Assembly (NCBI GenBank): GCA_900230115.1
Contig: LT907983.1
Location: 3,983,001 to 4,047,000 of the forward strand
Origin: Spirosomataceae bacterium TFI 002
GTDB taxonomy: Bacteria; Bacteroidota; Bacteroidia; Cytophagales; Spirosomataceae
Length of the DNA stretch: 64,000 nucleotides
Reading direction: 5' to 3'
The notes beneath the pieces are model-generated. The model was not told the origin of the DNA. It made no database searches and worked only from the letters and a program-made list of their open reading frames with translations. The position numbers were made by a program, and so were the translations under genes. Shown piece by piece: positions 1 to 64,000 of this stretch (the stretch's first letter is position 1; every line of letters begins with the position of its first letter).

Positions 1-226
1 CTTGAACTTCGGAGAAAAGCTCGATTCTTTCTTGAGCTTTTATGGTTCCATTGGTTTCAACTGTAATGGAAATGTCCTCATTGATAACCGGTTTTACGTA
101 GGCTAAATTGGTTGTTTTGTTGGGTTTGCCTTTTGGCTCCGTTTTACTATTCCCTATTTTTTGGGAAAGGAAATAGGCACCAACCAAAAGTGCGATTCCT
201 AAGACAATACTTATTGCTAATCTCAT
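1..226 (-). CDS. RND efflux periplasmic adaptor (membrane fusion protein), N-terminal part
   Basis: Only the first 75 codons lie in the window; the gene runs off its left edge. The N-terminus has a short basic start followed by a hydrophobic helix (about residues 3-18), typical of an inner-membrane anchor or uncleaved signal. A Lys/Asn/Thr-rich linker follows, then a strand pattern with YVKPV, VETNGTI and ELFSEVQ. The 'G.I.a...v.lfsev.G' pattern is what HlyD/AcrA-type adaptors show at their first beta-barrel/lipoyl segment. Family knowledge: such adaptors link an inner-membrane RND pump to an outer-membrane channel. The gene is divergent from the MFS gene. Substrate unknown. The family call rests on a short N-terminal stretch, so it is moderately certain. 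Confidence 0.6.
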   Translation of the reverse strand, partial: MRLAISIVLGIALLVGAYFLSQKIGNSKTEPKGKPNKTTNLAYVKPVINEDISITVETNGTIKAQERIELFSEVQ

Positions 227-623
227 TTAATACAAACAAGTTTTGATTTGAAAGTTTTTGTACGACTCATTTTAGAGTCTGCTGTAAGGTAGCGAAGTTG
301 AGAAAAATGTTGCCTTTCGTTTTAATAACTATTTGAATATTTAGCTCAAAAGTCAATATCGCCAAAGAAATCTTTAAATAATACAATTGGGTAAAAGGCG
401 AATTTGTGCCTTTTAGTAATCTCAAAGCTGCTAAAAAAGCATTTTAAGGGAGTGTATTCTTATCAAGACTTGGTTGAAAAATAAGAGGCTAATGTTATCT
501 TGAATTTGTGAAATAGAACGGATATTGAAATAAAACATATAAATAACTCTATCTAAAAGCCTTTCGGAATGAATTTATGCTCTTTCTTAATTATCTTGCA
601 GTTCATATGACTTTTTTTTCGGA
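227..623. other. Divergent intergenic region, no gene seen
   Basis: An AT-rich gap between the leftward adaptor gene and the rightward transporter gene. It should hold both promoters, but I could not place a convincing TAnnTTTG element with a matching upstream TTG for either one. A short perfect inverted repeat (GACTC, 6-nt loop, GAGTC) lies at 264-279. No RNA gene or small open frame is supported. Confidence 0.5.
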
Positions 624-1937
624 ATGGGATTTAAAAAAAATCAGCAAAAAATAATCAATGCTTGGTGCATGTATGATTGGGCCAATTCTGTTCACAACCT
701 AGTTATCACATCTGTAATTTTTCCTATTTATTACCACGCCAATGCAGTGAATGAGCAAGGTGGTGATATGGTTAACTTCTTAGGTTTCGAAGTCAATAAT
801 GATGTACTGTATTCTTACACATTGTCCGCCGCAACGCTGATTTTGGTTATTTTGAATCCCTTACTTACCGGCATTGCAGATTATAGCGGTAGGCGAAAGA
901 TGTTTATGAAGTTCTTTTGCTACTTGGGAGCACTGAGTTGCGTTTATTTCTTCTTTTTTACGACGGGAAATATCACAGGAGCCATATTTGCCTTTGGACT
1001 TTCGATGATAGGCTGGGGAGGCTCGGTTGTTTTCTATAATTCTTTCTTGCCAGATATTGTCACTGAAGATAGACTGGATAAAACATCCGCAAGAGGATTT
1101 GCTTTTGGTTACGTTGGAAGCGTGATATTACTGCTTTTTAACCTTTCCCTGATAATGAAACCTGAGCTGTATGGTCTAAGTCAAGCAGACTCCGATAGTG
1201 GTTTTACATCCAGAATTGCATTTATTTTAGTGGGAGTATGGTGGGCAGTTTTTGCACAGATTCCTTTTTATTATTTACCAAAAGACGAAAGTAAGCCTTT
1301 TGAGTTAGCATGGGTTTCTAAGGGATTCGAAGAAGTTCAAAAAGTATTTAAAGAGGTTCAAAAACGAAATTTGCTAAAGAGGTTTTTAGCTGCTTTTTTC
1401 GTTTATGACATGGGCGTGATGACTGTTATTTACATAGCAGCCATATTTGCTGATAAAGAACTTAAGATACCAACAACGGGATTGATCGTAACTATATTAC
1501 TAATTCAATTTGTAGCTATACCTGGGTCGTATTTGGCATCGTGGTTGTCAAAGAAATTTGGTAATACGATAGCACTTAGAATAGAAATTGCGATTTGGGC
1601 TGCAGTGACACTCGGAGCTTATTTTACAACAACTGCCGAACAATTTTATGTTATTGCGGCGTTTGTTGGATTGGTGATGGGTGGGATTCAGTCACTATCC
1701 AGATCAACTTATGCTAAGTTAATTCCAGATAATACAGATGATACAGCATCGTATTTCGGGTTTTATGACATAACAGAAAAAATGGCGACATTTTTAGGAA
1801 CGCTTATGTTTGGGGCAATTATTCAAGCCACAGGAAGTATGCGGAACTCGGTTCTCTTAATTTTGATTCTATTTGTAGTAGGGTTTGTTTTACTCACTCG
1901 CATTCCCTCTAAAACAATTTATAAAGACCTAGATTGA
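624..1937 (+). CDS. MFS transporter, UMF1/Atg22-like family
   Basis: A 437-residue polytopic inner-membrane protein. The N-terminal stretch INAWCMYDWANSVHNLVI matches the conserved 'aW.lYDwAnS.y..vI' opening of the UMF1 family. A GIADYSGRRK loop between the second and third hydrophobic segments is the MFS loop-2/3 signature, and GGIQSLSRSTYAKLIPD in the C-terminal half is also typical of the family. About twelve hydrophobic segments are visible, with a basic cytoplasmic loop near residues 215-255. UMF1 proteins are major facilitator transporters related to yeast Atg22 vacuolar amino-acid exporters; bacterial substrates are mostly unknown. The stop codon overlaps the TTG start of the downstream glycosyltransferase, so the two are translationally coupled. 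Family assignment is confident; substrate is not. Confidence 0.85.
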   Translation: MGFKKNQQKIINAWCMYDWANSVHNLVITSVIFPIYYHANAVNEQGGDMVNFLGFEVNNDVLYSYTLSAATLILVILNPLLTGIADYSGRRKMFMKFFCYLGALSCVYFFFFTTGNITGAIFAFGLSMIGWGGSVVFYNSFLPDIVTEDRLDKTSARGFAFGYVGSVILLLFNLSLIMKPELYGLSQADSDSGFTSRIAFILVGVWWAVFAQIPFYYLPKDESKPFELAWVSKGFEEVQKVFKEVQKRNLLKRFLAAFFVYDMGVMTVIYIAAIFADKELKIPTTGLIVTILLIQFVAIPGSYLASWLSKKFGNTIALRIEIAIWAAVTLGAYFTTTAEQFYVIAAFVGLVMGGIQSLSRSTYAKLIPDNTDDTASYFGFYDITEKMATFLGTLMFGAIIQATGSMRNSVLLILILFVVGFVLLTRIPSKTIYKDLD

Positions 1938-3115
1938 AATATTTAATTGTTGATCTAAATATTGAATTGAACGGGCACAAATTCGGATTTGTGAACGAGC
2001 TAATGAAGTGGATTGAGAAGAACGGAAAGGCTCTTGATGAATACCATTTTTTGGTGAACCTAAACGACGAGCAATTCCATAAATCTAAATCTGCAAATGT
2101 CTTTGTTGTAGTACCCAATTCTCAGCAAATAAATGACTGGGAAGGAGCGAACCCATTGAAAAAGTACCAATTGCAATGGGCGTATATTTTAAAAGCCTCT
2201 TTGGCTTTAAAAGTAGACCGTCTTGTATTGATGGAGCTGGATATATACCAAGCAGAAATAGGGAAAACTAGAAAAGGTAGATTCGAAATCCATGGTATCT
2301 GGTTCAGACCATTTGTGAGGCAAAAGTGCTTAGACGAAAGTCGGAATGCAAAGATTATGTTTTCGTTAAACCATTTCAAAAAGCGACGCTTGTTTGGTTG
2401 GGCAATGAGGAATTCAACCTTGACTAAGGTTTTCGTACTAAACGATCAATACACCGTAGATACCCTTAATAGGAGTAAAAAAAATGGTAATAGGTTAGCC
2501 TATTTGCCTGATCCAGTATTTGATATTAACGCCAAGGAAGGAATTGATATTCGTGAAAAATACAAAATCCCGAATGACCGATTTGTGATTTTAATTTTTG
2601 GTTGTATTGATGACCGCAAGAATGTCGTTAATACGCTCACATCTTTAGTCAATTTGGATGTAAAGGACCAAGAAATGGTCACTTTACTCATTGTAGGTAA
2701 AATAATGGATTCGTATCGAGATGAAATGGATGCTAAAATTACTGAAGTTGAGGGCGAAAGGAAGTTTGGATTAGTTGTCAATAATGAGTTTGTAAGTGAA
2801 GCAGAAATGGATGCACTTTTTCAGCAGACTGATCTGGTACTAAGAATGAATATTAACTATTTCGCAAGTAGCGGAATCATTGGAATGTCGGCCAAGTATG
2901 AAAAGCCATCTATAGTTTCAAACTATGGTATTGTAGCCGATATAACTGAGAAATATAAACTTGGGAAATTGGTTGACCCTTTGAATACGGATCAAATAAG
3001 TGAAGCGATAAAGTATTACTTTGATAACCGTGAGATTAAAGAAGAGTCTCATGGGCAAAAGTATTATCAAGAACACAATGCCGATGCTTTTGCCAGAACC
3101 TTATTGAGCTTCTAA
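1934..3115 (+). CDS. Glycosyltransferase, GT-B fold (group 1/GT4-like)
   Basis: A 393-residue cytoplasmic protein starting at a TTG that overlaps the TGA of the MFS gene. This start keeps the conserved N-terminal strand (MKYLIVDLNIELNGHKFGF), which the next ATG would lose. The C-terminal half has the GT-B pattern: a linker ending REKYKIP, then FVILIFGCIDDRKNV, VTLLIVGKI, a 'd.LFQQTDLVLRMN' strand, and an end segment GKLVDPLNTDQISEAIKYY like the nucleotide-sugar-binding region of group 1 transferases. It lacks a clear EX7E motif, so the donor and acceptor are unknown. Its 3' end overlaps the convergent SGNH gene by 15 bp. A role in cell-surface glycan synthesis with the neighbouring acylation genes is possible but unproven. 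Confidence 0.7.
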   Translation: MKYLIVDLNIELNGHKFGFVNELMKWIEKNGKALDEYHFLVNLNDEQFHKSKSANVFVVVPNSQQINDWEGANPLKKYQLQWAYILKASLALKVDRLVLMELDIYQAEIGKTRKGRFEIHGIWFRPFVRQKCLDESRNAKIMFSLNHFKKRRLFGWAMRNSTLTKVFVLNDQYTVDTLNRSKKNGNRLAYLPDPVFDINAKEGIDIREKYKIPNDRFVILIFGCIDDRKNVVNTLTSLVNLDVKDQEMVTLLIVGKIMDSYRDEMDAKITEVEGERKFGLVVNNEFVSEAEMDALFQQTDLVLRMNINYFASSGIIGMSAKYEKPSIVSNYGIVADITEKYKLGKLVDPLNTDQISEAIKYYFDNREIKEESHGQKYYQEHNADAFARTLLSF

Positions 3116-4081
3116 TATAGCGTTTACTTGATCCACCCATATTTGTTTCCCTTCGCAATTCCAGTGCGTATCACCTTTGTCAAATAGCTGAGCTTGACCT
3201 CTCATAAATGGTGAAAACATATCAATAACCTCTGTTTCTAGTTTTGGATAGGACTGAATTCTTTCGACTAAATGGTTGTAATTACCCAAGTCAGATGCAA
3301 GAATCGAAGTTTTGTTTGGTATGATAGAAATTACGACCTTGTCAAATCCGAGGTTTTCGTAATAGGATTTAGTCGCATTTATATTTGAAACTAAAAGATC
3401 AATTTCATCAGTGGGAATAGTTTCAAATGCTGAAGAAATCCCAGGCTCCGAAGGTAAATAGTACACCAAGTGCTCCTGTGTCTTATTTAGCTTAACTTTT
3501 GGGTCAATTCTATTAAAGAGTTTTAAATTTAGGCTTGCCTTCCATTCTTTGATCGTCAAGAAAAAATCGCTAGCAAACAGAATGGATTCGTGACGTTCGG
3601 TATTATAGGGTAAGTCAAATGCCAATATTTTCTCCCAAAGATTAGCTTCAACCTTAGCAATTGGAGCATTTTTGAGCTCTTGCCATGGCGTAGCAAATCG
3701 TTCTCTTACGTGTCGTTCTACTGTTTCAATAACAAGTATGTTCTTTTTGCCTTTTTGTATCTCTATAAAAGCTGGGCTAGCAACAAACATCCAGTGGTAA
3801 GAACCCGCACCAAAGTGCTCGTGGCTTATTCTTCCATCTTCCGTAAAGCTATCGCCAGCAACAATTAAGTTTACATTCTCCTTTTGTGTTGCTTGTGGAG
3901 GTTCGCAGTTTTGAACTGGTACCCTAAAATTGGGCAAATTACTCAATCGATATAAATCACCGTAGCGGTAATCATCTTGAATCCAGCCATTTTGAAAGAG
4001 CCACTTGTTTACATCAGCTGACCAACCTGTGAGCCAAAGGCCAGCAAAAACTACAAGTGCTATGTATTTAAGTATTTTCAA
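3101..4081 (-). CDS. AlgX/AlgJ-like SGNH-type acetyltransferase companion
   Basis: A 326-residue exported or membrane-anchored protein with an N-terminal hydrophobic segment (residues 3-20). It shows the two hallmarks of the AlgX/AlgJ (DHHW) group: a GDSFT nucleophile motif at residues 76-80 (Ser78) and a DTHWNCEG block at about 304-311 carrying the Asp-x-His pair. In alginate and related systems these proteins place acetyl groups on a polysaccharide outside the membrane after an MBOAT protein has moved the acetyl group across. Here the gene starts within the 4-bp overlap with the upstream MBOAT gene (ATGA), so the two are coupled and almost certainly work as a pair. The acceptor is unknown; a surface glycan or secreted polymer is the likely target. 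Confidence 0.75.
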   Translation of the reverse strand: MKILKYIALVVFAGLWLTGWSADVNKWLFQNGWIQDDYRYGDLYRLSNLPNFRVPVQNCEPPQATQKENVNLIVAGDSFTEDGRISHEHFGAGSYHWMFVASPAFIEIQKGKKNILVIETVERHVRERFATPWQELKNAPIAKVEANLWEKILAFDLPYNTERHESILFASDFFLTIKEWKASLNLKLFNRIDPKVKLNKTQEHLVYYLPSEPGISSAFETIPTDEIDLLVSNINATKSYYENLGFDKVVISIIPNKTSILASDLGNYNHLVERIQSYPKLETEVIDMFSPFMRGQAQLFDKGDTHWNCEGKQIWVDQVNAILEAQ

Positions 4082-5478
4082 AATTGGAAATATATAAACT
4101 GGTTAGAAGTGAAGACGCCAAAAAAGTAGCAAACGGTCATTATACCTATGAATTTCACATAAAACAATGGCGTTTTGCTGGTATCAATAAATGGAATGTA
4201 AATCTCTTTCAGCATTAATATTAAAATAACCAATCCGCTAAACCACAATTCAGAATGAGACAATGGACTGCTAAATCCTGAATAGGAACTAAAGTCTGCA
4301 ATCTTGGTAAGAATAGTTAATGCATTGGAAAGTCCTGTTGCCCTAAAGAATACCCAACTAAGCGTCACTAATGTAAAAGTGAATGCTATTTGAAGGGTGG
4401 AGTTTAAAGCGTTTTTTGAAAGCTTAAAACCAATGTGTTTTTGCCAAAACATTGCTAGAATTAAGAATATTCCATGTAGCGAACCCCAAATTATGAAGTT
4501 CCAAGAGGGGCCATGCCACAGACCAGAAACGGTAAATACGATGAAATAATTAAGATATAGACGATACTCTCCAACTCTATTTCCTCCCAAAGGGATATAG
4601 AGGTAATCCTTGAACCATGTAGATAGAGAGATATGCCACCTACTCCAAAACTCTGCAATAGACTTAGAAATGTAAGGTACATTAAAGTTTTCCATCAGGT
4701 TAAAACCCATTACTCTTGCACAACCAATTGCTATGTCGGAGTAACCCGAGAAGTCGCAGTAGATTTGAAAGGAATAAAATATGGTACCCAGCAGCAAGGT
4801 TGAGCCACTATGTTCAGACGGGTTACTGTAACAATAGTCTACCATTATCGCTAGCCTATCGGCAACAACAACCTTCTTGAAAAGCCCCCAAGCAATCCTG
4901 ATTAGCCCTTGTTTTATGTTTTCAAAGTTGTATTTGAAATATGTATGAAATTGAACTAAAAGGTTTTGTGGTCGCTCAATTGGCCCAGCAACGAGCTGCG
5001 GATAGAACATCACATACAGTGAATATATGATAAAATCATACTCCGGTTTTTGCTTTCTACGATATACCTCAATCGTGTAGCTCATCGCCTGAAAAGTATG
5101 GAAAGAAAGCCCAATAGGTAGATCGCCTCCATAATTTGGAATTGGGTTCTCCATACCAAATTGACTTAAAAGCAAACCAATGTTCCCATTAATAAAGTTG
5201 AAGTATTTGAAGATTGCGAGAAAACCAATATTTGTAACCAAACTGAGTACGAGGAGCTGTTTTCGCCGTTTACCCTCAGATTTTGCAATCCAAATTCCTG
5301 CATAGTAATCTACCAAAATGGTAACCAGCAATATCAGGATATACACTGGCTTAAATGCCATATAGAAATAGCAACTCGCCAGCAATAGCAACCACACTCT
5401 CCCTCTGTGGCGAAGCATGTAGTATAGAATAGATACTACAATGAAAAAGAAAACGAATTGCAGGGAGTTAAAAAGCAT
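4078..5478 (-). CDS. MBOAT-family O-acyltransferase (AlgI/DltB-like)
   Basis: A 466-residue inner-membrane protein with about ten hydrophobic segments. It carries the MBOAT signature FWSRWHISLSTWFKDYLYIP (about residues 277-296, His282) and the near-invariant histidine in GLWHGPSWNFIIWG (His322). Length and motif spacing match AlgI. AlgI-type proteins take an acyl group from a cytoplasmic donor and pass it to an extracytoplasmic SGNH/AlgX-type partner, and that partner is encoded directly downstream with a 4-bp overlap. No alginate synthesis genes are seen, so the modified polymer is unknown. The gene diverges from mnmE across a 204-bp gap. Confidence 0.88.
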   Translation of the reverse strand: MLFNSLQFVFFFIVVSILYYMLRHRGRVWLLLLASCYFYMAFKPVYILILLVTILVDYYAGIWIAKSEGKRRKQLLVLSLVTNIGFLAIFKYFNFINGNIGLLLSQFGMENPIPNYGGDLPIGLSFHTFQAMSYTIEVYRRKQKPEYDFIIYSLYVMFYPQLVAGPIERPQNLLVQFHTYFKYNFENIKQGLIRIAWGLFKKVVVADRLAIMVDYCYSNPSEHSGSTLLLGTIFYSFQIYCDFSGYSDIAIGCARVMGFNLMENFNVPYISKSIAEFWSRWHISLSTWFKDYLYIPLGGNRVGEYRLYLNYFIVFTVSGLWHGPSWNFIIWGSLHGIFLILAMFWQKHIGFKLSKNALNSTLQIAFTFTLVTLSWVFFRATGLSNALTILTKIADFSSYSGFSSPLSHSELWFSGLVILILMLKEIYIPFIDTSKTPLFYVKFIGIMTVCYFFGVFTSNQFIYFQF

Positions 5479-5628
5479 TCTTTGCTAAAGCCGCATTGGG
5501 GTTTGTTGAGAGTTCTAGAAACCGTTTCCGAAATCCGAGCCAAAAATAACAAGAAATTTATTGCGAGCATCGCTAAAAGCTATTTGAAAAGGAACAAAAT
5601 CCATTAATTCGTGCTAAAGCCTAGTGAA

Positions 5629-5662
5629 TTGCGGTCAAAGCAAATAGATTGGTTTAATTTTG
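5629..5662 (+). promoter_or_regulatory. Predicted Bacteroidota-type promoter for mnmE
   Basis: A TAATTTTG element at 5655-5662 fits the TAnnTTTG -7 consensus of the Bacteroidota primary sigma factor. A TTG lies 23 bp upstream at 5629-5631. The -7 element ends 20 bp before the TTG start codon of mnmE, which would give a leader of roughly a dozen bases. Predicted from sequence only. Confidence 0.45.
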
Positions 5663-5682
5663 CAAAAAAATAGAAATCACTT

Positions 5683-7029
5683 TTGGAAAATAAAATCATA
5701 GAGAACGAGCCAATATGTGCTTTGGCAACTGCTCAGGGAGTAGGTGCAATTGCGGTAATAAGGGTGTCAGGTGAAAAGTGTATTGAGCTTGTTGATCGTA
5801 TTTTTAAAGGCAAAAAGCTTACAAACGTAGCAAGCCATACCGTTCATTTTGGTCTTATAATGGAAGGCGAAAAGCTGGTAGACGAAGTGTTAGCTACGGT
5901 TTTCAAAAATCCGAAAAGTTTTACCAAAGAAGATAGCGTTGAAATCTCCTGTCATGGGAGCTCGTATATCATTGGTTCTATTTTGAAGTTACTGGTAGCC
6001 AATGGGTGTAAAATTGCCAAGCCTGGTGAATTTACCCAAAGGGCATTTGCCAATGGTCAATTTGACCTTATACAAGCAGAAGCAGTCGCCGACCTAATTG
6101 CAGCTGATTCTGCAGCCGCTCACAAAGCTGCCATGCATCAAATGCGTGGAGGTTTTTCAAAAAAGCTTGCCGAATTAAGAGAGGATTTGATCCATTTCGC
6201 AAGTATGATAGAGCTTGAGTTGGATTTTGGAGAAGAGGATGTTGAGTTTGCTGATCGTGACGATTTGCGAAAACTCATATACGACATAAATAAGCAACTC
6301 TTGCCTTTGATCTCTTCATTTGACGAAGGGAATGTGATCAAGGAAGGTGTTCCAGTTGCAATTATTGGTACGCCCAATGCTGGTAAGTCAACCCTATTAA
6401 ATGCCTTTCTGAATGAAGACAAAGCAATCGTGAGCGATATCGCTGGTACCACTAGAGATACCATTGAAGATATTTTGATTGTTGGCGGGAGGAAATTTAG
6501 ATTTATTGATACAGCAGGTATACGTAAAACAGAGGATACAGTAGAAAACATTGGAATAGATCGTTCTCGTAAAGCAATTGACAAATCTGAGATTGTAATT
6601 GTGTTGTATGAAAACGAAAAGGATAAAAGTTACCTTTTAGAGAATTTCGAAGCTGCGTTTAATAATAAAAAGCTCCTTTTTGTAAGAAACAAAATAGACG
6701 TAGATAACTATCAAGCCCAAGAAGGCGAAATAGGAATTTCTGCTAAGGAAGGGACAAATGTGGAGCATTTGCTTGAGAAGTTAACTTCACTTTACAGCTT
6801 GGAACAAAGTGGCGATATCGTTGTAACGAACCTTCGTCACTACGAACATCTCATCAAAACCAATGAAGCCTTGGAGGAGGTACTTACTGGACTTGATAAT
6901 GGCGTAACTGGGGATTTCTTAGCTCAAGACATTCGCCTTTCGCTTCACCATCTTGGTGAGATCACTGGCACAATCACCACAGACGACCTTTTGAAGAATA
7001 TTTTTGGGAAATTTTGTATCGGGAAGTAG
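5683..7029 (+). CDS. mnmE: tRNA uridine-5-carboxymethylaminomethyl(34) synthesis GTPase MnmE
   Basis: A 448-residue cytoplasmic GTPase that acts with MnmG to modify U34 of tRNAs reading NNA/NNG codons. The N-terminal formyl-tetrahydrofolate-binding domain opens with PICALATAQGVGAIAVIRVS. It is followed by a helical domain (SAAAHKAAMHQMRGGFS) and an inserted Ras-like G domain with GTPNAGKST (G1), GTTRDT (G2), DTAGI (G3) and NKID (G4). The chain ends FGKFCIGK, carrying the invariant C-x-G-K tail whose Cys is needed for activity. I chose the TTG at 5683 because it gives the family length and keeps the N-terminal motif. Single housekeeping gene with its own promoter, unrelated to the neighbouring cluster. 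Confidence 0.97.
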   Translation: MENKIIENEPICALATAQGVGAIAVIRVSGEKCIELVDRIFKGKKLTNVASHTVHFGLIMEGEKLVDEVLATVFKNPKSFTKEDSVEISCHGSSYIIGSILKLLVANGCKIAKPGEFTQRAFANGQFDLIQAEAVADLIAADSAAAHKAAMHQMRGGFSKKLAELREDLIHFASMIELELDFGEEDVEFADRDDLRKLIYDINKQLLPLISSFDEGNVIKEGVPVAIIGTPNAGKSTLLNAFLNEDKAIVSDIAGTTRDTIEDILIVGGRKFRFIDTAGIRKTEDTVENIGIDRSRKAIDKSEIVIVLYENEKDKSYLLENFEAAFNNKKLLFVRNKIDVDNYQAQEGEIGISAKEGTNVEHLLEKLTSLYSLEQSGDIVVTNLRHYEHLIKTNEALEEVLTGLDNGVTGDFLAQDIRLSLHHLGEITGTITTDDLLKNIFGKFCIGK

Positions 7030-7082
7030 ATCAAAAACCACAAAATAAAAAACTCCACTTGTATTTAGTTTCTCGTTTAATT

Positions 7083-7113
7083 TTTTACTCAATTTTCAAT
7101 AAATTGAGTAAAA
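7083..7113. promoter_or_regulatory. Perfect 13-bp inverted repeat upstream of the small lipoprotein gene
   Basis: TTTTACTCAATTT (7083-7095) and its exact reverse complement (7101-7113) flank a 5-nt TCAAT loop. It lies 53 bp after the mnmE stop and ends 12 bp before the ATG of the next gene. There is no T-run after the stem on either strand, so a standard intrinsic terminator is doubtful. An operator or leader hairpin for the lipoprotein gene is equally possible. Confidence 0.45.
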
Positions 7114-7125
7114 CGAAAATTAGTT

Positions 7126-7779
7126 ATGAGAATATTTTTATTACTTTTTACTGTGTTTGCGGTTTTATCTTGTTCCGTTCTTGATGATGGAGAGCCTTCG
7201 CCTTCTGGAGAAAAATTAATTCCTAATGTTAACAAAAAAATCACTTCCAAAGAGGCAGGGTATGTCATAAGTATCAAGGAAACATTGCGTGACTTTGCAG
7301 ACGGTACTCCGGATAATGACTTTAAACCTGATTCCTCAATGCTTGTTATTAAGGCACTTGGGGTGAACACTAATTGGGATGATGATAATGGTATCATTTA
7401 CTTAAGTAGCTATGAAGAAGAAAGTGAAGGCCCAGGCCCATATGCGACCACAACTTTTACTTATGATCCCAAAAGAGTGAAGAAGGCTATTCAAGGTACT
7501 ACCGATTATCTTTACTCATCCAAGGTTACTGTGGCTAATGTAGCAGCTTCTGATAAATTAATAGGAACAGCAGCGGAACTAAATTACCGTAGTTACGACT
7601 ATTTAGAAGTTGAAAGCGATTCAAATGGGACTTTATTATTCACACAGGTTGGATCGAACTTTGTTTCTGGTTTTGCAGATAAACTTACAATGAAAAGAAA
7701 AGTATTCAAACAAGGCATTCACACCCATACTATTACTGCTACGATTGTTATTGCTTTTACGGCATGTACAAGGTGTTAA
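7126..7779 (+). CDS. Small lipoprotein of unknown function
   Basis: A 217-residue protein with a lipoprotein signal: a hydrophobic stretch ending FAVLSC, with Cys16 as the likely lipidated residue. An Asp/Glu/Pro-rich linker follows, so it probably sits on an envelope membrane. The mature part is mainly strand-like and rich in Ser, Thr, Asp and Tyr; the C-terminus has an unusual His-Thr-rich stretch and ends TACTRC. I do not recognise a domain. It lies between mnmE and the polysaccharide locus and starts 12 bp after a perfect inverted repeat. It may be a fast-evolving strain-specific surface protein, but no function can be assigned. Confidence 0.6.
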   Translation: MRIFLLLFTVFAVLSCSVLDDGEPSPSGEKLIPNVNKKITSKEAGYVISIKETLRDFADGTPDNDFKPDSSMLVIKALGVNTNWDDDNGIIYLSSYEEESEGPGPYATTTFTYDPKRVKKAIQGTTDYLYSSKVTVANVAASDKLIGTAAELNYRSYDYLEVESDSNGTLLFTQVGSNFVSGFADKLTMKRKVFKQGIHTHTITATIVIAFTACTRC

Positions 7780-8049
7780 AAATTGTGTAGTCCTTTGTTC
7801 TATATAAGGTCTGTATTTGCTAAATCTATGTTGGCTCTGAAATCATCTTTACGGCAAAAACTAGAATTATATTTACAGCATTTTTTTAGAAACGAGCTTT
7901 AAAGTAGGTTTTAACCCCATGAAAAATGTATCATTATCAATGCTTATTAGTGCATCTTGTAAGTAATATATGTATTGCATTTTTTTTCGCTCAAATTCAT
8001 TATAAATTGGATTATAGAAATTAAAACTTTCAATAAATCAATTCGTCTA

Positions 8050-9408
8050 ATGAATAAAAACCTTCTATTATTTTTCTTAGTAATTAGTATTTCTAGTCAG
8101 GCTCAGTGGACAAGCCTTTTCAATGGCAAAGACTTAAGTGGATTTGTACAACGAAATGGAAAGGCTCAATACAAAGTTGTAGACAACACTATTGTAGGGA
8201 TTTCACAAACAAATACTCCTAACTCATTTTTATGTACTGAGAAAAACTACAGTGACTTTGTACTTGAAGTAGACGTTAAAGTTGAAGTTGGACTGAACTC
8301 AGGAATTCAAATTAGAAGCTTGAGTGATCCAACATTTAAGGATGGGAAGGTGCATGGCTACCAAGTAGAAATAGATCCAGGAGGACGTGCTTGGGCGGGT
8401 GGAATTTTTGATGAAGGCCGAAGTGGTTGGAAATACCCACTTTCGGCAAATCCAGACGGAAGAAAAGCCTTTAGAAATGGTCAATGGAACACTTATCACA
8501 TAGAAGCTGTAGGTCAAAACATCAAAACTTGGATCAATGGCATTCCTTGTGCCAATTTATACGATCCACAAACTGCAAGCGGATTTATAGCTTTACAGGT
8601 TCATGGCATCAAAAATGAAAAGCAAAACGGACTTACGGTACAATGGCGGAATATCAGAATAGCCACTGAAAACTTAGACGCCGTAAAGTTTAAAGGTGTA
8701 GATGCACCAGAGGTTAGTTACTTGGTAAACGAATTGACAGAAAGTGAAAAACGTAGAGGGTGGCGACTTCTTTGGGATGGGAAAACTTCATCAGGATGGA
8801 AAATCGCCAATGGGAAAGAGTTTCCTTCAAAAGGCTGGACCATGGAAAATGGAGTACTAACAGTGTTGGGACTAAGAGAAAATGACAAAAAAGTAAGTGG
8901 AGATATTGAGACTGTTGACGAGTTCGGAAATTTCGAATTAGAAATGGAATTCAAACTTAATGAAGGTGGCAATAGTGGAGTTAAATATTTCGTAGTAAAT
9001 GATCCTAAAAGGAGCGTTGGAAGTGGTTTGGGGCCTGAGTTTCAAATATTGGATGATAAAAAGCATCCAGATGCTGTAAAAGGTGTAGGTGGAAATAGAA
9101 CAACAGCATCTCTTTATGATTTAATTACTTCGGAGAATCTTTCAGAAGGCATTGACAACAAACGAATAAGTGGTCCAGGCAATTGGAATAAGCTGAAAAT
9201 AATTTCTAAAGATGGACATGTGGAGCATTGGATTAATAATTTGAAAATGGTAGAGTACGATCGCCATTCTCAAGTTTTTAGAAATCTTATTGCCAAAAGT
9301 AAGTATAGTTCTCATTCAGATTTTGCACAAGCACCTAAAGGTCACATTCTTTTGCAAGACCATGGAGATGTGGTTCATTTTAGAAGTATCAAAATCAGAG
9401 AGTTGTAA
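8050..9408 (+). CDS. Secreted double DUF1080 protein (3-keto-glycoside hydrolase-like)
   Basis: Read from the ATG at 8050, this is a 452-residue secreted protein with signal peptide MNKNLLLFFLVISISSQAQ. The frame is open 25 codons further upstream, but that extension would bury the signal. Two tandem DUF1080 (3-keto-disaccharide hydrolase) domains are visible, at about residues 20-205 and 235-452. Each opens with a W..L(F/W)(N/D)GK...GW-type motif and carries an 'LE....kl..g.NSGi' strand pair (NSGIQIRS; NSGVKYFV). Family knowledge: DUF1080 proteins have a concanavalin-like jelly-roll fold and some hydrolyse glycosides oxidised at C3. It begins the rightward arm of the sulfatase locus. The exported Gfo/Idh/MocA oxidoreductase on the other arm would be the natural oxidising partner (inference). 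Confidence 0.85.
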   Translation: MNKNLLLFFLVISISSQAQWTSLFNGKDLSGFVQRNGKAQYKVVDNTIVGISQTNTPNSFLCTEKNYSDFVLEVDVKVEVGLNSGIQIRSLSDPTFKDGKVHGYQVEIDPGGRAWAGGIFDEGRSGWKYPLSANPDGRKAFRNGQWNTYHIEAVGQNIKTWINGIPCANLYDPQTASGFIALQVHGIKNEKQNGLTVQWRNIRIATENLDAVKFKGVDAPEVSYLVNELTESEKRRGWRLLWDGKTSSGWKIANGKEFPSKGWTMENGVLTVLGLRENDKKVSGDIETVDEFGNFELEMEFKLNEGGNSGVKYFVVNDPKRSVGSGLGPEFQILDDKKHPDAVKGVGGNRTTASLYDLITSENLSEGIDNKRISGPGNWNKLKIISKDGHVEHWINNLKMVEYDRHSQVFRNLIAKSKYSSHSDFAQAPKGHILLQDHGDVVHFRSIKIREL

Positions 9409-9446
9409 GTTTTTACTAAAGCAGGAATATTAGACAGTCATTTGAA

Positions 9447-9467
9447 CTCCTATTAAATGGATAGGAG
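9447..9467. other. Short hairpin between DUF1080 and GH92 genes
   Basis: A perfect 7-bp inverted repeat (CTCCTAT, 7-nt loop, ATAGGAG) lies 38 bp after the DUF1080 stop. There is no following T-run, so it may be a weak terminator, a mRNA processing or stability element between two genes of one operon, or chance. Confidence 0.3.
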
Positions 9468-9585
9468 AAAGGAGACTTATACGTTTACAGGTAGGCGGTG
9501 AATTACATTGTGGTTGCCTTTAGCCTTGATTTTGAACACCGTTTCAGCATACTTTATTTTTATTATCAATTAGCCAAGAATATCA

Positions 9586-11964
9586 ATGAATAAGGTTTTT
9601 ATAAGAATTTTTACTTGCATTCTATTATTGAGTTTTCACAATTCGTTTTGTCAAACTCAAAAAGCCCGACCCGTGGATTTAGTTTATCCTTTATTGGATG
9701 CGGCAAATTCGAGATGGTTCTTTTTCAATTCAGCATCTAGGCCATTTGGGTTGGTAAACTTAAGCCCAGATAATGCGATCAATGCAGATTGGAATGCTGG
9801 GTACAGGTACAATTTGGATAGTATTAAATGTTTTAGCCATTTGCATGGTTGGCAGTTATCAGGAGTGCCAGTACTGCCAACAACTGGTAATTTTAAGGGT
9901 CATTTAGGGCCAGATACGTACGGATCCACTAATACCCACGATAACGAAGTTGTTCAAGTAGGGTATCACAAGGTATTTTTGGATGCCTACAAAATAACTG
10001 CTGAACTCACTTCCACTACAAGAGTTGGTTTTCATAAGTATACCTATCCTAAGTCAAAAGAGAGTCAAATACTATTTGATTTGAGTACGTTTTTAGGGCC
10101 ATCTGATACTGATAAAGGTGGTATCAAGAAAGTAAGTAATACGGAGATAGAGGGATATGCATTGATGGGTACTACTGCCAGAAGACCCAAAACACTTACT
10201 GTTTATTTTGTAGCACAGTTTGATAAACCATTTGAAAGTTTAAAAGGCTGGCGAAATGGCAAATTAGAAGAACTTGTAAATGGAAAAATTGATGGAGAGC
10301 GTATTGGAGCTTATGTGAATTTTGCAACAAAATCTGGAGAAGTTAGGAAAATGAAAGTGGGGATTTCGTACGTAAGTGAGGAGCAAGCGAGAATTAATAT
10401 TAATTCAGAATTAACACATTGGGATTTTGAAAAATGCGTAGCCGATAGCCAGCAAGATTGGAATTCTTGGCTAAGCAAAATAGAGATAGAAGGGGGTACC
10501 GAGACAGAGCAAAGACGATTTTATACCGACTTGTGGCATGGCCTTCAGGGGCGTAGAATTATTTCGGATGTAAATGGAAAGTACATTGACAATACCGGTC
10601 CTAGTCCTCGTATTGGCCAAATTCCTTTGAATGAAAATGGTAAACCAAAGTTTAACCACTACAATTCTGATTCTTACTGGGGAGCTCAATGGACTTTAAA
10701 TTCACTATGGCATTTGGTTTATCCTGAAGTGTCGGAAGAATTTGTGAATTCGATGCTATTAATGTACGATGACGGTGGTCTCATTCCAAGAGGGCCAGCT
10801 GGTGGAAATTATACCTATGTAATGACTGGAGCATCTAGCACGCCTTTTATAACAAGTGCTTACCTAAAAGGAATCACAGGTTTTGATATTAAAAAAGCTT
10901 ACGAAGGAATGCGTAAGAATCACTTTCCAGGAGGACTCTTGAGTAAGGCTGGTTATGAGCACAATACCTTCAAGGGCGGAGGGATAGAGCATTACATAGA
11001 GAAAGGGTACATTCCTCACCCTTTGAGCAATAAACGTTATGGCTATCACCAAGATGGTTCGGCACAAACTTTAGAAAATGCATATCAGGATTTTACCCTA
11101 GCTCAATTGGCTAAGAAAATAGGTAAAAACGAAGATTACGAGTTATTTACAAAAAGAGCATCAAACTATAAAAACATTTGGAACCCAAACATTGGCTGGA
11201 TGTGGAATAGAACACTTGATGGAAAATGGCAAGAACCAGTTGATATTTTGTTGTATGATAATGGCTGGGTAGAAGGCAACGCAGCCCAATACACATGGTG
11301 GGTTCCTCATGATGTAAACGGATTGGCAAACCTGATCGGTGGGAGAGAGGCTTTCACTGAAAAATTGAATAGTTCTTTTGAAAAGGCACAGAAACACGAT
11401 TTCGCTTCTGGGAAATCTCACGATAAAGAAACGACCAAAAAGTTACGTAGGGTTTATATCAACTATGGCAACCAGCCATGTATCCCTACTGCTTATTTGT
11501 TTAATTTTTCAGGTGCTCCATGGCTCACTCAATATTGGACAAGGCAAGTGACAGACAAGATGTACAGCGGAATTTCGCCGAACTTTGGATACAGTGGAGA
11601 CGAAGATCAAGGACTCATGGGAAGTTTGGCAGTTTTGATGAAAACTGGACTATTCTCTACTAATGGTGGTACATCGGAAGTTCCTTATTATGAAATCAGT
11701 AGCCCTATTTTTAATAAAATCACTTTTAACTTAAACCCCAATTATTATTCAGGTGGAAAGTTTACGATTGAAGCAAAGAATAATAATTCGAGCAATGTAT
11801 TTATTCAATCAGCACAATTGAATGGTAAGGCACTGGATCGTCCTTGGCTTTTGCATGAAACTGTGGTAAATGGTGGAAAGTTAATTTTGGACATGGGAAA
11901 AAATCCTAATAAAGAATGGGGAAGTAAGTCAGAGCAAGCACCACCATCTATGACCATGAATTAA
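9586..11964 (+). CDS. Divergent GH92-family glycosidase (alpha-mannosidase-like)
   Basis: A 792-residue secreted enzyme with signal peptide ending NSFCQ. It has the two-domain GH92 layout: an N-terminal beta-sandwich (about 30-290), then an alpha/alpha barrel. The block GWVEGNAAQYTWWVPHDV (residues 560-577) holds the conserved Glu563 that acts as general acid in GH92. GH92 enzymes are calcium-dependent, inverting exo-alpha-mannosidases. Three blocks differ from what I recall of typical members: FSHLHGWQLSG instead of the 'SH.hLsG.G' loop, GNQPC instead of GNEP with its His pair, and GDEDQG (671-676) where the usual catalytic base motif is GNDDxG. Specificity may therefore not be ordinary mannose. 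It sits among sulfatases, so a sulfated or unusual residue is possible. Confidence 0.82.
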   Translation: MNKVFIRIFTCILLLSFHNSFCQTQKARPVDLVYPLLDAANSRWFFFNSASRPFGLVNLSPDNAINADWNAGYRYNLDSIKCFSHLHGWQLSGVPVLPTTGNFKGHLGPDTYGSTNTHDNEVVQVGYHKVFLDAYKITAELTSTTRVGFHKYTYPKSKESQILFDLSTFLGPSDTDKGGIKKVSNTEIEGYALMGTTARRPKTLTVYFVAQFDKPFESLKGWRNGKLEELVNGKIDGERIGAYVNFATKSGEVRKMKVGISYVSEEQARININSELTHWDFEKCVADSQQDWNSWLSKIEIEGGTETEQRRFYTDLWHGLQGRRIISDVNGKYIDNTGPSPRIGQIPLNENGKPKFNHYNSDSYWGAQWTLNSLWHLVYPEVSEEFVNSMLLMYDDGGLIPRGPAGGNYTYVMTGASSTPFITSAYLKGITGFDIKKAYEGMRKNHFPGGLLSKAGYEHNTFKGGGIEHYIEKGYIPHPLSNKRYGYHQDGSAQTLENAYQDFTLAQLAKKIGKNEDYELFTKRASNYKNIWNPNIGWMWNRTLDGKWQEPVDILLYDNGWVEGNAAQYTWWVPHDVNGLANLIGGREAFTEKLNSSFEKAQKHDFASGKSHDKETTKKLRRVYINYGNQPCIPTAYLFNFSGAPWLTQYWTRQVTDKMYSGISPNFGYSGDEDQGLMGSLAVLMKTGLFSTNGGTSEVPYYEISSPIFNKITFNLNPNYYSGGKFTIEAKNNNSSNVFIQSAQLNGKALDRPWLLHETVVNGGKLILDMGKNPNKEWGSKSEQAPPSMTMN

Positions 11965-12113
11965 GTTAAAAGTCAATACTATTTAAGTTTTAAGCCCCTT
12001 AAGGTTAAGTTGTGTTAAGGCGATTGGTTGTATTTATAAAAAATGAGTTGTAAAAACTCAATGCTAGAAACGATTCATTTATTCAGAAAGAACTCTTTTA
12101 ATCAAAATAGAAA

Positions 12114-13553
12114 ATGAAGCAAAAAACGATTTCAAGAAGTGTTAAAAAACAATCACTTCATTTGGGCCTGATGGCATTACTTTTAATATCCGTTTGTAGT
12201 TGTCAGTCTGCTGATTCGCAGAAATCACAAGAACGCCCAAATTTCATTTTGATCCTTATCGATGATTTGGGTTGGTCAAGTTATTCATCACAAATGGATG
12301 ACAGGGTTCCAGACTCTAAGAGTGACTTTTTTGAAACCCCTAATATTGATAAGTTCTCTACAGAAAGTATGCGTTTTACTAGGGGATATTCGCCTGACCC
12401 TATTTGCTCACCTACAAGAAGAAGTATTCAATTTGGTCAAACTTCAATCAAAATGGGTGACGATGATGTTTTTCCGTCTAACTATAATTCCAGCTTTAAA
12501 ACTATTCCACAAGCTTTAAAAGCTTTCGATCCGAGTTATAAGGCAGCTCACTTTGGTAAGTGGGATCTAAGAGCAGACTTGACTCCTGAGCAATTGGGAT
12601 ATGATGTGAGTGATGGAGATTCAGGAAACTCAGATGGTAACATGGGAGCAGGAAAAGAAAATAAATGGACTAGATTTTTCATCAGTGAAAATCCAAAACA
12701 AGTGGATAGCTTAACCAATAGAGCCATTCGATTTATGAAGTCTCAAGTTGCGTCTAAGAGCCCATTTTATCTTCAAGTTTCGCACTATGCCACGCATGCG
12801 GATATGGTAACGAGGCAAAAGAGCTATGACAAGTTTAAGGCTAAAACACCAGGTGTAAAGCATAATAATCCAGCTTGGGCAGGAATGATTCATGACCTTG
12901 ATGAGAAGATTGGCGAGTTGGTTGATATGGTAGAAGAACTAGGTATTTCGGATAATACATACATTGTTTTGATGGCTGATAATGGAGCTGTGGAGTTCCT
13001 TCCACCAGTGAAAAATAAGTTGGATTTACCTTCTACATTTAAAACACCAATGAGAAATGCTCCCCTAAGAGCGGGAAAGTGGACTTTATTTGAAGGCGGA
13101 ATTCGAGTGCCCTTTATGGTGAAAGGCCCAGATGTAGAAAAAGGTTCTATGTCTGATGTTCCTGTTGTTGGCTGGGATTTGCTATCAACATTCAATGACT
13201 TGGCTGGAAACAAAAATATAAGTAAAAACGTAGAAGGAGGAAGCTTTGCTGATGTGCTAAAAAATAAAGGAAAAGGGAAAGTTGAAAGAAGCGATGAGGC
13301 TTTCTATTTCCATCGTTTTGCAAAAGGTTATCCTCACTCTGCAGTAATTGTGGGAGATTACAAATTGTTAAAGTTTTGGAAAAGTACCAAGGTCGAAATG
13401 TATAACATCGCCGAGGATTTAGGAGAAACAAAAGATCTTGCTAAATCAAACCCAGAGAAAGCCAAAGAATTGGAAGCAACTTTATTAGACTATATGAAAA
13501 CAAATAATCCAGAACTCCTTACAGCTTCAATAAAGCTGAGCACGAAAAAGTGA
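12114..13553 (+). CDS. Sulfatase, formylglycine Cys-type (variant active-site motifs)
   Basis: A 479-residue S1-family sulfatase, probably a lipoprotein (hydrophobic segment ending SVCSC, Cys30 likely lipidated). Metal-binding aspartates lie in LILIDDLGW (Asp50/51) and the DN pair in LMADNGAV. Cys98 in ICSPTR is the residue converted to formylglycine. Two motifs depart from the norm. The signature reads CSPTRRSIQFG, with Gln where Leu usually stands. The usual GKWHLG block reads GKWDLR, with Asp replacing the His that normally contacts the substrate sulfate. Metal ligands are kept, so it is probably active but with altered substrate binding. It is the first of four same-strand sulfatases; the next starts 27 bp downstream. 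Confidence 0.88.
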   Translation: MKQKTISRSVKKQSLHLGLMALLLISVCSCQSADSQKSQERPNFILILIDDLGWSSYSSQMDDRVPDSKSDFFETPNIDKFSTESMRFTRGYSPDPICSPTRRSIQFGQTSIKMGDDDVFPSNYNSSFKTIPQALKAFDPSYKAAHFGKWDLRADLTPEQLGYDVSDGDSGNSDGNMGAGKENKWTRFFISENPKQVDSLTNRAIRFMKSQVASKSPFYLQVSHYATHADMVTRQKSYDKFKAKTPGVKHNNPAWAGMIHDLDEKIGELVDMVEELGISDNTYIVLMADNGAVEFLPPVKNKLDLPSTFKTPMRNAPLRAGKWTLFEGGIRVPFMVKGPDVEKGSMSDVPVVGWDLLSTFNDLAGNKNISKNVEGGSFADVLKNKGKGKVERSDEAFYFHRFAKGYPHSAVIVGDYKLLKFWKSTKVEMYNIAEDLGETKDLAKSNPEKAKELEATLLDYMKTNNPELLTASIKLSTKK

Positions 13554-13580
13554 TTTGTTTTTAATTTTTAAACGGAAACT

Positions 13581-15167
13581 ATGATGAAGAGTTGGTATAA
13601 ATATGGTTTTCTTCTTTCTGCTTTATTGGGATTGGTTTTGACTTCTTTCCAAGAGTTTGGAGTCAAGAAAAAAGCACCCAATATACTTTTTGCAATTGCT
13701 GATGATCAATCATTTCCTCATGCCTCAGCTTATGGAAATAAGGTTTTTCGCACCCCAGAGTTTGATAAAATTGCTGCCAACGGAATTCTATTTAACAACG
13801 CTTTTGTGGCTGCTCCTCAGTGTAGTCCTTCGCGAGCTGCCATACTTACGGGTAGAAATATTTGGCAACTAGAAGAGGCTGGAACTCATGGTAGCTTTTT
13901 TCCCAAAAAGTTTCCAGTTTTTACTGATGCTCTTGAAAATGCAGGCTACGCAATTGGCTTTACTGGAAAACCTTGGGGACCTGGTAACTTTAAAGATGCT
14001 GGCTGGTCAAGAAATCCCGTTGGGCCAGAATATAACAAGCGGAAATTTGAACAATTACCTGCTTCAGGAATCAGTGCAACGGATTATGCTGCGAATTTTA
14101 AAGATTTCTTAGCAGATAAGTCCAGTGATCAACCATTCTTCTTTTGGTATGGTGGCCACGAGCCGCATCGAGTTTATGAAGAAGGTTCGGGAGCTGCTTC
14201 GGGCTTGTCTAGCAATGAAATTAAGGTGCCTGGTTTTTTGGCTGATGCAGGTGTTGTAAAAAGCGATATCCTTGATTATGCTTTGGAAATCAACTGGTTT
14301 GATACTCAATTGGGTAAAATGCTTCAAATGTTAAAAGAAGCAGGAGAACTAGAGAACACCATTATCGTTGTCACAGCCGATAATGGAATGGCTTTCCCAT
14401 ATGCCAAGGCCAATTTGCAAGAATTCGGAATACATGTTCCATTGGCTATTGCCGGTCCAGGAATCAATGGTAAAAATAGGAAAGTAAATGATTTAGTCGG
14501 TTTAATAGATTTGGCTCCCACTTTTCTAGATATGGCGAGTGTGAAACACATGGATGGAATATCAGGAAAGTCACTTTTACCCATTTTTGAAAGCTCAAAA
14601 TCTGGTACAATAGATGCCTCACGGAAAAGTATTTTCAGCGGACGCGAAAGACACACACATGCACGGCCTGATAACCTAGGATATCCAGCAAGAGCGATTA
14701 GAACTGAGAAATACTTATGCATCAAGAATTTCAAACCTGACAGATGGCCTGTAGGTAATCCAGCTCCTGAAAATAGAGCAAAAGTGAGTTCAAACAAGGA
14801 CATGAAATCGATAGAAGAGGGTTTTGAAGATATAGATTCATCTCCTAGCAAAACATTCATGATTGAGCAAAAGGCTGTTTACCCAGTTTTGTATAAAAAT
14901 GCTTTTGAAAAAAGAGATCAAGAGGAATTATATAACATCATAAAAGATCCATTTTGTCAAAATGACCTTTCAAAATCAGCCAAAATGAGTTCTGTTTTGC
15001 AAAAACTTAGGAAAGAATTGGAAGAGAAACTAATTTCAGAAGGCGATCCTAGGATGACAGCTATGGGTGACATTTTTGATAGTTACCCTCGTTTTGGCAA
15101 AATGAGAAATTTCGAAGGGTTCAAGCAAAGAGGAGAATACAATTCTAAGTATATCAAGAAGAAGTAA
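13581..15167 (+). CDS. Sulfatase, heparan N-sulfatase-like (S1_8-type by motif)
   Basis: A 528-residue secreted S1 sulfatase with an N-terminal hydrophobic segment (residues 7-23). The catalytic Cys is Cys81 in a textbook CSPSRAAILTG signature; metal-binding aspartates are in FAIADDQSF (41-42) and VTADNGMAF. In place of GKWHLG it has GFTGKPWGPG, and the C-terminal substrate loop reads YAKANLQEFGIHVPL. This pattern resembles N-sulfoglucosamine sulfohydrolases (the SGSH/S1_8 group), which act on N-sulfated or related amino sugars. The subfamily is from memory of motifs and needs a tree. It ends 2 bp before the next sulfatase start, so the two are co-transcribed and probably coupled. Confidence 0.88.
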   Translation: MMKSWYKYGFLLSALLGLVLTSFQEFGVKKKAPNILFAIADDQSFPHASAYGNKVFRTPEFDKIAANGILFNNAFVAAPQCSPSRAAILTGRNIWQLEEAGTHGSFFPKKFPVFTDALENAGYAIGFTGKPWGPGNFKDAGWSRNPVGPEYNKRKFEQLPASGISATDYAANFKDFLADKSSDQPFFFWYGGHEPHRVYEEGSGAASGLSSNEIKVPGFLADAGVVKSDILDYALEINWFDTQLGKMLQMLKEAGELENTIIVVTADNGMAFPYAKANLQEFGIHVPLAIAGPGINGKNRKVNDLVGLIDLAPTFLDMASVKHMDGISGKSLLPIFESSKSGTIDASRKSIFSGRERHTHARPDNLGYPARAIRTEKYLCIKNFKPDRWPVGNPAPENRAKVSSNKDMKSIEEGFEDIDSSPSKTFMIEQKAVYPVLYKNAFEKRDQEELYNIIKDPFCQNDLSKSAKMSSVLQKLRKELEEKLISEGDPRMTAMGDIFDSYPRFGKMRNFEGFKQRGEYNSKYIKKK

Positions 15168-15169
15168 AT

Positions 15170-16519
15170 ATGAAAATTCAGCATTTTAAGACCTTAGCTT
15201 TTTCCCTTGTTTTATTGGCGGCCACGACGTCGCTGAAAGCTCAAGAAAGACCAAATGTCATTGTGATTTATTCCGATGATCAAGGGGCGATCGATCTTAA
15301 TTGCTATGGTTCAAAAGACCTTCAAACTCCCAATATTGATAACTTGGCGAGGAATGGAGTAATGTTTACGCAGTTTTATGCATCTCCAGTTTGTTCTCCT
15401 TCTAGGGCTTCATTATTGACGGGACTTACTCCACAAAGGGCAGGATTGCCTGGGAATGCTTCCATTACCAATCCAGAAAATGGAATGCCTGGTGAAAGGT
15501 TTACCATGGCGGAGCTTTTCAAAAGTTCGGGTTATAAAACAGCACATATCGGTAAATGGCATCTGGGATTTGCAGAGGAAAAGAGCCCAAATGCTCAAGG
15601 TTTCGATCATTCATTTGGTCACATAGGTGGCTGTATTGACAACTACTCACATTTCTATTACTGGAATGGGCCCAATATTCATGATTTATATCGCAATGGT
15701 AAAGAGGTGCATTATCCGGGGCAATTCTTTCCAGACTTAATGTTGAAAGAAGCTGGGCAGTTTATGGAACAAGCAGATAACAGTCCATTCTTTATGTATT
15801 TTGCTATCAATTTACCCCATTATCCATACCAAGGAGACCCCAGGTGGCTAAGGTATTATGAGGATAAGGGAGTGGAATACCCACGCAATTTGTACGCAGC
15901 ATTTATGTCCACAATGGATGATAAAATTGGCATACTTTTACAGCAAGTAAAAGATCTTAATATTTCGGATAATACGATAATCATATTTCAGTCTGACAAT
16001 GGTTATTCTACTGAGGAACGTGCTCATTTTGGTGGAGGTAATGCTGGAGTTTATAGAGGTGCCAAAGCCTGTCTTTTTGAAGGAGGTATTCGTGTACCAG
16101 CGATCATAAGTTGGCCTACGAAAATTCCAAAAGGAGAAGTCAGAAACCAGATGGGGGTAAACACTGATTGGTTTCCTACCTTGGCAGAATACTGCAATAT
16201 TTCCATGCCTGATAAAAAGCTAGATGGAAGAAGTTTAGTCTCTATAATCAGAAATAATGATGCCACATCTATTCACGAAAACGAAGGTTATTGCTGGGCG
16301 TTTAGAGACTCTTGGGTAGCACGCAAAGGAAAATGGAAACTACATGCAAACCCTGAGGATAGAAGTAACAAAGGTGTATTAACAGCTGCGGATAAAATCT
16401 TTTTGACTAACCTTGAAACGGATCCCGGTGAAACTATCAATGTTGCCTCAAAGCACCCTGAAATTGTCGCGGACCTAACCAAGCAATACAAAGCGTGGGA
16501 GAAGAATAACGCAAAGTAA
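15170..16519 (+). CDS. Sulfatase, arylsulfatase A-like, formylglycine Cys-type
   Basis: A 449-residue secreted sulfatase with a signal peptide cleaved near SLKA-QE (residue 24). All standard S1 elements are present: YSDDQG metal ligands (residues 36-37), catalytic Cys75 in CSPSRASLLTG, GKWHLG with its Lys and His, NLPHYPYQG for sulfate binding, and QSDNGYS for the second metal pair. The C-terminal subdomain ends in a typical 'LtNLetDPGET.Nva...Pe' segment. It is probably an exo-acting sulfatase on oligosaccharides; no substrate can be named. Its start lies 2 bp after the preceding sulfatase stop. Confidence 0.92.
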   Translation: MKIQHFKTLAFSLVLLAATTSLKAQERPNVIVIYSDDQGAIDLNCYGSKDLQTPNIDNLARNGVMFTQFYASPVCSPSRASLLTGLTPQRAGLPGNASITNPENGMPGERFTMAELFKSSGYKTAHIGKWHLGFAEEKSPNAQGFDHSFGHIGGCIDNYSHFYYWNGPNIHDLYRNGKEVHYPGQFFPDLMLKEAGQFMEQADNSPFFMYFAINLPHYPYQGDPRWLRYYEDKGVEYPRNLYAAFMSTMDDKIGILLQQVKDLNISDNTIIIFQSDNGYSTEERAHFGGGNAGVYRGAKACLFEGGIRVPAIISWPTKIPKGEVRNQMGVNTDWFPTLAEYCNISMPDKKLDGRSLVSIIRNNDATSIHENEGYCWAFRDSWVARKGKWKLHANPEDRSNKGVLTAADKIFLTNLETDPGETINVASKHPEIVADLTKQYKAWEKNNAK

Positions 16520-16605
16520 TACGGCTTGGTGTACGAATTTTTGCTCCAAGAATCGTAGCTTTCTTTTGATTAAAATGAATTGACAAAACAACAATATGAA
16601 CTCGA

Positions 16606-18042
16606 ATGAAAGTAAAAATGCTTCTGGTTTTCGTTTTAGGTTTAGTGTTGTTCGTTTCTTTTAAAGAATACGAAGGAAACTCAAATCCCAATATTATTCT
16701 TGTCATGTCCGACGATCAAGGTTGGGGCCAAATGGGCTATTACGATCATCCTTTTTTGAAGACACCCAACTTGGTTCATATGGCCCAAAATGGACTAAGA
16801 ATGGATCGATTTTATGCGGGTGCTCCTGTTTGTTCTCCTACACGAGCGTCTGTTTTAACTGGACGTGCTAATGGTCGCTCAGCAGTATTTGCTCATGGAT
16901 TTCCGCTGAGAAGACAGGAAAAAACGATTGCTCAAGCTCTTCAAAAAGCGGGATACGAAACGGCCCATTTTGGGAAGTGGCATCTTGATGGTCTCAGAGG
17001 GCCAGGTGTACCAATTCTGGCTGAGGATAATAGAAATCCTGGTAATTTTGGATTCAAAGAATGGATCTCGACAACAAACTTTTTTGACATCAATCCCTTG
17101 ATGAGTCATAAAGGGGAAATAAAAGAATATATAGGAAGCTCTTCTCACATTATTGTAGATCAAGCATTGGAGTTTATCTCGGGGCATAAGAAGAAGCCTT
17201 TTTTCGTTGTAATTTGGTATGGTAGCCCACATGACCCTTGGAGTTCGCTAGAAACAGACAAGTCTGACTTTTCAGCGAGTATGGAGGAAAAGCAAAAGAA
17301 CTACTTGGGTGAGATTGTAGAAATGGACAAAAGCATAGGTCAACTTAATCGTGAACTAAAACAAATGGGTTTGGCAGATAATACTTTGGTTTGGTTCAAT
17401 AGCGACAATGGAGGCGTATCTTTTGGAGGAACCGAAGGGGTAGGAGGGCTTAGAGACTTTAAAGGAAGTGTCTACGAAGGTGGTCTTAGGGTTCCATGCA
17501 TTATTCAATGGCCCGCAAAAATAAAGGGAGGCCGAATAAGTAGTTATCCTGCCAGTACAATGGATATTTTTCCAACAATCGCTTCACTCTTAAAACTGTC
17601 ACAAGACAACTTTACTCAACCCGTAGATGGAAATAGTATAGAGCATTTGTTTAACGACAAATCAGAAAAGGTGAGAAAAAGCCCTATTCCATTCAAATAC
17701 CGAAATGAAGGAGCGTTGATAGATAATGACTTTAAATTGGTGTCAGAAAACATTGAAAAAAAGGTATACACAATGTATAATCTTAAAAGCGACAAAACAG
17801 AATCAGTAGATATTTTGGCTGCGAACCCAGTGAAAGCAAACGAAATGATTTCGTATTTTGAAAACTGGTTGATGAGTGTAAATAAAAGCGTAAAAGGAGA
17901 AGACTACGCAAGTGGATTAATTGAGAAAGACCCAGAGCCTCAATCTTGGTGGCTTAAACCAGGATACGCCCCCTATCTGCAGCAATGGAAAGAACGCCCA
18001 GAATACAGTAAGCAGCTTAAGAACTTGGGTAAAAAGGATTAA
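16606..18042 (+). CDS. Sulfatase, formylglycine Cys-type
   Basis: A 478-residue secreted sulfatase with a hydrophobic N-terminal signal (residues 5-18). Metal ligands are in VMSDDQGW (36-37) and FNSDNGGV, catalytic Cys76 is in CSPTRASVLTG, and GKWHLD follows. The substrate loop VYEGGLRVPCIIQWP is normal. The C-terminus carries an extra tail after the usual DPGET-like segment (SWWLKPGYAPYLQQWK), which may cap the active site. It is the last gene of the rightward arm. Only 27 bp separate it from the convergent FG-GAP gene, and no strong hairpin is seen there apart from a 6-bp inverted repeat (GTAATT at 18051 / AATTAC at 18068). Confidence 0.92.
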   Translation: MKVKMLLVFVLGLVLFVSFKEYEGNSNPNIILVMSDDQGWGQMGYYDHPFLKTPNLVHMAQNGLRMDRFYAGAPVCSPTRASVLTGRANGRSAVFAHGFPLRRQEKTIAQALQKAGYETAHFGKWHLDGLRGPGVPILAEDNRNPGNFGFKEWISTTNFFDINPLMSHKGEIKEYIGSSSHIIVDQALEFISGHKKKPFFVVIWYGSPHDPWSSLETDKSDFSASMEEKQKNYLGEIVEMDKSIGQLNRELKQMGLADNTLVWFNSDNGGVSFGGTEGVGGLRDFKGSVYEGGLRVPCIIQWPAKIKGGRISSYPASTMDIFPTIASLLKLSQDNFTQPVDGNSIEHLFNDKSEKVRKSPIPFKYRNEGALIDNDFKLVSENIEKKVYTMYNLKSDKTESVDILAANPVKANEMISYFENWLMSVNKSVKGEDYASGLIEKDPEPQSWWLKPGYAPYLQQWKERPEYSKQLKNLGKKD

Positions 18043-18069
18043 CAAAAGATGTAATTGGAGATCTATTAA

Positions 18070-19260
18070 TTACTCGATGATCCTGTTTTCATACCAAATC
18101 AAGCCGAGTCCTTCACTATTCTCTCCAAAGTTTTCTTCACAAATTAACACGTCTAAATCGCCATCTAAATCAATGTCGATCAATTCTACTTTATCAAACT
18201 TCGATCTATGTAGCTTTGAAATGGCTTGAAAGGTTGGTTTTATGTTCTTGAGTTCTTTGCCATTTACCCAAGTAAGTCCAATTTGTATTTCGTCGCCAGT
18301 TTCTGTGCTTAAAACTAAATCTTTAACCCCGTCGTCATTTATATCACCAACTTCTACAGATTTACAATTACCTGTAAATGCTTGAACTGAAATGATTTGT
18401 TCTTGCCAATTCGTACCATTTCTACTATAAATTCGGATCGTTTTATTGGTTTTTTCTGCCAAAATAACTTCTTCAATACCATCACCGTCAATATCGGAAA
18501 CTGACATAAACATTACTTCAAGGTTTTCAGCACCAATGAAGTGGCTCTTCCATTCTTTCTTTTGTAATTCTATATTTCCAGGATTTTCTAACCATCTACA
18601 TCCTTGTAGACCAGACTTTCTATCTGTTACAATGATATCCATATCGCCATCAGCATCCATATCTCTAAAAATAATAGACATGAGCCAAGACATAGAGGAA
18701 ATTGAATGCCATTTCCAATCTTCTAAATTTGATCTGTTCTGTGGGGCTTCAAACCAGCCAATTGAGCTATTCTCATCTTTACCGCCAGTTACTATATCGG
18801 GTCCATTTTTACCATCAATATCAAGAGGCTCTGCGTACATCCATCGCATTTTGTTAATGGATGCTGGTAATACTTCTGTCTTCCAATTATTAGCATTTAG
18901 TAGCTTGTTTTTGGGAGCAAAATGCACAAGTATCTTTTTTGACTTTCCTTCTGTACAACTGACGATGTCTAAGATGCCATCACTGTTCATATCCATAAAT
19001 ACAGCGTCTTCCACACTCGGAGTTTGGCCTACAATCACCGCAGGCCATAGGTTCTTTACCTTGTTTTTACCGGGATGTAGGTAGAGTTTCGTGATTCCTC
19101 CTTCTTCCCATCCAGTAGTAATATCCAAGAGTCCATCATTGTTAATATCAGCTAGCTTTACACCGTCGGCTCCATTGGAAGAGGCGTCAATTGTATGCAT
19201 TTTCCAGTTTTGCGAAAAGCACTGTGAAATTGAAAATAGTAATAAAGCAATTACTTTCAT
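18070..19260 (-). CDS. Secreted FG-GAP/VCBS-repeat beta-propeller protein
   Basis: A 396-residue protein with signal peptide MKVIALLLFSISQCFSQ. Seven DxDxDG-like calcium-binding loops recur at regular intervals: DINNDGLLDI, DMNSDGILDI, DIDGKNGPDI, DMDADGDMDI, DIDGDGIEEV, DINDDGVKDL and DIDLDGDLDV. Seven such repeats predict one seven-bladed, integrin-alpha-like propeller filling the whole chain, with no enzyme domain attached. Such proteins in polysaccharide loci are usually taken as carbohydrate-binding or scaffold proteins of the periplasm or cell surface. It is the last gene of the leftward arm, 8 bp after the sulfatase upstream of it, so it is almost certainly co-transcribed. Structure is confident; the ligand is unknown. 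Confidence 0.85.
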   Translation of the reverse strand: MKVIALLLFSISQCFSQNWKMHTIDASSNGADGVKLADINNDGLLDITTGWEEGGITKLYLHPGKNKVKNLWPAVIVGQTPSVEDAVFMDMNSDGILDIVSCTEGKSKKILVHFAPKNKLLNANNWKTEVLPASINKMRWMYAEPLDIDGKNGPDIVTGGKDENSSIGWFEAPQNRSNLEDWKWHSISSMSWLMSIIFRDMDADGDMDIIVTDRKSGLQGCRWLENPGNIELQKKEWKSHFIGAENLEVMFMSVSDIDGDGIEEVILAEKTNKTIRIYSRNGTNWQEQIISVQAFTGNCKSVEVGDINDDGVKDLVLSTETGDEIQIGLTWVNGKELKNIKPTFQAISKLHRSKFDKVELIDIDLDGDLDVLICEENFGENSEGLGLIWYENRIIE

Positions 19261-19268
19261 GAGGTATA

Positions 19269-20792
19269 TTATTTACCTTTTATAGCATTCAACTCCTCGG
19301 TTAGCTCTTTTACTTTTTCAGGTTCGGAGGCATATAAGTTTTGAGTTTCTGATGGATCGAGCCTTAAGTTATAAAGTTGACCTGGTGCTTCGTTCGCCTT
19401 TGGAGTAATTAGGACGGGTTCAGAAAAACCTCCAGAGCCTAATTTGTCTATCAATTTCCATGGACCTTTTCTAATGGCGAAGAAACCCTTGGAAGAGTGA
19501 TGAACAATTGAAATAGGGTCTTGGAAATTAGGCTTATCGCCTAAAACTATTGGTAGGATACTCTGACTGTCCTCTGCTGTGTTTTCGCCCAATTTAACTT
19601 TTAATAAGTCGGCACAGGTTGCCATTAGATTTGTCAAAGTTGCTGGAAAATCACTTACGCTGCCTGCTTTTACATGCTTTGGCCATTTTACTATAAATGG
19701 AATTCGGTGACCTCCTTCATGGATATCAGCTTTCATTCCTCGGTAGTCAGCAGCGGCTTTGTGGTTATATTTTTCGATAAAATCTGGTTTCCAAAAAGGG
19801 CCATTGTCCGAAGTGAAAATGATCATGGTATTGTCCGCTTCACCAGTTTCTTCTAGCGTTTTGAGTAGTTCGCCTATTTGGGCATCTACCATTTGAACAA
19901 AATCACCGTATTGACCTGCTCTTGAGCTACCTTTATAGTTTTCTGTAGGTACCCAAGGAGAGTGAGGAGCTGCTAATGGCAAGTATAAGAAAAACGGTTT
20001 CTTCTCTTTAGCATGGCTATTAATAAAGGTTTTTGCCTGTCTAATGAAGTTTGGTAGCACATCGTAAAAGTCAAAACTTTTAGTAACTCTTCCCGGTCTC
20101 CAAAAAGCTTGAGTTGCATAGGAGCCAGTATTTAAATCATTACCAGGAGTGAATTCCGACGGAATTTCGGTTAAAACATCGTTTTCCAAATAGCAATAAG
20201 GCTCCATGTCCAAGGATGCGGGTAAAATATAGCTGTAGTCAAAACCATGGTCCAATGGGCCGTCGGTAGGTTTTTGAGTGAAATCAACCCAATCTCCGTT
20301 TAAATCTCTCAACATACCGAATTCGTTCATATCTGTTGATTCCATTGAAATGGAGTCTTTAAATTCTGGTTTTAGTACCCAGTCAACTCCTAAGTGCCAT
20401 TTCCCAATCACAGCGGTTGTGTAATCTTGCCCCTGCAATAGCGAAGCCACGGTTTCACGATCCTTTTCCAGTAATGCTTGACCATAGCCTTGCAAAACTC
20501 CCTGAGGAAGTCTACTTCTCCAACAGTACCTGCCTGTCAATATTCCATATCTCGTTGGAGTACATACGGACGAGGGCGAGTGCATATCGGTAAATCGCAT
20601 ACCTTCTGCGGCTAGGCGATCAATATTTGGGGTTTGTGTTTTTGAAGCTGCATTGTAAGCAGAGACGTCTCCAAAACCCATATCGTCGGCTAATATATAT
20701 ATGATATTAGGCCTTTCGACTTGGTCTTCTTTTTGAGATTGGCATGCCCATAAACCTAGCAAGCAAAATAAAATCAAGCTATATATTTTCAT
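19269..20792 (-). CDS. Sulfatase, arylsulfatase A-like lipoprotein
   Basis: A 507-residue sulfatase with a lipoprotein signal ending LLGLWAC (Cys17). Metal ligands are in LADDMGFGDVSAYN (36-37) and FTSDNGPFW. The catalytic Cys77 lies in CTPTRYGILTG, followed by RYCWRSRLPQGV, a loop seen in one clade of Bacteroidota arylsulfatases. GKWHLG, LAAPHSPWVP and the substrate loop IHEGGHRIPFIVKWP are all present. The C-terminal LRLDPSETQNLY segment is typical. It is likely membrane-anchored on the periplasmic or outer face and acts on oligosaccharides. It lies 25 bp downstream of the iduronate-type sulfatase in one operon. Confidence 0.92.
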   Translation of the reverse strand: MKIYSLILFCLLGLWACQSQKEDQVERPNIIYILADDMGFGDVSAYNAASKTQTPNIDRLAAEGMRFTDMHSPSSVCTPTRYGILTGRYCWRSRLPQGVLQGYGQALLEKDRETVASLLQGQDYTTAVIGKWHLGVDWVLKPEFKDSISMESTDMNEFGMLRDLNGDWVDFTQKPTDGPLDHGFDYSYILPASLDMEPYCYLENDVLTEIPSEFTPGNDLNTGSYATQAFWRPGRVTKSFDFYDVLPNFIRQAKTFINSHAKEKKPFFLYLPLAAPHSPWVPTENYKGSSRAGQYGDFVQMVDAQIGELLKTLEETGEADNTMIIFTSDNGPFWKPDFIEKYNHKAAADYRGMKADIHEGGHRIPFIVKWPKHVKAGSVSDFPATLTNLMATCADLLKVKLGENTAEDSQSILPIVLGDKPNFQDPISIVHHSSKGFFAIRKGPWKLIDKLGSGGFSEPVLITPKANEAPGQLYNLRLDPSETQNLYASEPEKVKELTEELNAIKGK

Positions 20793-20817
20793 TTTTTATT
20801 AATTTTTCAAATCGAGT

Positions 20818-22248
20818 TTACTTTTCTGCTTTAGTAGCTTTGGCAAAGTATGCATTGTGATCCATATCGACTTTTGGAGACCAAGGAGCATTGTTAGTTG
20901 GTAGATACTTTTGCATTTCTTTTTTGACTTTTTGCATCTCACTTTTGCTTGCGAGGTTTACCCATTCATTTGGGTCTTGAGAATGATCATAGAGCTCTTC
21001 AGCCCCATTTTCATACTTTATGTAACGATACCTTTCCGATACGAGAGCGTGATTATATCTTCCATAAGTGGAGATGGCAACTTCTTTAAGTTTGCTTTTT
21101 GAATTCTCTAAAAGCGGCTTCAAGCTCATTCCTTCGTTTCGCATGTTTTTGTCCAAGCCGCAGAGTTCCACCAAAGTAGGGTAGATGTCCAGCAGCTCAA
21201 CAGGTTGATTGGTTCTTGAGCCTTTTTGAGGGCTTAATGTCTTGATTATGAGTGGTACATGTGTACCAGTTTGCCATAAACAATGTTTTGCAAATGTTCC
21301 TTTCTCGCCCAGCCTATACCCGTGATCTGAGTACAAAACAACAATTGTATTGTCTTTGTATGGGCTTTTTGCCAAAGCGTCTAAAACTTGTCCTACGTAA
21401 TGATCTACAAAAGTTGTACTTGCCAAATACCCCTGCACAATATTTTTCCATTGGTTGGTTTCAATTGCCCAATCGGTGCTTGGCATCATGGGCATATCAT
21501 CTATTTGGATAGCAATTTCAGGTAGATCGTCTTTGTCGTTTTTTAAATATGGAGGTGTAGTAACTGACTCTAGTGGATGCATGTCGAACCATTTTTGTGG
21601 AACATACCATGGCACATGCGGTCTTACAAACCCTACACTCAAGAAAAATGGTTTATCATGATTTTCTGACAGTCTTTCTATTGCCCATTGAGCAGACTTA
21701 TAATCCGGCATTTTGGAATCGGTTTCTGGAAATGCACCCCAGTCAGTAGATGTTCCTTTTTTATCCCAATGAAAACTCTTTTCAGGCTTAGGGCCAAAAC
21801 CTTTAATTCTACCTCCAGAAATTTGCAGAACGCCTTCGGGAGCGTGTTCATGGAAGATTTTTCCAACTCCCATTGTTTTATATCCATTCTCACCGAAATA
21901 CTCTTGCAAGAACTTAATGCCCTGCATGGCTGAAGATGCTTCCCTAATTTCCTCATCTTTTAATTGCCCGTAAATTCCAGAAGTAGAAGGTCTCAAGCCA
22001 CTCATAATGGATGCACGTGAAGGCCCACAAAGTGCTGTTTGGCAATGTGCATTCATAAATAGGACACCTTCCGATGCCAGCTTGTCAATATTGGGAGTAA
22101 TAGCTGAGGGGTTACCACCCATAGTACCGACCCAGTCATTGAGATCGTCAATGCTGATCATCAATATGTTGGGTTTTGTGGGAGGCGTTTCATTAGCCTT
22201 GAACCCAAGTGCCAGCAATGAAATAAGAATAAAAATGGAGGCTTTCAT
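20818..22248 (-). CDS. Sulfatase, iduronate-2-sulfatase-like (S1_7-type by motif)
   Basis: A 476-residue secreted sulfatase with a signal peptide of about 19 residues. ISIDDLNDWVG (metal ligands, residues 34-35), catalytic Cys74 in CGPSRASIMSGLRPSTSGIY, GVGKIFHEH in place of GKWHLG, VGFVRPHVPW, and LYSDHGYRLGEKGTFAKH are the set seen in iduronate-2-sulfatases: DH instead of DN, and the 'lGE...w.K' loop. The human-type enzyme removes 2-O-sulfate from iduronate or glucuronate. A second gene of the same type lies at 29769-31220. The presence of two copies suggests a polymer with 2-O-sulfated uronic acid or a similarly placed sulfate. Starts one base away from the stop of the lyase gene upstream. 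Confidence 0.92.
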   Translation of the reverse strand: MKASIFILISLLALGFKANETPPTKPNILMISIDDLNDWVGTMGGNPSAITPNIDKLASEGVLFMNAHCQTALCGPSRASIMSGLRPSTSGIYGQLKDEEIREASSAMQGIKFLQEYFGENGYKTMGVGKIFHEHAPEGVLQISGGRIKGFGPKPEKSFHWDKKGTSTDWGAFPETDSKMPDYKSAQWAIERLSENHDKPFFLSVGFVRPHVPWYVPQKWFDMHPLESVTTPPYLKNDKDDLPEIAIQIDDMPMMPSTDWAIETNQWKNIVQGYLASTTFVDHYVGQVLDALAKSPYKDNTIVVLYSDHGYRLGEKGTFAKHCLWQTGTHVPLIIKTLSPQKGSRTNQPVELLDIYPTLVELCGLDKNMRNEGMSLKPLLENSKSKLKEVAISTYGRYNHALVSERYRYIKYENGAEELYDHSQDPNEWVNLASKSEMQKVKKEMQKYLPTNNAPWSPKVDMDHNAYFAKATKAEK

Positions 22249-22249
22249 A

Positions 22250-24772
22250 TTATTTGTTGTCAGGCATAAGGGCTGCTTTTTGGATAGATTTCGGAATCAC
22301 ATCTACAGACTCTTTATAGAGCATTTTTCCATTGCTATATTCTAAGATTTTAGCATTTGGTCCATCGTTTTTATTTAAAGCACCTGAAGATACGAAGCTT
22401 GCCTTACTTTTCTTATTATAGGCCGTGAGTTTCGCTGCTTTGTTCACATCTAGTTCCGCAACTACTTCCCAATCTCCAATGAAGTAACTTCCTTTTGTAT
22501 TTATTTTGATTTCCTTGAATTCATTTTTCTCATTAATTTGAAAAATAGCTAAATATCTCATTTTGTTAGTTTTAGCTTTTGTTGAGCCTTTGAAATGCCA
22601 CTGATCTGTAAACTCCATTGGCTCTCCTTCTTCGTCTTCTTTTTTAGTCCAATTATCAACAGGAATAGAAAACTCACTCGTCACATTGAAATTAATAGCA
22701 GAGGAAGAATGTAAAGTGACTGCGGCTGCCCCTGCTTCATTATTTGCATATATTGTCTTTGTTTTTTCATTGATTTGAAGTCCAGTATCATTGTGTAATA
22801 ACCAGTTCCAGTCTGCAGGGTGGTCTGCCTCTAGGTCGTCATAAATTACAATAATTCCGGATCTTAGCATCAAATAATGTCGCATATAAGCTTTCATGCC
22901 TAGGTCTATATTTTCGCCTAAATCCTTACCTGAATACGCATTTGAGGCATCTCCCATTGCATAGGATATTTGTTCACCATGAATAAAACGAGGAATAAGT
23001 CCATAAGCACCTGCATTGAAAGGTTGACCTTGACCATCAATCAAAATTGCGTTGTGACCTTGAGTATGCTTATACCAACCTAAAAAATGCGGATCACCCA
23101 TTGCAGGTCTATATCCCGAGTTGTAAAAGAGTCTTTTACCGCCAAAAGCAATGTTGAATGAGTTTTGATCGGCATGGGTATGTGCCAATGAACCAAAAGG
23201 ACTGCTACGTAAAGAAAGCATTAAGTTACTTTCGGCGTTCTGCAAGTTGGTGTGCATGTAACCAACGCCAATATCCGTAAATACGGCAGCTTGAGGCAAG
23301 TCAAACTTTGATATGGGTGCAGGTGGAGGTAAATCATTTGTTTGGGTGACTCTATACCAGCGAAACTCTTCATCATCAGCAATGGATATTTCGTTGCTTT
23401 TGGCAATTTCATTTGCGTACCAAGCTGCATATGGGTCATTGAAAATTCTTGCTGCTGCATCCGCATATCCAGCATAACCGATTGTTGGTTTTTGGTGTTT
23501 ATCACCGTCATTGCAGAACCCATCAGGCACTGAATTGGGTGGAAATGCATAAATCAACCATTTAGGATTGTTTTTAAACCATTGATTTGTCATGAATTCT
23601 TTTCCACTCAAGTCTTTGAAAATACGTGATGCCTCATACAAGGTCAAGGTATTCATTCTAAAATACGCATAGCCATTGAACCAAGCTCCATCTTCTTCTC
23701 CCATTTTGGGATTTTGAGCGATCCAAATATCGTAGATGTAACTTAGCCATTTTTCGGCGTCAGGAGTTTCGCCAACTAGAGCAATAGAAGCGTAAAGCAT
23801 GCGATGCATGATATGTTGCCACACGTGCATAGAAGAGGACCTATGCTCCACACTGTTTACCCACTTTTTGTAAAAACCATTGGCACGAACAGAAACGTTT
23901 TTTACAATGACTTCTTTTTCTACTTTTGAGAATTTATCCGAAAATGTATCTAACGCTAAAGCGAAACCAGTCATGGTGCCTGCATCGCCAAAGTCAGAAT
24001 TGTGAGATGCCCCCATGGGGTCCCAAGTAACGGCTTCTGCCACCCATGCTTTGGCAGTTTTAAAGTACTTTTCATCTCCTGTGAGAATATATGCTTGGCA
24101 CAGAGTATGTAAAACCATGTATACTTTATTTCCAACTTTTTTACTTGCTAGAAGTGCAATTTTTTTGTTTTCAAAATCATTTTTTCCCTCAAATTTTGGA
24201 TTGAGGTCAACTTCTGTTGGAATGGTTGTATGAAGGTATTCGTCGGCTTCCGCTATGATTTGTGTAACTTCTGCATAGTTCTTCGATTTAACTCGCAAGA
24301 GATCAATATCTTTTTTGTTAATTAAAACACGAGGACGACTTTGAGGAATATTTGCAATAATTTCCTTGCTATTTATGGTTTCAAATAGTGGTGTGTTTTC
24401 AGTAATTCTAAAATTGTAAGTTGGACTCCATTCTCCATCCTTGACTTTATATTGCCAATACCAATTGCCTTGACTTAAAGTTTTATGAGGGTTATATATA
24501 CCGTAATTGAGTTCTGTTTTTTCGATTAAGTCACGCGTAAAATCAGCAGATGTAGAAAGACGGACACTATATTTCGTTTTCTTTTCTGAGGTCCATTGCA
24601 AACTTGGAGAGTTAAAAGCTGCTTCTTGTCCTCCTGACGGTGTTGCCCAAATCCTGATTTTGGGATAAATGACAGCAACATCTGGAGTTTTATAGTTTGG
24701 GACTTGACTATATCCGTCGCTAAAAGCGTTGAAAACGAAGAAATACAAAAAGAAATAAAAGAGCTTTTTCAT
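22250..24772 (-). CDS. Heparinase II/III-like polysaccharide lyase with DUF4962-type N-terminus
   Basis: An 840-residue secreted protein with a signal peptide ending near SDGYSQ. Residues about 25-130 form a fibronectin-like beta domain (SPSLQWTS; GNWYWQYKV). Next comes an alpha/alpha toroid (about 145-480) with RSSSMHVWQHIMHRM (311-325) and the Tyr-rich FNGYAYFRM (365-373). A heparinase II/III beta-sandwich follows, with AHTHADQNSF (530-539) and GHNAILIDG (572-580). The Asn/His-Tyr-His arrangement matches the base, acid and neutraliser of this lyase fold, which beta-eliminates at uronic acids to leave a 4,5-unsaturated end. The exact PL family (candidates PL21, PL35, PL37-like) cannot be set by eye. 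The downstream GH105 product is the expected partner. Confidence 0.85.
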   Translation of the reverse strand: MKKLFYFFLYFFVFNAFSDGYSQVPNYKTPDVAVIYPKIRIWATPSGGQEAAFNSPSLQWTSEKKTKYSVRLSTSADFTRDLIEKTELNYGIYNPHKTLSQGNWYWQYKVKDGEWSPTYNFRITENTPLFETINSKEIIANIPQSRPRVLINKKDIDLLRVKSKNYAEVTQIIAEADEYLHTTIPTEVDLNPKFEGKNDFENKKIALLASKKVGNKVYMVLHTLCQAYILTGDEKYFKTAKAWVAEAVTWDPMGASHNSDFGDAGTMTGFALALDTFSDKFSKVEKEVIVKNVSVRANGFYKKWVNSVEHRSSSMHVWQHIMHRMLYASIALVGETPDAEKWLSYIYDIWIAQNPKMGEEDGAWFNGYAYFRMNTLTLYEASRIFKDLSGKEFMTNQWFKNNPKWLIYAFPPNSVPDGFCNDGDKHQKPTIGYAGYADAAARIFNDPYAAWYANEIAKSNEISIADDEEFRWYRVTQTNDLPPPAPISKFDLPQAAVFTDIGVGYMHTNLQNAESNLMLSLRSSPFGSLAHTHADQNSFNIAFGGKRLFYNSGYRPAMGDPHFLGWYKHTQGHNAILIDGQGQPFNAGAYGLIPRFIHGEQISYAMGDASNAYSGKDLGENIDLGMKAYMRHYLMLRSGIIVIYDDLEADHPADWNWLLHNDTGLQINEKTKTIYANNEAGAAAVTLHSSSAINFNVTSEFSIPVDNWTKKEDEEGEPMEFTDQWHFKGSTKAKTNKMRYLAIFQINEKNEFKEIKINTKGSYFIGDWEVVAELDVNKAAKLTAYNKKSKASFVSSGALNKNDGPNAKILEYSNGKMLYKESVDVIPKSIQKAALMPDNK

Positions 24773-24820
24773 CGTATTTGTTTTTAAACCTAGTGGTTGT
24801 TGAATTCTATATTTTTGGGA

Positions 24821-26602
24821 TTACTCTAAAGCATAAACCTTAAAGTTTCTATACCTGAAATGGGTCCATTGCATTTGTCTAAAGCCCATTTTTCCTCCTT
24901 GAAGCACTGCACCATATGCTTTGCCATCGTCAGTCCAATTTACTACTTCTCTGCCATCTATTGTCATTAGAATGTGATTGTCGTTTTTGGTCAAAACCAC
25001 CTTGTGAATGGAAGTAGATTTAGCAGGAATGCCATCTTCACCATTTTGAACCAAATTGAAACCAGCATTTTTTCTGAGATGAGCTACAACTCTCTCTCTA
25101 TTGTCGCGTCCATTGGCGTAGTAAGAAATGTGGTAATTATTGAGATCGCTTTTGGTATAACCTCTAAAAACGCCATCTCGCTTTTTAAGTCTTTTGTCAA
25201 AAATATCTTCGCCATTGACACCTTTTGCAGAGAAAAACATGATTACCAAACCAGCATCAGTTTCCAAGTTTTGTACTTCCCATTCGGCAATAAAACTGCC
25301 AGGGAAATCCTCAGGACACCAAAGTACGTGATGTCCCTCTTCATTAGGGGAGTTCATGTGCATCCAGTTTTCTTTAAACTCCGTTTTACCTGGGCCCTCC
25401 ATTTGCCAGTTTTTGAGGTCATCCTTTTCTGACAATGGATTGTCATAAATGAGCTTTCCTTTTTTTACGGATTGTGAAATTTCATTTTTGTCAATTGCTT
25501 TCAAAAGCTCGCATCCAGCAATTAAAAAAGCTCCTGTGCCGTATTCTTCCCATGCCTCTTCTGTATATGGAAGGGGTTCTTTTCCGGGAGGTTGCACAAA
25601 CCCTAGTCTTCCTTCAGAGTTTACGAGAGCCTCCAAACCATTCCAAGCTTTGAGGGCTTTGGGCATATAAACTTCAGCGTCCAGTAATCCATTGTTTACT
25701 CCCCATAAAAAAGCGTAACAGAAAAATGAACTTCCGCTTGTTTCGGGTTGTGGAAAGGTTTCAGGATCCAAAAGGCTAGGACGCCAAAGGCCGTCAGCTT
25801 GCTGAACTTCTGCTATTTTGGCAACCATGGTTTTGAATTGGTCTTCAAAGAAAAGACGTTTGGGATGGTTTTTAGGAATGATGGTAAGCATATTTGCCAA
25901 TCCCGCTACCACCCATCCGTTTCCTCGACTCCAATAAAGGTTCTTATTATTGGGCGTTTGATGTTCAAAGTATCGATCGTCTCGAAAGAAAAATTTATCG
26001 TTTTTGTCTTGAAGGTATTTGGTAGTAATAATCCAGTTGTCGATTGCGTAATCGAGGTATTTTTCGTCACCCGAAATGGCATACATTTTTGCAAATGTTG
26101 GTGGAGCCATAAAAAGTGCATCACACCAAGTCCACCATTCTCGACGGTACTTATTGTCCATAAAACGGACATCAGGTTTTGGCATTCTTTCAAGATGGGC
26201 ATCCATAACCCATTGTAGTCTTTGTATTATTTCAGGCTCTTTTTTCTCTTTAAAAAGGTCAATGTAAACTTGACCAATTGCGATACGGTCAGCGTCAAAA
26301 ACTCTATTTTCGGTTGTCCAATTGTGGAGCTTTCCTAGTTTGTAAAGTTGATCGAAATACTTTTGTTCTCCTGTGGTTTTGTGCAATTCCATCAACCCGA
26401 TGTATAGCGTAGCAAAATGCCAGTTCAAGGGGTTGTATTTTTCTTGATGAGCAGTTTGTTTGTTTTGCCAATCTGCCACTAAAAATAATTTATTTTTGAG
26501 TTCAGTTTGGTCAATCGCAGAAAGACTCAATGGCTCATTTGCAATGGTGCTGCCAGCAAAAAAAAAGGATAGAATAAACAGTAAGTATAAAGTGTTCTTC
26601 AT
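24821..26602 (-). CDS. Unsaturated uronyl hydrolase GH105 fused to a DUF1961-like domain
   Basis: A 593-residue secreted protein with signal peptide ending STIAN. Residues about 35-370 form a GH105/GH88-type (alpha/alpha)6 barrel. WWTWCDALFMAPP (157-168) carries the catalytic Asp161, and SRGNGW (225-230) and YGTGAFL are the other family blocks. Such enzymes remove the 4,5-unsaturated uronic acid left by a polysaccharide lyase, working by hydration of the double bond. Residues about 381-593 form a separate beta-sandwich with KGKLIYDNPLSEKDDLKNW and IHKVVLTKNDNHILMTIDGREV, matching the DUF1961 concanavalin-like fold. The added domain may bind the sugar chain. It is followed 48 bp later by the lyase gene, so the two enzymes are made together. 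Confidence 0.88.
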   Translation of the reverse strand: MKNTLYLLFILSFFFAGSTIANEPLSLSAIDQTELKNKLFLVADWQNKQTAHQEKYNPLNWHFATLYIGLMELHKTTGEQKYFDQLYKLGKLHNWTTENRVFDADRIAIGQVYIDLFKEKKEPEIIQRLQWVMDAHLERMPKPDVRFMDNKYRREWWTWCDALFMAPPTFAKMYAISGDEKYLDYAIDNWIITTKYLQDKNDKFFFRDDRYFEHQTPNNKNLYWSRGNGWVVAGLANMLTIIPKNHPKRLFFEDQFKTMVAKIAEVQQADGLWRPSLLDPETFPQPETSGSSFFCYAFLWGVNNGLLDAEVYMPKALKAWNGLEALVNSEGRLGFVQPPGKEPLPYTEEAWEEYGTGAFLIAGCELLKAIDKNEISQSVKKGKLIYDNPLSEKDDLKNWQMEGPGKTEFKENWMHMNSPNEEGHHVLWCPEDFPGSFIAEWEVQNLETDAGLVIMFFSAKGVNGEDIFDKRLKKRDGVFRGYTKSDLNNYHISYYANGRDNRERVVAHLRKNAGFNLVQNGEDGIPAKSTSIHKVVLTKNDNHILMTIDGREVVNWTDDGKAYGAVLQGGKMGFRQMQWTHFRYRNFKVYALE

Positions 26603-26731
26603 GGTTATATTATTGTTTTAAGGGGCTGCATATCCTATCCTAATGTTTTTTGACGGTTATTGTTTTATACTCTCTTAAGGTGTTAGTAGTGAGTGTTATA
26701 GGTTGATTTATGTTTTAGGTAAAAGGGTTGG

Positions 26732-28054
26732 TTAGTCTTTAGTTTTGTCATCTATGGGTAATTCGGTAACATGCATCTTTGCCAATACCGTAGAGAATTC
26801 TTCTTTAAGTTTTAGCACCTCTCGGCTTAATTGGCTTTTGGATAAATCTTTCTTTTCGTAAGGATCGTTTTTGACATTATAGAATTCACCATTTTCATAT
26901 AGTTTCCATTCTTTATTTTGAACCAATCTTTTAAGGGGGAACTTCTCTTTTCCTGGATCGTAATGGCTGAATATCCAGTTGCGAGTATCAGAAAAATCTC
27001 CCTTTAGTTGAGGGTAAAAGCTAAGTCCATCTGTTTCGAAAGATTCGGGTAGTTTAATGTTGGCGGCTTGTGCTATTGTTGGCAGGAAATCGGTAAAGTC
27101 AATAAGGTTATCGTTCTGTTGCCCAGCTTTGATTTGACCCGCCCAATAGGCTACCAAAGGAACATGCATGCCGTATTCTGTGGTGGAGCCCTTCATTCCT
27201 GGAATGGTTACGTTACCCATTTGCGATTTTATTCCAACTCCCGTCCCATTGTCTCCAGTGAAGATTATGAGGGTGTTATCAGCGATACCAAGTTCTACAG
27301 TTTTATCAATAATTTCGCCTACAAGTTTATCCATATACGCAACCTCGTCCTTGAAATAAATAGGGTCGGATTTGGTACTATGAGCATTTCCTTCGCCAGG
27401 TATGTCAAATGAATCGTAATTCTCGGTATCAGGAGAAGGAACATATGGCCTGTGGGTTAATGCCATAGGGTAATATGCAAAAAAGGGCTCATCCTTATTT
27501 GTTTCCATAAAGTCCATGATGAATTCGGTATGAAGTTTTGGGCCATATTCACCATTGTTATACTTTTTCATTACCCCATTTTCCAAAACTCGTGGGTTTT
27601 TGTATCGCTCATTGTAACTGGTGAAGGTAAGTTGCCATAGGTGGTAAGAATCGAAACCAGCTTTGTAAGGGCCAAAAGCATCGCTTCCCAATTGCCATTT
27701 TCCAGCGATACAGGTTTTATAACCTTCCGACTTGAGGATGTGGGCGAATGTAGTTTCATTCATGTCTAATGAACCAAACTTAAGGTAGTTGCGGAAGTTG
27801 TACTTCCCTGTCATGATTTGAACTCTTGATGGAGTGCAAAGTGGCTGGGAATAGCAGTAGTTAAACTGCATTCCCTTTGCTGCCATTTGGTTTATTCTAG
27901 GAGTTTTATAGTTCGTATTTCCATAACTATTAAAAGCTTCAAAGCCAATATCGTCCGCCATGATTAAGATAATATTTGGCTGCTTACTTCTCGTTGTTTG
28001 AGCTGTAGACTGGAGGTTTAATGCTAAAAGAAATAGGAAAATTGTATATTTCAT
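26732..28054 (-). CDS. Sulfatase, formylglycine Cys-type, first gene of the leftward lyase operon
   Basis: A 440-residue secreted sulfatase with signal peptide ending QSTAQ. Metal ligands lie in IMADDIGFEAF (34-35) and FTGDNGTGV. Catalytic Cys73 is in LCTPSRVQIMTG, a normal signature. The GKWHLG block reads GKWQLG (Gln for His), a variation seen in some subfamilies. The N-terminal SYGNTNYKTPRINQMAAKG and C-terminal FYNVKNDPYEKKDLS are typical. It is the first gene after a predicted regulator-bound promoter and leads an apparent operon: sulfatase, GH105, lyase, two sulfatases, FG-GAP protein. A 129-bp gap separates it from the GH105 gene, so an extra promoter there is possible, though no TAnnTTTG element was seen. 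Confidence 0.92.
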   Translation of the reverse strand: MKYTIFLFLLALNLQSTAQTTRSKQPNIILIMADDIGFEAFNSYGNTNYKTPRINQMAAKGMQFNYCYSQPLCTPSRVQIMTGKYNFRNYLKFGSLDMNETTFAHILKSEGYKTCIAGKWQLGSDAFGPYKAGFDSYHLWQLTFTSYNERYKNPRVLENGVMKKYNNGEYGPKLHTEFIMDFMETNKDEPFFAYYPMALTHRPYVPSPDTENYDSFDIPGEGNAHSTKSDPIYFKDEVAYMDKLVGEIIDKTVELGIADNTLIIFTGDNGTGVGIKSQMGNVTIPGMKGSTTEYGMHVPLVAYWAGQIKAGQQNDNLIDFTDFLPTIAQAANIKLPESFETDGLSFYPQLKGDFSDTRNWIFSHYDPGKEKFPLKRLVQNKEWKLYENGEFYNVKNDPYEKKDLSKSQLSREVLKLKEEFSTVLAKMHVTELPIDDKTKD

Positions 28055-28086
28055 TCTTTTGATGTTTTAGGGCTAAAAACTATTTG

Positions 28087-28153
28087 TAAATATAGATTAC
28101 AGCAGATTGACAGAGAGCAATGTATTGTACCATTTACGAAGAGGAATGTACTA
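28087..28153 (-). promoter_or_regulatory. Predicted regulator-bound promoter A, upstream of the 28054 sulfatase
   Basis: Read on the plus strand, two TGTA half-sites 21 bp apart start at 28126 (TGTACCATTTA) and 28147 (TGTACTATC). Exactly 39 bp to the left of the first half-site, 28087-28094 reads TATATTTA on the minus strand, close to the TAnnTTTG -7 consensus. A minus-strand TTG at 28118-28120 lies 23 bp from it. Transcription would start near 28080, about 26 bases before the sulfatase ATG. The same geometry recurs at three other sites in the window. Confidence 0.65.
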
Positions 28154-28277
28154 TCTCAAATGAAAAATTAGATTCAGATAAGAAAAGGAGGCTTTTAAAG
28201 GCTGTTGGTAATTTTTCTTGAAATGATATTGTACTTTTTTTCCTCGTGAAATTACTTGTCCAAACAGACTTTAGGAG

Positions 28278-29660
28278 TTAGATTATTCCTGATAAATCAG
28301 CCATATAAACTTGTCTACGGCCATCTGGTGCTCCATTAAAAATTACCTTTTTATAATCTCGACTCCAAACAGGGTGGGGGTCAAGTTTGTAATGGCTTCC
28401 GGTTTCTCCTTTCTTATAAGCTTTCCAGTTATTGCCTACGTTGGTGCCAATGGAGCAGATCATTTGTTCACGATCTGTCTTTAGGTTTACGAGTCGGATT
28501 GGGATTTCTCCTACAGGTGAAGCGACCCATTCTTGTTTGGGGTAAGTGTCGGTTATTAGGTAAGAGGAGTCCTCATTTATGCTCGGATGTCCACTTCCTA
28601 AATGTTGTTCAGATATAACTTTGAAATCGCTTCCATCAGACTTGAATTGACAGAACTGCATGTTTTCGTAACCCAACCAAGTAGGTATACAATTCATAAC
28701 TATATGTTCACCATCTGGATGCCAGTTAGGATGATTTCCTAATCCGCCAAATTGGGCTTTATGATTCCAATGTTCTCTACTTAAACATTGTTTTATTCCT
28801 GTGCCATCAGGGTTAAGAGAGAATAGTGAGGCATCGCGACCTTCATTGTCTACCAACCCTCTAAACACTTGAGAAATCTTAGTTCCTTGCTTATTGTACT
28901 TGGAGTGAAAAAGATAATTGACGCTTTTGTTATAGTATTCCAAATCCTCATCTGAACCTTCAATGTGAGGAAGGAAATCGGTTAATTTTACTAGTAGTTC
29001 CTTTTTATTGTTTTCTAAATTCGTTCTCCAAAGACCGTCAATTGACATATCTTGTAATCTAAAAGTATCGGGTTTACCATGAACTCTATCTGGAACACCA
29101 TAGCCATACTGATGAATGTTCATGGTTAATAAGTTTGGGCTAATGATGTATTTTCCATCTGGAGAAATGTCATATTTGGAGCCGGCATAAGCCTTAGTTA
29201 AGCCTGAGGCTAGGTCAACTTTTACGCAAACTGGCTCATCATCTATGATGTCGTTTAAAAAGAGTGATGTATTATTATGAGCCCATTGCACATTGGCTCC
29301 AAGCTGAAATGACCAACCTTTTGTTCTATAAACTATTTGAATGGTTTCGTTCAGTAGATCGACAACACAAACTTCGGCTTCATCACCCCAACGAGGTGTT
29401 TTTCCTTGATATGGGAATTTAGTTAATGCGAGAAATTGTTGATTTGGACTTAGCGGACATACATCGTAAAAAGTATGTAAATAAAAACCATCGTCCGGAG
29501 TTACGCACTTAACTGGTGCGAGAAAACGCCTAGGTCGATAATCACGAATTTTAAAGTGGCGTTTCTCATCGGGTTTATTATAAAACGACATGATACCTGG
29601 AGCTAATAGAATTGCACCCATGGCAAGAGAACTTTTGCTTAAAAAATCTTTTCGTTTCAC
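28278..29660 (-). CDS. Exported beta-propeller protein, oligogalacturonate-lyase-like (PL22-type fold)
   Basis: A 460-residue protein with a Tat-like N-terminus (MKRKDFLSKSSLAMGAILL; RK rather than RR). The rest is a repeated beta-blade pattern with PD40-type motifs: LSPNQQFLALTKFP, ISPDGKYIISP, NPDGTGIKQC, NHPNWHPDGEHIVMNCIP, SDGSDFKVI, HPVWSRDYKKVIFNGAPDGRRQVY. This layout matches the TolB/oligogalacturonide-lyase (PL22) propeller family, in which His and Gln residues hold a divalent metal that assists beta-elimination of short uronides. Several His-containing blade ends (HLGSGHPSI; LDPHPVWS) could supply ligands. It could instead be a non-catalytic binding propeller. It has its own predicted regulator-bound promoter and stands apart from the operons on both sides. 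Confidence 0.7.
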   Translation of the reverse strand: MKRKDFLSKSSLAMGAILLAPGIMSFYNKPDEKRHFKIRDYRPRRFLAPVKCVTPDDGFYLHTFYDVCPLSPNQQFLALTKFPYQGKTPRWGDEAEVCVVDLLNETIQIVYRTKGWSFQLGANVQWAHNNTSLFLNDIIDDEPVCVKVDLASGLTKAYAGSKYDISPDGKYIISPNLLTMNIHQYGYGVPDRVHGKPDTFRLQDMSIDGLWRTNLENNKKELLVKLTDFLPHIEGSDEDLEYYNKSVNYLFHSKYNKQGTKISQVFRGLVDNEGRDASLFSLNPDGTGIKQCLSREHWNHKAQFGGLGNHPNWHPDGEHIVMNCIPTWLGYENMQFCQFKSDGSDFKVISEQHLGSGHPSINEDSSYLITDTYPKQEWVASPVGEIPIRLVNLKTDREQMICSIGTNVGNNWKAYKKGETGSHYKLDPHPVWSRDYKKVIFNGAPDGRRQVYMADLSGII

Positions 29661-29678
29661 CTGTATAAATTTATTACG

Positions 29679-29745
29679 TAAAGCTAGAATACTGCCATGA
29701 GTAGTTCAATATACGAATGTATCATTTAGTTGGGTGAATGTACTG
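29679..29745 (-). promoter_or_regulatory. Predicted regulator-bound promoter B, upstream of the beta-propeller gene
   Basis: TGTATCATTTA begins at 29718 and TGTACTGAG at 29739, a 21-bp period. The minus-strand -7 element TAGCTTTA occupies 29679-29686, 39 bp from the first half-site, with a minus-strand TTG at 29707-29709 (20-bp spacer). A further GAATGTACTAT copy lies at 29763-29773 on the edge of the neighbouring sulfatase gene. The predicted start site is only about a dozen bases upstream of the propeller ATG. Confidence 0.65.
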
Positions 29746-29768
29746 AGGCTATAAGATACGAGAATGTA

Positions 29769-31220
29769 CTATTCCTCCTTGTCTGAGTCTTCGCCTATAA
29801 CTGGCTCTAATCCATTGGCTGGGAGATACTTTCTGAGCTTACGTATTATTCGTGAACTAGATCGGTTTTTGGCAATATTTGACCATTCTTGTGTGTCAGT
29901 ATTGTGATCATAAAGTTCTTCTTGCCCATCACCGTAACTAATGTACCTGTATCTATCATTGCGAATGGCATGGTAAGTAGGTGTTATGCTAGATATGGCA
30001 GGTTGATTTCTTTTTTTTGCCGCATTTTGAAGCTGTGGAACGAGTGATTGCCCATCAAGTTTTTCAATCTTATCTAGGTTACATAAGTCAATTAAACTTG
30101 GGAAAATATCGATCAAACTTACAGCGGTTTTACATTCTTTATTTTTAGAAATTCCGGGTCCCGAAATAATGAGTGGCACACGAGTTACCTCTTCCCAAAG
30201 TGTGGCTTTTCTCCAATGTTCTTTTTCTCCCAAATGCCAGCCATGATCACTCCAAAGAACGATAATTGTATTTTCGGCATAAGGACTTGCGTCCAGTGCA
30301 TCCAATAGCTTTCCAAATTGGGCATCGGCATACGAAATAGAAGCTAAATAGGCTTGAACTGCTTCACTCCATTGGCCATTCTTCTTGAATGCTTCGTGTT
30401 CAGCGTTATTTTGATCATTTTCTAGGTCATTGGCATTGGTAAAGTTGCTTGTAGAAAATGCGATATTCTTTCCTCTAAATGGTACGTCGCTTAAATCACT
30501 TTCTTGAGTATTTGGTCGCTTTACTTCAGCCAAAGGATGCATGTCAAAATAAGTCTTTGGATTAAACCATGGTATGTGTGGTCTGTAAATTCCACAAGCT
30601 AAAAAGAATGGTTTATCATGCTTTTGATTTATCCTATCACTTACCCATTGTACAGATTGGGCATCGAAAGTTAGAGAATCAGGAGCATCAAATGAACCCC
30701 AAGAAATACTTGAATTCTCTAGTTTATGGATATTGTTTTTATCAGGGTTTTGTTTATTCGAAAGATATCCTTTTTTCGGCTTGTGTCTACCTACAAATTC
30801 ATCCCATTGATTTTCTTCATAATGGAACTTGTGCAAGATTTTGCCTGCTCCAGCCACGTAATATCCACTTTCTTTAAAATGATCATTTATGCTCTGCTCG
30901 TTTTTATATAATTCTAAAGGGTTGTCTGAGTTTTTGTAAATACCGGTAGAAGTTGGTCTAAGGCCGGTCATTACTGAAGCCCTAGATGGGCAACACATAG
31001 TGCCTGCTTCATGGGCATTTGAAAAAAGTACACCACGCTTTGCTAGTCTATCTATATTAGGAGTGTAGGCTTGCGGATGACCAGCTAGGACTCCTTGCCA
31101 ATCTTTAAGGTCATCAAATGCTACAAAAAGCACGTTTGGCTTAGATTTGTCTTGAGCAATAATTGTAAATGAATACAAACACAGAAAAAGTACACAAACG
31201 TATTTTAATTGTAGTTGCAT
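29769..31220 (-). CDS. Sulfatase, iduronate-2-sulfatase-like (S1_7-type), second copy
   Basis: A 483-residue secreted sulfatase (signal peptide ending FTIIAQ). It shares the full motif set of the 20818-22248 gene: VAFDDLKDWQG (metal ligands 36-37), catalytic Cys76 in CCPSRASVMTGLRPTSTGIY, GAGKILHKFH, CGIYRPHIPW, and LWSDHGWHLGEKEHWRK with DH and the 'GE..hWrK' loop. This is the iduronate-2-sulfatase pattern. The two paralogues differ throughout, so this is an old duplication or separate gain, probably with split substrate preference. It is the last gene of the operon that begins at 36398 and lies 1 bp after the cytochrome gene. The C-terminus is acidic (GEDSDKEE). Confidence 0.92.
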   Translation of the reverse strand: MQLQLKYVCVLFLCLYSFTIIAQDKSKPNVLFVAFDDLKDWQGVLAGHPQAYTPNIDRLAKRGVLFSNAHEAGTMCCPSRASVMTGLRPTSTGIYKNSDNPLELYKNEQSINDHFKESGYYVAGAGKILHKFHYEENQWDEFVGRHKPKKGYLSNKQNPDKNNIHKLENSSISWGSFDAPDSLTFDAQSVQWVSDRINQKHDKPFFLACGIYRPHIPWFNPKTYFDMHPLAEVKRPNTQESDLSDVPFRGKNIAFSTSNFTNANDLENDQNNAEHEAFKKNGQWSEAVQAYLASISYADAQFGKLLDALDASPYAENTIIVLWSDHGWHLGEKEHWRKATLWEEVTRVPLIISGPGISKNKECKTAVSLIDIFPSLIDLCNLDKIEKLDGQSLVPQLQNAAKKRNQPAISSITPTYHAIRNDRYRYISYGDGQEELYDHNTDTQEWSNIAKNRSSSRIIRKLRKYLPANGLEPVIGEDSDKEE

Positions 31221-31221
31221 T

Positions 31222-33426
31222 TTATTTGGATTGGCCTAGTTCTTTCAATGTCCAATACTGCTCACGATCTCCATATTTTTTTCTTACATCCGACACTATT
31301 CTCGAATTTACGGTTTTTCCTCCATCGCCAATTTCTTCACGCACGTAGGTTATTACATCAGAAATCCACTGGTCGTCGTAACCTTTTAATGATAACATAA
31401 TGCCGTAATCTTTGCCATCTACTTCACCCGATAATCCATTGAGTAAGATTTTGACAGGCAATTCTAAATCATCACCCATTATTCGTGGTGAACCTACCAA
31501 TGGCGGAGCTAAATCCTTAATTCCTTTTCCTTCTTTACCATGACAAGAAGCACAAAGCACTTTAAAAGTTTCGTAGCCTCTTATGATAGAGTTTTTGGTA
31601 TTGGGATGTTTTAAAACGTGCTTCACTTTTAAATTTTCAACGTCGGATGTTACTACATCAGAAGAGACTGCAATCACTTCATTTTCAGGATTTAAGTCTA
31701 CGATTTCTTGTATCAGTAATTTTGCTTCATCGCGATTGGCATATGTTTTACTTGTTAAAACCACTTGAATCAAAACATCTTTGTTTGGGTGGTTTTTCAA
31801 AGATTTAATCGTGGCAAATACGTTTTGGTCTCCATCTTTTAAGAATTGTTCACACAGCCTAATTGCCGCACAACTCACTCTTGAGTCAGAATCCTTAGTT
31901 TTGGAAATTATATCGCTTTTTGAAAGCTGTCCAAGTCCTTCTAGCGTCCATAAAGCGTGCAGTCTTTTAATTCCTTCGTCTCTTTTGGCATTTCCTTTCG
32001 AATTACCTCTTAAGGTTTTCAACAAGTCAGACACTATCGTTTTGTCTTGTCGTAGTACCAAAAGTTTTTGAGCAGTCATGCGATACCAACCATTTGGATG
32101 TCCCAAGTATGGAAGTAGATCTTTTGAAGATAAAGACAGCATTTTTTCAACCTTGGCTGGTTTTACGCCTTTATATACAACTCTGTAAATACGGCCTTTC
32201 CCTATGTTTTTATCAAGATTTCTACGTTCTATTTCAGGTCTTAAAAAACTACCTTCTCGAGTCCAGTTACCTTCTTGGATAATTCCCCTGTACATGTCAA
32301 CCACGTACATGCAGCCATCGGGACCTGTAGCAACACGGACTGGGCGAAAATTAGGATCGGTGGAAGCCATGAATTCAGCTTTGTCGTAAGGATTGCTCAA
32401 AACGATTTTGCCGTCTACATTGCTAATCTTAGCTCTACGGATTAGCCTTCCCACTGGTTCTGGCACAAATAAATCTCCATACAATGGCAATCGGTCGCCT
32501 AAGAATACTTCCTGCCCACTTACAGCGGTAAACTTATTCAAGGTATTATCAGGCCTTAAACGGATTTTGCCGCCTTGCACATCGGGAGTACCTATAATGG
32601 GCCACGGTTGTTCAAAGTCATCGGCCCAGCGACCATCCATTTCTAGGTTGCCGTAAATAGGATGTTGCTGAAAACCAAGAGCTACCACTTCTCCTCCTGC
32701 TCGCGAATAATACATTTTGCCAGTTTCGTCTTGAGTAAGACCGTATTGACCCGTAGGTGCATCTAAGAGCGTATCAATGATCAACTTGCCTTCTTTCCAC
32801 TTGTATCGAAAGGGGTCCTTGCTCAAGTAAAGCCAGTTGTCGATATTCCAAGTTAGGTTGGCAGACTGATGCTCCAAATTGCCCTTGAAAATTTTATCAT
32901 TCTCAAATATTAATACCTTCTCGTCTGCAACTCTGTCACCATCAGTATCTCTATAACTCCAAAAATTATTGGAATAAGTTTCACCAATGATTACACGGTC
33001 ATCCAGCGGAAGAAGTAACCTAGGAAGTAGCAAACTGTCAATGAAAACAGTTTTTTTGTCCATTTTGCCATCTCCGTTGGTATCCTCCAAAACCGATACT
33101 CGACTCCACGGTTCGTTTTCGTTGGTGCCATTAATGTCTTGCATGTAGGTCAAAAACTCGGCTACATACATTTTGCCATCAGCATCCCAAGCGATATCGA
33201 TTGGTTCTTCAATCATAGGCTCACTCGCCACCAATTCCAAACTATAACCTTCGGGTAAATATATCTTACCCATACTTTCCATAGGAGAAAGTGAAGGAGC
33301 CGCAGGATCAGTATCCATTGGCGGCTTGGTGTAAATGGTATTGTTATCAGCTAAAGGTTTTAAACAGCCATAGATAAGACCTGAGATAGCTAAAAGTAGG
33401 AGGTATTTTGAGAATCTATTTTTCAT
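31222..33426 (-). CDS. PVC-type haem-binding lipoprotein: beta-propeller, HEAT-like region and cytochrome c domain
   Basis: A 734-residue lipoprotein (signal ending LIYGC). Residues about 50-400 form a propeller of the PVC-type 'membrane-bound dehydrogenase' group: YLPEGYSLELVASEPMIEEP, IAWDADGKMYVAEF, EDTNGDGKMDK, GPDGCMYVVDMYRGIIQE. A helical HEAT-like stretch follows (about 440-590). The C-terminal cytochrome c domain has CASCH at 625-629 for covalent haem, with a GIMLSL segment as a likely Met ligand. Such proteins are thought to pass electrons from an oxidised sugar or alcohol to the respiratory chain. It sits directly next to an exported Gfo/Idh/MocA oxidoreductase (spacing 0), which suggests a redox pair, though direct electron transfer is unproven. 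Confidence 0.85.
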   Translation of the reverse strand: MKNRFSKYLLLLAISGLIYGCLKPLADNNTIYTKPPMDTDPAAPSLSPMESMGKIYLPEGYSLELVASEPMIEEPIDIAWDADGKMYVAEFLTYMQDINGTNENEPWSRVSVLEDTNGDGKMDKKTVFIDSLLLPRLLLPLDDRVIIGETYSNNFWSYRDTDGDRVADEKVLIFENDKIFKGNLEHQSANLTWNIDNWLYLSKDPFRYKWKEGKLIIDTLLDAPTGQYGLTQDETGKMYYSRAGGEVVALGFQQHPIYGNLEMDGRWADDFEQPWPIIGTPDVQGGKIRLRPDNTLNKFTAVSGQEVFLGDRLPLYGDLFVPEPVGRLIRRAKISNVDGKIVLSNPYDKAEFMASTDPNFRPVRVATGPDGCMYVVDMYRGIIQEGNWTREGSFLRPEIERRNLDKNIGKGRIYRVVYKGVKPAKVEKMLSLSSKDLLPYLGHPNGWYRMTAQKLLVLRQDKTIVSDLLKTLRGNSKGNAKRDEGIKRLHALWTLEGLGQLSKSDIISKTKDSDSRVSCAAIRLCEQFLKDGDQNVFATIKSLKNHPNKDVLIQVVLTSKTYANRDEAKLLIQEIVDLNPENEVIAVSSDVVTSDVENLKVKHVLKHPNTKNSIIRGYETFKVLCASCHGKEGKGIKDLAPPLVGSPRIMGDDLELPVKILLNGLSGEVDGKDYGIMLSLKGYDDQWISDVITYVREEIGDGGKTVNSRIVSDVRKKYGDREQYWTLKELGQSK

Positions 33427-34836
33427 TTAAGCCAAGGTATAATATTCTTCCCAACCTTTTCTAGGTGCTGCACCTTGAAGCAAGAAATTGGCTAAAGGAT
33501 TATTAGTTATTTGCTTTGTTTTTCTGTCAAACAGTAATTTTGTGTTCAGCCTTTGTGCCATTACTCCTAAAGTGAATACCTGGCTCAAAGGTCCTGCGAT
33601 ATCAAATGATGAGCGACATTCTTCCTGTCCTTTACAAGCTTTTAAGAAATTGGCAAAGTGATTGGAAGGGCTTTCGGGTACGAAAGGAAGCTTAGACGCC
33701 ATGTCTTTCGCATTATTAGAAGAAATCATAGATAAAGTACTTCCGTGAGAGCCACCTTTGAAAGTGAGGTCCTTGGAATAAATGATTTTACCTGGCTTTA
33801 ACTTCTCTGAAAACTGACTACCGTCTGTTGGAGGTGGAATGTTAGGATCCAAAACTGAAGTTCCGAAACCTTCGGGCAGCGGAGGTTGATTATTCATTCC
33901 ATCGTACCAAGTTATTTCTACAGGAGGCATGTTTCCTCTTTCGGGAAATTTGAAGGAAAGTGTGGTAGAATATGGGAAAAAGAATGGATTGTGTGCCTCT
34001 AAGTAAACAGGGTCTATCTCGTGAGGTAATCCCAAATCTAAGAACTGGTGGGCGGTATCAATCAAGTGTGCACCCCAATCTCCCAATGCTCCCATACCGA
34101 AATCATACCAGCAACGCCATTGACCATTTACAAAGTCTTTTTGGTAATCATGGTCTTGAGCTGTCATTAACCAAGTATCCCAATCTAGGGTACTTGGAAT
34201 GGCTTCAGCTTTAGGGTAGCTTGTCATTTTAGGGTCGAATTCATGCCATCTTCTACGTGAATTCATGTGAGCGGATATGGCAGTAACGTCTTTAATTACA
34301 CCTGCATCTTTCCAAGCTTTGAATTGAAAATAATTTGCCTCAGAATGCCCTTGGTTACCCATTTGAGTGGCAACTTTATATTTTTTTGCACCAGCCATCA
34401 TTAGCTCTACTTCTTGGAAAGTTCGTGCCATTGGTTTTTCAACATACACATGTTTGCCGAGTGACATAGCTAACATTGTTATTGGAAAATGGGAAAAATC
34501 AGGTGTTCCTACACTCACAGCGTCAATCTGATTGCCCATTTTGTCAAACATCTCTCTGAAGTCTTTGAAACGAGGTACATTAGGAAATTTCTTCATCACT
34601 TCAATCGTATGTGGTGCACCCATATCTACATCGCATAAAGCAACTATATTTGCCAGGCCTGTTTCATGTAAGGATTTTGTAATGCCACCTCCGCGATGAC
34701 CTATTCCGATACATGCTAAATTCACCTTTTCGCTAGGAGCTATTTTATTAACTTTTTTGCCAAAAATGTGTGAAGGCACAATTGTAATTCCCGCTGCTCC
34801 AAAAGAGCTAGATTTGATAAAATCTCTTCTTTTCAT
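33427..34836 (-). CDS. Tat-exported Gfo/Idh/MocA-family oxidoreductase
   Basis: A 469-residue protein with a twin-arginine signal (KRRDFIKSSS, residues 2-11), so it is folded with cofactor before export. The Rossmann domain has ACIGIGHRGGG (41-51) for the dinucleotide. GKHVYVEKPMA includes the family EKP motif (Lys134). GALGDWGAHLIDTAH carries the Asp/His pair used in hydride transfer. Family members oxidise or reduce sugar hydroxyls, and exported ones with tightly held cofactor are known in Bacteroidota, including C3-oxidising enzymes. It is directly upstream of the haem lipoprotein and in the same operon as two sulfatases. A role in making 3-keto sugars for the DUF1080 protein is an inference. 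Confidence 0.88.
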   Translation of the reverse strand: MKRRDFIKSSSFGAAGITIVPSHIFGKKVNKIAPSEKVNLACIGIGHRGGGITKSLHETGLANIVALCDVDMGAPHTIEVMKKFPNVPRFKDFREMFDKMGNQIDAVSVGTPDFSHFPITMLAMSLGKHVYVEKPMARTFQEVELMMAGAKKYKVATQMGNQGHSEANYFQFKAWKDAGVIKDVTAISAHMNSRRRWHEFDPKMTSYPKAEAIPSTLDWDTWLMTAQDHDYQKDFVNGQWRCWYDFGMGALGDWGAHLIDTAHQFLDLGLPHEIDPVYLEAHNPFFFPYSTTLSFKFPERGNMPPVEITWYDGMNNQPPLPEGFGTSVLDPNIPPPTDGSQFSEKLKPGKIIYSKDLTFKGGSHGSTLSMISSNNAKDMASKLPFVPESPSNHFANFLKACKGQEECRSSFDIAGPLSQVFTLGVMAQRLNTKLLFDRKTKQITNNPLANFLLQGAAPRKGWEEYYTLA

Positions 34837-34865
34837 ATGTATTTTTAAAGTCTTTAATTTAATAT

Positions 34866-36398
34866 CTATTTAGAATTCTCTCTTTCCCAGTTCTCGTATT
34901 TTACTTTTAAATCCTGAAATTTCTCAGGATGAGAAAGTGACAAATCTTTTTGTTCCACAGGGTCCAGTTGTAGATTATACAAGGTCCATTTATCTTTATA
35001 AGCTACCAGTTTGTAATCACCTTCACGCACCGCTTTTCCATGTTGCCATTCCCAGAATAAGGGCTTGCCTCGCTGTATATCTTTTCCATGTAATAGGGGC
35101 AAAAAGCTAATACCGTCCATAGGATAGATATTTTGGTTATTGAATTGCTCAGGATAATTTTGACCTGTAATATCGTTGAAAGTTGCCATCAAGTCAATAA
35201 GGTGGAGCGGTGTTTCCGAAAACTTATCTTGGTTTTTAATACCTTTTGGCCAATAGGCAATCATAGGTGTTTTTATTCCTCCTTCGAAGCTATAATTCTT
35301 AAAAAAACGGTAGGGTACATTTGCAACATTTGCCCAATCTTTTCCCAGTGATGTCCATCGTGATAAAGATCCTATTTCTCCCGTGCCTTTTACACTTTCA
35401 ACTACTTCGGCAGAAGCTCCATTATCCGAAAGAAAAATGATTAGCGTATTTTCAGCTACTCCCATTTTTTCAATTTTGGAGAGTAACCTTCCAACGTTTT
35501 GATCCAAGCGATCAATCATTGCAGCATATACTGCCATTTTTAGATCTTCTTCTTCTTTTTGAGTCTTTGTTAATTTATCCCATTCTTGAAAATTAGAATC
35601 CGAAAGCGGATAATTGTATGGTAAGAGACCAATGTCTTTTTGCTTTTTAAACCTTGCTTGTCTGATAGCTTCATACCCCGCCATGTACTTTCCTTTATAT
35701 TTTGCAATGTCCTCCGGCCAGGCCATGAGTGGGTCATGAGGAGCTGTATACGACATGTAGAGGAAGAAAGGGTCTTTGGCGTCTTGTTTGTCTAGCCAAC
35801 CAAGGGCATAATCAGTGAAGGCATCGGTAGTATAAAAGTCTTTGGGAGGAGTGTAAGGGGTAATTACTTTCCCATCTAAAACCCATGGTCTGTTTGGGTT
35901 CTTTTGAGCTGGAGCTGGTTCACTTTCTCTCTGTTTTCCAGGGTTGAAATGATTGCTCGCACCTTCAAAAAGACCACTGTAGTGGTCAAAACCTCTCGTT
36001 GTGGGTAATTCGCTGCTATGGTGTTTACCTGCCCACATAGTTGTGTAACCAGCCATTTTGAAAAGCTCTCCCATGGTGATGGCATTGGACATTGGTTTTT
36101 TGTAACTCTTGTTGTAACCGGTTTTTTGAGAATATAATCCTGTGAGCAAACTTGCTCGCGACGGGAAACACTTGGAGGTATTGTGCATTTGAGTAAAGCG
36201 TAACCCATTGTCTGCCAGTTTATCAAGATTTGGAGTGTTTACTTCACTTCCAAAACAGCCAATATCAGAAAAGCCTAAGTCGTCTGCCAATATTAAAATT
36301 ACATTGGGTTTAGAGTCTATGGACTGAGAAAATGAACTTAATGATGTCAAGAATAGGAGTATAATAAAACTGGCTACTATTGATTTGTGTTTTTTCAT
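34866..36398 (-). CDS. Sulfatase, formylglycine Cys-type, first gene of the leftward redox operon
   Basis: A 510-residue secreted sulfatase (signal peptide ending SSFSQ). Metal ligands lie in ILADDLGFSDIG (39-40) and FLSDNGAS, with catalytic Cys77 in KCFPSRASLLTG. The usual GKWHLG is replaced by WAGKHHSSELPTTRGFD, in which Lys and His are kept but shifted. MSYTAPHDPLMAWPEDI and FEGGIKTPMIAYWPKGI are typical of a large arylsulfatase group in Bacteroidota. It leads the operon sulfatase, oxidoreductase, haem lipoprotein, sulfatase, and is preceded by a predicted regulator-bound promoter. It is divergent from the hybrid sensor-regulator gene. Confidence 0.92.
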   Translation of the reverse strand: MKKHKSIVASFIILLFLTSLSSFSQSIDSKPNVILILADDLGFSDIGCFGSEVNTPNLDKLADNGLRFTQMHNTSKCFPSRASLLTGLYSQKTGYNKSYKKPMSNAITMGELFKMAGYTTMWAGKHHSSELPTTRGFDHYSGLFEGASNHFNPGKQRESEPAPAQKNPNRPWVLDGKVITPYTPPKDFYTTDAFTDYALGWLDKQDAKDPFFLYMSYTAPHDPLMAWPEDIAKYKGKYMAGYEAIRQARFKKQKDIGLLPYNYPLSDSNFQEWDKLTKTQKEEEDLKMAVYAAMIDRLDQNVGRLLSKIEKMGVAENTLIIFLSDNGASAEVVESVKGTGEIGSLSRWTSLGKDWANVANVPYRFFKNYSFEGGIKTPMIAYWPKGIKNQDKFSETPLHLIDLMATFNDITGQNYPEQFNNQNIYPMDGISFLPLLHGKDIQRGKPLFWEWQHGKAVREGDYKLVAYKDKWTLYNLQLDPVEQKDLSLSHPEKFQDLKVKYENWERENSK

Positions 36399-36474
36399 AT
36401 TTCGTTGTTATTCTTTCTAATGCTAGAGCTCGAAAAAAGTAATATTTATTTCATAGGCACTTTTAGATATTTTC

Positions 36475-36541
36475 CAAAAGTACTGCCATTCAAAAGGGAG
36501 TCAAAACTTCAATTGTATCATTTAGGCAGTTAGATGTATTA
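36475..36541 (-). promoter_or_regulatory. Predicted regulator-bound promoter C, upstream of the 36398 sulfatase operon
   Basis: The best site of the four. Half-sites TGTATCATTTA (36514) and TGTATTAAA (36535) are 21 bp apart. The minus-strand -7 element TACTTTTG (36475-36482) fits TAnnTTTG exactly and lies 39 bp from the first half-site. A minus-strand TTTTG at 36502-36506 gives a 19-bp spacer. The site lies between the sulfatase operon and the divergent hybrid regulator gene, so it could also allow autoregulation. Confidence 0.7.
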
Positions 36542-36648
36542 AAGATTGATTGAAAAATTACAGAAACAATATATTTTCTTGTTTAAGCCATAAATTAGGC
36601 ATTTGAAGCTGAAAAATGCTTAAATTAATAATTTATTCAACCTTAGCC

Positions 36649-39600
36649 ATGACAAGAGAATTGAAGAAGTTTTATAGTGTGTTAATAACATGTACGTTAG
36701 TACTAAATACTTCTATCTTATTTTCTCAATCGTCCACCTACCGTTTCAAAAACTTCACAACCGATATAGGTCTGTCGCATCATCATGTTACATGTAGCCA
36801 GGAAGACAAAACGGGCTTTATGTGGGTAGGGACAGTAGAGGGTCTTAATAGGTTCGATGGTTATAATTTTAGACCCTACTTTCATTCGGAGAACGATTCT
36901 ACAAGTATAAGCTCTAATAGAATCCAAACGTTGATTCTTGATGAAAAAGGTCGGCTTATTGTTGGTACAAATAATGGTCTTGATATTTATAATGAAATCA
37001 ATAATACGTTTTCCAAAATCCCTTTAAGAACTAAAAAAGGGGACTTTACAGATGCGACAATCAATGACATAAACAAGGATGCAGAGGGCAATATGTGGGT
37101 CTCCAGTAACAGCGGCTTGTTTGTGCTTGGTAAAGACAAAAAGGTCATTGAGCATTACACCAAAGGTATTTTACAAGGCAACGAAATAGGACATTTATTG
37201 ATAGACAAAAATCAAAATGTGTGGATAGGTGAGCCTAAGGTAATAAGTAAGTTGAATATCAAAACGGGGAAAATTACTCGCTTTCCGCTCACAGAAAGAT
37301 TTAAAATAGATAGAGATCCGCCTGTGAATGCTATTATTCAAGATTCTAAAGGTAGAATATGGTTTTCTTCGAATCAGGCAGGATTTTCACTTTTTAATGA
37401 GAAGCTTCAAAAATTTGAATACTATCCATTGGCTTCTATTAGCCCAAATGATGTCCTGAGAAATAGAGTACGAGCCATAAAAGAGGATGAGCAGGGGAGA
37501 CTTTGGTTGGGGACTTTTGACGGCCTCATTATTTTTGACCCAGAGACCAAATATGAAATCAAAATTGTCAAAGATCACAATAACCCTTATTCGATTAGTG
37601 ACAATGGAATTACATCTATTGACTCAGATTCAAACGGAAACTATTGGATTGGTTTATATTATGGAGGTATAAGTTACTTTGATAAGAACTTCAATATTTT
37701 TAACCACTACCAGCATACGGGTGACAACAAAGGACTTTCCTATAATGTGATTTCATTTATTTCCCAAAGTGATGATGGCAAAATATGGATTGCAACTGAT
37801 AGAGGTGGTTTAAACTTGTTCGATACTAAGACCCAAACATTCAAGTTTTTCAATCAACAAGACAATCCCTCTGGTTCGGCATCAAACCATATCATGGAGA
37901 TTGAAATTGGCAAAAATGACAATATTTGGTTGGGAACACTCTATGGTGGAGTGTATTCATTTGACCGTAAAACGCATTCTTTTTCGCCTTTGAAATTTGT
38001 AAAAAATGAACCAGAAGATCTTGGTTTTAAGCGAATAAGAGGACTCAAGCTTGATCAAAAAGGGAACCTTTGGATTGCCCATGTCATGGGTTTGCATTAC
38101 TATGATGTGAGCCAAGGTAAAACCTTAAAATATGCATCGGAGCTTAACGATGTTAAGCTGCAAAATGCCATTAATGCTATTTTTGAAGACTCTAAAAACA
38201 CCATTTGGTTAGCTCTAAATCAGCCGGAAGGTTTAGTGAAATTAGAAGATGAAAACTGGGAACATAAAAAATACCCCATACCTAATGTAACCTGCATTTT
38301 TGAAGAAAAGGATTACATCTGGTTGGGTACTTCAAACAACGGATTGTATCGATTAGATACCAAAACCGAGTCAATTAAGAATTTCAAAAGCTCCGATTTT
38401 TTGAATAAAGACATTGTTGGAATTTTGGACGACGAGCAGGGAAATCTTTGGTTGAGTTCTTCAGAAGGTTTGGTTGTTTTTGACAAAAAAACTGAAAAGT
38501 ATTTAGATCTACAAAGAGCACATGGAATTCAAAATGATGTTTTTAAGAGAAGGGCATATTTGAAGTCAAAAGATGGGAAGATGTACTTTGGTGGCTTGAA
38601 TGGTATGATTTCATTTGATCCGCAATTAATTAATGATGGCGTTTTTACACCCAAAGTTGAAATAACGGATATTAAAATTGGGAGTAAAAAGAGCAATAAT
38701 GATTTAGGGAGATCATTGGTTGGTAAAATGAATAGTACCAAAACATTACACTTAGATTATGATCAAAATACGCTATTTATAGACTTTGCTGCTCTTAACT
38801 TTTCACAGCCAGAAAGAACCGAATATGCTTACAAACTAGAAGGCTTCGATGACTGGAATTACATTGGAACAGACCGAAAGGCAACATACACGAATTTGGA
38901 CCCTGGAACTTATTCTTTCATGGTCAAAGCCACAAACAGCAATGGCGAATGGGTTTCGGAAAGTAAGGCAATAAGCATTGTGATTTCACAGCCACCATGG
39001 TTGACTTGGTGGGCTTACATTTTGTACGGAATAGCCCTATCGGGTCTTTACCTTTTGGCCAAAAACATTGTCAGTAATCGTATCAGGCTTAAAAATGAGT
39101 TGCGACTTGAGCATTTCAAAAACGAAGAAGAGAAGAAGTTACATGAGATGAAGTACAGGTTTTTTACCAATGTTTCTCATGACCTACGAACACCATTAAC
39201 ATTGATTTTGGGGCCATTGGAGAAGCTTTTGCAAAATCATCAAGGTGACAATACGGTGAGGAACTTGTATACCACTGCTTACAAAAATGCGGAGCACTTG
39301 CTTAAACTTGTTAATCAACTGATGGATTTCAGGAAATTGGAGTCGGTTCATAATGAACTTGAAGTTGCTCAAGGTAATATCGTCTTATTTATCAACGAGA
39401 TATTCCTTTCGTTTCAAGAGCAAGCGAGAATTAGGAACATTCAATACACATTTAGCTCGGAGGACGACAATATCCTAGTATTTTTTGATCGAGATAAAAT
39501 AGAGAAGGTGTTTTATAACCTCCTGTCCAATGCTTTTAAATTCAGTCCTGATGGTTCAGAAATTGGCATCAATATTAGTTTTGAAGGGAACCAGTCGGTC

Positions 39601-40746
39601 GAGTTTCCTGCTGGCTTTTTGAAAATTGTTGTGAGTGATCAAGGTATTGGAATTCCACAAAATGAACAAGGGACCATTTTTGATAGATATGCAAAATCTA
39701 GCGAGTCCAAACCCATGATAGAAATGAGTTCTGGCTTAGGACTTGATATTGCAAAAGGCTTTGTAAAATTGCATAAAGGCAGTATAAGTGTTGAAAGTGA
39801 AAAAAATAAAGGATCCAAGTTTAGTGTGTGTTTGCCCTTAGGTTCTAGCCACCTGAATAAGCAAGAAATAGATGCAAATTTTAAGAATAGTGAGTCGGAA
39901 GTACATTATCAAGAATCAGAGATAGTAAGTCCTATTTTAACACATTCTGTGGATGATAAAAGTAAAGCAATGCAATCACTTATTTTGATTGTGGAGGATA
40001 ACTTAGACATCCAAGCATTTCTACATGGAATCTTCAATACGAACTACAGAATTATCACCGCTTCAAATGGTGAAGATGGCTTGGAAAAAGCAATAGAACA
40101 TTGTCCTGACCTTATCATTAGCGATGTGATGATGCCAAAAATGAACGGAATAGAGTTGTGTAGTTCTTTAAAAAGAGATTTGAAAACGAGTCATATTCCA
40201 ATTATTTTACTTTCTGCCAGAACCTCTTTAATTTTTAAAGTGAATGGATTAGAAACTGGTGCCGATGATTACGTAGGGAAGCCCTTTATCCCTCAGATTT
40301 TGGAGTTGAAAGTTAAAAATCTAATTGAAGGAAGGCAGGTGCTACGCGAAAGGTTTGTGAAAGAATTTAACCTAAGCCCTAAAGAATTGGCCGTAAATAC
40401 TGCTGACGAGAGATTCCTTCAAATATTGATTGAAGGAATAGAAAAGAACATGAAAAACCCTGATTTCGGAATAGAGTTTTTGGGGAAAGAAGTAAAAATG
40501 ACACGTGGGCACTTATACCGAAAAGTAAAAGCCATGACGGGTATGACTGCGTCGGAATTTGTTCGCTTGGTGAGGTTGAGGTATGCTGCTAATTTATTAA
40601 AAAATAGCCTTTTGAACATCAATGAAATCTGTTACGAAATAGGTTTTCAAGATCCCAATTACTACAGAAAATGCTTCAAGAAAATGTTTGGTGTGTCGCC
40701 TAGTGAATACAAAGAAAATCCATCCAAGTATCCGGTTTTAACTTAA
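36649..40746 (+). CDS. Hybrid two-component system protein (sensor kinase, receiver and AraC regulator in one chain)
   Basis: A 1365-residue protein from the ATG at 36649, which gives a clean signal peptide (ending ILFSQ); an in-frame ATG at 36616 would add 11 residues. The periplasmic part has repeated Reg_prop blades (GFMWVGTVEGLNRFDGYNF; GNYWIGLYYGGISYFD) making two propellers, then a Y_Y_Y domain (about 725-784). A transmembrane helix follows (about 788-805), then HisKA with NVSHDLRTP (His844), HATPase (SNAFKFSPDG; SSGLGLDIAKGF), a receiver with LIISDVMMPK (Asp1159), and a C-terminal AraC helix-turn-helix (about 1261-1361). Such proteins bind a specific oligosaccharide outside and switch on the locus. 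It lies in the middle of the locus, next to promoter C and convergent with susD. Confidence 0.95.
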   Translation: MTRELKKFYSVLITCTLVLNTSILFSQSSTYRFKNFTTDIGLSHHHVTCSQEDKTGFMWVGTVEGLNRFDGYNFRPYFHSENDSTSISSNRIQTLILDEKGRLIVGTNNGLDIYNEINNTFSKIPLRTKKGDFTDATINDINKDAEGNMWVSSNSGLFVLGKDKKVIEHYTKGILQGNEIGHLLIDKNQNVWIGEPKVISKLNIKTGKITRFPLTERFKIDRDPPVNAIIQDSKGRIWFSSNQAGFSLFNEKLQKFEYYPLASISPNDVLRNRVRAIKEDEQGRLWLGTFDGLIIFDPETKYEIKIVKDHNNPYSISDNGITSIDSDSNGNYWIGLYYGGISYFDKNFNIFNHYQHTGDNKGLSYNVISFISQSDDGKIWIATDRGGLNLFDTKTQTFKFFNQQDNPSGSASNHIMEIEIGKNDNIWLGTLYGGVYSFDRKTHSFSPLKFVKNEPEDLGFKRIRGLKLDQKGNLWIAHVMGLHYYDVSQGKTLKYASELNDVKLQNAINAIFEDSKNTIWLALNQPEGLVKLEDENWEHKKYPIPNVTCIFEEKDYIWLGTSNNGLYRLDTKTESIKNFKSSDFLNKDIVGILDDEQGNLWLSSSEGLVVFDKKTEKYLDLQRAHGIQNDVFKRRAYLKSKDGKMYFGGLNGMISFDPQLINDGVFTPKVEITDIKIGSKKSNNDLGRSLVGKMNSTKTLHLDYDQNTLFIDFAALNFSQPERTEYAYKLEGFDDWNYIGTDRKATYTNLDPGTYSFMVKATNSNGEWVSESKAISIVISQPPWLTWWAYILYGIALSGLYLLAKNIVSNRIRLKNELRLEHFKNEEEKKLHEMKYRFFTNVSHDLRTPLTLILGPLEKLLQNHQGDNTVRNLYTTAYKNAEHLLKLVNQLMDFRKLESVHNELEVAQGNIVLFINEIFLSFQEQARIRNIQYTFSSEDDNILVFFDRDKIEKVFYNLLSNAFKFSPDGSEIGINISFEGNQSVEFPAGFLKIVVSDQGIGIPQNEQGTIFDRYAKSSESKPMIEMSSGLGLDIAKGFVKLHKGSISVESEKNKGSKFSVCLPLGSSHLNKQEIDANFKNSESEVHYQESEIVSPILTHSVDDKSKAMQSLILIVEDNLDIQAFLHGIFNTNYRIITASNGEDGLEKAIEHCPDLIISDVMMPKMNGIELCSSLKRDLKTSHIPIILLSARTSLIFKVNGLETGADDYVGKPFIPQILELKVKNLIEGRQVLRERFVKEFNLSPKELAVNTADERFLQILIEGIEKNMKNPDFGIEFLGKEVKMTRGHLYRKVKAMTGMTASEFVRLVRLRYAANLLKNSLLNINEICYEIGFQDPNYYRKCFKKMFGVSPSEYKENPSKYPVLT

Positions 40747-40956
40747 TAGGAGGGAGCACTAAATTGCCGCTAGTTTGTTGATCAATTTAAACATAGAGCT
40801 ATTGTTTGGATTGAGGAAATTAAGTGTTATTTCTTTTCAAATCCTTCTCTGCAATTTTGTCATTTTGACTTTACAGGAATAACTTATTATAATATACAAG
40901 TGATTTGTATTGAGTAGTTTATCGTTATAGTGTCATTTTAATGGCTACAGTTAAGC

Positions 40957-40988
40957 AAAAAAAAGTAGAGCCAATGGCCCTACTTTTT
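40957..40988. terminator. Bidirectional intrinsic terminator between the hybrid regulator and susD
   Basis: A strong hairpin: stem 40960-40972 against 40976-40988, with loop AAT and one A/C mismatch in 13 pairs. A run of eight A on the left (T on the minus strand) and five T on the right let it serve both the minus-strand susCD operon and the plus-strand regulator gene. It sits 16 bp beyond the susD-type stop codon. The rest of the 257-bp gap holds nothing I recognise. Confidence 0.8.
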
Positions 40989-41003
40989 AAAACTATTCTA
41001 ACT

Positions 41004-42842
41004 TTAATATCCTGGGTTTTGAGTTAAACTATTACTTGCTAAATCCAATTCACTTAAAGGAATAGGGCGTAATAAATGCTTCGTTTCTAAAGCTCCTGAT
41101 GCTTTCGTCCAAGGGTTATATTTTGTAACCCTTTCAATTAATTTCCCAGTGCGTTTCAAATCAAACCATCTCATATATTCTCCCATAAATTCTCTTGCTC
41201 TTTCGTCTAAAATCATATCTACAGTTAAGTTTCCAGCAGTAGCTCTGTAAGATTTTGCATCCAATGATTTTACATTTTCTGGAATAGCGGCTTGTAGTGG
41301 GTCTTTTCCATTATTGCTACCCAATGCTCTATCTAAAACAGCATTGTAATATGCTTCTGCAGTTCCTAGGCTCCCACCCGTAGCTCCCTTTATTTTTGCT
41401 TCTGCTGCAATTAAGTATGCTTCTGCTGATCTAAAAAGTGCAAAGTCGAAAGTACCCAAGTCATCACCATACTCAATTCCTGGCTCCCAAAACTTCCACA
41501 TCATCATAGCTCTATCTGGTCCGTGATAGTTGGTCTGCACATTATCACCAAACTCGTCGGTATTCAGTACAGCATATGGCTTTGTTCCGCCATCTATATC
41601 CATTCCACGATCAGCTACCTCTGTTACTGGATCATTCCATGGCCTGAACTCCATTGTAACATCTCCTGCCTTTATAGGGACAATTACACCAGATCTTGCT
41701 TCAAAAGCCGGATTGTCACGAAGAGCGTAAATTTTTTCAACAAAATTATGGTCGTACCTAGTATCTAAAACTGGGTCAAACATGCGATACATAGCAGGTG
41801 TAACATTATGTTTAGCTTGGTGACGGTTATACTCACCTGTTCTTCCAGATGGAGCTCCAGGCGTATCGCTTGGGTCATTCCCAAAAACAGCATGCAAGTC
41901 GTTACCAATCATTGCTCCTGGATAGGCTGGGTCTCCAATATTGGTCAAAATATTGGTATTGTATTGAATAGCAAATACCACTTCTGAGTTTTTTGCTTGC
42001 TGGGTACCAGGGTTGTTGGTTTCAAGCAATGGGTTTTCAGATCTCTTTGGAAATAAATCATTGTAATTAGCAACCAATGGATATGCTTCAATAACCTTGT
42101 CTGCGTAAGCCAATGCTTGAGTGAAGTCAGTATCTGAGCCACCTAGCGAGTTATTGAAATTCCAACCTCGAGTAAGATACACTTTAGAAAGAAGCATTTG
42201 TGCTGCACCTTTGCTTGCACGCCCCCAATCAGTAGACCCTTGTACAGGAAGCGACGCTTCTGCGTCTTTTAAATCTTTAATGATTTGGGAATATACGTCC
42301 GACGAAGGAACTCTGATTACTTCTTTGTTTGCAAAGGTAGTTTCTTCCAATGGCATAGGAATATCTCCCCATTGTTGAACCAAGTAAAACAACATTAAAG
42401 CTCTTACAAACTTTGCTTCAGCGACATAAGAGGCCTTTACACTTTCATTCAATCCTTCAACAGCATCAGCTCTACTTATTACTGTATTCGCTCTGTTTAA
42501 TTCAAGGTATAGTAGATTCCATAAGTCAGAAACTGAAGCTAAAGTGGAAGCAAAACCCTGATTGTATAAATCTACTGGGTCACCTGTTGGACCTGCTTCT
42601 TCCCAGCTGTTTTGAGATGCAAAAACATCCGTGCCGTTCAAAACCAATGTACGTTGCTGAGTTATATTTCTCAATAAAGGGTATATCGACCTAGTGAGAT
42701 CTTCAAACCCGACTGCAGTAGTATAGTAGTTATCGGCAGTTTGATTCGATATCGAGACTTCCTCTAAGAAATCAGTGCAGGAAAAATTTGACGATAGGAA
42801 AACTAACAAAGTCAGTACTTTCCAATTTGTATATTTTTTCAT
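41004..42842 (-). CDS. SusD/RagB-family outer-membrane glycan-binding lipoprotein
   Basis: A 612-residue lipoprotein (signal ending SSNFSC, Cys22). The opening mature segment TDFLEEVSISNQTADNYYTT is the usual SusD start, and an SRADAVEGLNESVKASYVAEAKFVRALMLF-type region holds the TPR helices (AKFVRAL, WGDIPMPLEE). The C-terminal block DERAREFMGEYMRWFDLKRTG and HLLRPIPLSELDLA are the standard family end motifs. It forms a lid on the SusC-type barrel and captures oligosaccharides at the cell surface. It is 28 bp downstream of the susC-type gene in the same operon. The sugar specificity cannot be read from the sequence. Confidence 0.95.
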   Translation of the reverse strand: MKKYTNWKVLTLLVFLSSNFSCTDFLEEVSISNQTADNYYTTAVGFEDLTRSIYPLLRNITQQRTLVLNGTDVFASQNSWEEAGPTGDPVDLYNQGFASTLASVSDLWNLLYLELNRANTVISRADAVEGLNESVKASYVAEAKFVRALMLFYLVQQWGDIPMPLEETTFANKEVIRVPSSDVYSQIIKDLKDAEASLPVQGSTDWGRASKGAAQMLLSKVYLTRGWNFNNSLGGSDTDFTQALAYADKVIEAYPLVANYNDLFPKRSENPLLETNNPGTQQAKNSEVVFAIQYNTNILTNIGDPAYPGAMIGNDLHAVFGNDPSDTPGAPSGRTGEYNRHQAKHNVTPAMYRMFDPVLDTRYDHNFVEKIYALRDNPAFEARSGVIVPIKAGDVTMEFRPWNDPVTEVADRGMDIDGGTKPYAVLNTDEFGDNVQTNYHGPDRAMMMWKFWEPGIEYGDDLGTFDFALFRSAEAYLIAAEAKIKGATGGSLGTAEAYYNAVLDRALGSNNGKDPLQAAIPENVKSLDAKSYRATAGNLTVDMILDERAREFMGEYMRWFDLKRTGKLIERVTKYNPWTKASGALETKHLLRPIPLSELDLASNSLTQNPGY

Positions 42843-42870
42843 TTTTATTCTTTTTAATGTTTTATGAAAA

Positions 42871-45800
42871 TTAGAGTGATACGTTTAGTCCAAATAGAAA
42901 TGTTTTGGACGAAATATCATCATTTGCCGTATTGGAGTTATATTCTGGATTAAAGGAAATGAAGTTTGTAAACACCATTGGGTTGCTTATTTGAGCATAA
43001 ACTCTAAAATTAGAGAACTTCATTTTGTCTAAAATTCCACTAGGTAGTGTGTAGCCTAAAGTGACATCAGAAAGTCTGACAAAGTCGGCTTTTTGCATGC
43101 TTATTGCTTCTCTTGGTTCTCCAGAATTTCCTTCCCCGTTGAATCCAAAATAAGTATTGCTTGGGTTTGTACTTGTCCAAATATCAACTTCGGTGGTATG
43201 GTTGTATCTGTCTTTTCCCATATCGCCAAAGGTCCCGTTGTAAAAATTATTGCTGTACATCAACCCTTTTCTAGAGTAAAGGAAGAATGAAAAGTCGAAG
43301 TTTTTAAAGTTCATGTTGTTACGTAAACCAAGCAATAAGTCTGGAGTTTGCTTCCCTACAATTGTACGGTCCTTGTCGGTAATGACACCATCGTTATCTA
43401 GATCAACTATTTTTACATTTCCTGGATATTGACCGAATGCTTTGGCTGCTTCAGCTTCATCCAATTGCCAAATCCCATCAAATACCCAGCTATATAATGG
43501 ATATACAGACTCACCTACAAACCTTAGGTTACCAATATCCTCGGTAATTCCGCCAGCTAGTTTTGTTACTTTATCCTCGTTTTTAGTCAGTGTAAAATTG
43601 CTATTCCATCTAAAGTTTCCTTTGTTAATGTTTACTGTATTTAGTGTCAGTTCAATCCCTTTGTTTTGAATCTCACCTACATTTGCAACTACATCACTGA
43701 AACCTGTAGATCTTGGTAACTTGTCACCAATTATTAGGTCGACTGTGTTTCTTTTGTAAAGCTCTACTTCTCCAGATATACGGTTATTGAAAATGCCGAA
43801 GTTTAAGCCAAAGTTTAGTTCTTTGTTTTTCTCATATACCAAAGCTTTGTTTGCTAAAGCACCAACTGCAAAACCTGAGGCAGTAGAACCATCAAAATCA
43901 TAGAAGGTTTGATTAATAGTAGCTTGAGTGGCGTATGGCCTTACAGAACTAGCATTTCCTACTATTCCATAACTAGCTCTAAGTTTTAAGCTCGAAATCC
44001 AGTTAATGTTTTGGATGATCTCTTCGTCTCCAATACGCCAAGCTACCGCTGCCGATGGATAGAAAATCCACTTGTTACTAGGAGAAAGCTGAGATGCTCC
44101 ATCTGATCTACCAGTGATTGTAAGTAAATATTTATCTCTAAAAGAATAGTTAACTCTTCCCATATAAGATAGCAGTGATCGCTGGCTAAGGTTGGTACTA
44201 AAACCGGTAATTGTACCAGTTCCTAGACTATACCATAATGACCTAAAAGGAAGTTCTTCGGCAGATGTGAAGGATTCATCATCCTTTTGTTGAAATACAC
44301 TCTGAAGACCTGTAAACTTCAACATATGGCTCCCTTTCTTTAAGTCATAGGTAAGGATATTATCCCACGTATATGATAGGGAATTGTTTGTTTGGTATCT
44401 CGCTTTATTTCCCCTTGTTGCTTTTTGAGTTTTGGTATAATTTCCCCAATATTCTCCGTCCTGGATGTTATTTGAAGCAACCGAAATTGAAGTTCTTAGT
44501 GACAAGCCTTTAAGAGGCGTATATTCTAAATATCCATTACCAAGAATGCTAGTCACATTTGTTTTATGCTGTGCATTTTCAGGATCAATTTCAGTTAAAA
44601 CGTTAAATACCTGGTTGTCACTGATTCCCATGAATAAAGCGTTCCCTTTAAGGTCTAAATCCTTCACCTTATCAGCTTCGGCGAGATCATCGAACTTTAC
44701 TGTTCCCGTTGGTCTGGCACGAAATGCAGTTCGCATGGCTTCTGAAGTAGGCAGGTTACGGTCACTGTAAGATGTATACGACGTAAACCCAACTTTCAGC
44801 TTGTCCATGATTTTTGTTTCTAAGCCAGCATTTAAGCTATATCTTTTAAAATCGGAGCCAATAGTCATTCCGCCTTCATTCAAATACCCCGCCGAGAAGT
44901 TGTAGGTAGTATTTGTAGATCCTCCAGTAACAGACAAAGTATGACTTGTTTGTAATGCTGGATTTGTTGCTAAATCTATCCAGTTTGCTGTTCTATCATT
45001 TTCTGCATTGGCAATTTCTGAAGCTGTCCAGCCTCTAGGTTTTGGAACCTTGATTCCAATTGCAACGGCATCTTCTATTTGAGTCACATTGTAGGCATTG
45101 TAATATTCTTTTGCACTCATCATCTCAGGGATATAGGCTGGTCTTTTTGAACCTATATATGAGTTGTAAGAAACCTTTGGTTTGCCCGAAGTACCCTTAT
45201 AAGTAGTAATTAAAATTACGCCATTTGCACCTCTAGAACCATATATGGCTGTAGAAGATGCATCTTTCAGTACATCCATAGAGGCGATATCGGCTGGGTT
45301 GAGGTTATCCATGTTACCGCCAATTACACCATCAATAACAACTAGAGGTGAATTTAAGCCAGAGTCGAAGTTCTGAACCCCACGAATTGTAATGTCAAAA
45401 CTTGACCCGGGGCGACTATTAACTCGTGTAATATTTACACCAGCCACTTGGCCCTGCAGTGCATTGGCAGCTTGAACCGGATTTGCTCTTACAATATCCT
45501 TGGCTTGAATAGAGCCCATGGCACCCGTAAGGTCCTTCTTCTTTTGAGTACCATAACCTACGACTACAACCTCTGAAAGTTGTTCGTTGGATGGAACAAG
45601 CTGAACGTTTATAATACTTCTACCAGTTAGGTCAATTTCTTGACTGATATATCCTATATAAGAAATGATTAAAGTAACGTTACTATTTGCAGCGGTTAGG
45701 TTGAAAGAACCGTTCAAGTCTGTAATTGTACCTTTATTTGTTCCTTTAATTACTACAGATGCTCCAGGTATAGGTTCACTGTTTTCGTCAGTTACTTTTC

Positions 45801-45957
45801 CTGTCAATTTCACTTCAAGCGGGGAAAGTGAATTACGGTTTTCGGGCCGCTCTTTTTCGCCAGACTTTGCAAAGGATGTAATTGTAGTCAATGCTAAACA
45901 TAGTAGCAAGGCATACTGCATACATCTAATCATTGTGTTTAGATGAAGTTTTTTCAT
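42871..45957 (-). CDS. SusC/RagA-family TonB-dependent outer-membrane transporter
   Basis: I start this at the ATG at 45957, giving 1028 residues beginning MKKLHLNTMIRC with a good signal (ALTTITSFAKS). The frame stays open to an ATG at 46041, but those 28 residues look like leader sequence. After the signal come a carboxypeptidase-D-like domain (LTGKVTDENSEPIPGASVVI), the plug (LSEVVVVGYGTQKKKDLTGA; GANGVILITTYKG) and a long beta-barrel ending FLFGLNVSL. There is no N-terminal STN signalling domain, which agrees with control by the hybrid regulator rather than a sigma/anti-sigma pair. It imports oligosaccharides with the SusD partner. Upstream lies predicted promoter D. Confidence 0.95.
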   Translation of the reverse strand: MKKLHLNTMIRCMQYALLLCLALTTITSFAKSGEKERPENRNSLSPLEVKLTGKVTDENSEPIPGASVVIKGTNKGTITDLNGSFNLTAANSNVTLIISYIGYISQEIDLTGRSIINVQLVPSNEQLSEVVVVGYGTQKKKDLTGAMGSIQAKDIVRANPVQAANALQGQVAGVNITRVNSRPGSSFDITIRGVQNFDSGLNSPLVVIDGVIGGNMDNLNPADIASMDVLKDASSTAIYGSRGANGVILITTYKGTSGKPKVSYNSYIGSKRPAYIPEMMSAKEYYNAYNVTQIEDAVAIGIKVPKPRGWTASEIANAENDRTANWIDLATNPALQTSHTLSVTGGSTNTTYNFSAGYLNEGGMTIGSDFKRYSLNAGLETKIMDKLKVGFTSYTSYSDRNLPTSEAMRTAFRARPTGTVKFDDLAEADKVKDLDLKGNALFMGISDNQVFNVLTEIDPENAQHKTNVTSILGNGYLEYTPLKGLSLRTSISVASNNIQDGEYWGNYTKTQKATRGNKARYQTNNSLSYTWDNILTYDLKKGSHMLKFTGLQSVFQQKDDESFTSAEELPFRSLWYSLGTGTITGFSTNLSQRSLLSYMGRVNYSFRDKYLLTITGRSDGASQLSPSNKWIFYPSAAVAWRIGDEEIIQNINWISSLKLRASYGIVGNASSVRPYATQATINQTFYDFDGSTASGFAVGALANKALVYEKNKELNFGLNFGIFNNRISGEVELYKRNTVDLIIGDKLPRSTGFSDVVANVGEIQNKGIELTLNTVNINKGNFRWNSNFTLTKNEDKVTKLAGGITEDIGNLRFVGESVYPLYSWVFDGIWQLDEAEAAKAFGQYPGNVKIVDLDNDGVITDKDRTIVGKQTPDLLLGLRNNMNFKNFDFSFFLYSRKGLMYSNNFYNGTFGDMGKDRYNHTTEVDIWTSTNPSNTYFGFNGEGNSGEPREAISMQKADFVRLSDVTLGYTLPSGILDKMKFSNFRVYAQISNPMVFTNFISFNPEYNSNTANDDISSKTFLFGLNVSL

Positions 45958-46334
45958 AAGTTTTAATTTAAAAGATTGAATTTTGAAAATCGAGAAGAAA
46001 ATGAATTCCAATTTTGGGTTAATTCTTTTAGGCGTTTTCATGGTTATAGGTTTTTAAAAAGTGCCGTTCAAAAAATTTAAAATCGAAGTCATAAATTTAT
46101 GCCTTAGCCTTAATTGGGTAAAGTTGCTTGTGTAGCAATGGGGAGGGTATATGTGTTATTTAGCAGAAAATTGTATTATTAAATCCTTAAATATGAATAA
46201 ATAGAGATGTTTTTAGGGAAGGTGAATGATTTGTCCCAGCTTATTTTAGAATTAAAAATACACCTTGAGAAAGGTTAAGTATATTGTGAATCAAGCTAAT
46301 GGTATAGCGTTGAAACAAGTGTAAATTAGAATTT
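45958..46334. other. Divergent intergenic region between susC and the formylglycine-enzyme gene
   Basis: This 377-bp gap holds the predicted susC promoter and regulator site (listed separately) and the start of the rightward gene. For the rightward gene I see no TAnnTTTG element with proper spacing. The part next to susC is probably an untranslated leader of over 100 bases, or about 44 if the upstream ATG at 46041 is used. No small gene is supported. Confidence 0.5.
46092..46158 (-). promoter_or_regulatory. Predicted regulator-bound promoter D, upstream of susC
   Basis: The weakest of the four by sequence, but with the same geometry. Half-sites TGTAGCAATGG (46131) and TGTGTTATTTA (46152) are 21 bp apart. 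A third copy, TGTATTATTAA, follows at 46172. The minus-strand -7 element TAAATTTA lies at 46092-46099, 39 bp from the first half-site. No clear upstream TTG is seen, so the promoter may depend fully on an activator. Confidence 0.5.
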
Positions 46335-47390
46335 ATGATGAGAGTAAGTAATAGTGTATTGTATGTAGGACTTGTGATGTTTGGGGTATTAGGCTGTATA
46401 TCAAATGAAACAAACGAGTCAAAAGAAAATCCAGAAAGTCAAAACCTAGTCATCGAGATTAATAATGATGATATGGTTTTGATACCTAGCGGTGAATTTT
46501 TGATGGGCGGGAACAGTGAACAAGCTGATCCAGATGAGTTTCCAAAACATACTGTAAAGGTTGATAAGTTTTGGATGGATACACATGAGGTGAGTAACCT
46601 TGATTTTGAAAAATTTGTCAAAGAAACAAAGTACGTTACAGTTGCGGAAAGAGCGATCGACTGGGAAGAAATAAAAAGTCAGCTTCCTCCCGGAACTCCA
46701 AAACCAGCAGATAGTCTTTTGCTTCCCGGTTCTTTGGTTTTTATCCAAACTGCGGGTCCTGTCCCATTGGATAATGTTGGTCAATGGTGGCATTGGACTA
46801 TTGGAACAGATTGGCGACACCCCGAAGGCCCTGGTTCTGATATTTCGAATAGGATGAATCATCCCGTGGTTCATGTTTCTTGGGAAGATGCGAATGCCTA
46901 TGCCAAATGGGCGGGTAAACGATTACCAACAGAAGCAGAGTGGGAATGGGCTGCAAGAGGAGGGAAGAATGATCCTATTTATCCATGGGGAAATGATCCA
47001 GTTACAAATGCAAATAAAAAGGCCAATTTTTGGCAAGGTTATTTTCCTTATCAAAATACCAATTTAGATGGTTTTGCAGGCACAGCACCAATAAAGTCAT
47101 TCGACAAAAATGGGTACGGTTTATATGATATGGCTGGCAACGTATGGGAATGGTGTAGTGACTGGTATCGACACGACGCCTACGAAAGTAAAGGGCTAAA
47201 AGTTAATCCAAAAGGCCCCGAAAACTCCTTTGATCCACAAGAACCATACACACCTAAAAGGGTCATACGTGGAGGTTCGTTTTTATGTAATGATAGCTAT
47301 TGTAGTGGATACAGGGTTTCACGAAGAATGAAGTCTAGCGAAGACTCTGGAAGTTGTCATACTGGTTTTCGTTGTGTCAAAGACTCTTAG
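46335..47390 (+). CDS. Formylglycine-generating enzyme (sulfatase-modifying factor), lipoprotein form
   Basis: A 351-residue protein with a lipoprotein signal (VMFGVLGC, Cys21), so it acts outside the cytoplasm. It has the full FGE-sulfatase fold motifs: [77 protein letters not shown]. The C-terminal [16 protein letters not shown] and TGFRC match the catalytic region of true FGE: the copper-binding cysteines Cys318 and Cys323 have the C-x4-C spacing of the human enzyme. Many proteins with this fold lack them. True FGE oxidises the sulfatase active-site Cys to formylglycine using copper and oxygen. Placed beside nine Cys-type sulfatases, it is very likely their activator, working in the periplasm under aerobic conditions. 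Confidence 0.92.
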
Positions 47391-47405
47391 GAGAGTTGGT
47401 GTAAG

Positions 47406-47422
47406 AATCTAATTGTTAGATT
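47406..47422 (+). terminator. Possible terminator after the formylglycine-enzyme gene
   Basis: A perfect 7-bp stem (AATCTAA / TTAGATT) with a 3-nt TTG loop, 15 bp after the stop codon, followed by the T-rich stretch TAGTTATTTTG. The stem is short and AT-rich, so strength is doubtful. Confidence 0.35.
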
Positions 47423-47526
47423 TAGTTATTTTGAATAATTTCTAAATACCTTTTACCTAAAGTAGTGTCTTTGGTTTTTGAAGATTAAAACTTAGAGAGT
47501 TGGTATAAATTTAAATCATTTGTTTT

Positions 47527-48087
47527 ATGAGACTCCAAATAAAGAATATGGTATGTCCACGTTGCTTAAGCAGTGTGCGAGCTGTTCTAGATGATTCTGG
47601 AATAAAATATAAAAACATAGAATTGGGATCGGTGGAATTGATAGGGACGCTATCTGAGAGTGAAAGAAATGAGCTAGAACGTAAACTCGAGTTACAAGGA
47701 TTTGAGTTATTGAGCAGTGAAGAGTCTCAAGTAGTGAATGCGATTAAATCCTTTATTATCTCCAAAGTTCATTACAATGAAAAGGACTTTCAGGTTAACC
47801 TTTCTACAGAGTTGAGTAATTTACTTCGAAAAGAATATTCTATTTTAAGTAAAACGTTTAGTCATACAGAAGGAATAACAATAGAGCAATTTTTACTACA
47901 TCAACGTGTAGAAAAAGTAAAAGAGTTACTGAGTTACGAGCAAAAAAACATTTCTGAAATCGCCATTGATTTGGGTTATAGCAGTACCGCACACCTTTCG
48001 AGTCAATTCAAAAAAATAACAGGAATGACACCAACAGCATTCAAGAAATTAGCAGTAAAGCCACGGATTTCAATTGATAAAATTTGA
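47527..48087 (+). CDS. HMA-like/AraC-type one-component copper regulator
   Basis: A 186-residue cytoplasmic protein joining two parts. Residues 1-60 look like a ferredoxin-fold heavy-metal-associated domain with MVCPRC (Cys10, Cys13) as the metal site. Residues about 80-180 are an AraC helix-turn-helix pair (IEQFLLHQRVEKVKELL; ISEIAIDLGYSSTAHLSSQFKKITGMTPTAFKK). The layout suggests direct sensing of Cu+ (or a related soft metal) followed by activation of nearby genes. This form is frequent at copper loci of Bacteroidota but is not the usual CueR, CsoR or CopY type. It opens the copper cluster, 70 bp ahead of the next gene; a 12-bp palindrome in that gap is a possible binding site. Confidence 0.82.
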   Translation: MRLQIKNMVCPRCLSSVRAVLDDSGIKYKNIELGSVELIGTLSESERNELERKLELQGFELLSSEESQVVNAIKSFIISKVHYNEKDFQVNLSTELSNLLRKEYSILSKTFSHTEGITIEQFLLHQRVEKVKELLSYEQKNISEIAIDLGYSSTAHLSSQFKKITGMTPTAFKKLAVKPRISIDKI

Positions 48088-48125
48088 AACCAGAATTATG
48101 TAAAGAATAACAATAATCTTATAAT

Positions 48126-48137
48126 AACATGCATGTT
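48126..48137. promoter_or_regulatory. 12-bp perfect palindrome between the copper regulator and the next gene
   Basis: AACATGCATGTT at 48126-48137, 20 bp upstream of the ATG at 48158. It is a candidate operator, but AraC proteins more often bind direct repeats, so this is uncertain. A TACATTTG element lies at 48146-48153 but is too close to the start codon for a normal leader. Confidence 0.3.
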
Positions 48138-48157
48138 TAAAGAACTACATTTGTAAC

Positions 48158-48595
48158 ATGATAAATAGTTTATCTCATAGAATTACCGCATTTGCATTGG
48201 CAATGTTGATCCTTATGGTTTCAACAGGTTTTACTATAGATATTCACTTTTGTCAAAATCAAATCAAAGGAATTAGTTTTTCGGGCAAAGCCAAAACTTG
48301 TCATGAAATAAAAAAGTCCGCAGCTTGTCACAAGAATAGTGACGACAAATCATACAAGAAAAAAAAGGACAACTGTTGTCACAACGAGAATATCTCTGTT
48401 GAAAAATCTGAATTTGATGCTGTTTCTCTTGAAGTTTCTTCATTACCATATTTTGAGTTGGCCTTTCAGCCCGTTTCGACAAACACCTTTGTTTTTAATA
48501 ATTCAATAGGATTTCAAACTTCGGTTTTTGTCCCCTATAAACCTCCCCTTCCAGATAAAGACGTGCTAGTTCTTTATCAGACCTTTCTCATTTGA
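48158..48595 (+). CDS. HYC_CC_PP-type small exported protein
   Basis: A 145-residue protein with an N-terminal hydrophobic segment (residues 10-27) acting as signal or anchor. It matches the small Bacteroidota family named after its motifs: an HFC-type block (IDIHFCQNQIKG), a paired cysteine (NCCHNE) and a Pro-Pro end segment (YKPPLPDKDV). Cys and His residues in a Lys-rich stretch (TCHEIKKSAACHKN, NCCHNE) could bind metal. The family is regularly found in copper or heavy-metal clusters; its exact job is unknown, perhaps periplasmic metal binding. It lies between the regulator and the HMA/DUF3347 gene. Confidence 0.75.
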   Translation: MINSLSHRITAFALAMLILMVSTGFTIDIHFCQNQIKGISFSGKAKTCHEIKKSAACHKNSDDKSYKKKKDNCCHNENISVEKSEFDAVSLEVSSLPYFELAFQPVSTNTFVFNNSIGFQTSVFVPYKPPLPDKDVLVLYQTFLI

Positions 48596-48616
48596 TCAAT
48601 TCGTTTACTAGAAATT

Positions 48617-48643
48617 ATTCTGTCAAAAATATTTGACCAGAAT
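48617..48643. other. Imperfect hairpin between the HYC_CC_PP and HMA/DUF3347 genes
   Basis: ATTCTGTCAAA (48617-48627) pairs with TTTGACCAGAAT (48632-48643) around a 4-nt loop with one bulged C. It lies about 20 bp after the stop codon of the upstream gene. There is no T-run, so it may be a processing or stability element or an operator rather than a terminator. Confidence 0.35.
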
Positions 48644-48717
48644 ACCTGTATCTATTCACAACCAGAGAGAGTGGAACACAATTTTAACATTTCTATTTAA
48701 CACAAAATTTAATCAAG

Positions 48718-49590
48718 ATGAAAACATCAAAATATATAATAATAGCCCTTTTGTTGCTATTGGGAACTGTTGCAAACGCTCAGTTAAGTAATCTGAAAAC
48801 AGAGAACATTAAGATATACGGCAATTGTGGTATGTGCGAAAAAACCATTGAAAAAGCTGGTAATGTTAAAAATGAAGCAATGGTGGATTGGGATAAAAAA
48901 ACAAAAATGGCAAGTGTTCAATACGATTCAACAAAAACTAGCCAATCTGAAATATTAAAGAGGATTGCTTTGGCTGGATATGACAGTGATAAATTTTATG
49001 CTCCAATGGATACTTACGCTACTTTGCCAGGTTGTTGTCAATATGAAAGAGCTAAAAAAGAACTTTCCAATTCAGGTTCTGATGCAAATGAAAATCATGG
49101 TCAAATGGTAATGAAGAACACCGAAAGAGAGGGTACAACTGAAAAGAATCCTTTACAAGAAAATCCCATGAAAGAAGTATTTTCAAGTTACTTTGATTTA
49201 AAAGATGCCTTGGTTGCTACGGATCATAAAAAAGCCTCCATGGATTCGAAAAGCTTAGTTAAAGTGATGAGTCAAATCGAAATGAATAAACTTCCTATGG
49301 ACATTCACATGGTTTGGATGAAAGTGCATAAGGATATTCTTTCAGAAACAACCATTATTAGCAATAGCTCTGATATCGCGAATCAGCGAGAGCACTTTAT
49401 TTTGCTGTCAGATAAAATGTATGATTTGGTGAAAATTTCAAAATTAGAAGAAACGGTCTACTATCAGTTTTGCCCAATGGCAAACAAAGGAAAAGGAGCT
49501 AATTGGTTGAGCAAAGAGAATGAAGTTAAAAACCCTTACTACGGCTCCATGATGTTGAGTTGTGGTAAAACGGTAGAAACCATTAAATAG
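48718..49590 (+). CDS. Exported HMA-domain protein with DUF3347
   Basis: A 290-residue secreted protein with signal peptide ending TVANAQ. Residues about 28-100 form a heavy-metal-associated domain with GNCGMC (Cys37, Cys40), followed by GCCQYE. Residues about 140-290 fit DUF3347 (VFSSYFDLKDALVATDHKKA; YQFCPMANKGKGANWLS; NPYYGSMMLSCGKTV), a domain often attached to CusB-type or copper-binding periplasmic proteins. The 'CPMA...G..WLS....i.NPYYG..Ml.CG' end motif is well kept. It probably binds Cu+ in the periplasm and hands it to the oxidase or an efflux pump. Only 5 bp separate it from the multicopper oxidase gene. Confidence 0.82.
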   Translation: MKTSKYIIIALLLLLGTVANAQLSNLKTENIKIYGNCGMCEKTIEKAGNVKNEAMVDWDKKTKMASVQYDSTKTSQSEILKRIALAGYDSDKFYAPMDTYATLPGCCQYERAKKELSNSGSDANENHGQMVMKNTEREGTTEKNPLQENPMKEVFSSYFDLKDALVATDHKKASMDSKSLVKVMSQIEMNKLPMDIHMVWMKVHKDILSETTIISNSSDIANQREHFILLSDKMYDLVKISKLEETVYYQFCPMANKGKGANWLSKENEVKNPYYGSMMLSCGKTVETIK

Positions 49591-49595
49591 GCGAA

Positions 49596-51830
49596 ATGAA
49601 TTTATATAAAACAATACTCATAACTCTTTTTGGTGTTTTTACAATTCATATTGTATCTGGTCAAAAAGTAGTTCGATACGACTTAACAGTTACCGACTCC
49701 TTGGTTAATTTTTCGGGGAAGCAAAAAAGAGCAATTGCCGTAAATGGACAGATACCGATGCCAACATTGACCTTTACAGAGGGAGACACTGCTGAAATTG
49801 TTGTTCATAGTCAGCTCAAGGAAAGTACCTCCCTTCATTGGCATGGGTTGTATGTGCCCAATAAAGAAGATGGTGTACCTTATCTCACACAAATGCCCAT
49901 TGAACCCAATGAGACATTTACTTATCGTTTTCCAATTATTCAAAACGGAACGCATTGGTATCATAGCCACAGTGGATTGCAAGAACAAATAGGAATGTAC
50001 GGCTCATTGGTTTTAAAGAAAAGAGAAGCCGATCCAACATTCAGAAAGGGAATAGATGATCTACCAGAAGTACCTATTATTCTTAGTGAATGGACTGATT
50101 TAAAACCAGAAAACGTGCATAGAATGTTGCACAATGCCAATGACTGGTTTGCGATTAAGAAAGGTACAGTTCAGAGTTATTCTGAAGCTATAAGTGCTGG
50201 GAGTTTTAAAACGAAAATTACCAATGAATGGAAACGCATGCTTGCTATGGATGTGAGCGATGTTTATTATGAGAAGTTTCTAATCAACGGAAAAAATGAA
50301 AGCCAGTTATCCCAATTTAAAGGTGGAGACAAAGTTCGCTTGCGAATATCTAATGGTGGTGCTTCTTCCTATTTCTGGTTGACCTATGCTGGCGGAAAGA
50401 TGACCGTAGTGGCAAATGATGGTAACGACGTAAAACCTGTGATGGTTGATAGGTTAATCATTGGAGTTTCGGAAACTTACGATGTAGTCATAACTCTCCC
50501 AGAGGATAATTCCTCATTTGAATTCTTGGCAACTCCCGAAGATCGTACAAAATCTGCTTCTATTTATTTTGGTAATGGCCCTATTCAGCTCAAAAGTAGA
50601 ATGCCAAAACTCAAATATTTTGATGGCATGAAAATGATGAACGACATGATGAATATGGACGGCTCTATGGATGACATGGGAATGGGTATGTCGCTCCAAA
50701 AAATGGATATGAACACTGTAATGTATCCTGAAATTTCAGGCAGTAAAAGCGGTAAAAAAGAAAAGCAAATGGAAATGGATCATTCAAATATGAACCATAC
50801 AATGCCAATGAAAAAAGATTTAGTCACTTTGAATTATTCAATGCTCAAAGCTCCACAGCCAACTACCTTACCCAAAGATGCACCGGTTCGTGAACTGTTT
50901 TTTGAGCTTTCGGGGAACATGAATCGTTATGTGTGGAGTATGGACAATAAAGTACTTTCCGAAGTAGATAAGGTCCTTATTAAGAAAGGTGAAAATGTTA
51001 GAATAGTGCTATATAATGGCTCCATGATGCGTCACCCCATGCACCTACATGGTCACGATTTTAGAGTCCTCAACGGGCAAGGTGAATATGCTCCACTGAA
51101 AAATGTATTGGACATTATGCCCATGGAAACAGACACCATAGAGTTCAATGCTAATTTAGAAGGTGATTGGTTTTTTCATTGTCATATTTTGTATCACATG
51201 ATGGCGGGTATGAACAGAGTGATTTCGTATCAAAATCAAGCTCCAAATCCTTATTTGCCGGACAAGGCGTGGGCATATAAACAACTCCAGAAAGAAAGTA
51301 ATCAATTTCACTTTATGGCTGAAAATGACTTCGCTACCAACGGAAATGATGGTATGCTAATGTTTCAAAATTCGCGGTGGAGTATAGGAACAGAATGGCG
51401 TTTAGGGTATCATGATCTACATGGATACGAAACCGAAACCCATATTGGAAGGTATATTGGAAAAATGCAATGGTTCATGCCCTTTATTGGTTTTGACTGG
51501 AGATATCGAGAACAGAATGGCGTTTTTGAAAATAACCTTTTTGGACAAACAAGTACTAAAGACAACAGATCCGTTGTGAGTTTAGGTGCCGAATATACCT
51601 TGCCCTTACTAGTTAAATTGCAAGGAGAGGTTTTTACAGACGGTTACCTACGTTTTCAATTAATGAGAGAAGATATTCCTATTACACCAAGATTAAGGTG
51701 GGCTTTCATGATCAATACTGACAAGGAGTTCATGACAGGTTTAAAATATATTGTCGCTAAAAATGTTGCTATTTCCACCCACTACGATAGTGATATGGGA
51801 TTGGGAGTTGGGCTCACATTAAATTATTAG
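49596..51830 (+). CDS. Multicopper oxidase (copper-resistance type) with CopB-like C-terminal extension
   Basis: A 744-residue secreted protein (signal peptide ending IVSGQ). Residues about 25-545 form the three-cupredoxin oxidase with all copper sites: HWHG (81-84), HWYHSH (120-125), HPMHLHGHD (480-488) and HCHILYHMMAGM (528-539, with the axial Met). A Met-rich insert at about 344-405 (MMNDMMNMDGSMDDMGMGM) is like those of CueO and PcoA, which bind Cu+ and widen its oxidation to Cu2+. Residues about 560-744 are additional and strand-rich (WSIGTEWRLGYHDLHGYETETHIG, end DSDMGLGVGLTLNY), resembling the CopB/PcoB outer-membrane barrel and ending in an aromatic residue. This would merge CopA and CopB functions in one chain. 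Confidence 0.88.
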   Translation: MNLYKTILITLFGVFTIHIVSGQKVVRYDLTVTDSLVNFSGKQKRAIAVNGQIPMPTLTFTEGDTAEIVVHSQLKESTSLHWHGLYVPNKEDGVPYLTQMPIEPNETFTYRFPIIQNGTHWYHSHSGLQEQIGMYGSLVLKKREADPTFRKGIDDLPEVPIILSEWTDLKPENVHRMLHNANDWFAIKKGTVQSYSEAISAGSFKTKITNEWKRMLAMDVSDVYYEKFLINGKNESQLSQFKGGDKVRLRISNGGASSYFWLTYAGGKMTVVANDGNDVKPVMVDRLIIGVSETYDVVITLPEDNSSFEFLATPEDRTKSASIYFGNGPIQLKSRMPKLKYFDGMKMMNDMMNMDGSMDDMGMGMSLQKMDMNTVMYPEISGSKSGKKEKQMEMDHSNMNHTMPMKKDLVTLNYSMLKAPQPTTLPKDAPVRELFFELSGNMNRYVWSMDNKVLSEVDKVLIKKGENVRIVLYNGSMMRHPMHLHGHDFRVLNGQGEYAPLKNVLDIMPMETDTIEFNANLEGDWFFHCHILYHMMAGMNRVISYQNQAPNPYLPDKAWAYKQLQKESNQFHFMAENDFATNGNDGMLMFQNSRWSIGTEWRLGYHDLHGYETETHIGRYIGKMQWFMPFIGFDWRYREQNGVFENNLFGQTSTKDNRSVVSLGAEYTLPLLVKLQGEVFTDGYLRFQLMREDIPITPRLRWAFMINTDKEFMTGLKYIVAKNVAISTHYDSDMGLGVGLTLNY

Positions 51831-51858
51831 TATAGCACAGTTTAAAGATGAAAAACTC

Positions 51859-54345
51859 ATGAAACATACCTATAAAATATCAGGAATGACTTGTAATGGT
51901 TGTCGCAATCATGTGACCGCCGTATTGTCCAAAGTCGATGGAGTAAAAGAAGCAATGGTTGATCTGGAAAAAGCGGAGGCAAGCATCGTAATGGATAAAC
52001 ACATTACTATCCAAACATTCCAAAAAGCACTGGAAAATGATGGTGATAAATACAAAATATACAATCTTGAGGACGACATTCCTGAAGCCACTAAAAAAGA
52101 AATAAAACCTCAAGGAGTTAGCGGATTATTTTATTGTCCCATGCATTGCGAAGGTGAAAAAACCTATGATCAACCTGGCGACTGTCCAGTTTGTGGAATG
52201 GATTTGGTGGAAGAGCATAAAGTCCAAAATGTAGGAGGAGAATACACCTGTCCAATGCATCCAGAGGTTCGTCAAAAAGGCCCAGGAAGTTGTCCAAAAT
52301 GCGGAATGGACTTGGTGCCAGTTGTCCCAACATCTCAAGAGGACACCACTTATCAAACCTTACTTAAGAAGTTCAAAATAGCTGTAGCATTTACCTTGCC
52401 TATTTTTATCATGGTAATGGTCGAAATGATTCCCAATAACCCGATTAACAAATATTTGGATCGAGACTTTACAAATTGGTTGCAGTTGATTTTGTCTCTA
52501 CCGGTTGTTTTTTATGCTTGTTGGATGTTTTTTCAAAAAGCCTGGAATTCTTTTAAAACATTAAACCTGAATATGTTTAGCCTCATCGGGTTAGGGGCGG
52601 GGGCAGCATTTATTTTTAGTGTCGTTGCTTTATTATTTCCTGATATTTTTCCGGCTCAATTTAAGCATGAAGACGGAAGTGTATTTCTATACTTTGAAGC
52701 TGTTACAGTAATTTTAACCTTGGTATTATTAGGCCAATTGCTTGAAGCTAGAGCTCATAGCCAAACAAGTGGTGCTATTAAAGAATTACTTAAGCTATCA
52801 CCCACAGAAGCAATCTTAGTTGAAGGAAACGAAGAGCGAATCATTTCTATTCACGATATTAAAACTGGAGACCTATTGAGGGTGAAACCCGGTGATAAAA
52901 TTCCTGTAGATGGCAGCATAAAAGAAGGAAATAGTAGTATCGACGAATCAATGATTACAGGCGAACCAATCCCAGTAAGTAAGAAGGAAAATGACAAAGT
53001 AAATTCCGGAACTATTAATGGTAACCGCTCTTTTGTAATGGTAGCCGAAAAGGTAGGAGATGAAACATTGCTTTCTCAAATTATTCAAATGGTAAACGAT
53101 GCAAGTCGCTCAAAAGCTCCGATTCAAAAATTGGCTGATACCATTTCGAAATATTTTGTTCCAATAGTTATTCTTACAGCTATCATCACTTTTGTAGTAT
53201 GGAAGTTTTTTGGTCCAGAACCCTCAATGGTTTATGCTTTTGTAAATGCACTCGCTGTATTAATTATTGCTTGTCCATGTGCTTTGGGTTTAGCAACACC
53301 TATGTCTGTTATGGTAGGGGTGGGTAAGGGTGCTCAAAATGGGGTATTGATAAAAAATGCCGAAGCATTGGAAAATATGAATAAAGTAGATGTATTGATT
53401 ACTGATAAAACAGGAACAATTACTGAAGGTAAACCGTCACTAGAAAAAATTGTGTCATTTGGCGAAATAACTGAAATTAGACTTTTAGCTAAATCTGCAA
53501 GCCTTAACTCACAAAGTGAACATCCCTTGGCAGAAGCCATTGTAAAAAAAGCTAAACAAAGTGATTTGACAATTGAGAAATTGATTGACTTTGAAGCCGT
53601 TTCGGGTAAAGGTGTTATTGGCACAATTGAGAACCAATCAATTGCAATCGGTAATGATAAACTTATGGAAAAACTTTCAATAACTATCTTACCCGAGCAG
53701 AGCAAAGAAGTTGAAATTTATCAGAAACAAGGTAAGACTGTTTCTTACATTGCTGTAGAGAACAACTTAGAAGGGTTTTTAATTATCTCTGATGCGATAA
53801 AGGGAACGAGCAAAAAAGCTATTCAAGAACTTGTAAAAGATGGGGTTATGGTTTACATGCTTACAGGGGATAATCATAACACTGCTTCGGCAGTAGCCAA
53901 GGAATTGGGTTTAACACACTTCAAAGCAGAGTGTCTTCCTCAAGACAAATTACAAGAAATCAAAAAGCTTCAATCTGAAGGAAAGGTTGTGGCCATGGCT
54001 GGTGACGGTATTAATGATGCACCAGCTCTAGCACAAGCAGATATAGGAATTGCTATGGGTACCGGAACTGATGTTGCCATTGAAAGTGCTCAAATCACCT
54101 TGCTTAAAGGTGATTTGCAAGGAATAGTGAAGGCTAAACATTTAAGTGAGAATGTAATGCGTAACATCAAGCAAAATCTCTTTTTTGCTTTTGCATATAA
54201 TGTCCTAGGTATACCAATTGCCGCTGGTATTTTATATCCATTTTTTGGGATATTATTATCGCCAATGATCGCAGCCGCTGCAATGAGTTTTAGTTCGGTT
54301 TCCGTAATTGCAAATTCACTAAGATTGAGGCGATTGAAATTATAA
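51859..54345 (+). CDS. Copper-translocating P-type ATPase (P1B-1)
   Basis: An 828-residue inner-membrane pump that exports Cu+ (or Ag+) using ATP. The N-terminus has an HMA domain (MTCNGC, Cys12 and Cys15), then two short heavy-metal-binding fingers: YCPMHCEG...CPVCGMDL (92-116) and YTCPMHPEV...CPKCGMDLVP (129-154). The core has ITGEP in the actuator, ACPCALGLATP as the intramembrane metal site, DKTGTITEG with the phosphorylated Asp, SEHPLAEAI in the nucleotide domain and GDGINDAPALAQADIGIAMG in the hinge. These are the P1B-1 set. It ends the copper operon, 28 bp after the oxidase gene. The two extra fingers occur in a subset of Bacteroidota and proteobacterial copper and silver pumps. Confidence 0.95.
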   Translation: MKHTYKISGMTCNGCRNHVTAVLSKVDGVKEAMVDLEKAEASIVMDKHITIQTFQKALENDGDKYKIYNLEDDIPEATKKEIKPQGVSGLFYCPMHCEGEKTYDQPGDCPVCGMDLVEEHKVQNVGGEYTCPMHPEVRQKGPGSCPKCGMDLVPVVPTSQEDTTYQTLLKKFKIAVAFTLPIFIMVMVEMIPNNPINKYLDRDFTNWLQLILSLPVVFYACWMFFQKAWNSFKTLNLNMFSLIGLGAGAAFIFSVVALLFPDIFPAQFKHEDGSVFLYFEAVTVILTLVLLGQLLEARAHSQTSGAIKELLKLSPTEAILVEGNEERIISIHDIKTGDLLRVKPGDKIPVDGSIKEGNSSIDESMITGEPIPVSKKENDKVNSGTINGNRSFVMVAEKVGDETLLSQIIQMVNDASRSKAPIQKLADTISKYFVPIVILTAIITFVVWKFFGPEPSMVYAFVNALAVLIIACPCALGLATPMSVMVGVGKGAQNGVLIKNAEALENMNKVDVLITDKTGTITEGKPSLEKIVSFGEITEIRLLAKSASLNSQSEHPLAEAIVKKAKQSDLTIEKLIDFEAVSGKGVIGTIENQSIAIGNDKLMEKLSITILPEQSKEVEIYQKQGKTVSYIAVENNLEGFLIISDAIKGTSKKAIQELVKDGVMVYMLTGDNHNTASAVAKELGLTHFKAECLPQDKLQEIKKLQSEGKVVAMAGDGINDAPALAQADIGIAMGTGTDVAIESAQITLLKGDLQGIVKAKHLSENVMRNIKQNLFFAFAYNVLGIPIAAGILYPFFGILLSPMIAAAAMSFSSVSVIANSLRLRRLKL

Positions 54346-54610
54346 TTTCAGATTGCTGAGTTTTCAATTATACAACGAAAAATAGAGTTTAAAATGTGTC
54401 ATGACCCAAATCCATATACGTTGTGATTTGGCTTGTCCTTATCATGGGAGCAAAAGCTTTGATCTTCAAATACTAGAAGTTTATTCCTAATGCTCGTTCA
54501 ACCATTTTTTTTATTAAGGCCAAATACTTCTTTTGAATTTGAGAAGGAAGAAGAGATGTCTTTAGCGACTTTTAGTGTGGTTTTATAGAAAGGATGATTT
54601 AAAATTAGAT
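54346..54610. other. Convergent intergenic region, nothing recognised
   Basis: The left part of the 353-bp gap between the ATPase gene and the convergent LuxR-type regulator. It has no open frame of note, no match to a known RNA and no clear T-tailed hairpin for the copper operon. The right part holds the terminator listed separately. Confidence 0.5.
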
Positions 54611-54652
54611 AAAAAAAGAAGCCTCCTTTCTAAAATAAGAAAAGAGGCTTCT
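54611..54652 (-). terminator. Intrinsic terminator of the LuxR-type regulator gene
   Basis: Stem 54617-54631 pairs with 54638-54652 (14 of 15 positions) around a 6-nt loop. Seven A's at 54611-54617 become a T-run after the stem on the minus strand. It lies 46 bp beyond the stop codon of the minus-strand regulator gene. It may also stop plus-strand transcripts from the copper operon, although that side lacks a T-run. Confidence 0.8.
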
Positions 54653-54698
54653 AAATTGTAATGATGTTTTTATATTGATTAGTGATTGAGATTATGGT

Positions 54699-55322
54699 CT
54701 ACTTTTCAAATTCATTGTAAACCCTAAGAAGATCAGTTACCTTATTGACCTGTAGTTTTTTGTAAATATTCTTTCGGTGAGTTTGTATTGTAAAAGGGCT
54801 GAGACCTAGTGTACTCGCAATGTTATTTGATGAGTTGCCATCCTTAATGAGCCTTATGATCTCCATTTCCCTCATTGTCAAGCTCACATTGTTGTAAGAA
54901 AAACCATTATTGTTCTTTGGTTCATGGCCTGGGTCAAAATACCTGCCTCCTTGATATACAATTTTAATGGCACCGATTAAAATTTCTTTAGGAGATGACT
55001 TTAGAACAAAGCCTTTGGCTCCGTTTTTTTCAGCGTAGTCCAAATAAATCTGCTCGTTACTATTAGAGAGTAAAAGAATTTTAATTTCCGGATTACTGGT
55101 GTGTAACCCTTTAAGGAAATCCCAAATATCCTTACCCATTCCATTTGCATCTAGTAGGATAATTTCGGAGCGATACTTCTTATTAAGTGACTCCACCTTG
55201 TTCAAATTCAAAACATTTATTTCAAACCGTTGATAGTCTGAATTGAAAAGACTTTTCAGTGCTTCAAGGTAAAGCACCTGTTTACTTATAATAAGTAAAC
55301 TTATACGTGTTTCAGCGTTCAT
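54699..55322 (-). CDS. LuxR/NarL-type response regulator with atypical receiver
   Basis: A 207-residue cytoplasmic protein. Residues 1-125 form a receiver-like domain with EIILLDANG (Asp58 at the phosphorylation position), LLLSNS and FVLKSS (the conserved Lys). The acidic pair normally found after the first strand is missing: the sequence reads SLLIISKQ where DD or DE is expected. This pair binds Mg2+, so phosphorylation may be weak or absent. Residues about 140-207 are a LuxR helix-turn-helix (LTMREMEIIRLIKDGNSSNNIA; FTIQTHRKNIYKKLQV). No partner kinase gene is adjacent. It is divergent from the LytTR gene and could control it or the large adhesin. Confidence 0.88.
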   Translation of the reverse strand: MNAETRISLLIISKQVLYLEALKSLFNSDYQRFEINVLNLNKVESLNKKYRSEIILLDANGMGKDIWDFLKGLHTSNPEIKILLLSNSNEQIYLDYAEKNGAKGFVLKSSPKEILIGAIKIVYQGGRYFDPGHEPKNNNGFSYNNVSLTMREMEIIRLIKDGNSSNNIASTLGLSPFTIQTHRKNIYKKLQVNKVTDLLRVYNEFEK

Positions 55323-55626
55323 GATAGTTATAAAGTTACTTTTTGGGCGTAAATCTAAATTACTACGTAATCACACAAATAAAAACCGCATAACGAAATA
55401 TTTTAGGCTCCATTTATTATTCGGTAAGTCAATATTACCCCTAAAATCAACCGATTTTATTCCAACTTTAAAAAAGTGGGTAACCTAAAAAGGGTATGCT
55501 TTTTATTTTCAACTACCCTGATTATGGTATATCGTACCATCTTGAAGTAGAATAATTACTTGTTTTTGGGAATTGATTGAATAGGGCCTTAAGAGCCAAC
55601 TTTGATATTCATCAGAATCTATATCC
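55323..55626. promoter_or_regulatory. Divergent control region between LuxR-type and LytTR regulators
   Basis: A 304-bp gap with no gene. Four copies of GGGTA or its complement TACCC lie at 55436, 55478, 55492 and 55514. A 6-bp inverted repeat ATGGTA-5 nt-TACCAT sits at 55524-55540. A minus-strand TAACTTTA at 55331-55338 is a poor -7 match for the LuxR-type gene. These are candidate sites for one or both regulators; LytTR proteins usually bind pairs of short direct repeats. Confidence 0.35.
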
Positions 55627-55941
55627 ATGGACTACTATTACCTCAAGAGAAACGACTCTATACAATTGATCGATATTGTCTTTTTGGAGGCATTAGAAAA
55701 CTACACATTATTCTACCTCTCAAATGGCTCCAAGATAATTTCATCTTCCACCCTAAAGAGACACCAAGAAAAACTTCCTGAGAACTCATTCGTAAGAATC
55801 AATAGGTCGATGATGATTAATACAAGGCATATTAGAAAAATATTCTGCAAAAATGATACCAACTTCATCAGAATGAAAAACGGAAGAGACCTAAAAGTTT
55901 CTCGACGGCGACGAGATACTTTAGACTTAATCGCCTCTTAA
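55627..55941 (+). CDS. Stand-alone LytTR DNA-binding regulator
   Basis: A 104-residue protein made up of a LytTR domain only. It has IQLIDIVFLEALENYTLFYLSNG, then ISSSTLKRHQEKLPENSFVRINRSMMINTRHI, in which the F.RINRS.miN. block is the family hallmark, and a basic end (LKVSRRRRDTL) that would contact DNA. There is no receiver, transmembrane or sensor part, so it must be controlled by its own level or by a partner protein. It lies 52 bp upstream of the giant secreted protein gene on the same strand, which suggests that it regulates that gene or is co-transcribed with it. Confidence 0.88.
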   Translation: MDYYYLKRNDSIQLIDIVFLEALENYTLFYLSNGSKIISSSTLKRHQEKLPENSFVRINRSMMINTRHIRKIFCKNDTNFIRMKNGRDLKVSRRRRDTLDLIAS

Positions 55942-55993
55942 AACAAAACATCCCAAAGATCAAATTATTACCCACTCCCAAAAAAGTTTAAAA

Positions 55994-58900
55994 ATGGAAA
56001 CAAATTCTACTTCATCATTTAGGCATCATGCCAAAAAGTTCTTAGGACGGGCTTTATGGCTCTTCAGTTTTTTAATAATATTTAGTTCAGCCAATGCACA
56101 AACCAAACTTATAGGATGGGATGTCGCAACTTTAACCAGTTTTGGTGCGAGTCCTTTTTCACCTAGTGTGGTCAATTCAAATCTTGAAAATGTTGTAGGA
56201 CTCACAAGAGGAGTTGGCCTATCTAGTGGAGCTACATCAGTTACTGGTGGTTGGGGAGCAACAAGTTGGGAAACAACTTATGCTGCTGGTTTGGCAGATG
56301 AAAGTGTTATTTATTTTGGTTTCAAGCCAAAACCTGGATTTGCTATGTCTTTACAAAACATAGATCCTTTTTCTTATAAAAGATCTGGAACTGGTCCTGC
56401 TGAAGGTATAATAGATTTTACTGTTAATGGAGGGACTAGCTATTCTGGTGTGTCACAGGGGCCTTTTTACTTTGGTAACTCTTCAGCTGGAGGTGCAGGA
56501 GTAACGCCAACAAGGATTTTATCATATGATTCAGAACTTCAGCAAACTTCAAATGCTGTTGGTTTTAGAATTGTGCCTTACAACGCAACAGATCCTGCCG
56601 GAGAATTTTTTATATACAATATTATAACTTCTGGTGATGACTTTACTATCAATGGTAGCATACTAGGTTCAGAAACGTTGGCACTTTCAGGATTTGAAAG
56701 TATAGTTGGTTTTGCGAGTAATGTTGAAACTTTTGTTTTAAAAGGAGATGGACTTACTGCATCTAATGTGGTACTAACCGCTCCCACTGGATATGAAGTT
56801 TCAGGTGACAACAGTGTTTTTAATAGTAGTTTAAGTATAACTCCTTCTTCAGGGGTTATCAATTCAACAGTATATGTAAGGTTAAGTGATGCTGCAACTG
56901 TTGGTTCACATACTGGTGATTTAACAATAATTGGAGGCGGGTTTACCGCTTTAGCAGGTTTAAAAGTAGCATTAAGCGGTGTAGTGAAGCCATATCCGGT
57001 AGTCAATGTTACTCAAAGTACAAGTTTCCTAACTATACAAGCAGCAATTGATGATGCCGCTACTGTAAATGGAGATGTAATCACTGTAGCTGCCGGTACT
57101 TATGCCGAGAATGTTATAGTAAATAAAGAATTAACTATCAATGGACCCAATGCCATGATATCACCAAATGGTGGAATTCGTGCTACGGAGGCAATTGTAG
57201 TTCCCGCAACTTCAGGAGCTGATGCAGTTTTTACCATTCAGTCTAGTGACGTAACAATTGCTGGTTTCTTAATTGATGGTGATAACGCTGGCTTAACATC
57301 TGGTGTGATTGGAACAAATGGAGCAGATATAGATGCATATGAAGGCGTTATTTATAGTGATCCACTAAATGCTCTAGTGGTGGACAGAATTAAAGTTGAA
57401 AATAATATTATACAAAACTTCCAATATTTTGGAGTTGATTTTTCAGGATGGTATAATTATAATAATCCTGCTACATCAGGACATGTAGTCAACAATAACC
57501 TTATCAAAGATCTTGGAACATACAATTCTGGAAATGGTTATGATAAATGGGGTGGGGGTGTATTAATACATACAAATCAATATACTTCTGTTACCAATAA
57601 TGTAATGACAAACGTGAGATTAGGAATTCAAACTGGTCGATATAGTAAAGTCAATCCTGGAGGACCTGAATCGCAAATCATTAGTAATAATTCTATTCAA
57701 GCTCGAAGAATAGGTATTTTTCACAATTTTCAGTACGGAAATGCCTCACCTCTAACATTTTCTAGTAACACAATAACAGGTCTTAATAATGTTAATGAAA
57801 CTGCGGTTCGAGGGATATTATTAAGTTATTCATCCATAAGTTCATCAGTCATTGATAATGTAATCGACATGAGCGGCGTTTCTCTTCCTACATCAGGAAT
57901 TGAGGTTTGGGATGTAGGTAGTTCCACACCATCTATAATTACTGGAGGCACTATCTCAAATGTAAAATATGGTATCTTCTTAAACAACTATGATGGCTAT
58001 AGCACAAATGCTCCTACTGGTGCTCATGCTACAATTTCTGGAGTTACAATTAATCCAAATTTTGATGGAATAGGAATTCGATTGCTTGACAACCCTGCAG
58101 CTACATCTCATGCAGCAGTACAAGCAACTTTAGGAGCTGGAATAATCGTGAATGGCGGAACAGATGGCCTCTCTATTGAAAACGCGTCTTCACAAGTTGT
58201 ATCACCAACAGGCGACATTACATTTAATACGCAAACTGGTGATTATGTCAAGCTTATTGCCAACACCAATGACGTGGATATGTCGGCAGCTTCATTTGAT
58301 GGTAAAACAGGAACAACTGCTACACTTGCAGAAAACTTTGCTATTGAAGATAAAATTACACACGAAATGGACAATGCTTCATTGGGAAGTGTAAGTGTAA
58401 AAGGTACTGAATGGTTTGTAACAACTAACTCTGGAAGTATCCAAAGAGCAATAGAGTTGTCATCCAACGGCGACAAAATAAATGTCAATGATGGTACTTA
58501 CAATGAGGATATCTCTGTTACCAAAGAGGTAAGTCTCAAAAGTGCTACTGGCAGTGCAAATACAACGATTTCTGGTGTTGCGGCTACAAGGGCAATTAAC
58601 ATTGCATCAGATAACGTAACAGTAGAAGGCTTTACGGTATCAAATAATGGTAGACAATACGGAATTTACGCTAATAACAAGGGTGGTTTAAATATTAAAG
58701 ATAACCATGTTACCGATGTAGGTGTAAACACGCTAGTATCCACAGCAGTATACGGAATAGTTGTAGAAGCTACCGCCAACGCAGTTGATGATATCAATAT
58801 AACTGGTAATACTGTTGATGATATCAATGGAGGAAATAAAGGAAGTATTGGAGCTATAGCAGTTGGGTTCTCCACAGGAGATTATGATTTAACTAACCTC

Positions 58901-61900
58901 ACTATCAATAATAATACAATTACTGATATTGATGCTGCCACTGCAGCTTGGCCAGATGGAAGAGGAGCTTATGGTATTCTCTTAAACTTAGGATCAAGTG
59001 TAGGTGGAACTGGTAGAGTTGTGAACCCAGTCATTACCAATAATAATATCACAGACCTTGAAGGCTTATGGGCAACGGGTATTGGACTAGAAGGAGATAC
59101 ACCAGGAGCAATGGTTACTGGAAACTCAATAAGTGACTTGACAGATCACAAGGGGCCTTCTGTTCCAGATGCATCTGGAGTTAAAATAGAGTCCAATGAT
59201 GGTGCTGCAACAGTGCTTATTAATAACAACGACTTCTTTAATATTGGAAGCGGTACAACAAACGATGGTTTTGGAGTTAATAACTTTACAACCACATTAG
59301 TTAACGCAGATAATAACTATTGGGGTGCTGCAGATGGTCCATCTGGCACAGGTATAGGAACTGGAGTAAAAGCGTCTGATAATGTTTCATTCTGTCCTTA
59401 CCTTGATGGAGTAGTTGGAAGTGGAGCACCCATTGGTTGTCCAGTAAAAAATGTGGAAACTGGCAAGAGCTATGTAACAATCCAAGCAGCGATTAACGAT
59501 GTTTTAACTGTAAATGGAAACACAATTGAAGTTGCAAAAGGAACTTATACTGAAAACGTTGTCGTAAACAAGAGTTTAACTATCAATGGACCTAATGCCG
59601 GTATTTCTCCAAATACAGGGAGTAGAACGGATGAAGCAATTGTTGTTCCAGCAACTGTAGGATCTGATGCGATATTTACAATTGAAGCTAGTGACGTAAC
59701 CATTAATGGATTTAAACTTGACGGCGATAATACAAATTTGACTTCTGGATGGTTGGGTACCAACGGTGCGGATATTGATACTTATGATGGTGTTGTTTAT
59801 TATGATGGAGCTAATTCGCTTGTTGTTAATAGGCTAATTTTTGAAAATAACATTGTTCAAAACATTCAATACTTTGGAGTCGATCTATTTGGATGGGGTA
59901 ATTATAATAATCCTTCCACCACAGGACATAGAATCAGTGACAACTTATTTAAAGACTTAGGTACTTATGATGCATTAAATGGATATGATAAATGGGGAGG
60001 AGGAGTACTGCTTTATAATGATAATTATGCCAATGTGGTTAATAATACCATGGATAATGTTCGAAATGGAATTCAAACAGGTAATTTCCACGATGCTAAC
60101 CCAGGAGCTCCTATTTATCAACTAATTGAAAATAATACCATTAAAACTAGACGTTTAGGTATTTTCTTTAATCTCCATACAGGTGCTTCTGTAGCACCAA
60201 TGACCGTTTCAAGTAATACAATTACAGCGATTGCTAATGCCAATGAATTGAAATGGAATGGAATGTTATTGTCCAGTTTGAGTAACGCTGCTGGAACAAT
60301 CGAGGGCAATGTGATTGATGGAGCAGGTACGGATCCAGCAACTCTTACAGTAAATGGAATTGAGGTTTGGAATGTGAAGAGCGATGCTCCAGTGGTTATA
60401 TCTGGAGGGACAATTGACAATGTTAATACAGGTATTTTCCTCAATAATTTTGATGGCTATAGTTCCGATGCAACAAATGGTGCACATGCAACAATTTCGG
60501 GTATTACAATAACACCTCATGCTACTGGAACTGGGATTCGATTGCTTGACAACCCTGCAGCTACATCTCATGCAGCAGTACAAGCAACTTTAGGAGTTGG
60601 AATAATCGTGAATGGCGGAACAGACGGCCTCTCTATTGAAAACGCGTCTTCACAAGTTGTATCACCAACAGGCGACATTACATTTAATACGCAAACTGGT
60701 GATTATGTCAAGCTTATTGCCAACACTAATGACGTGGATATGTCGGCAGCTTCATTTGATGGTAAAACAGGAACAACTGCTACACTTGCAGAAAACTTTG
60801 CTATTGAAGATAAAATTACACACGAAATGGACAATGCTTCATTGGGAAGTGTAAGTGTAAAAGGCACTGAATGGTTTGTAACAACTAACTCTGGAAGTAT
60901 CCAAAGAGCAATAGAGTTGTCATCCAATGGCGACAAAATAAATGTTAATGATGGTACTTACAATGAGGATATCTCTGTTACCAAAGAGGTAAGTCTAAAA
61001 AGTGCTACTGGAAGTGCAAATACAACGATTTCTGGTGTTGCGGCTACAAGGGCAATTAACATTGCATCAGATAACGTAACAGTAGAAGGGTTTACGGTAT
61101 CAAATAATGGTAGACAATACGGAATTTACGCTAATAACAAGGGTGGTTTAAATATTAAAGATAACCATGTTACCGATGTAGGTGTAAACACGCTAGTATC
61201 CACAGCAGTATACGGAATAGTTGTAGAAGCTACCGCCAACGCAGTTGATGATATCAATATAACTGGTAATACTGTTGATGATATCAATGGAGGAAATAAA
61301 GGAAGTATTGGAGCTATAGCAGTTGGGTTCTCCACAGGAGATTATGATTTAACTAACCTCACTATCAATAATAATACAATTACTGATATTGATGCTGCCA
61401 CTGCAACTTGGCCAGATGGAAGAGGAGCTTATGGTATTCTCTTAAACTTAGGATCAAGTGTAGGAGGAACTGGTAGAGTTGTGAACCCAGTCATTACCAA
61501 TAATAATATCACAGACCTTGAAGGCTTATGGGCAACGGGTATTGGACTAGAAGGAGACACACCAGGAGCAATAGTTACTGGAAACTCAATAAGTGACTTA
61601 ACAGACCACAAGGGACCTTCTGTTCCAGATGCATCTGGAGTTAAAATAGAGTCCAATGATGGTGCTGCAACAGTGCTTATTAATAACAACGACTTCTTTA
61701 ATATTGGAAGCGGTACAACAAACGATGGTTTTGGAGTTAATAACTTTACAACCACATTAGTTAACGCAGATAATAACTATTGGGGTGCTGCAGATGGTCC
61801 ATCTGGAGAAGGTGTTGGTGGCGGAGTGAAAGTAACTGCTAATGTAACATTTTGTCCGTTTTATGACGACGTAGTCCTTTCAGGAGCTGTCGTAGGATGT

Positions 61901-64000
61901 AGAGTTAAGAATGTTGACACTGGTGAATCCTTTACTTCTATTCAGGCTGCAATTGATGATGTAACCACAATTGATGGACATACGCTTACGGTTAGTCCAG
62001 GAACGTATGATGAAGGAGAGCTGGTTGTGAACAAATCGTTGAAACTACATGGTGCCAATGTCGGTAAAGCAGGTAATGATATCACACGTGATGCTGAATC
62101 GGTAATCATGAATAGTCCCGTGTATATCAGTGCGAGTAATGTAGAATTAGATGGATTCAAAGTTTCTGGAACTAAGGTAAGTGGTGCCTACCAAGGCCAG
62201 ATAGGCAACAGCTGGGATTCAGGAGCAGCACCATCTGCTAATGCGGTCATAAAAAATAATTTTTTCGAGAATGTCGAAAACCATGGTATCTTGGTTAACG
62301 GAGCAGATGGTTGGTCTATTGAGGGAAACCTCTTTATTAGCATTGGAAATGGTGTAGGAGGGAATTTGGGAACTTCAAGCTTTTCGGCCATATATAGTCC
62401 TTCCTCTAATGATTTGAATATCAAAGGCAACGTATTTTATACTGTAGATTATAACGGGATTCTTCTTGAAGCTGCTCAAAAAGCCATCGTAACTGAAAAT
62501 AGATTCTTGAACATTCATAAATCGGGACTTCAGGTATCAGGAGTATCTGGTGATGTGAGCGTCACAGCTAATAACTTTACAGATGCAAACCTTTCGGATG
62601 AAGTTGACAGGGGTGCTATTAGAATTTACGGACAAGATTTTGATGGTGTCGTCAATTTCTCAGGAAACGAATTTACTGGTGGAATAGCTGCATTTGCAGT
62701 GAAGTCAGGTCAGAACATTACAGGCAAAGACATCCAGTTCAACAATAACTCGATAACTGGATTGTCGAGTGCAACGGTTATTCGTCATATGGGTACAGGG
62801 GAATTAAGTGCTACTTGTAACTGGTTTGGTACAACAGATCCCGAGTTAATCAAAGCACAAATTAGTGGCGACGTTACCTTTTTATCATTTATTACAAATG
62901 GAACCGATGATGATTTAAATACAGTTGGCTTCCAGCCAGTAGCTGGAAGCTGTGATGGCTATGGTCCTGTGAGATTATATTCGGACAATACATTTGCAAC
63001 ACTTGTAAATTCATTCTTTAGTATTCAAGATGCGGTAGATGCGGCTTCATCTGGAAATGGGATAGAAGTGGTCGCAGGAACGTACAATGAGTCGATTAAT
63101 GTTAATAAGTCCTTAACTATTAAAGGGCCAAATGCTGATATCTCGCCAAATACTGGAACACGTATTGCTGAGGCCGTTCTAGTGAATTTATCATCTGGAA
63201 GAGGGTTTACAATATCTAATGGAAATACAGATGTAACAATCAGTGGATTTAAATTTGATGGTGGGTCACCAATACATGACGGTAATGATACAGGAAACCC
63301 TATGACATCGAATGTTACATTCAGTAAAAATTTGGTTGTAAATGCTCATGCAATATATGCAGGGACAAATACTTCTTGGGCTGATCTTATAATAATAGAC
63401 AATAAATTCGAAGACATTAATGCTACAGCAACATCAAGTGCAATGCAGGTTTCGCATACGTCAACTACAAGCATAACAGATAACACTTTTACTAATGTTA
63501 ACTATGCTGCTATGGTAATTGATGCTACCCCTACAGTTAATATTTCAGGAAATACAATAGATGGAACAGGGTATCAAGGGATTCAGATAGCTGGTGCCGT
63601 TGGCGATGTTACTGTAGAAAATAATAAAATAAGCAATGCCAATAGTGTTGCACAGGCAGTAGATAGAGGAGCAATTCGTTTGTATGGTTCGGGCTTCATT
63701 GGAGCAGTTACAATCTCTAATAACGAAATAACTGGTGGATACAACGGAATAGCTGTTAAGGATGGTGAAAATATTACAGGTAAAAATATCAGTATTACTG
63801 AAAACAGCATTACTGGTCTAGCTGGCGGTAAAGCAATATACCATGGAGGTACAGGCGAATTAAGTTCAACCTGTAACTGGTTTGGTACAACAGATCCTGA
63901 GTTAATCAAAGCTCAAATTAGTGGCGAGGTTACCTTTTTATCTTTTATTACAAATGGAACCGATGATGATTTAAATACAGTTGGATTCCAGCCGGTAGTT
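55994..64000 (+). CDS. Giant secreted right-handed parallel beta-helix repeat protein, 5' part
   Basis: The frame is open from the ATG at 55994 to the window end, giving 2669 codons with no stop. Signal peptide: LWLFSFLIIFSSANAQ. Residues about 35-340 hold beta-rich domains, including a choice-of-anchor-like segment (SITPSSGVINSTVYVRLSD). The rest is long parallel beta-helix sequence with recurring N-N-x-I and G-I-x-L turns. Modules begin with an 'IQAAIDD...GTY.ENV.VNK.LTINGPNA' block, starting near 57041, 59486, 61946 and 63029. A related IQRAI block appears inside the first two. The closest use is as a surface adhesin or polysaccharide-binding protein, probably exported by the type IX system, but its C-terminus is outside the window. 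Two regions are near-exact repeats. Confidence 0.88.
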   Translation, partial: METNSTSSFRHHAKKFLGRALWLFSFLIIFSSANAQTKLIGWDVATLTSFGASPFSPSVVNSNLENVVGLTRGVGLSSGATSVTGGWGATSWETTYAAGLADESVIYFGFKPKPGFAMSLQNIDPFSYKRSGTGPAEGIIDFTVNGGTSYSGVSQGPFYFGNSSAGGAGVTPTRILSYDSELQQTSNAVGFRIVPYNATDPAGEFFIYNIITSGDDFTINGSILGSETLALSGFESIVGFASNVETFVLKGDGLTASNVVLTAPTGYEVSGDNSVFNSSLSITPSSGVINSTVYVRLSDAATVGSHTGDLTIIGGGFTALAGLKVALSGVVKPYPVVNVTQSTSFLTIQAAIDDAATVNGDVITVAAGTYAENVIVNKELTINGPNAMISPNGGIRATEAIVVPATSGADAVFTIQSSDVTIAGFLIDGDNAGLTSGVIGTNGADIDAYEGVIYSDPLNALVVDRIKVENNIIQNFQYFGVDFSGWYNYNNPATSGHVVNNNLIKDLGTYNSGNGYDKWGGGVLIHTNQYTSVTNNVMTNVRLGIQTGRYSKVNPGGPESQIISNNSIQARRIGIFHNFQYGNASPLTFSSNTITGLNNVNETAVRGILLSYSSISSSVIDNVIDMSGVSLPTSGIEVWDVGSSTPSIITGGTISNVKYGIFLNNYDGYSTNAPTGAHATISGVTINPNFDGIGIRLLDNPAATSHAAVQATLGAGIIVNGGTDGLSIENASSQVVSPTGDITFNTQTGDYVKLIANTNDVDMSAASFDGKTGTTATLAENFAIEDKITHEMDNASLGSVSVKGTEWFVTTNSGSIQRAIELSSNGDKINVNDGTYNEDISVTKEVSLKSATGSANTTISGVAATRAINIASDNVTVEGFTVSNNGRQYGIYANNKGGLNIKDNHVTDVGVNTLVSTAVYGIVVEATANAVDDINITGNTVDDINGGNKGSIGAIAVGFSTGDYDLTNLTINNNTITDIDAATAAWPDGRGAYGILLNLGSSVGGTGRVVNPVITNNNITDLEGLWATGIGLEGDTPGAMVTGNSISDLTDHKGPSVPDASGVKIESNDGAATVLINNNDFFNIGSGTTNDGFGVNNFTTTLVNADNNYWGAADGPSGTGIGTGVKASDNVSFCPYLDGVVGSGAPIGCPVKNVETGKSYVTIQAAINDVLTVNGNTIEVAKGTYTENVVVNKSLTINGPNAGISPNTGSRTDEAIVVPATVGSDAIFTIEASDVTINGFKLDGDNTNLTSGWLGTNGADIDTYDGVVYYDGANSLVVNRLIFENNIVQNIQYFGVDLFGWGNYNNPSTTGHRISDNLFKDLGTYDALNGYDKWGGGVLLYNDNYANVVNNTMDNVRNGIQTGNFHDANPGAPIYQLIENNTIKTRRLGIFFNLHTGASVAPMTVSSNTITAIANANELKWNGMLLSSLSNAAGTIEGNVIDGAGTDPATLTVNGIEVWNVKSDAPVVISGGTIDNVNTGIFLNNFDGYSSDATNGAHATISGITITPHATGTGIRLLDNPAATSHAAVQATLGVGIIVNGGTDGLSIENASSQVVSPTGDITFNTQTGDYVKLIANTNDVDMSAASFDGKTGTTATLAENFAIEDKITHEMDNASLGSVSVKGTEWFVTTNSGSIQRAIELSSNGDKINVNDGTYNEDISVTKEVSLKSATGSANTTISGVAATRAINIASDNVTVEGFTVSNNGRQYGIYANNKGGLNIKDNHVTDVGVNTLVSTAVYGIVVEATANAVDDINITGNTVDDINGGNKGSIGAIAVGFSTGDYDLTNLTINNNTITDIDAATATWPDGRGAYGILLNLGSSVGGTGRVVNPVITNNNITDLEGLWATGIGLEGDTPGAIVTGNSISDLTDHKGPSVPDASGVKIESNDGAATVLINNNDFFNIGSGTTNDGFGVNNFTTTLVNADNNYWGAADGPSGEGVGGGVKVTANVTFCPFYDDVVLSGAVVGCRVKNVDTGESFTSIQAAIDDVTTIDGHTLTVSPGTYDEGELVVNKSLKLHGANVGKAGNDITRDAESVIMNSPVYISASNVELDGFKVSGTKVSGAYQGQIGNSWDSGAAPSANAVIKNNFFENVENHGILVNGADGWSIEGNLFISIGNGVGGNLGTSSFSAIYSPSSNDLNIKGNVFYTVDYNGILLEAAQKAIVTENRFLNIHKSGLQVSGVSGDVSVTANNFTDANLSDEVDRGAIRIYGQDFDGVVNFSGNEFTGGIAAFAVKSGQNITGKDIQFNNNSITGLSSATVIRHMGTGELSATCNWFGTTDPELIKAQISGDVTFLSFITNGTDDDLNTVGFQPVAGSCDGYGPVRLYSDNTFATLVNSFFSIQDAVDAASSGNGIEVVAGTYNESINVNKSLTIKGPNADISPNTGTRIAEAVLVNLSSGRGFTISNGNTDVTISGFKFDGGSPIHDGNDTGNPMTSNVTFSKNLVVNAHAIYAGTNTSWADLIIIDNKFEDINATATSSAMQVSHTSTTSITDNTFTNVNYAAMVIDATPTVNISGNTIDGTGYQGIQIAGAVGDVTVENNKISNANSVAQAVDRGAIRLYGSGFIGAVTISNNEITGGYNGIAVKDGENITGKNISITENSITGLAGGKAIYHGGTGELSSTCNWFGTTDPELIKAQISGEVTFLSFITNGTDDDLNTVGFQPVV
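58076..59346 (+). repeat. 1.27-kb near-identical internal repeat, copy 1
   Basis: This segment of the giant gene is repeated 2460 bp (820 codons) downstream. By eye there are about 16 single-base differences in 1271 bp (near 98.7% identity), of which about 13 are silent and 3 change an amino acid (Ala/Val, Ala/Thr, Met/Ile). Sequence on both sides is also related but much more diverged. Confidence 0.93.
60536..61806 (+). repeat. 1.27-kb near-identical internal repeat, copy 2
   Basis: Second copy of the repeat at 58076-59346, in the same reading frame. The edges are sharp: identity drops right after the NYWGAADGPSG block at the 3' end and before the IRLLDNPAATSH block at the 5' end. Confidence 0.93.
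62792..62944 (+). repeat. Module-end repeat (CNWFGTTDPELIKAQISG), copy 1
   Basis: A 153-bp segment coding for a Cys-containing module end, repeated 1056 bp (352 codons) downstream with about a dozen base changes. It probably closes each beta-helix module. Confidence 0.8.
63848..64000 (+). repeat. Module-end repeat, copy 2 (runs to window edge)
   Basis: In-frame second copy of the 62792-62944 segment. It is cut by the window end, so its true 3' limit is not visible. Confidence 0.8.

Follow-up and report, generated by a model that had tools for sequence, protein, structure and literature searches.

The closest published precedent for the gene described here is the group of surface-protein genes Giant1-5 of Apilactobacillus kunkeei and Fructobacillus, which diversify mostly by short intragenic recombination (PMC12863079, 2026). 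These genes of fructophilic lactic acid bacteria also exchange sequence between genera, with identities of up to 99.6% in the beta-solenoid domains of distant species, and dS varies extremely along their length (PMC12863079). The giant gene that we studied shares with them a very large, secreted type of repeat protein, intragenic recombination and inter-genus exchange. It differs in host and build: Giant1-5 belong to Firmicutes and combine alpha-helical repeats and beta-solenoid domains with DUF5776 ends, whereas our gene comes from Bacteroidota and encodes a predicted chain of right-handed beta-helices that ends in GCX_COOH; a Pfam scan of its product detected no DUF5776 C-terminal repeats.

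Surface antigen conversion offers a second comparison, and there the donors are for the most part separate from the expressed gene, as silent cassettes or as members of multigene families. Conversion of this kind in bacteria has been reviewed (PMC4534519) and resembles the case of our gene in that a tract is copied over a paralogous tract and has sharp edges. The giant gene differs from these systems in that donor and recipient share one reading frame, and we found no further copy of the tract and no donor elsewhere in the host genome. A literature search for a direct match to this case returned nothing relevant. The giant gene is a further case of a process already described for other giant surface proteins, but its fold and its set of domains are different. 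It provides a well-polarised case from Cytophagales in which a single giant beta-helix gene shows both intragenic copying and replacement of modules between genera, and extends the pattern of giant proteins in lactic acid bacteria to Bacteroidota and beta-helix chains. It also carries a warning, as trees and domain annotations of such proteins blend several histories.

Architecture and predicted role of the giant protein

The window analysed here is a stretch of 64,000 nt from Spirosomataceae bacterium TFI 002 (LT907983.1, GCA_900230115.1, positions 3983001-4047000), the genome of which is a single 5.46-Mb contig with 100% completeness. The giant gene occupies 55994-66082 of the forward strand in window numbering (genome 4038994-4049082). 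Its in-window part is 55994-64000; the end lies outside the window and the frame was completed from neighbouring DNA. The encoded protein of 3362 aa consists, in order, of a signal-peptide-like start, an N-terminal region of ~345 aa, seven predicted right-handed beta-helices, a C-terminal region and GCX_COOH. The helix starts carry an IQ-A-I motif and are found at aa 348, 816, 1163, 1636, 1983, 2344 and 2696. Pfam scanning matched Beta_helix (PF13229) in nine stretches (3e-33; 115.1 bits against a curated cut-off of 25.9) and NosD (PF05048) in five. The giant protein thus has the right-handed beta-helix repeat profile of PF13229 and PF05048 proteins, but differs from them in its seven chained helices and its additional N- and C-terminal regions. 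Identity as a NosD copper maturation protein was considered and rejected, with TIGR04247 scoring 135.5 bits against a cut-off of 300.

At the C-terminus, GCX_COOH (NF045639) matches residues 3310-3362 of 3362 with 48.9 bits against a cut-off of 26. We found no known type IX sorting domain at this end, and the NCBIfam scan of the protein matched NosD and GCX_COOH only. The host genome does encode the SprA translocon of type IX secretion (TIGR04189, about 2058 bits). Because GCX_COOH matches and the SprA translocon are both present, export of the giant protein to the cell surface is plausible. Across the host genome (G000) we counted 45 GCX_COOH matches, several of which lie in frames of 2000-3849 aa, so giant proteins of the secreted type appear to be numerous in this genome.

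A structure model of low confidence (mean pLDDT 59.5) shows mostly strands, up to about aa 745 and then over about aa 806-1077. The best Foldseek matches of this weak model were proteins with right-handed beta-helix folds, namely the adhesin PfbA and alginate lyases of family PL6; PL6 members of comparable size have two helices in tandem. With TM-scores of 0.2-0.3 by query length and 11-15% identity, these matches remain distant from the giant protein, and we claim no enzyme activity for it. Its probable role is that of a surface or secreted structural or binding protein, perhaps carbohydrate-binding, in which interchangeable helices diversify by recombination.

A 1271-bp tract in two modules

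Modules A and B of the giant gene are paralogous (815 and 820 aa) and align end to end. Each contains one copy of a 1271-bp core tract on the forward strand: copy A at 58076-59346 (aa 695-1118), the probable donor, and copy B at 60536-61806 (aa 1515-1938), the probable recipient. Going by helix limits taken from the weak model (mean pLDDT 59.5), the tract would comprise the last coils of helix 1, the linker and the whole of helix 2, and the tract edges would coincide with inter-helix junctions. The initial annotation had described two copies 2460 bp apart with about 16 differences, about 13 of them silent, and alignment reproduced these figures exactly. The offset is 2460 bp, 16 of the 1271 bases differ (98.7% identical), and 13 of these differences are synonymous and three non-synonymous (A/V, A/T and M/I).

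In a codon alignment of modules A and B, dS is 0.044 and dN 0.003 within the tract. The left flank (346 codons) has a dS of 1.88, a dN of 0.32 and 62% amino acid identity between modules; on the module A side it corresponds to helix 1 (57026-58075, forward strand), which is saturated at silent sites against the left half of module B. Silent saturation likewise characterises the right flank (47 codons), where dN is 0.36 and amino acid identity 60%. Divergence along the module is therefore far from uniform, as had been claimed. The transitions are sharp on both sides, at 58075/58076 and 59346/59347 in copy A numbering. When the 454 differences over 2457 aligned bases were permuted, the score of the low-difference segment reached a maximum of 63 (n = 1000), compared to the observed 935.

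Changes within the tract are strongly skewed towards silent sites, with 3 of 965 non-synonymous and 13 of 304 synonymous sites differing (Fisher p = 2e-6), which bears out the earlier suggestion of selection on the protein. The 16 differences are spread in a manner compatible with an even distribution (KS p = 0.81), and an identical run of 315 bp within the tract is not unusual (p = 0.17). A single event is therefore sufficient to explain the tract.

A homologue in another genus and the probable direction of copying

We identified a single close homologue (n = 1) in the genome collection, L007, from a short-read Cytophagales MAG. By matching coordinates it is the same record as G169, which belongs to a different genus of the same family as the host genome. 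The homologue has 3449 aa and seven helix starts, and its contents differ from those of the giant gene. Repeats of this kind had been expected to permit fast change in length, but our comparison does not demonstrate it, with seven helix starts in both genes and 3362 compared to 3449 aa.

In a four-way codon alignment, L007 has orthologues of module B in its left half (93-99% nt up to about 60241) and of core A (84-100% nt). The left half of module A has no orthology to the corresponding part of L007, with 42-73% nt identity per 30-codon window. The stretch at 59347-60535 (forward strand), which joins the right end of module A to helix 3, the left half of module B, is orthologous to L007 with a dS of 0.22 overall and about 0.12 up to 60241, and is not homogenised with module A. 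The second half of L007 module B matches core A at 84-90% over its first 90 codons, then at 64%, and is unrelated thereafter.

Because L007 has an orthologous left half of module B followed by a different helix, module B of the host lineage probably once had another, older sequence at this place, which a copy of core A has replaced. The direction from A to B follows if L007 is taken to retain the older arrangement of module B. Both cores are equally distant from copy A of L007 (dS 0.291 and 0.305), and polarisation with this copy as outgroup places 10 of the differences in B and four in A, with two ambiguous. The match of copy B to L007 copy A starts before the A/B edge is reached, at about 60521, some five codons further upstream. 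Since L007-like sequence extends this far upstream in core B, a few sites hint that the left half of module A was itself exchanged later.

These data strongly suggest that the tract was made by intragenic gene conversion between mispaired modules, which we regard as very probable. Modules A and B would mispair within or between sister chromosomes, and RecA-dependent homologous recombination would overwrite the matching part of module B with the tract of module A, at a time after the giant gene and the L007 homologue had begun separate histories. Most amino acid changes in the tract have since been removed by purifying selection. The giant gene has also recombined repeatedly with homologues from the other genus, at times with replacement of one complete helix.

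The gene recombines between genera, and an incoming allele that carries the same core could do so out of register, so the core of module B might have been imported from another strain or species and not from module A. We consider such an import unlikely, as the two cores differ by a dS of 0.044 compared to 0.29-0.31 to the only other known core, and we found no closer donor among 222 family genomes. A donor of the same species would be indistinguishable from an intragenic event, and both cores may have been brought in from one unseen donor. Viral contigs searched for relatives of the core or of helix 7 contained none.

If the entire module of 820 aa had recently been duplicated in tandem, with rapid divergence of the flanks afterwards, this would give the regular 2460-bp offset and the end-to-end alignment of the modules. 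Such a duplication is highly improbable, however, given that flank dS is saturated compared to 0.044 in the tract, that the left half of module B, unlike that of module A, has a 93-99% orthologue in the other genus, and that the sequence after copy B is only 60% nt identical to that after copy A and hence no recent copy. Since the orthologue of the left half of module B is not module A-like, the module halves would have diverged before the tract was copied. The initial annotation had already preferred conversion to duplication of the whole module, and the homologous yet silent-saturated flanks, together with the L007 arrangement, agree with that preference.

An error of assembly or polishing is marginally less credible still. 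Two copies this similar at a distance of 1.2 kb are a well-known source of such errors, but the genome is a single contig with 100% completeness, the 16 scattered differences show a strong silent bias unlike assembly errors, each copy has unique flanks, and the flanks between the copies have L007 orthologues. Strong constraint at the nucleotide level, keeping the copies alike without copying, can practically be dismissed: the core amino acids are strongly conserved (dN 0.003 between copies and 0.019 between genera), yet between genera this stretch differs at 73 of its 303 silent sites, which are hence free to change. Of the two processes proposed initially, gene conversion or selective homogenisation, conversion is thus supported; homogenisation without copying is rejected, as silent sites are also alike between the copies, yet dS is 0.29 between species.

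Mosaic structure, recurrence and genomic surroundings

We observed that the divergence from L007 varies widely along the giant gene. The vertical background between the host and this genome is given by rpoB (dS 1.6, 78.9% nt), and the genes flanking the giant gene are 64-76% identical. Tracts of the giant gene have a dS of 0.05-0.2. They include an N-terminal tract common with the other genus (55892-57118, forward strand; 95% nt, dS 0.10), with the first 345 codons of the giant gene also at dS 0.10, and helix 3 at about 0.1. At 64025-65104 (window numbering, past the window end; L003 11025-12104), there are 3 differences in 1080 bp (99.7%), and the neighbours of this stretch have dS values of 1.8 and 0.5. 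The 1080 bp correspond to one complete helix, from FGP/VKLYTDNS to FQP/VPNTC, with edges near the repeated inter-helix FQPV junction. Over the C-terminal 200 residues, dS ranges from 1 to saturation, which equals the vertical background. Judged from these alignments, the giant gene is a mosaic between genera, a feature newly reported here. A chimeric L007 MAG contig could mimic the 99.7% tract but hardly the tracts of intermediate divergence.

The two homologues also contain unmatched parts. In L007 (6776-17125), two helices at aa about 415-640 and 2041-2340 are without counterpart in the giant gene, and aa 2041-2160 of the giant gene have little or no counterpart in L007. This points to helix gain, loss or replacement.

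Homogenisation appears to have occurred more than once. Modules A and B of L007 share a 183-bp stretch at the start of the core, in the linker, with 2 differences. Because all 10 informative sites at the linker group the copies by genome and 0 by position, the L007 linker tract would represent homogenisation independent of the host event. Within the giant gene, an older and partly homogenised junction of 352-aa modules lies at 62792-63059 (forward strand; partner 63848-64115), with 82% identity over 268 bp and 93% over the first 151 bp, in saturated surroundings. In G021, two 352-aa modules are 82% nt identical with a dS of mostly 0.3-0.5, an older and weaker case. Among 10 more distant beta-helix proteins of the family, we found no homogenised tracts, and internal nucleotide repeats occurred only in the two of genus g28 (68-73%); recent homogenisation is therefore not general.

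More tentatively, the giant gene might be a chain of exchangeable beta-helix cassettes in which junction DNA (FQPV and linker motifs) seeds recombination, a possibility that we hold to be doubtful. If true, whole helices would be copied within the gene and traded between genera as functional units, resulting in environmental Bacteroidota with a cassette-type diversification that has no silent donor loci.

Upstream of the giant gene, a gene for a LuxR-type response regulator (54699-55322, reverse strand) has the same place in L007, where its low identity (59% nt) reflects the vertical background, and a gene for a 104-aa protein with a LytTR DNA-binding domain (55627-55941, forward strand) directly precedes the giant gene, as it does in L007. 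The LytTR gene is diverged except in its final 17 codons, within which the high-identity block begins (55892-55941; RRRRDTLDLIAS end). Elsewhere in the window, 7975-46041 forms a polysaccharide-utilisation type region with sulfatases, GH92, GH88, a heparinase-like protein, a SusC/SusD pair and a hybrid two-component regulator, and is followed by an FGE-sulfatase-domain gene (46335-47390). A metal-handling group at 48718-54345 contains DUF3347, a multicopper oxidase and a heavy-metal P-type ATPase; among the flank genes, the ATPase alone matches G169 over a long stretch (76% nt).
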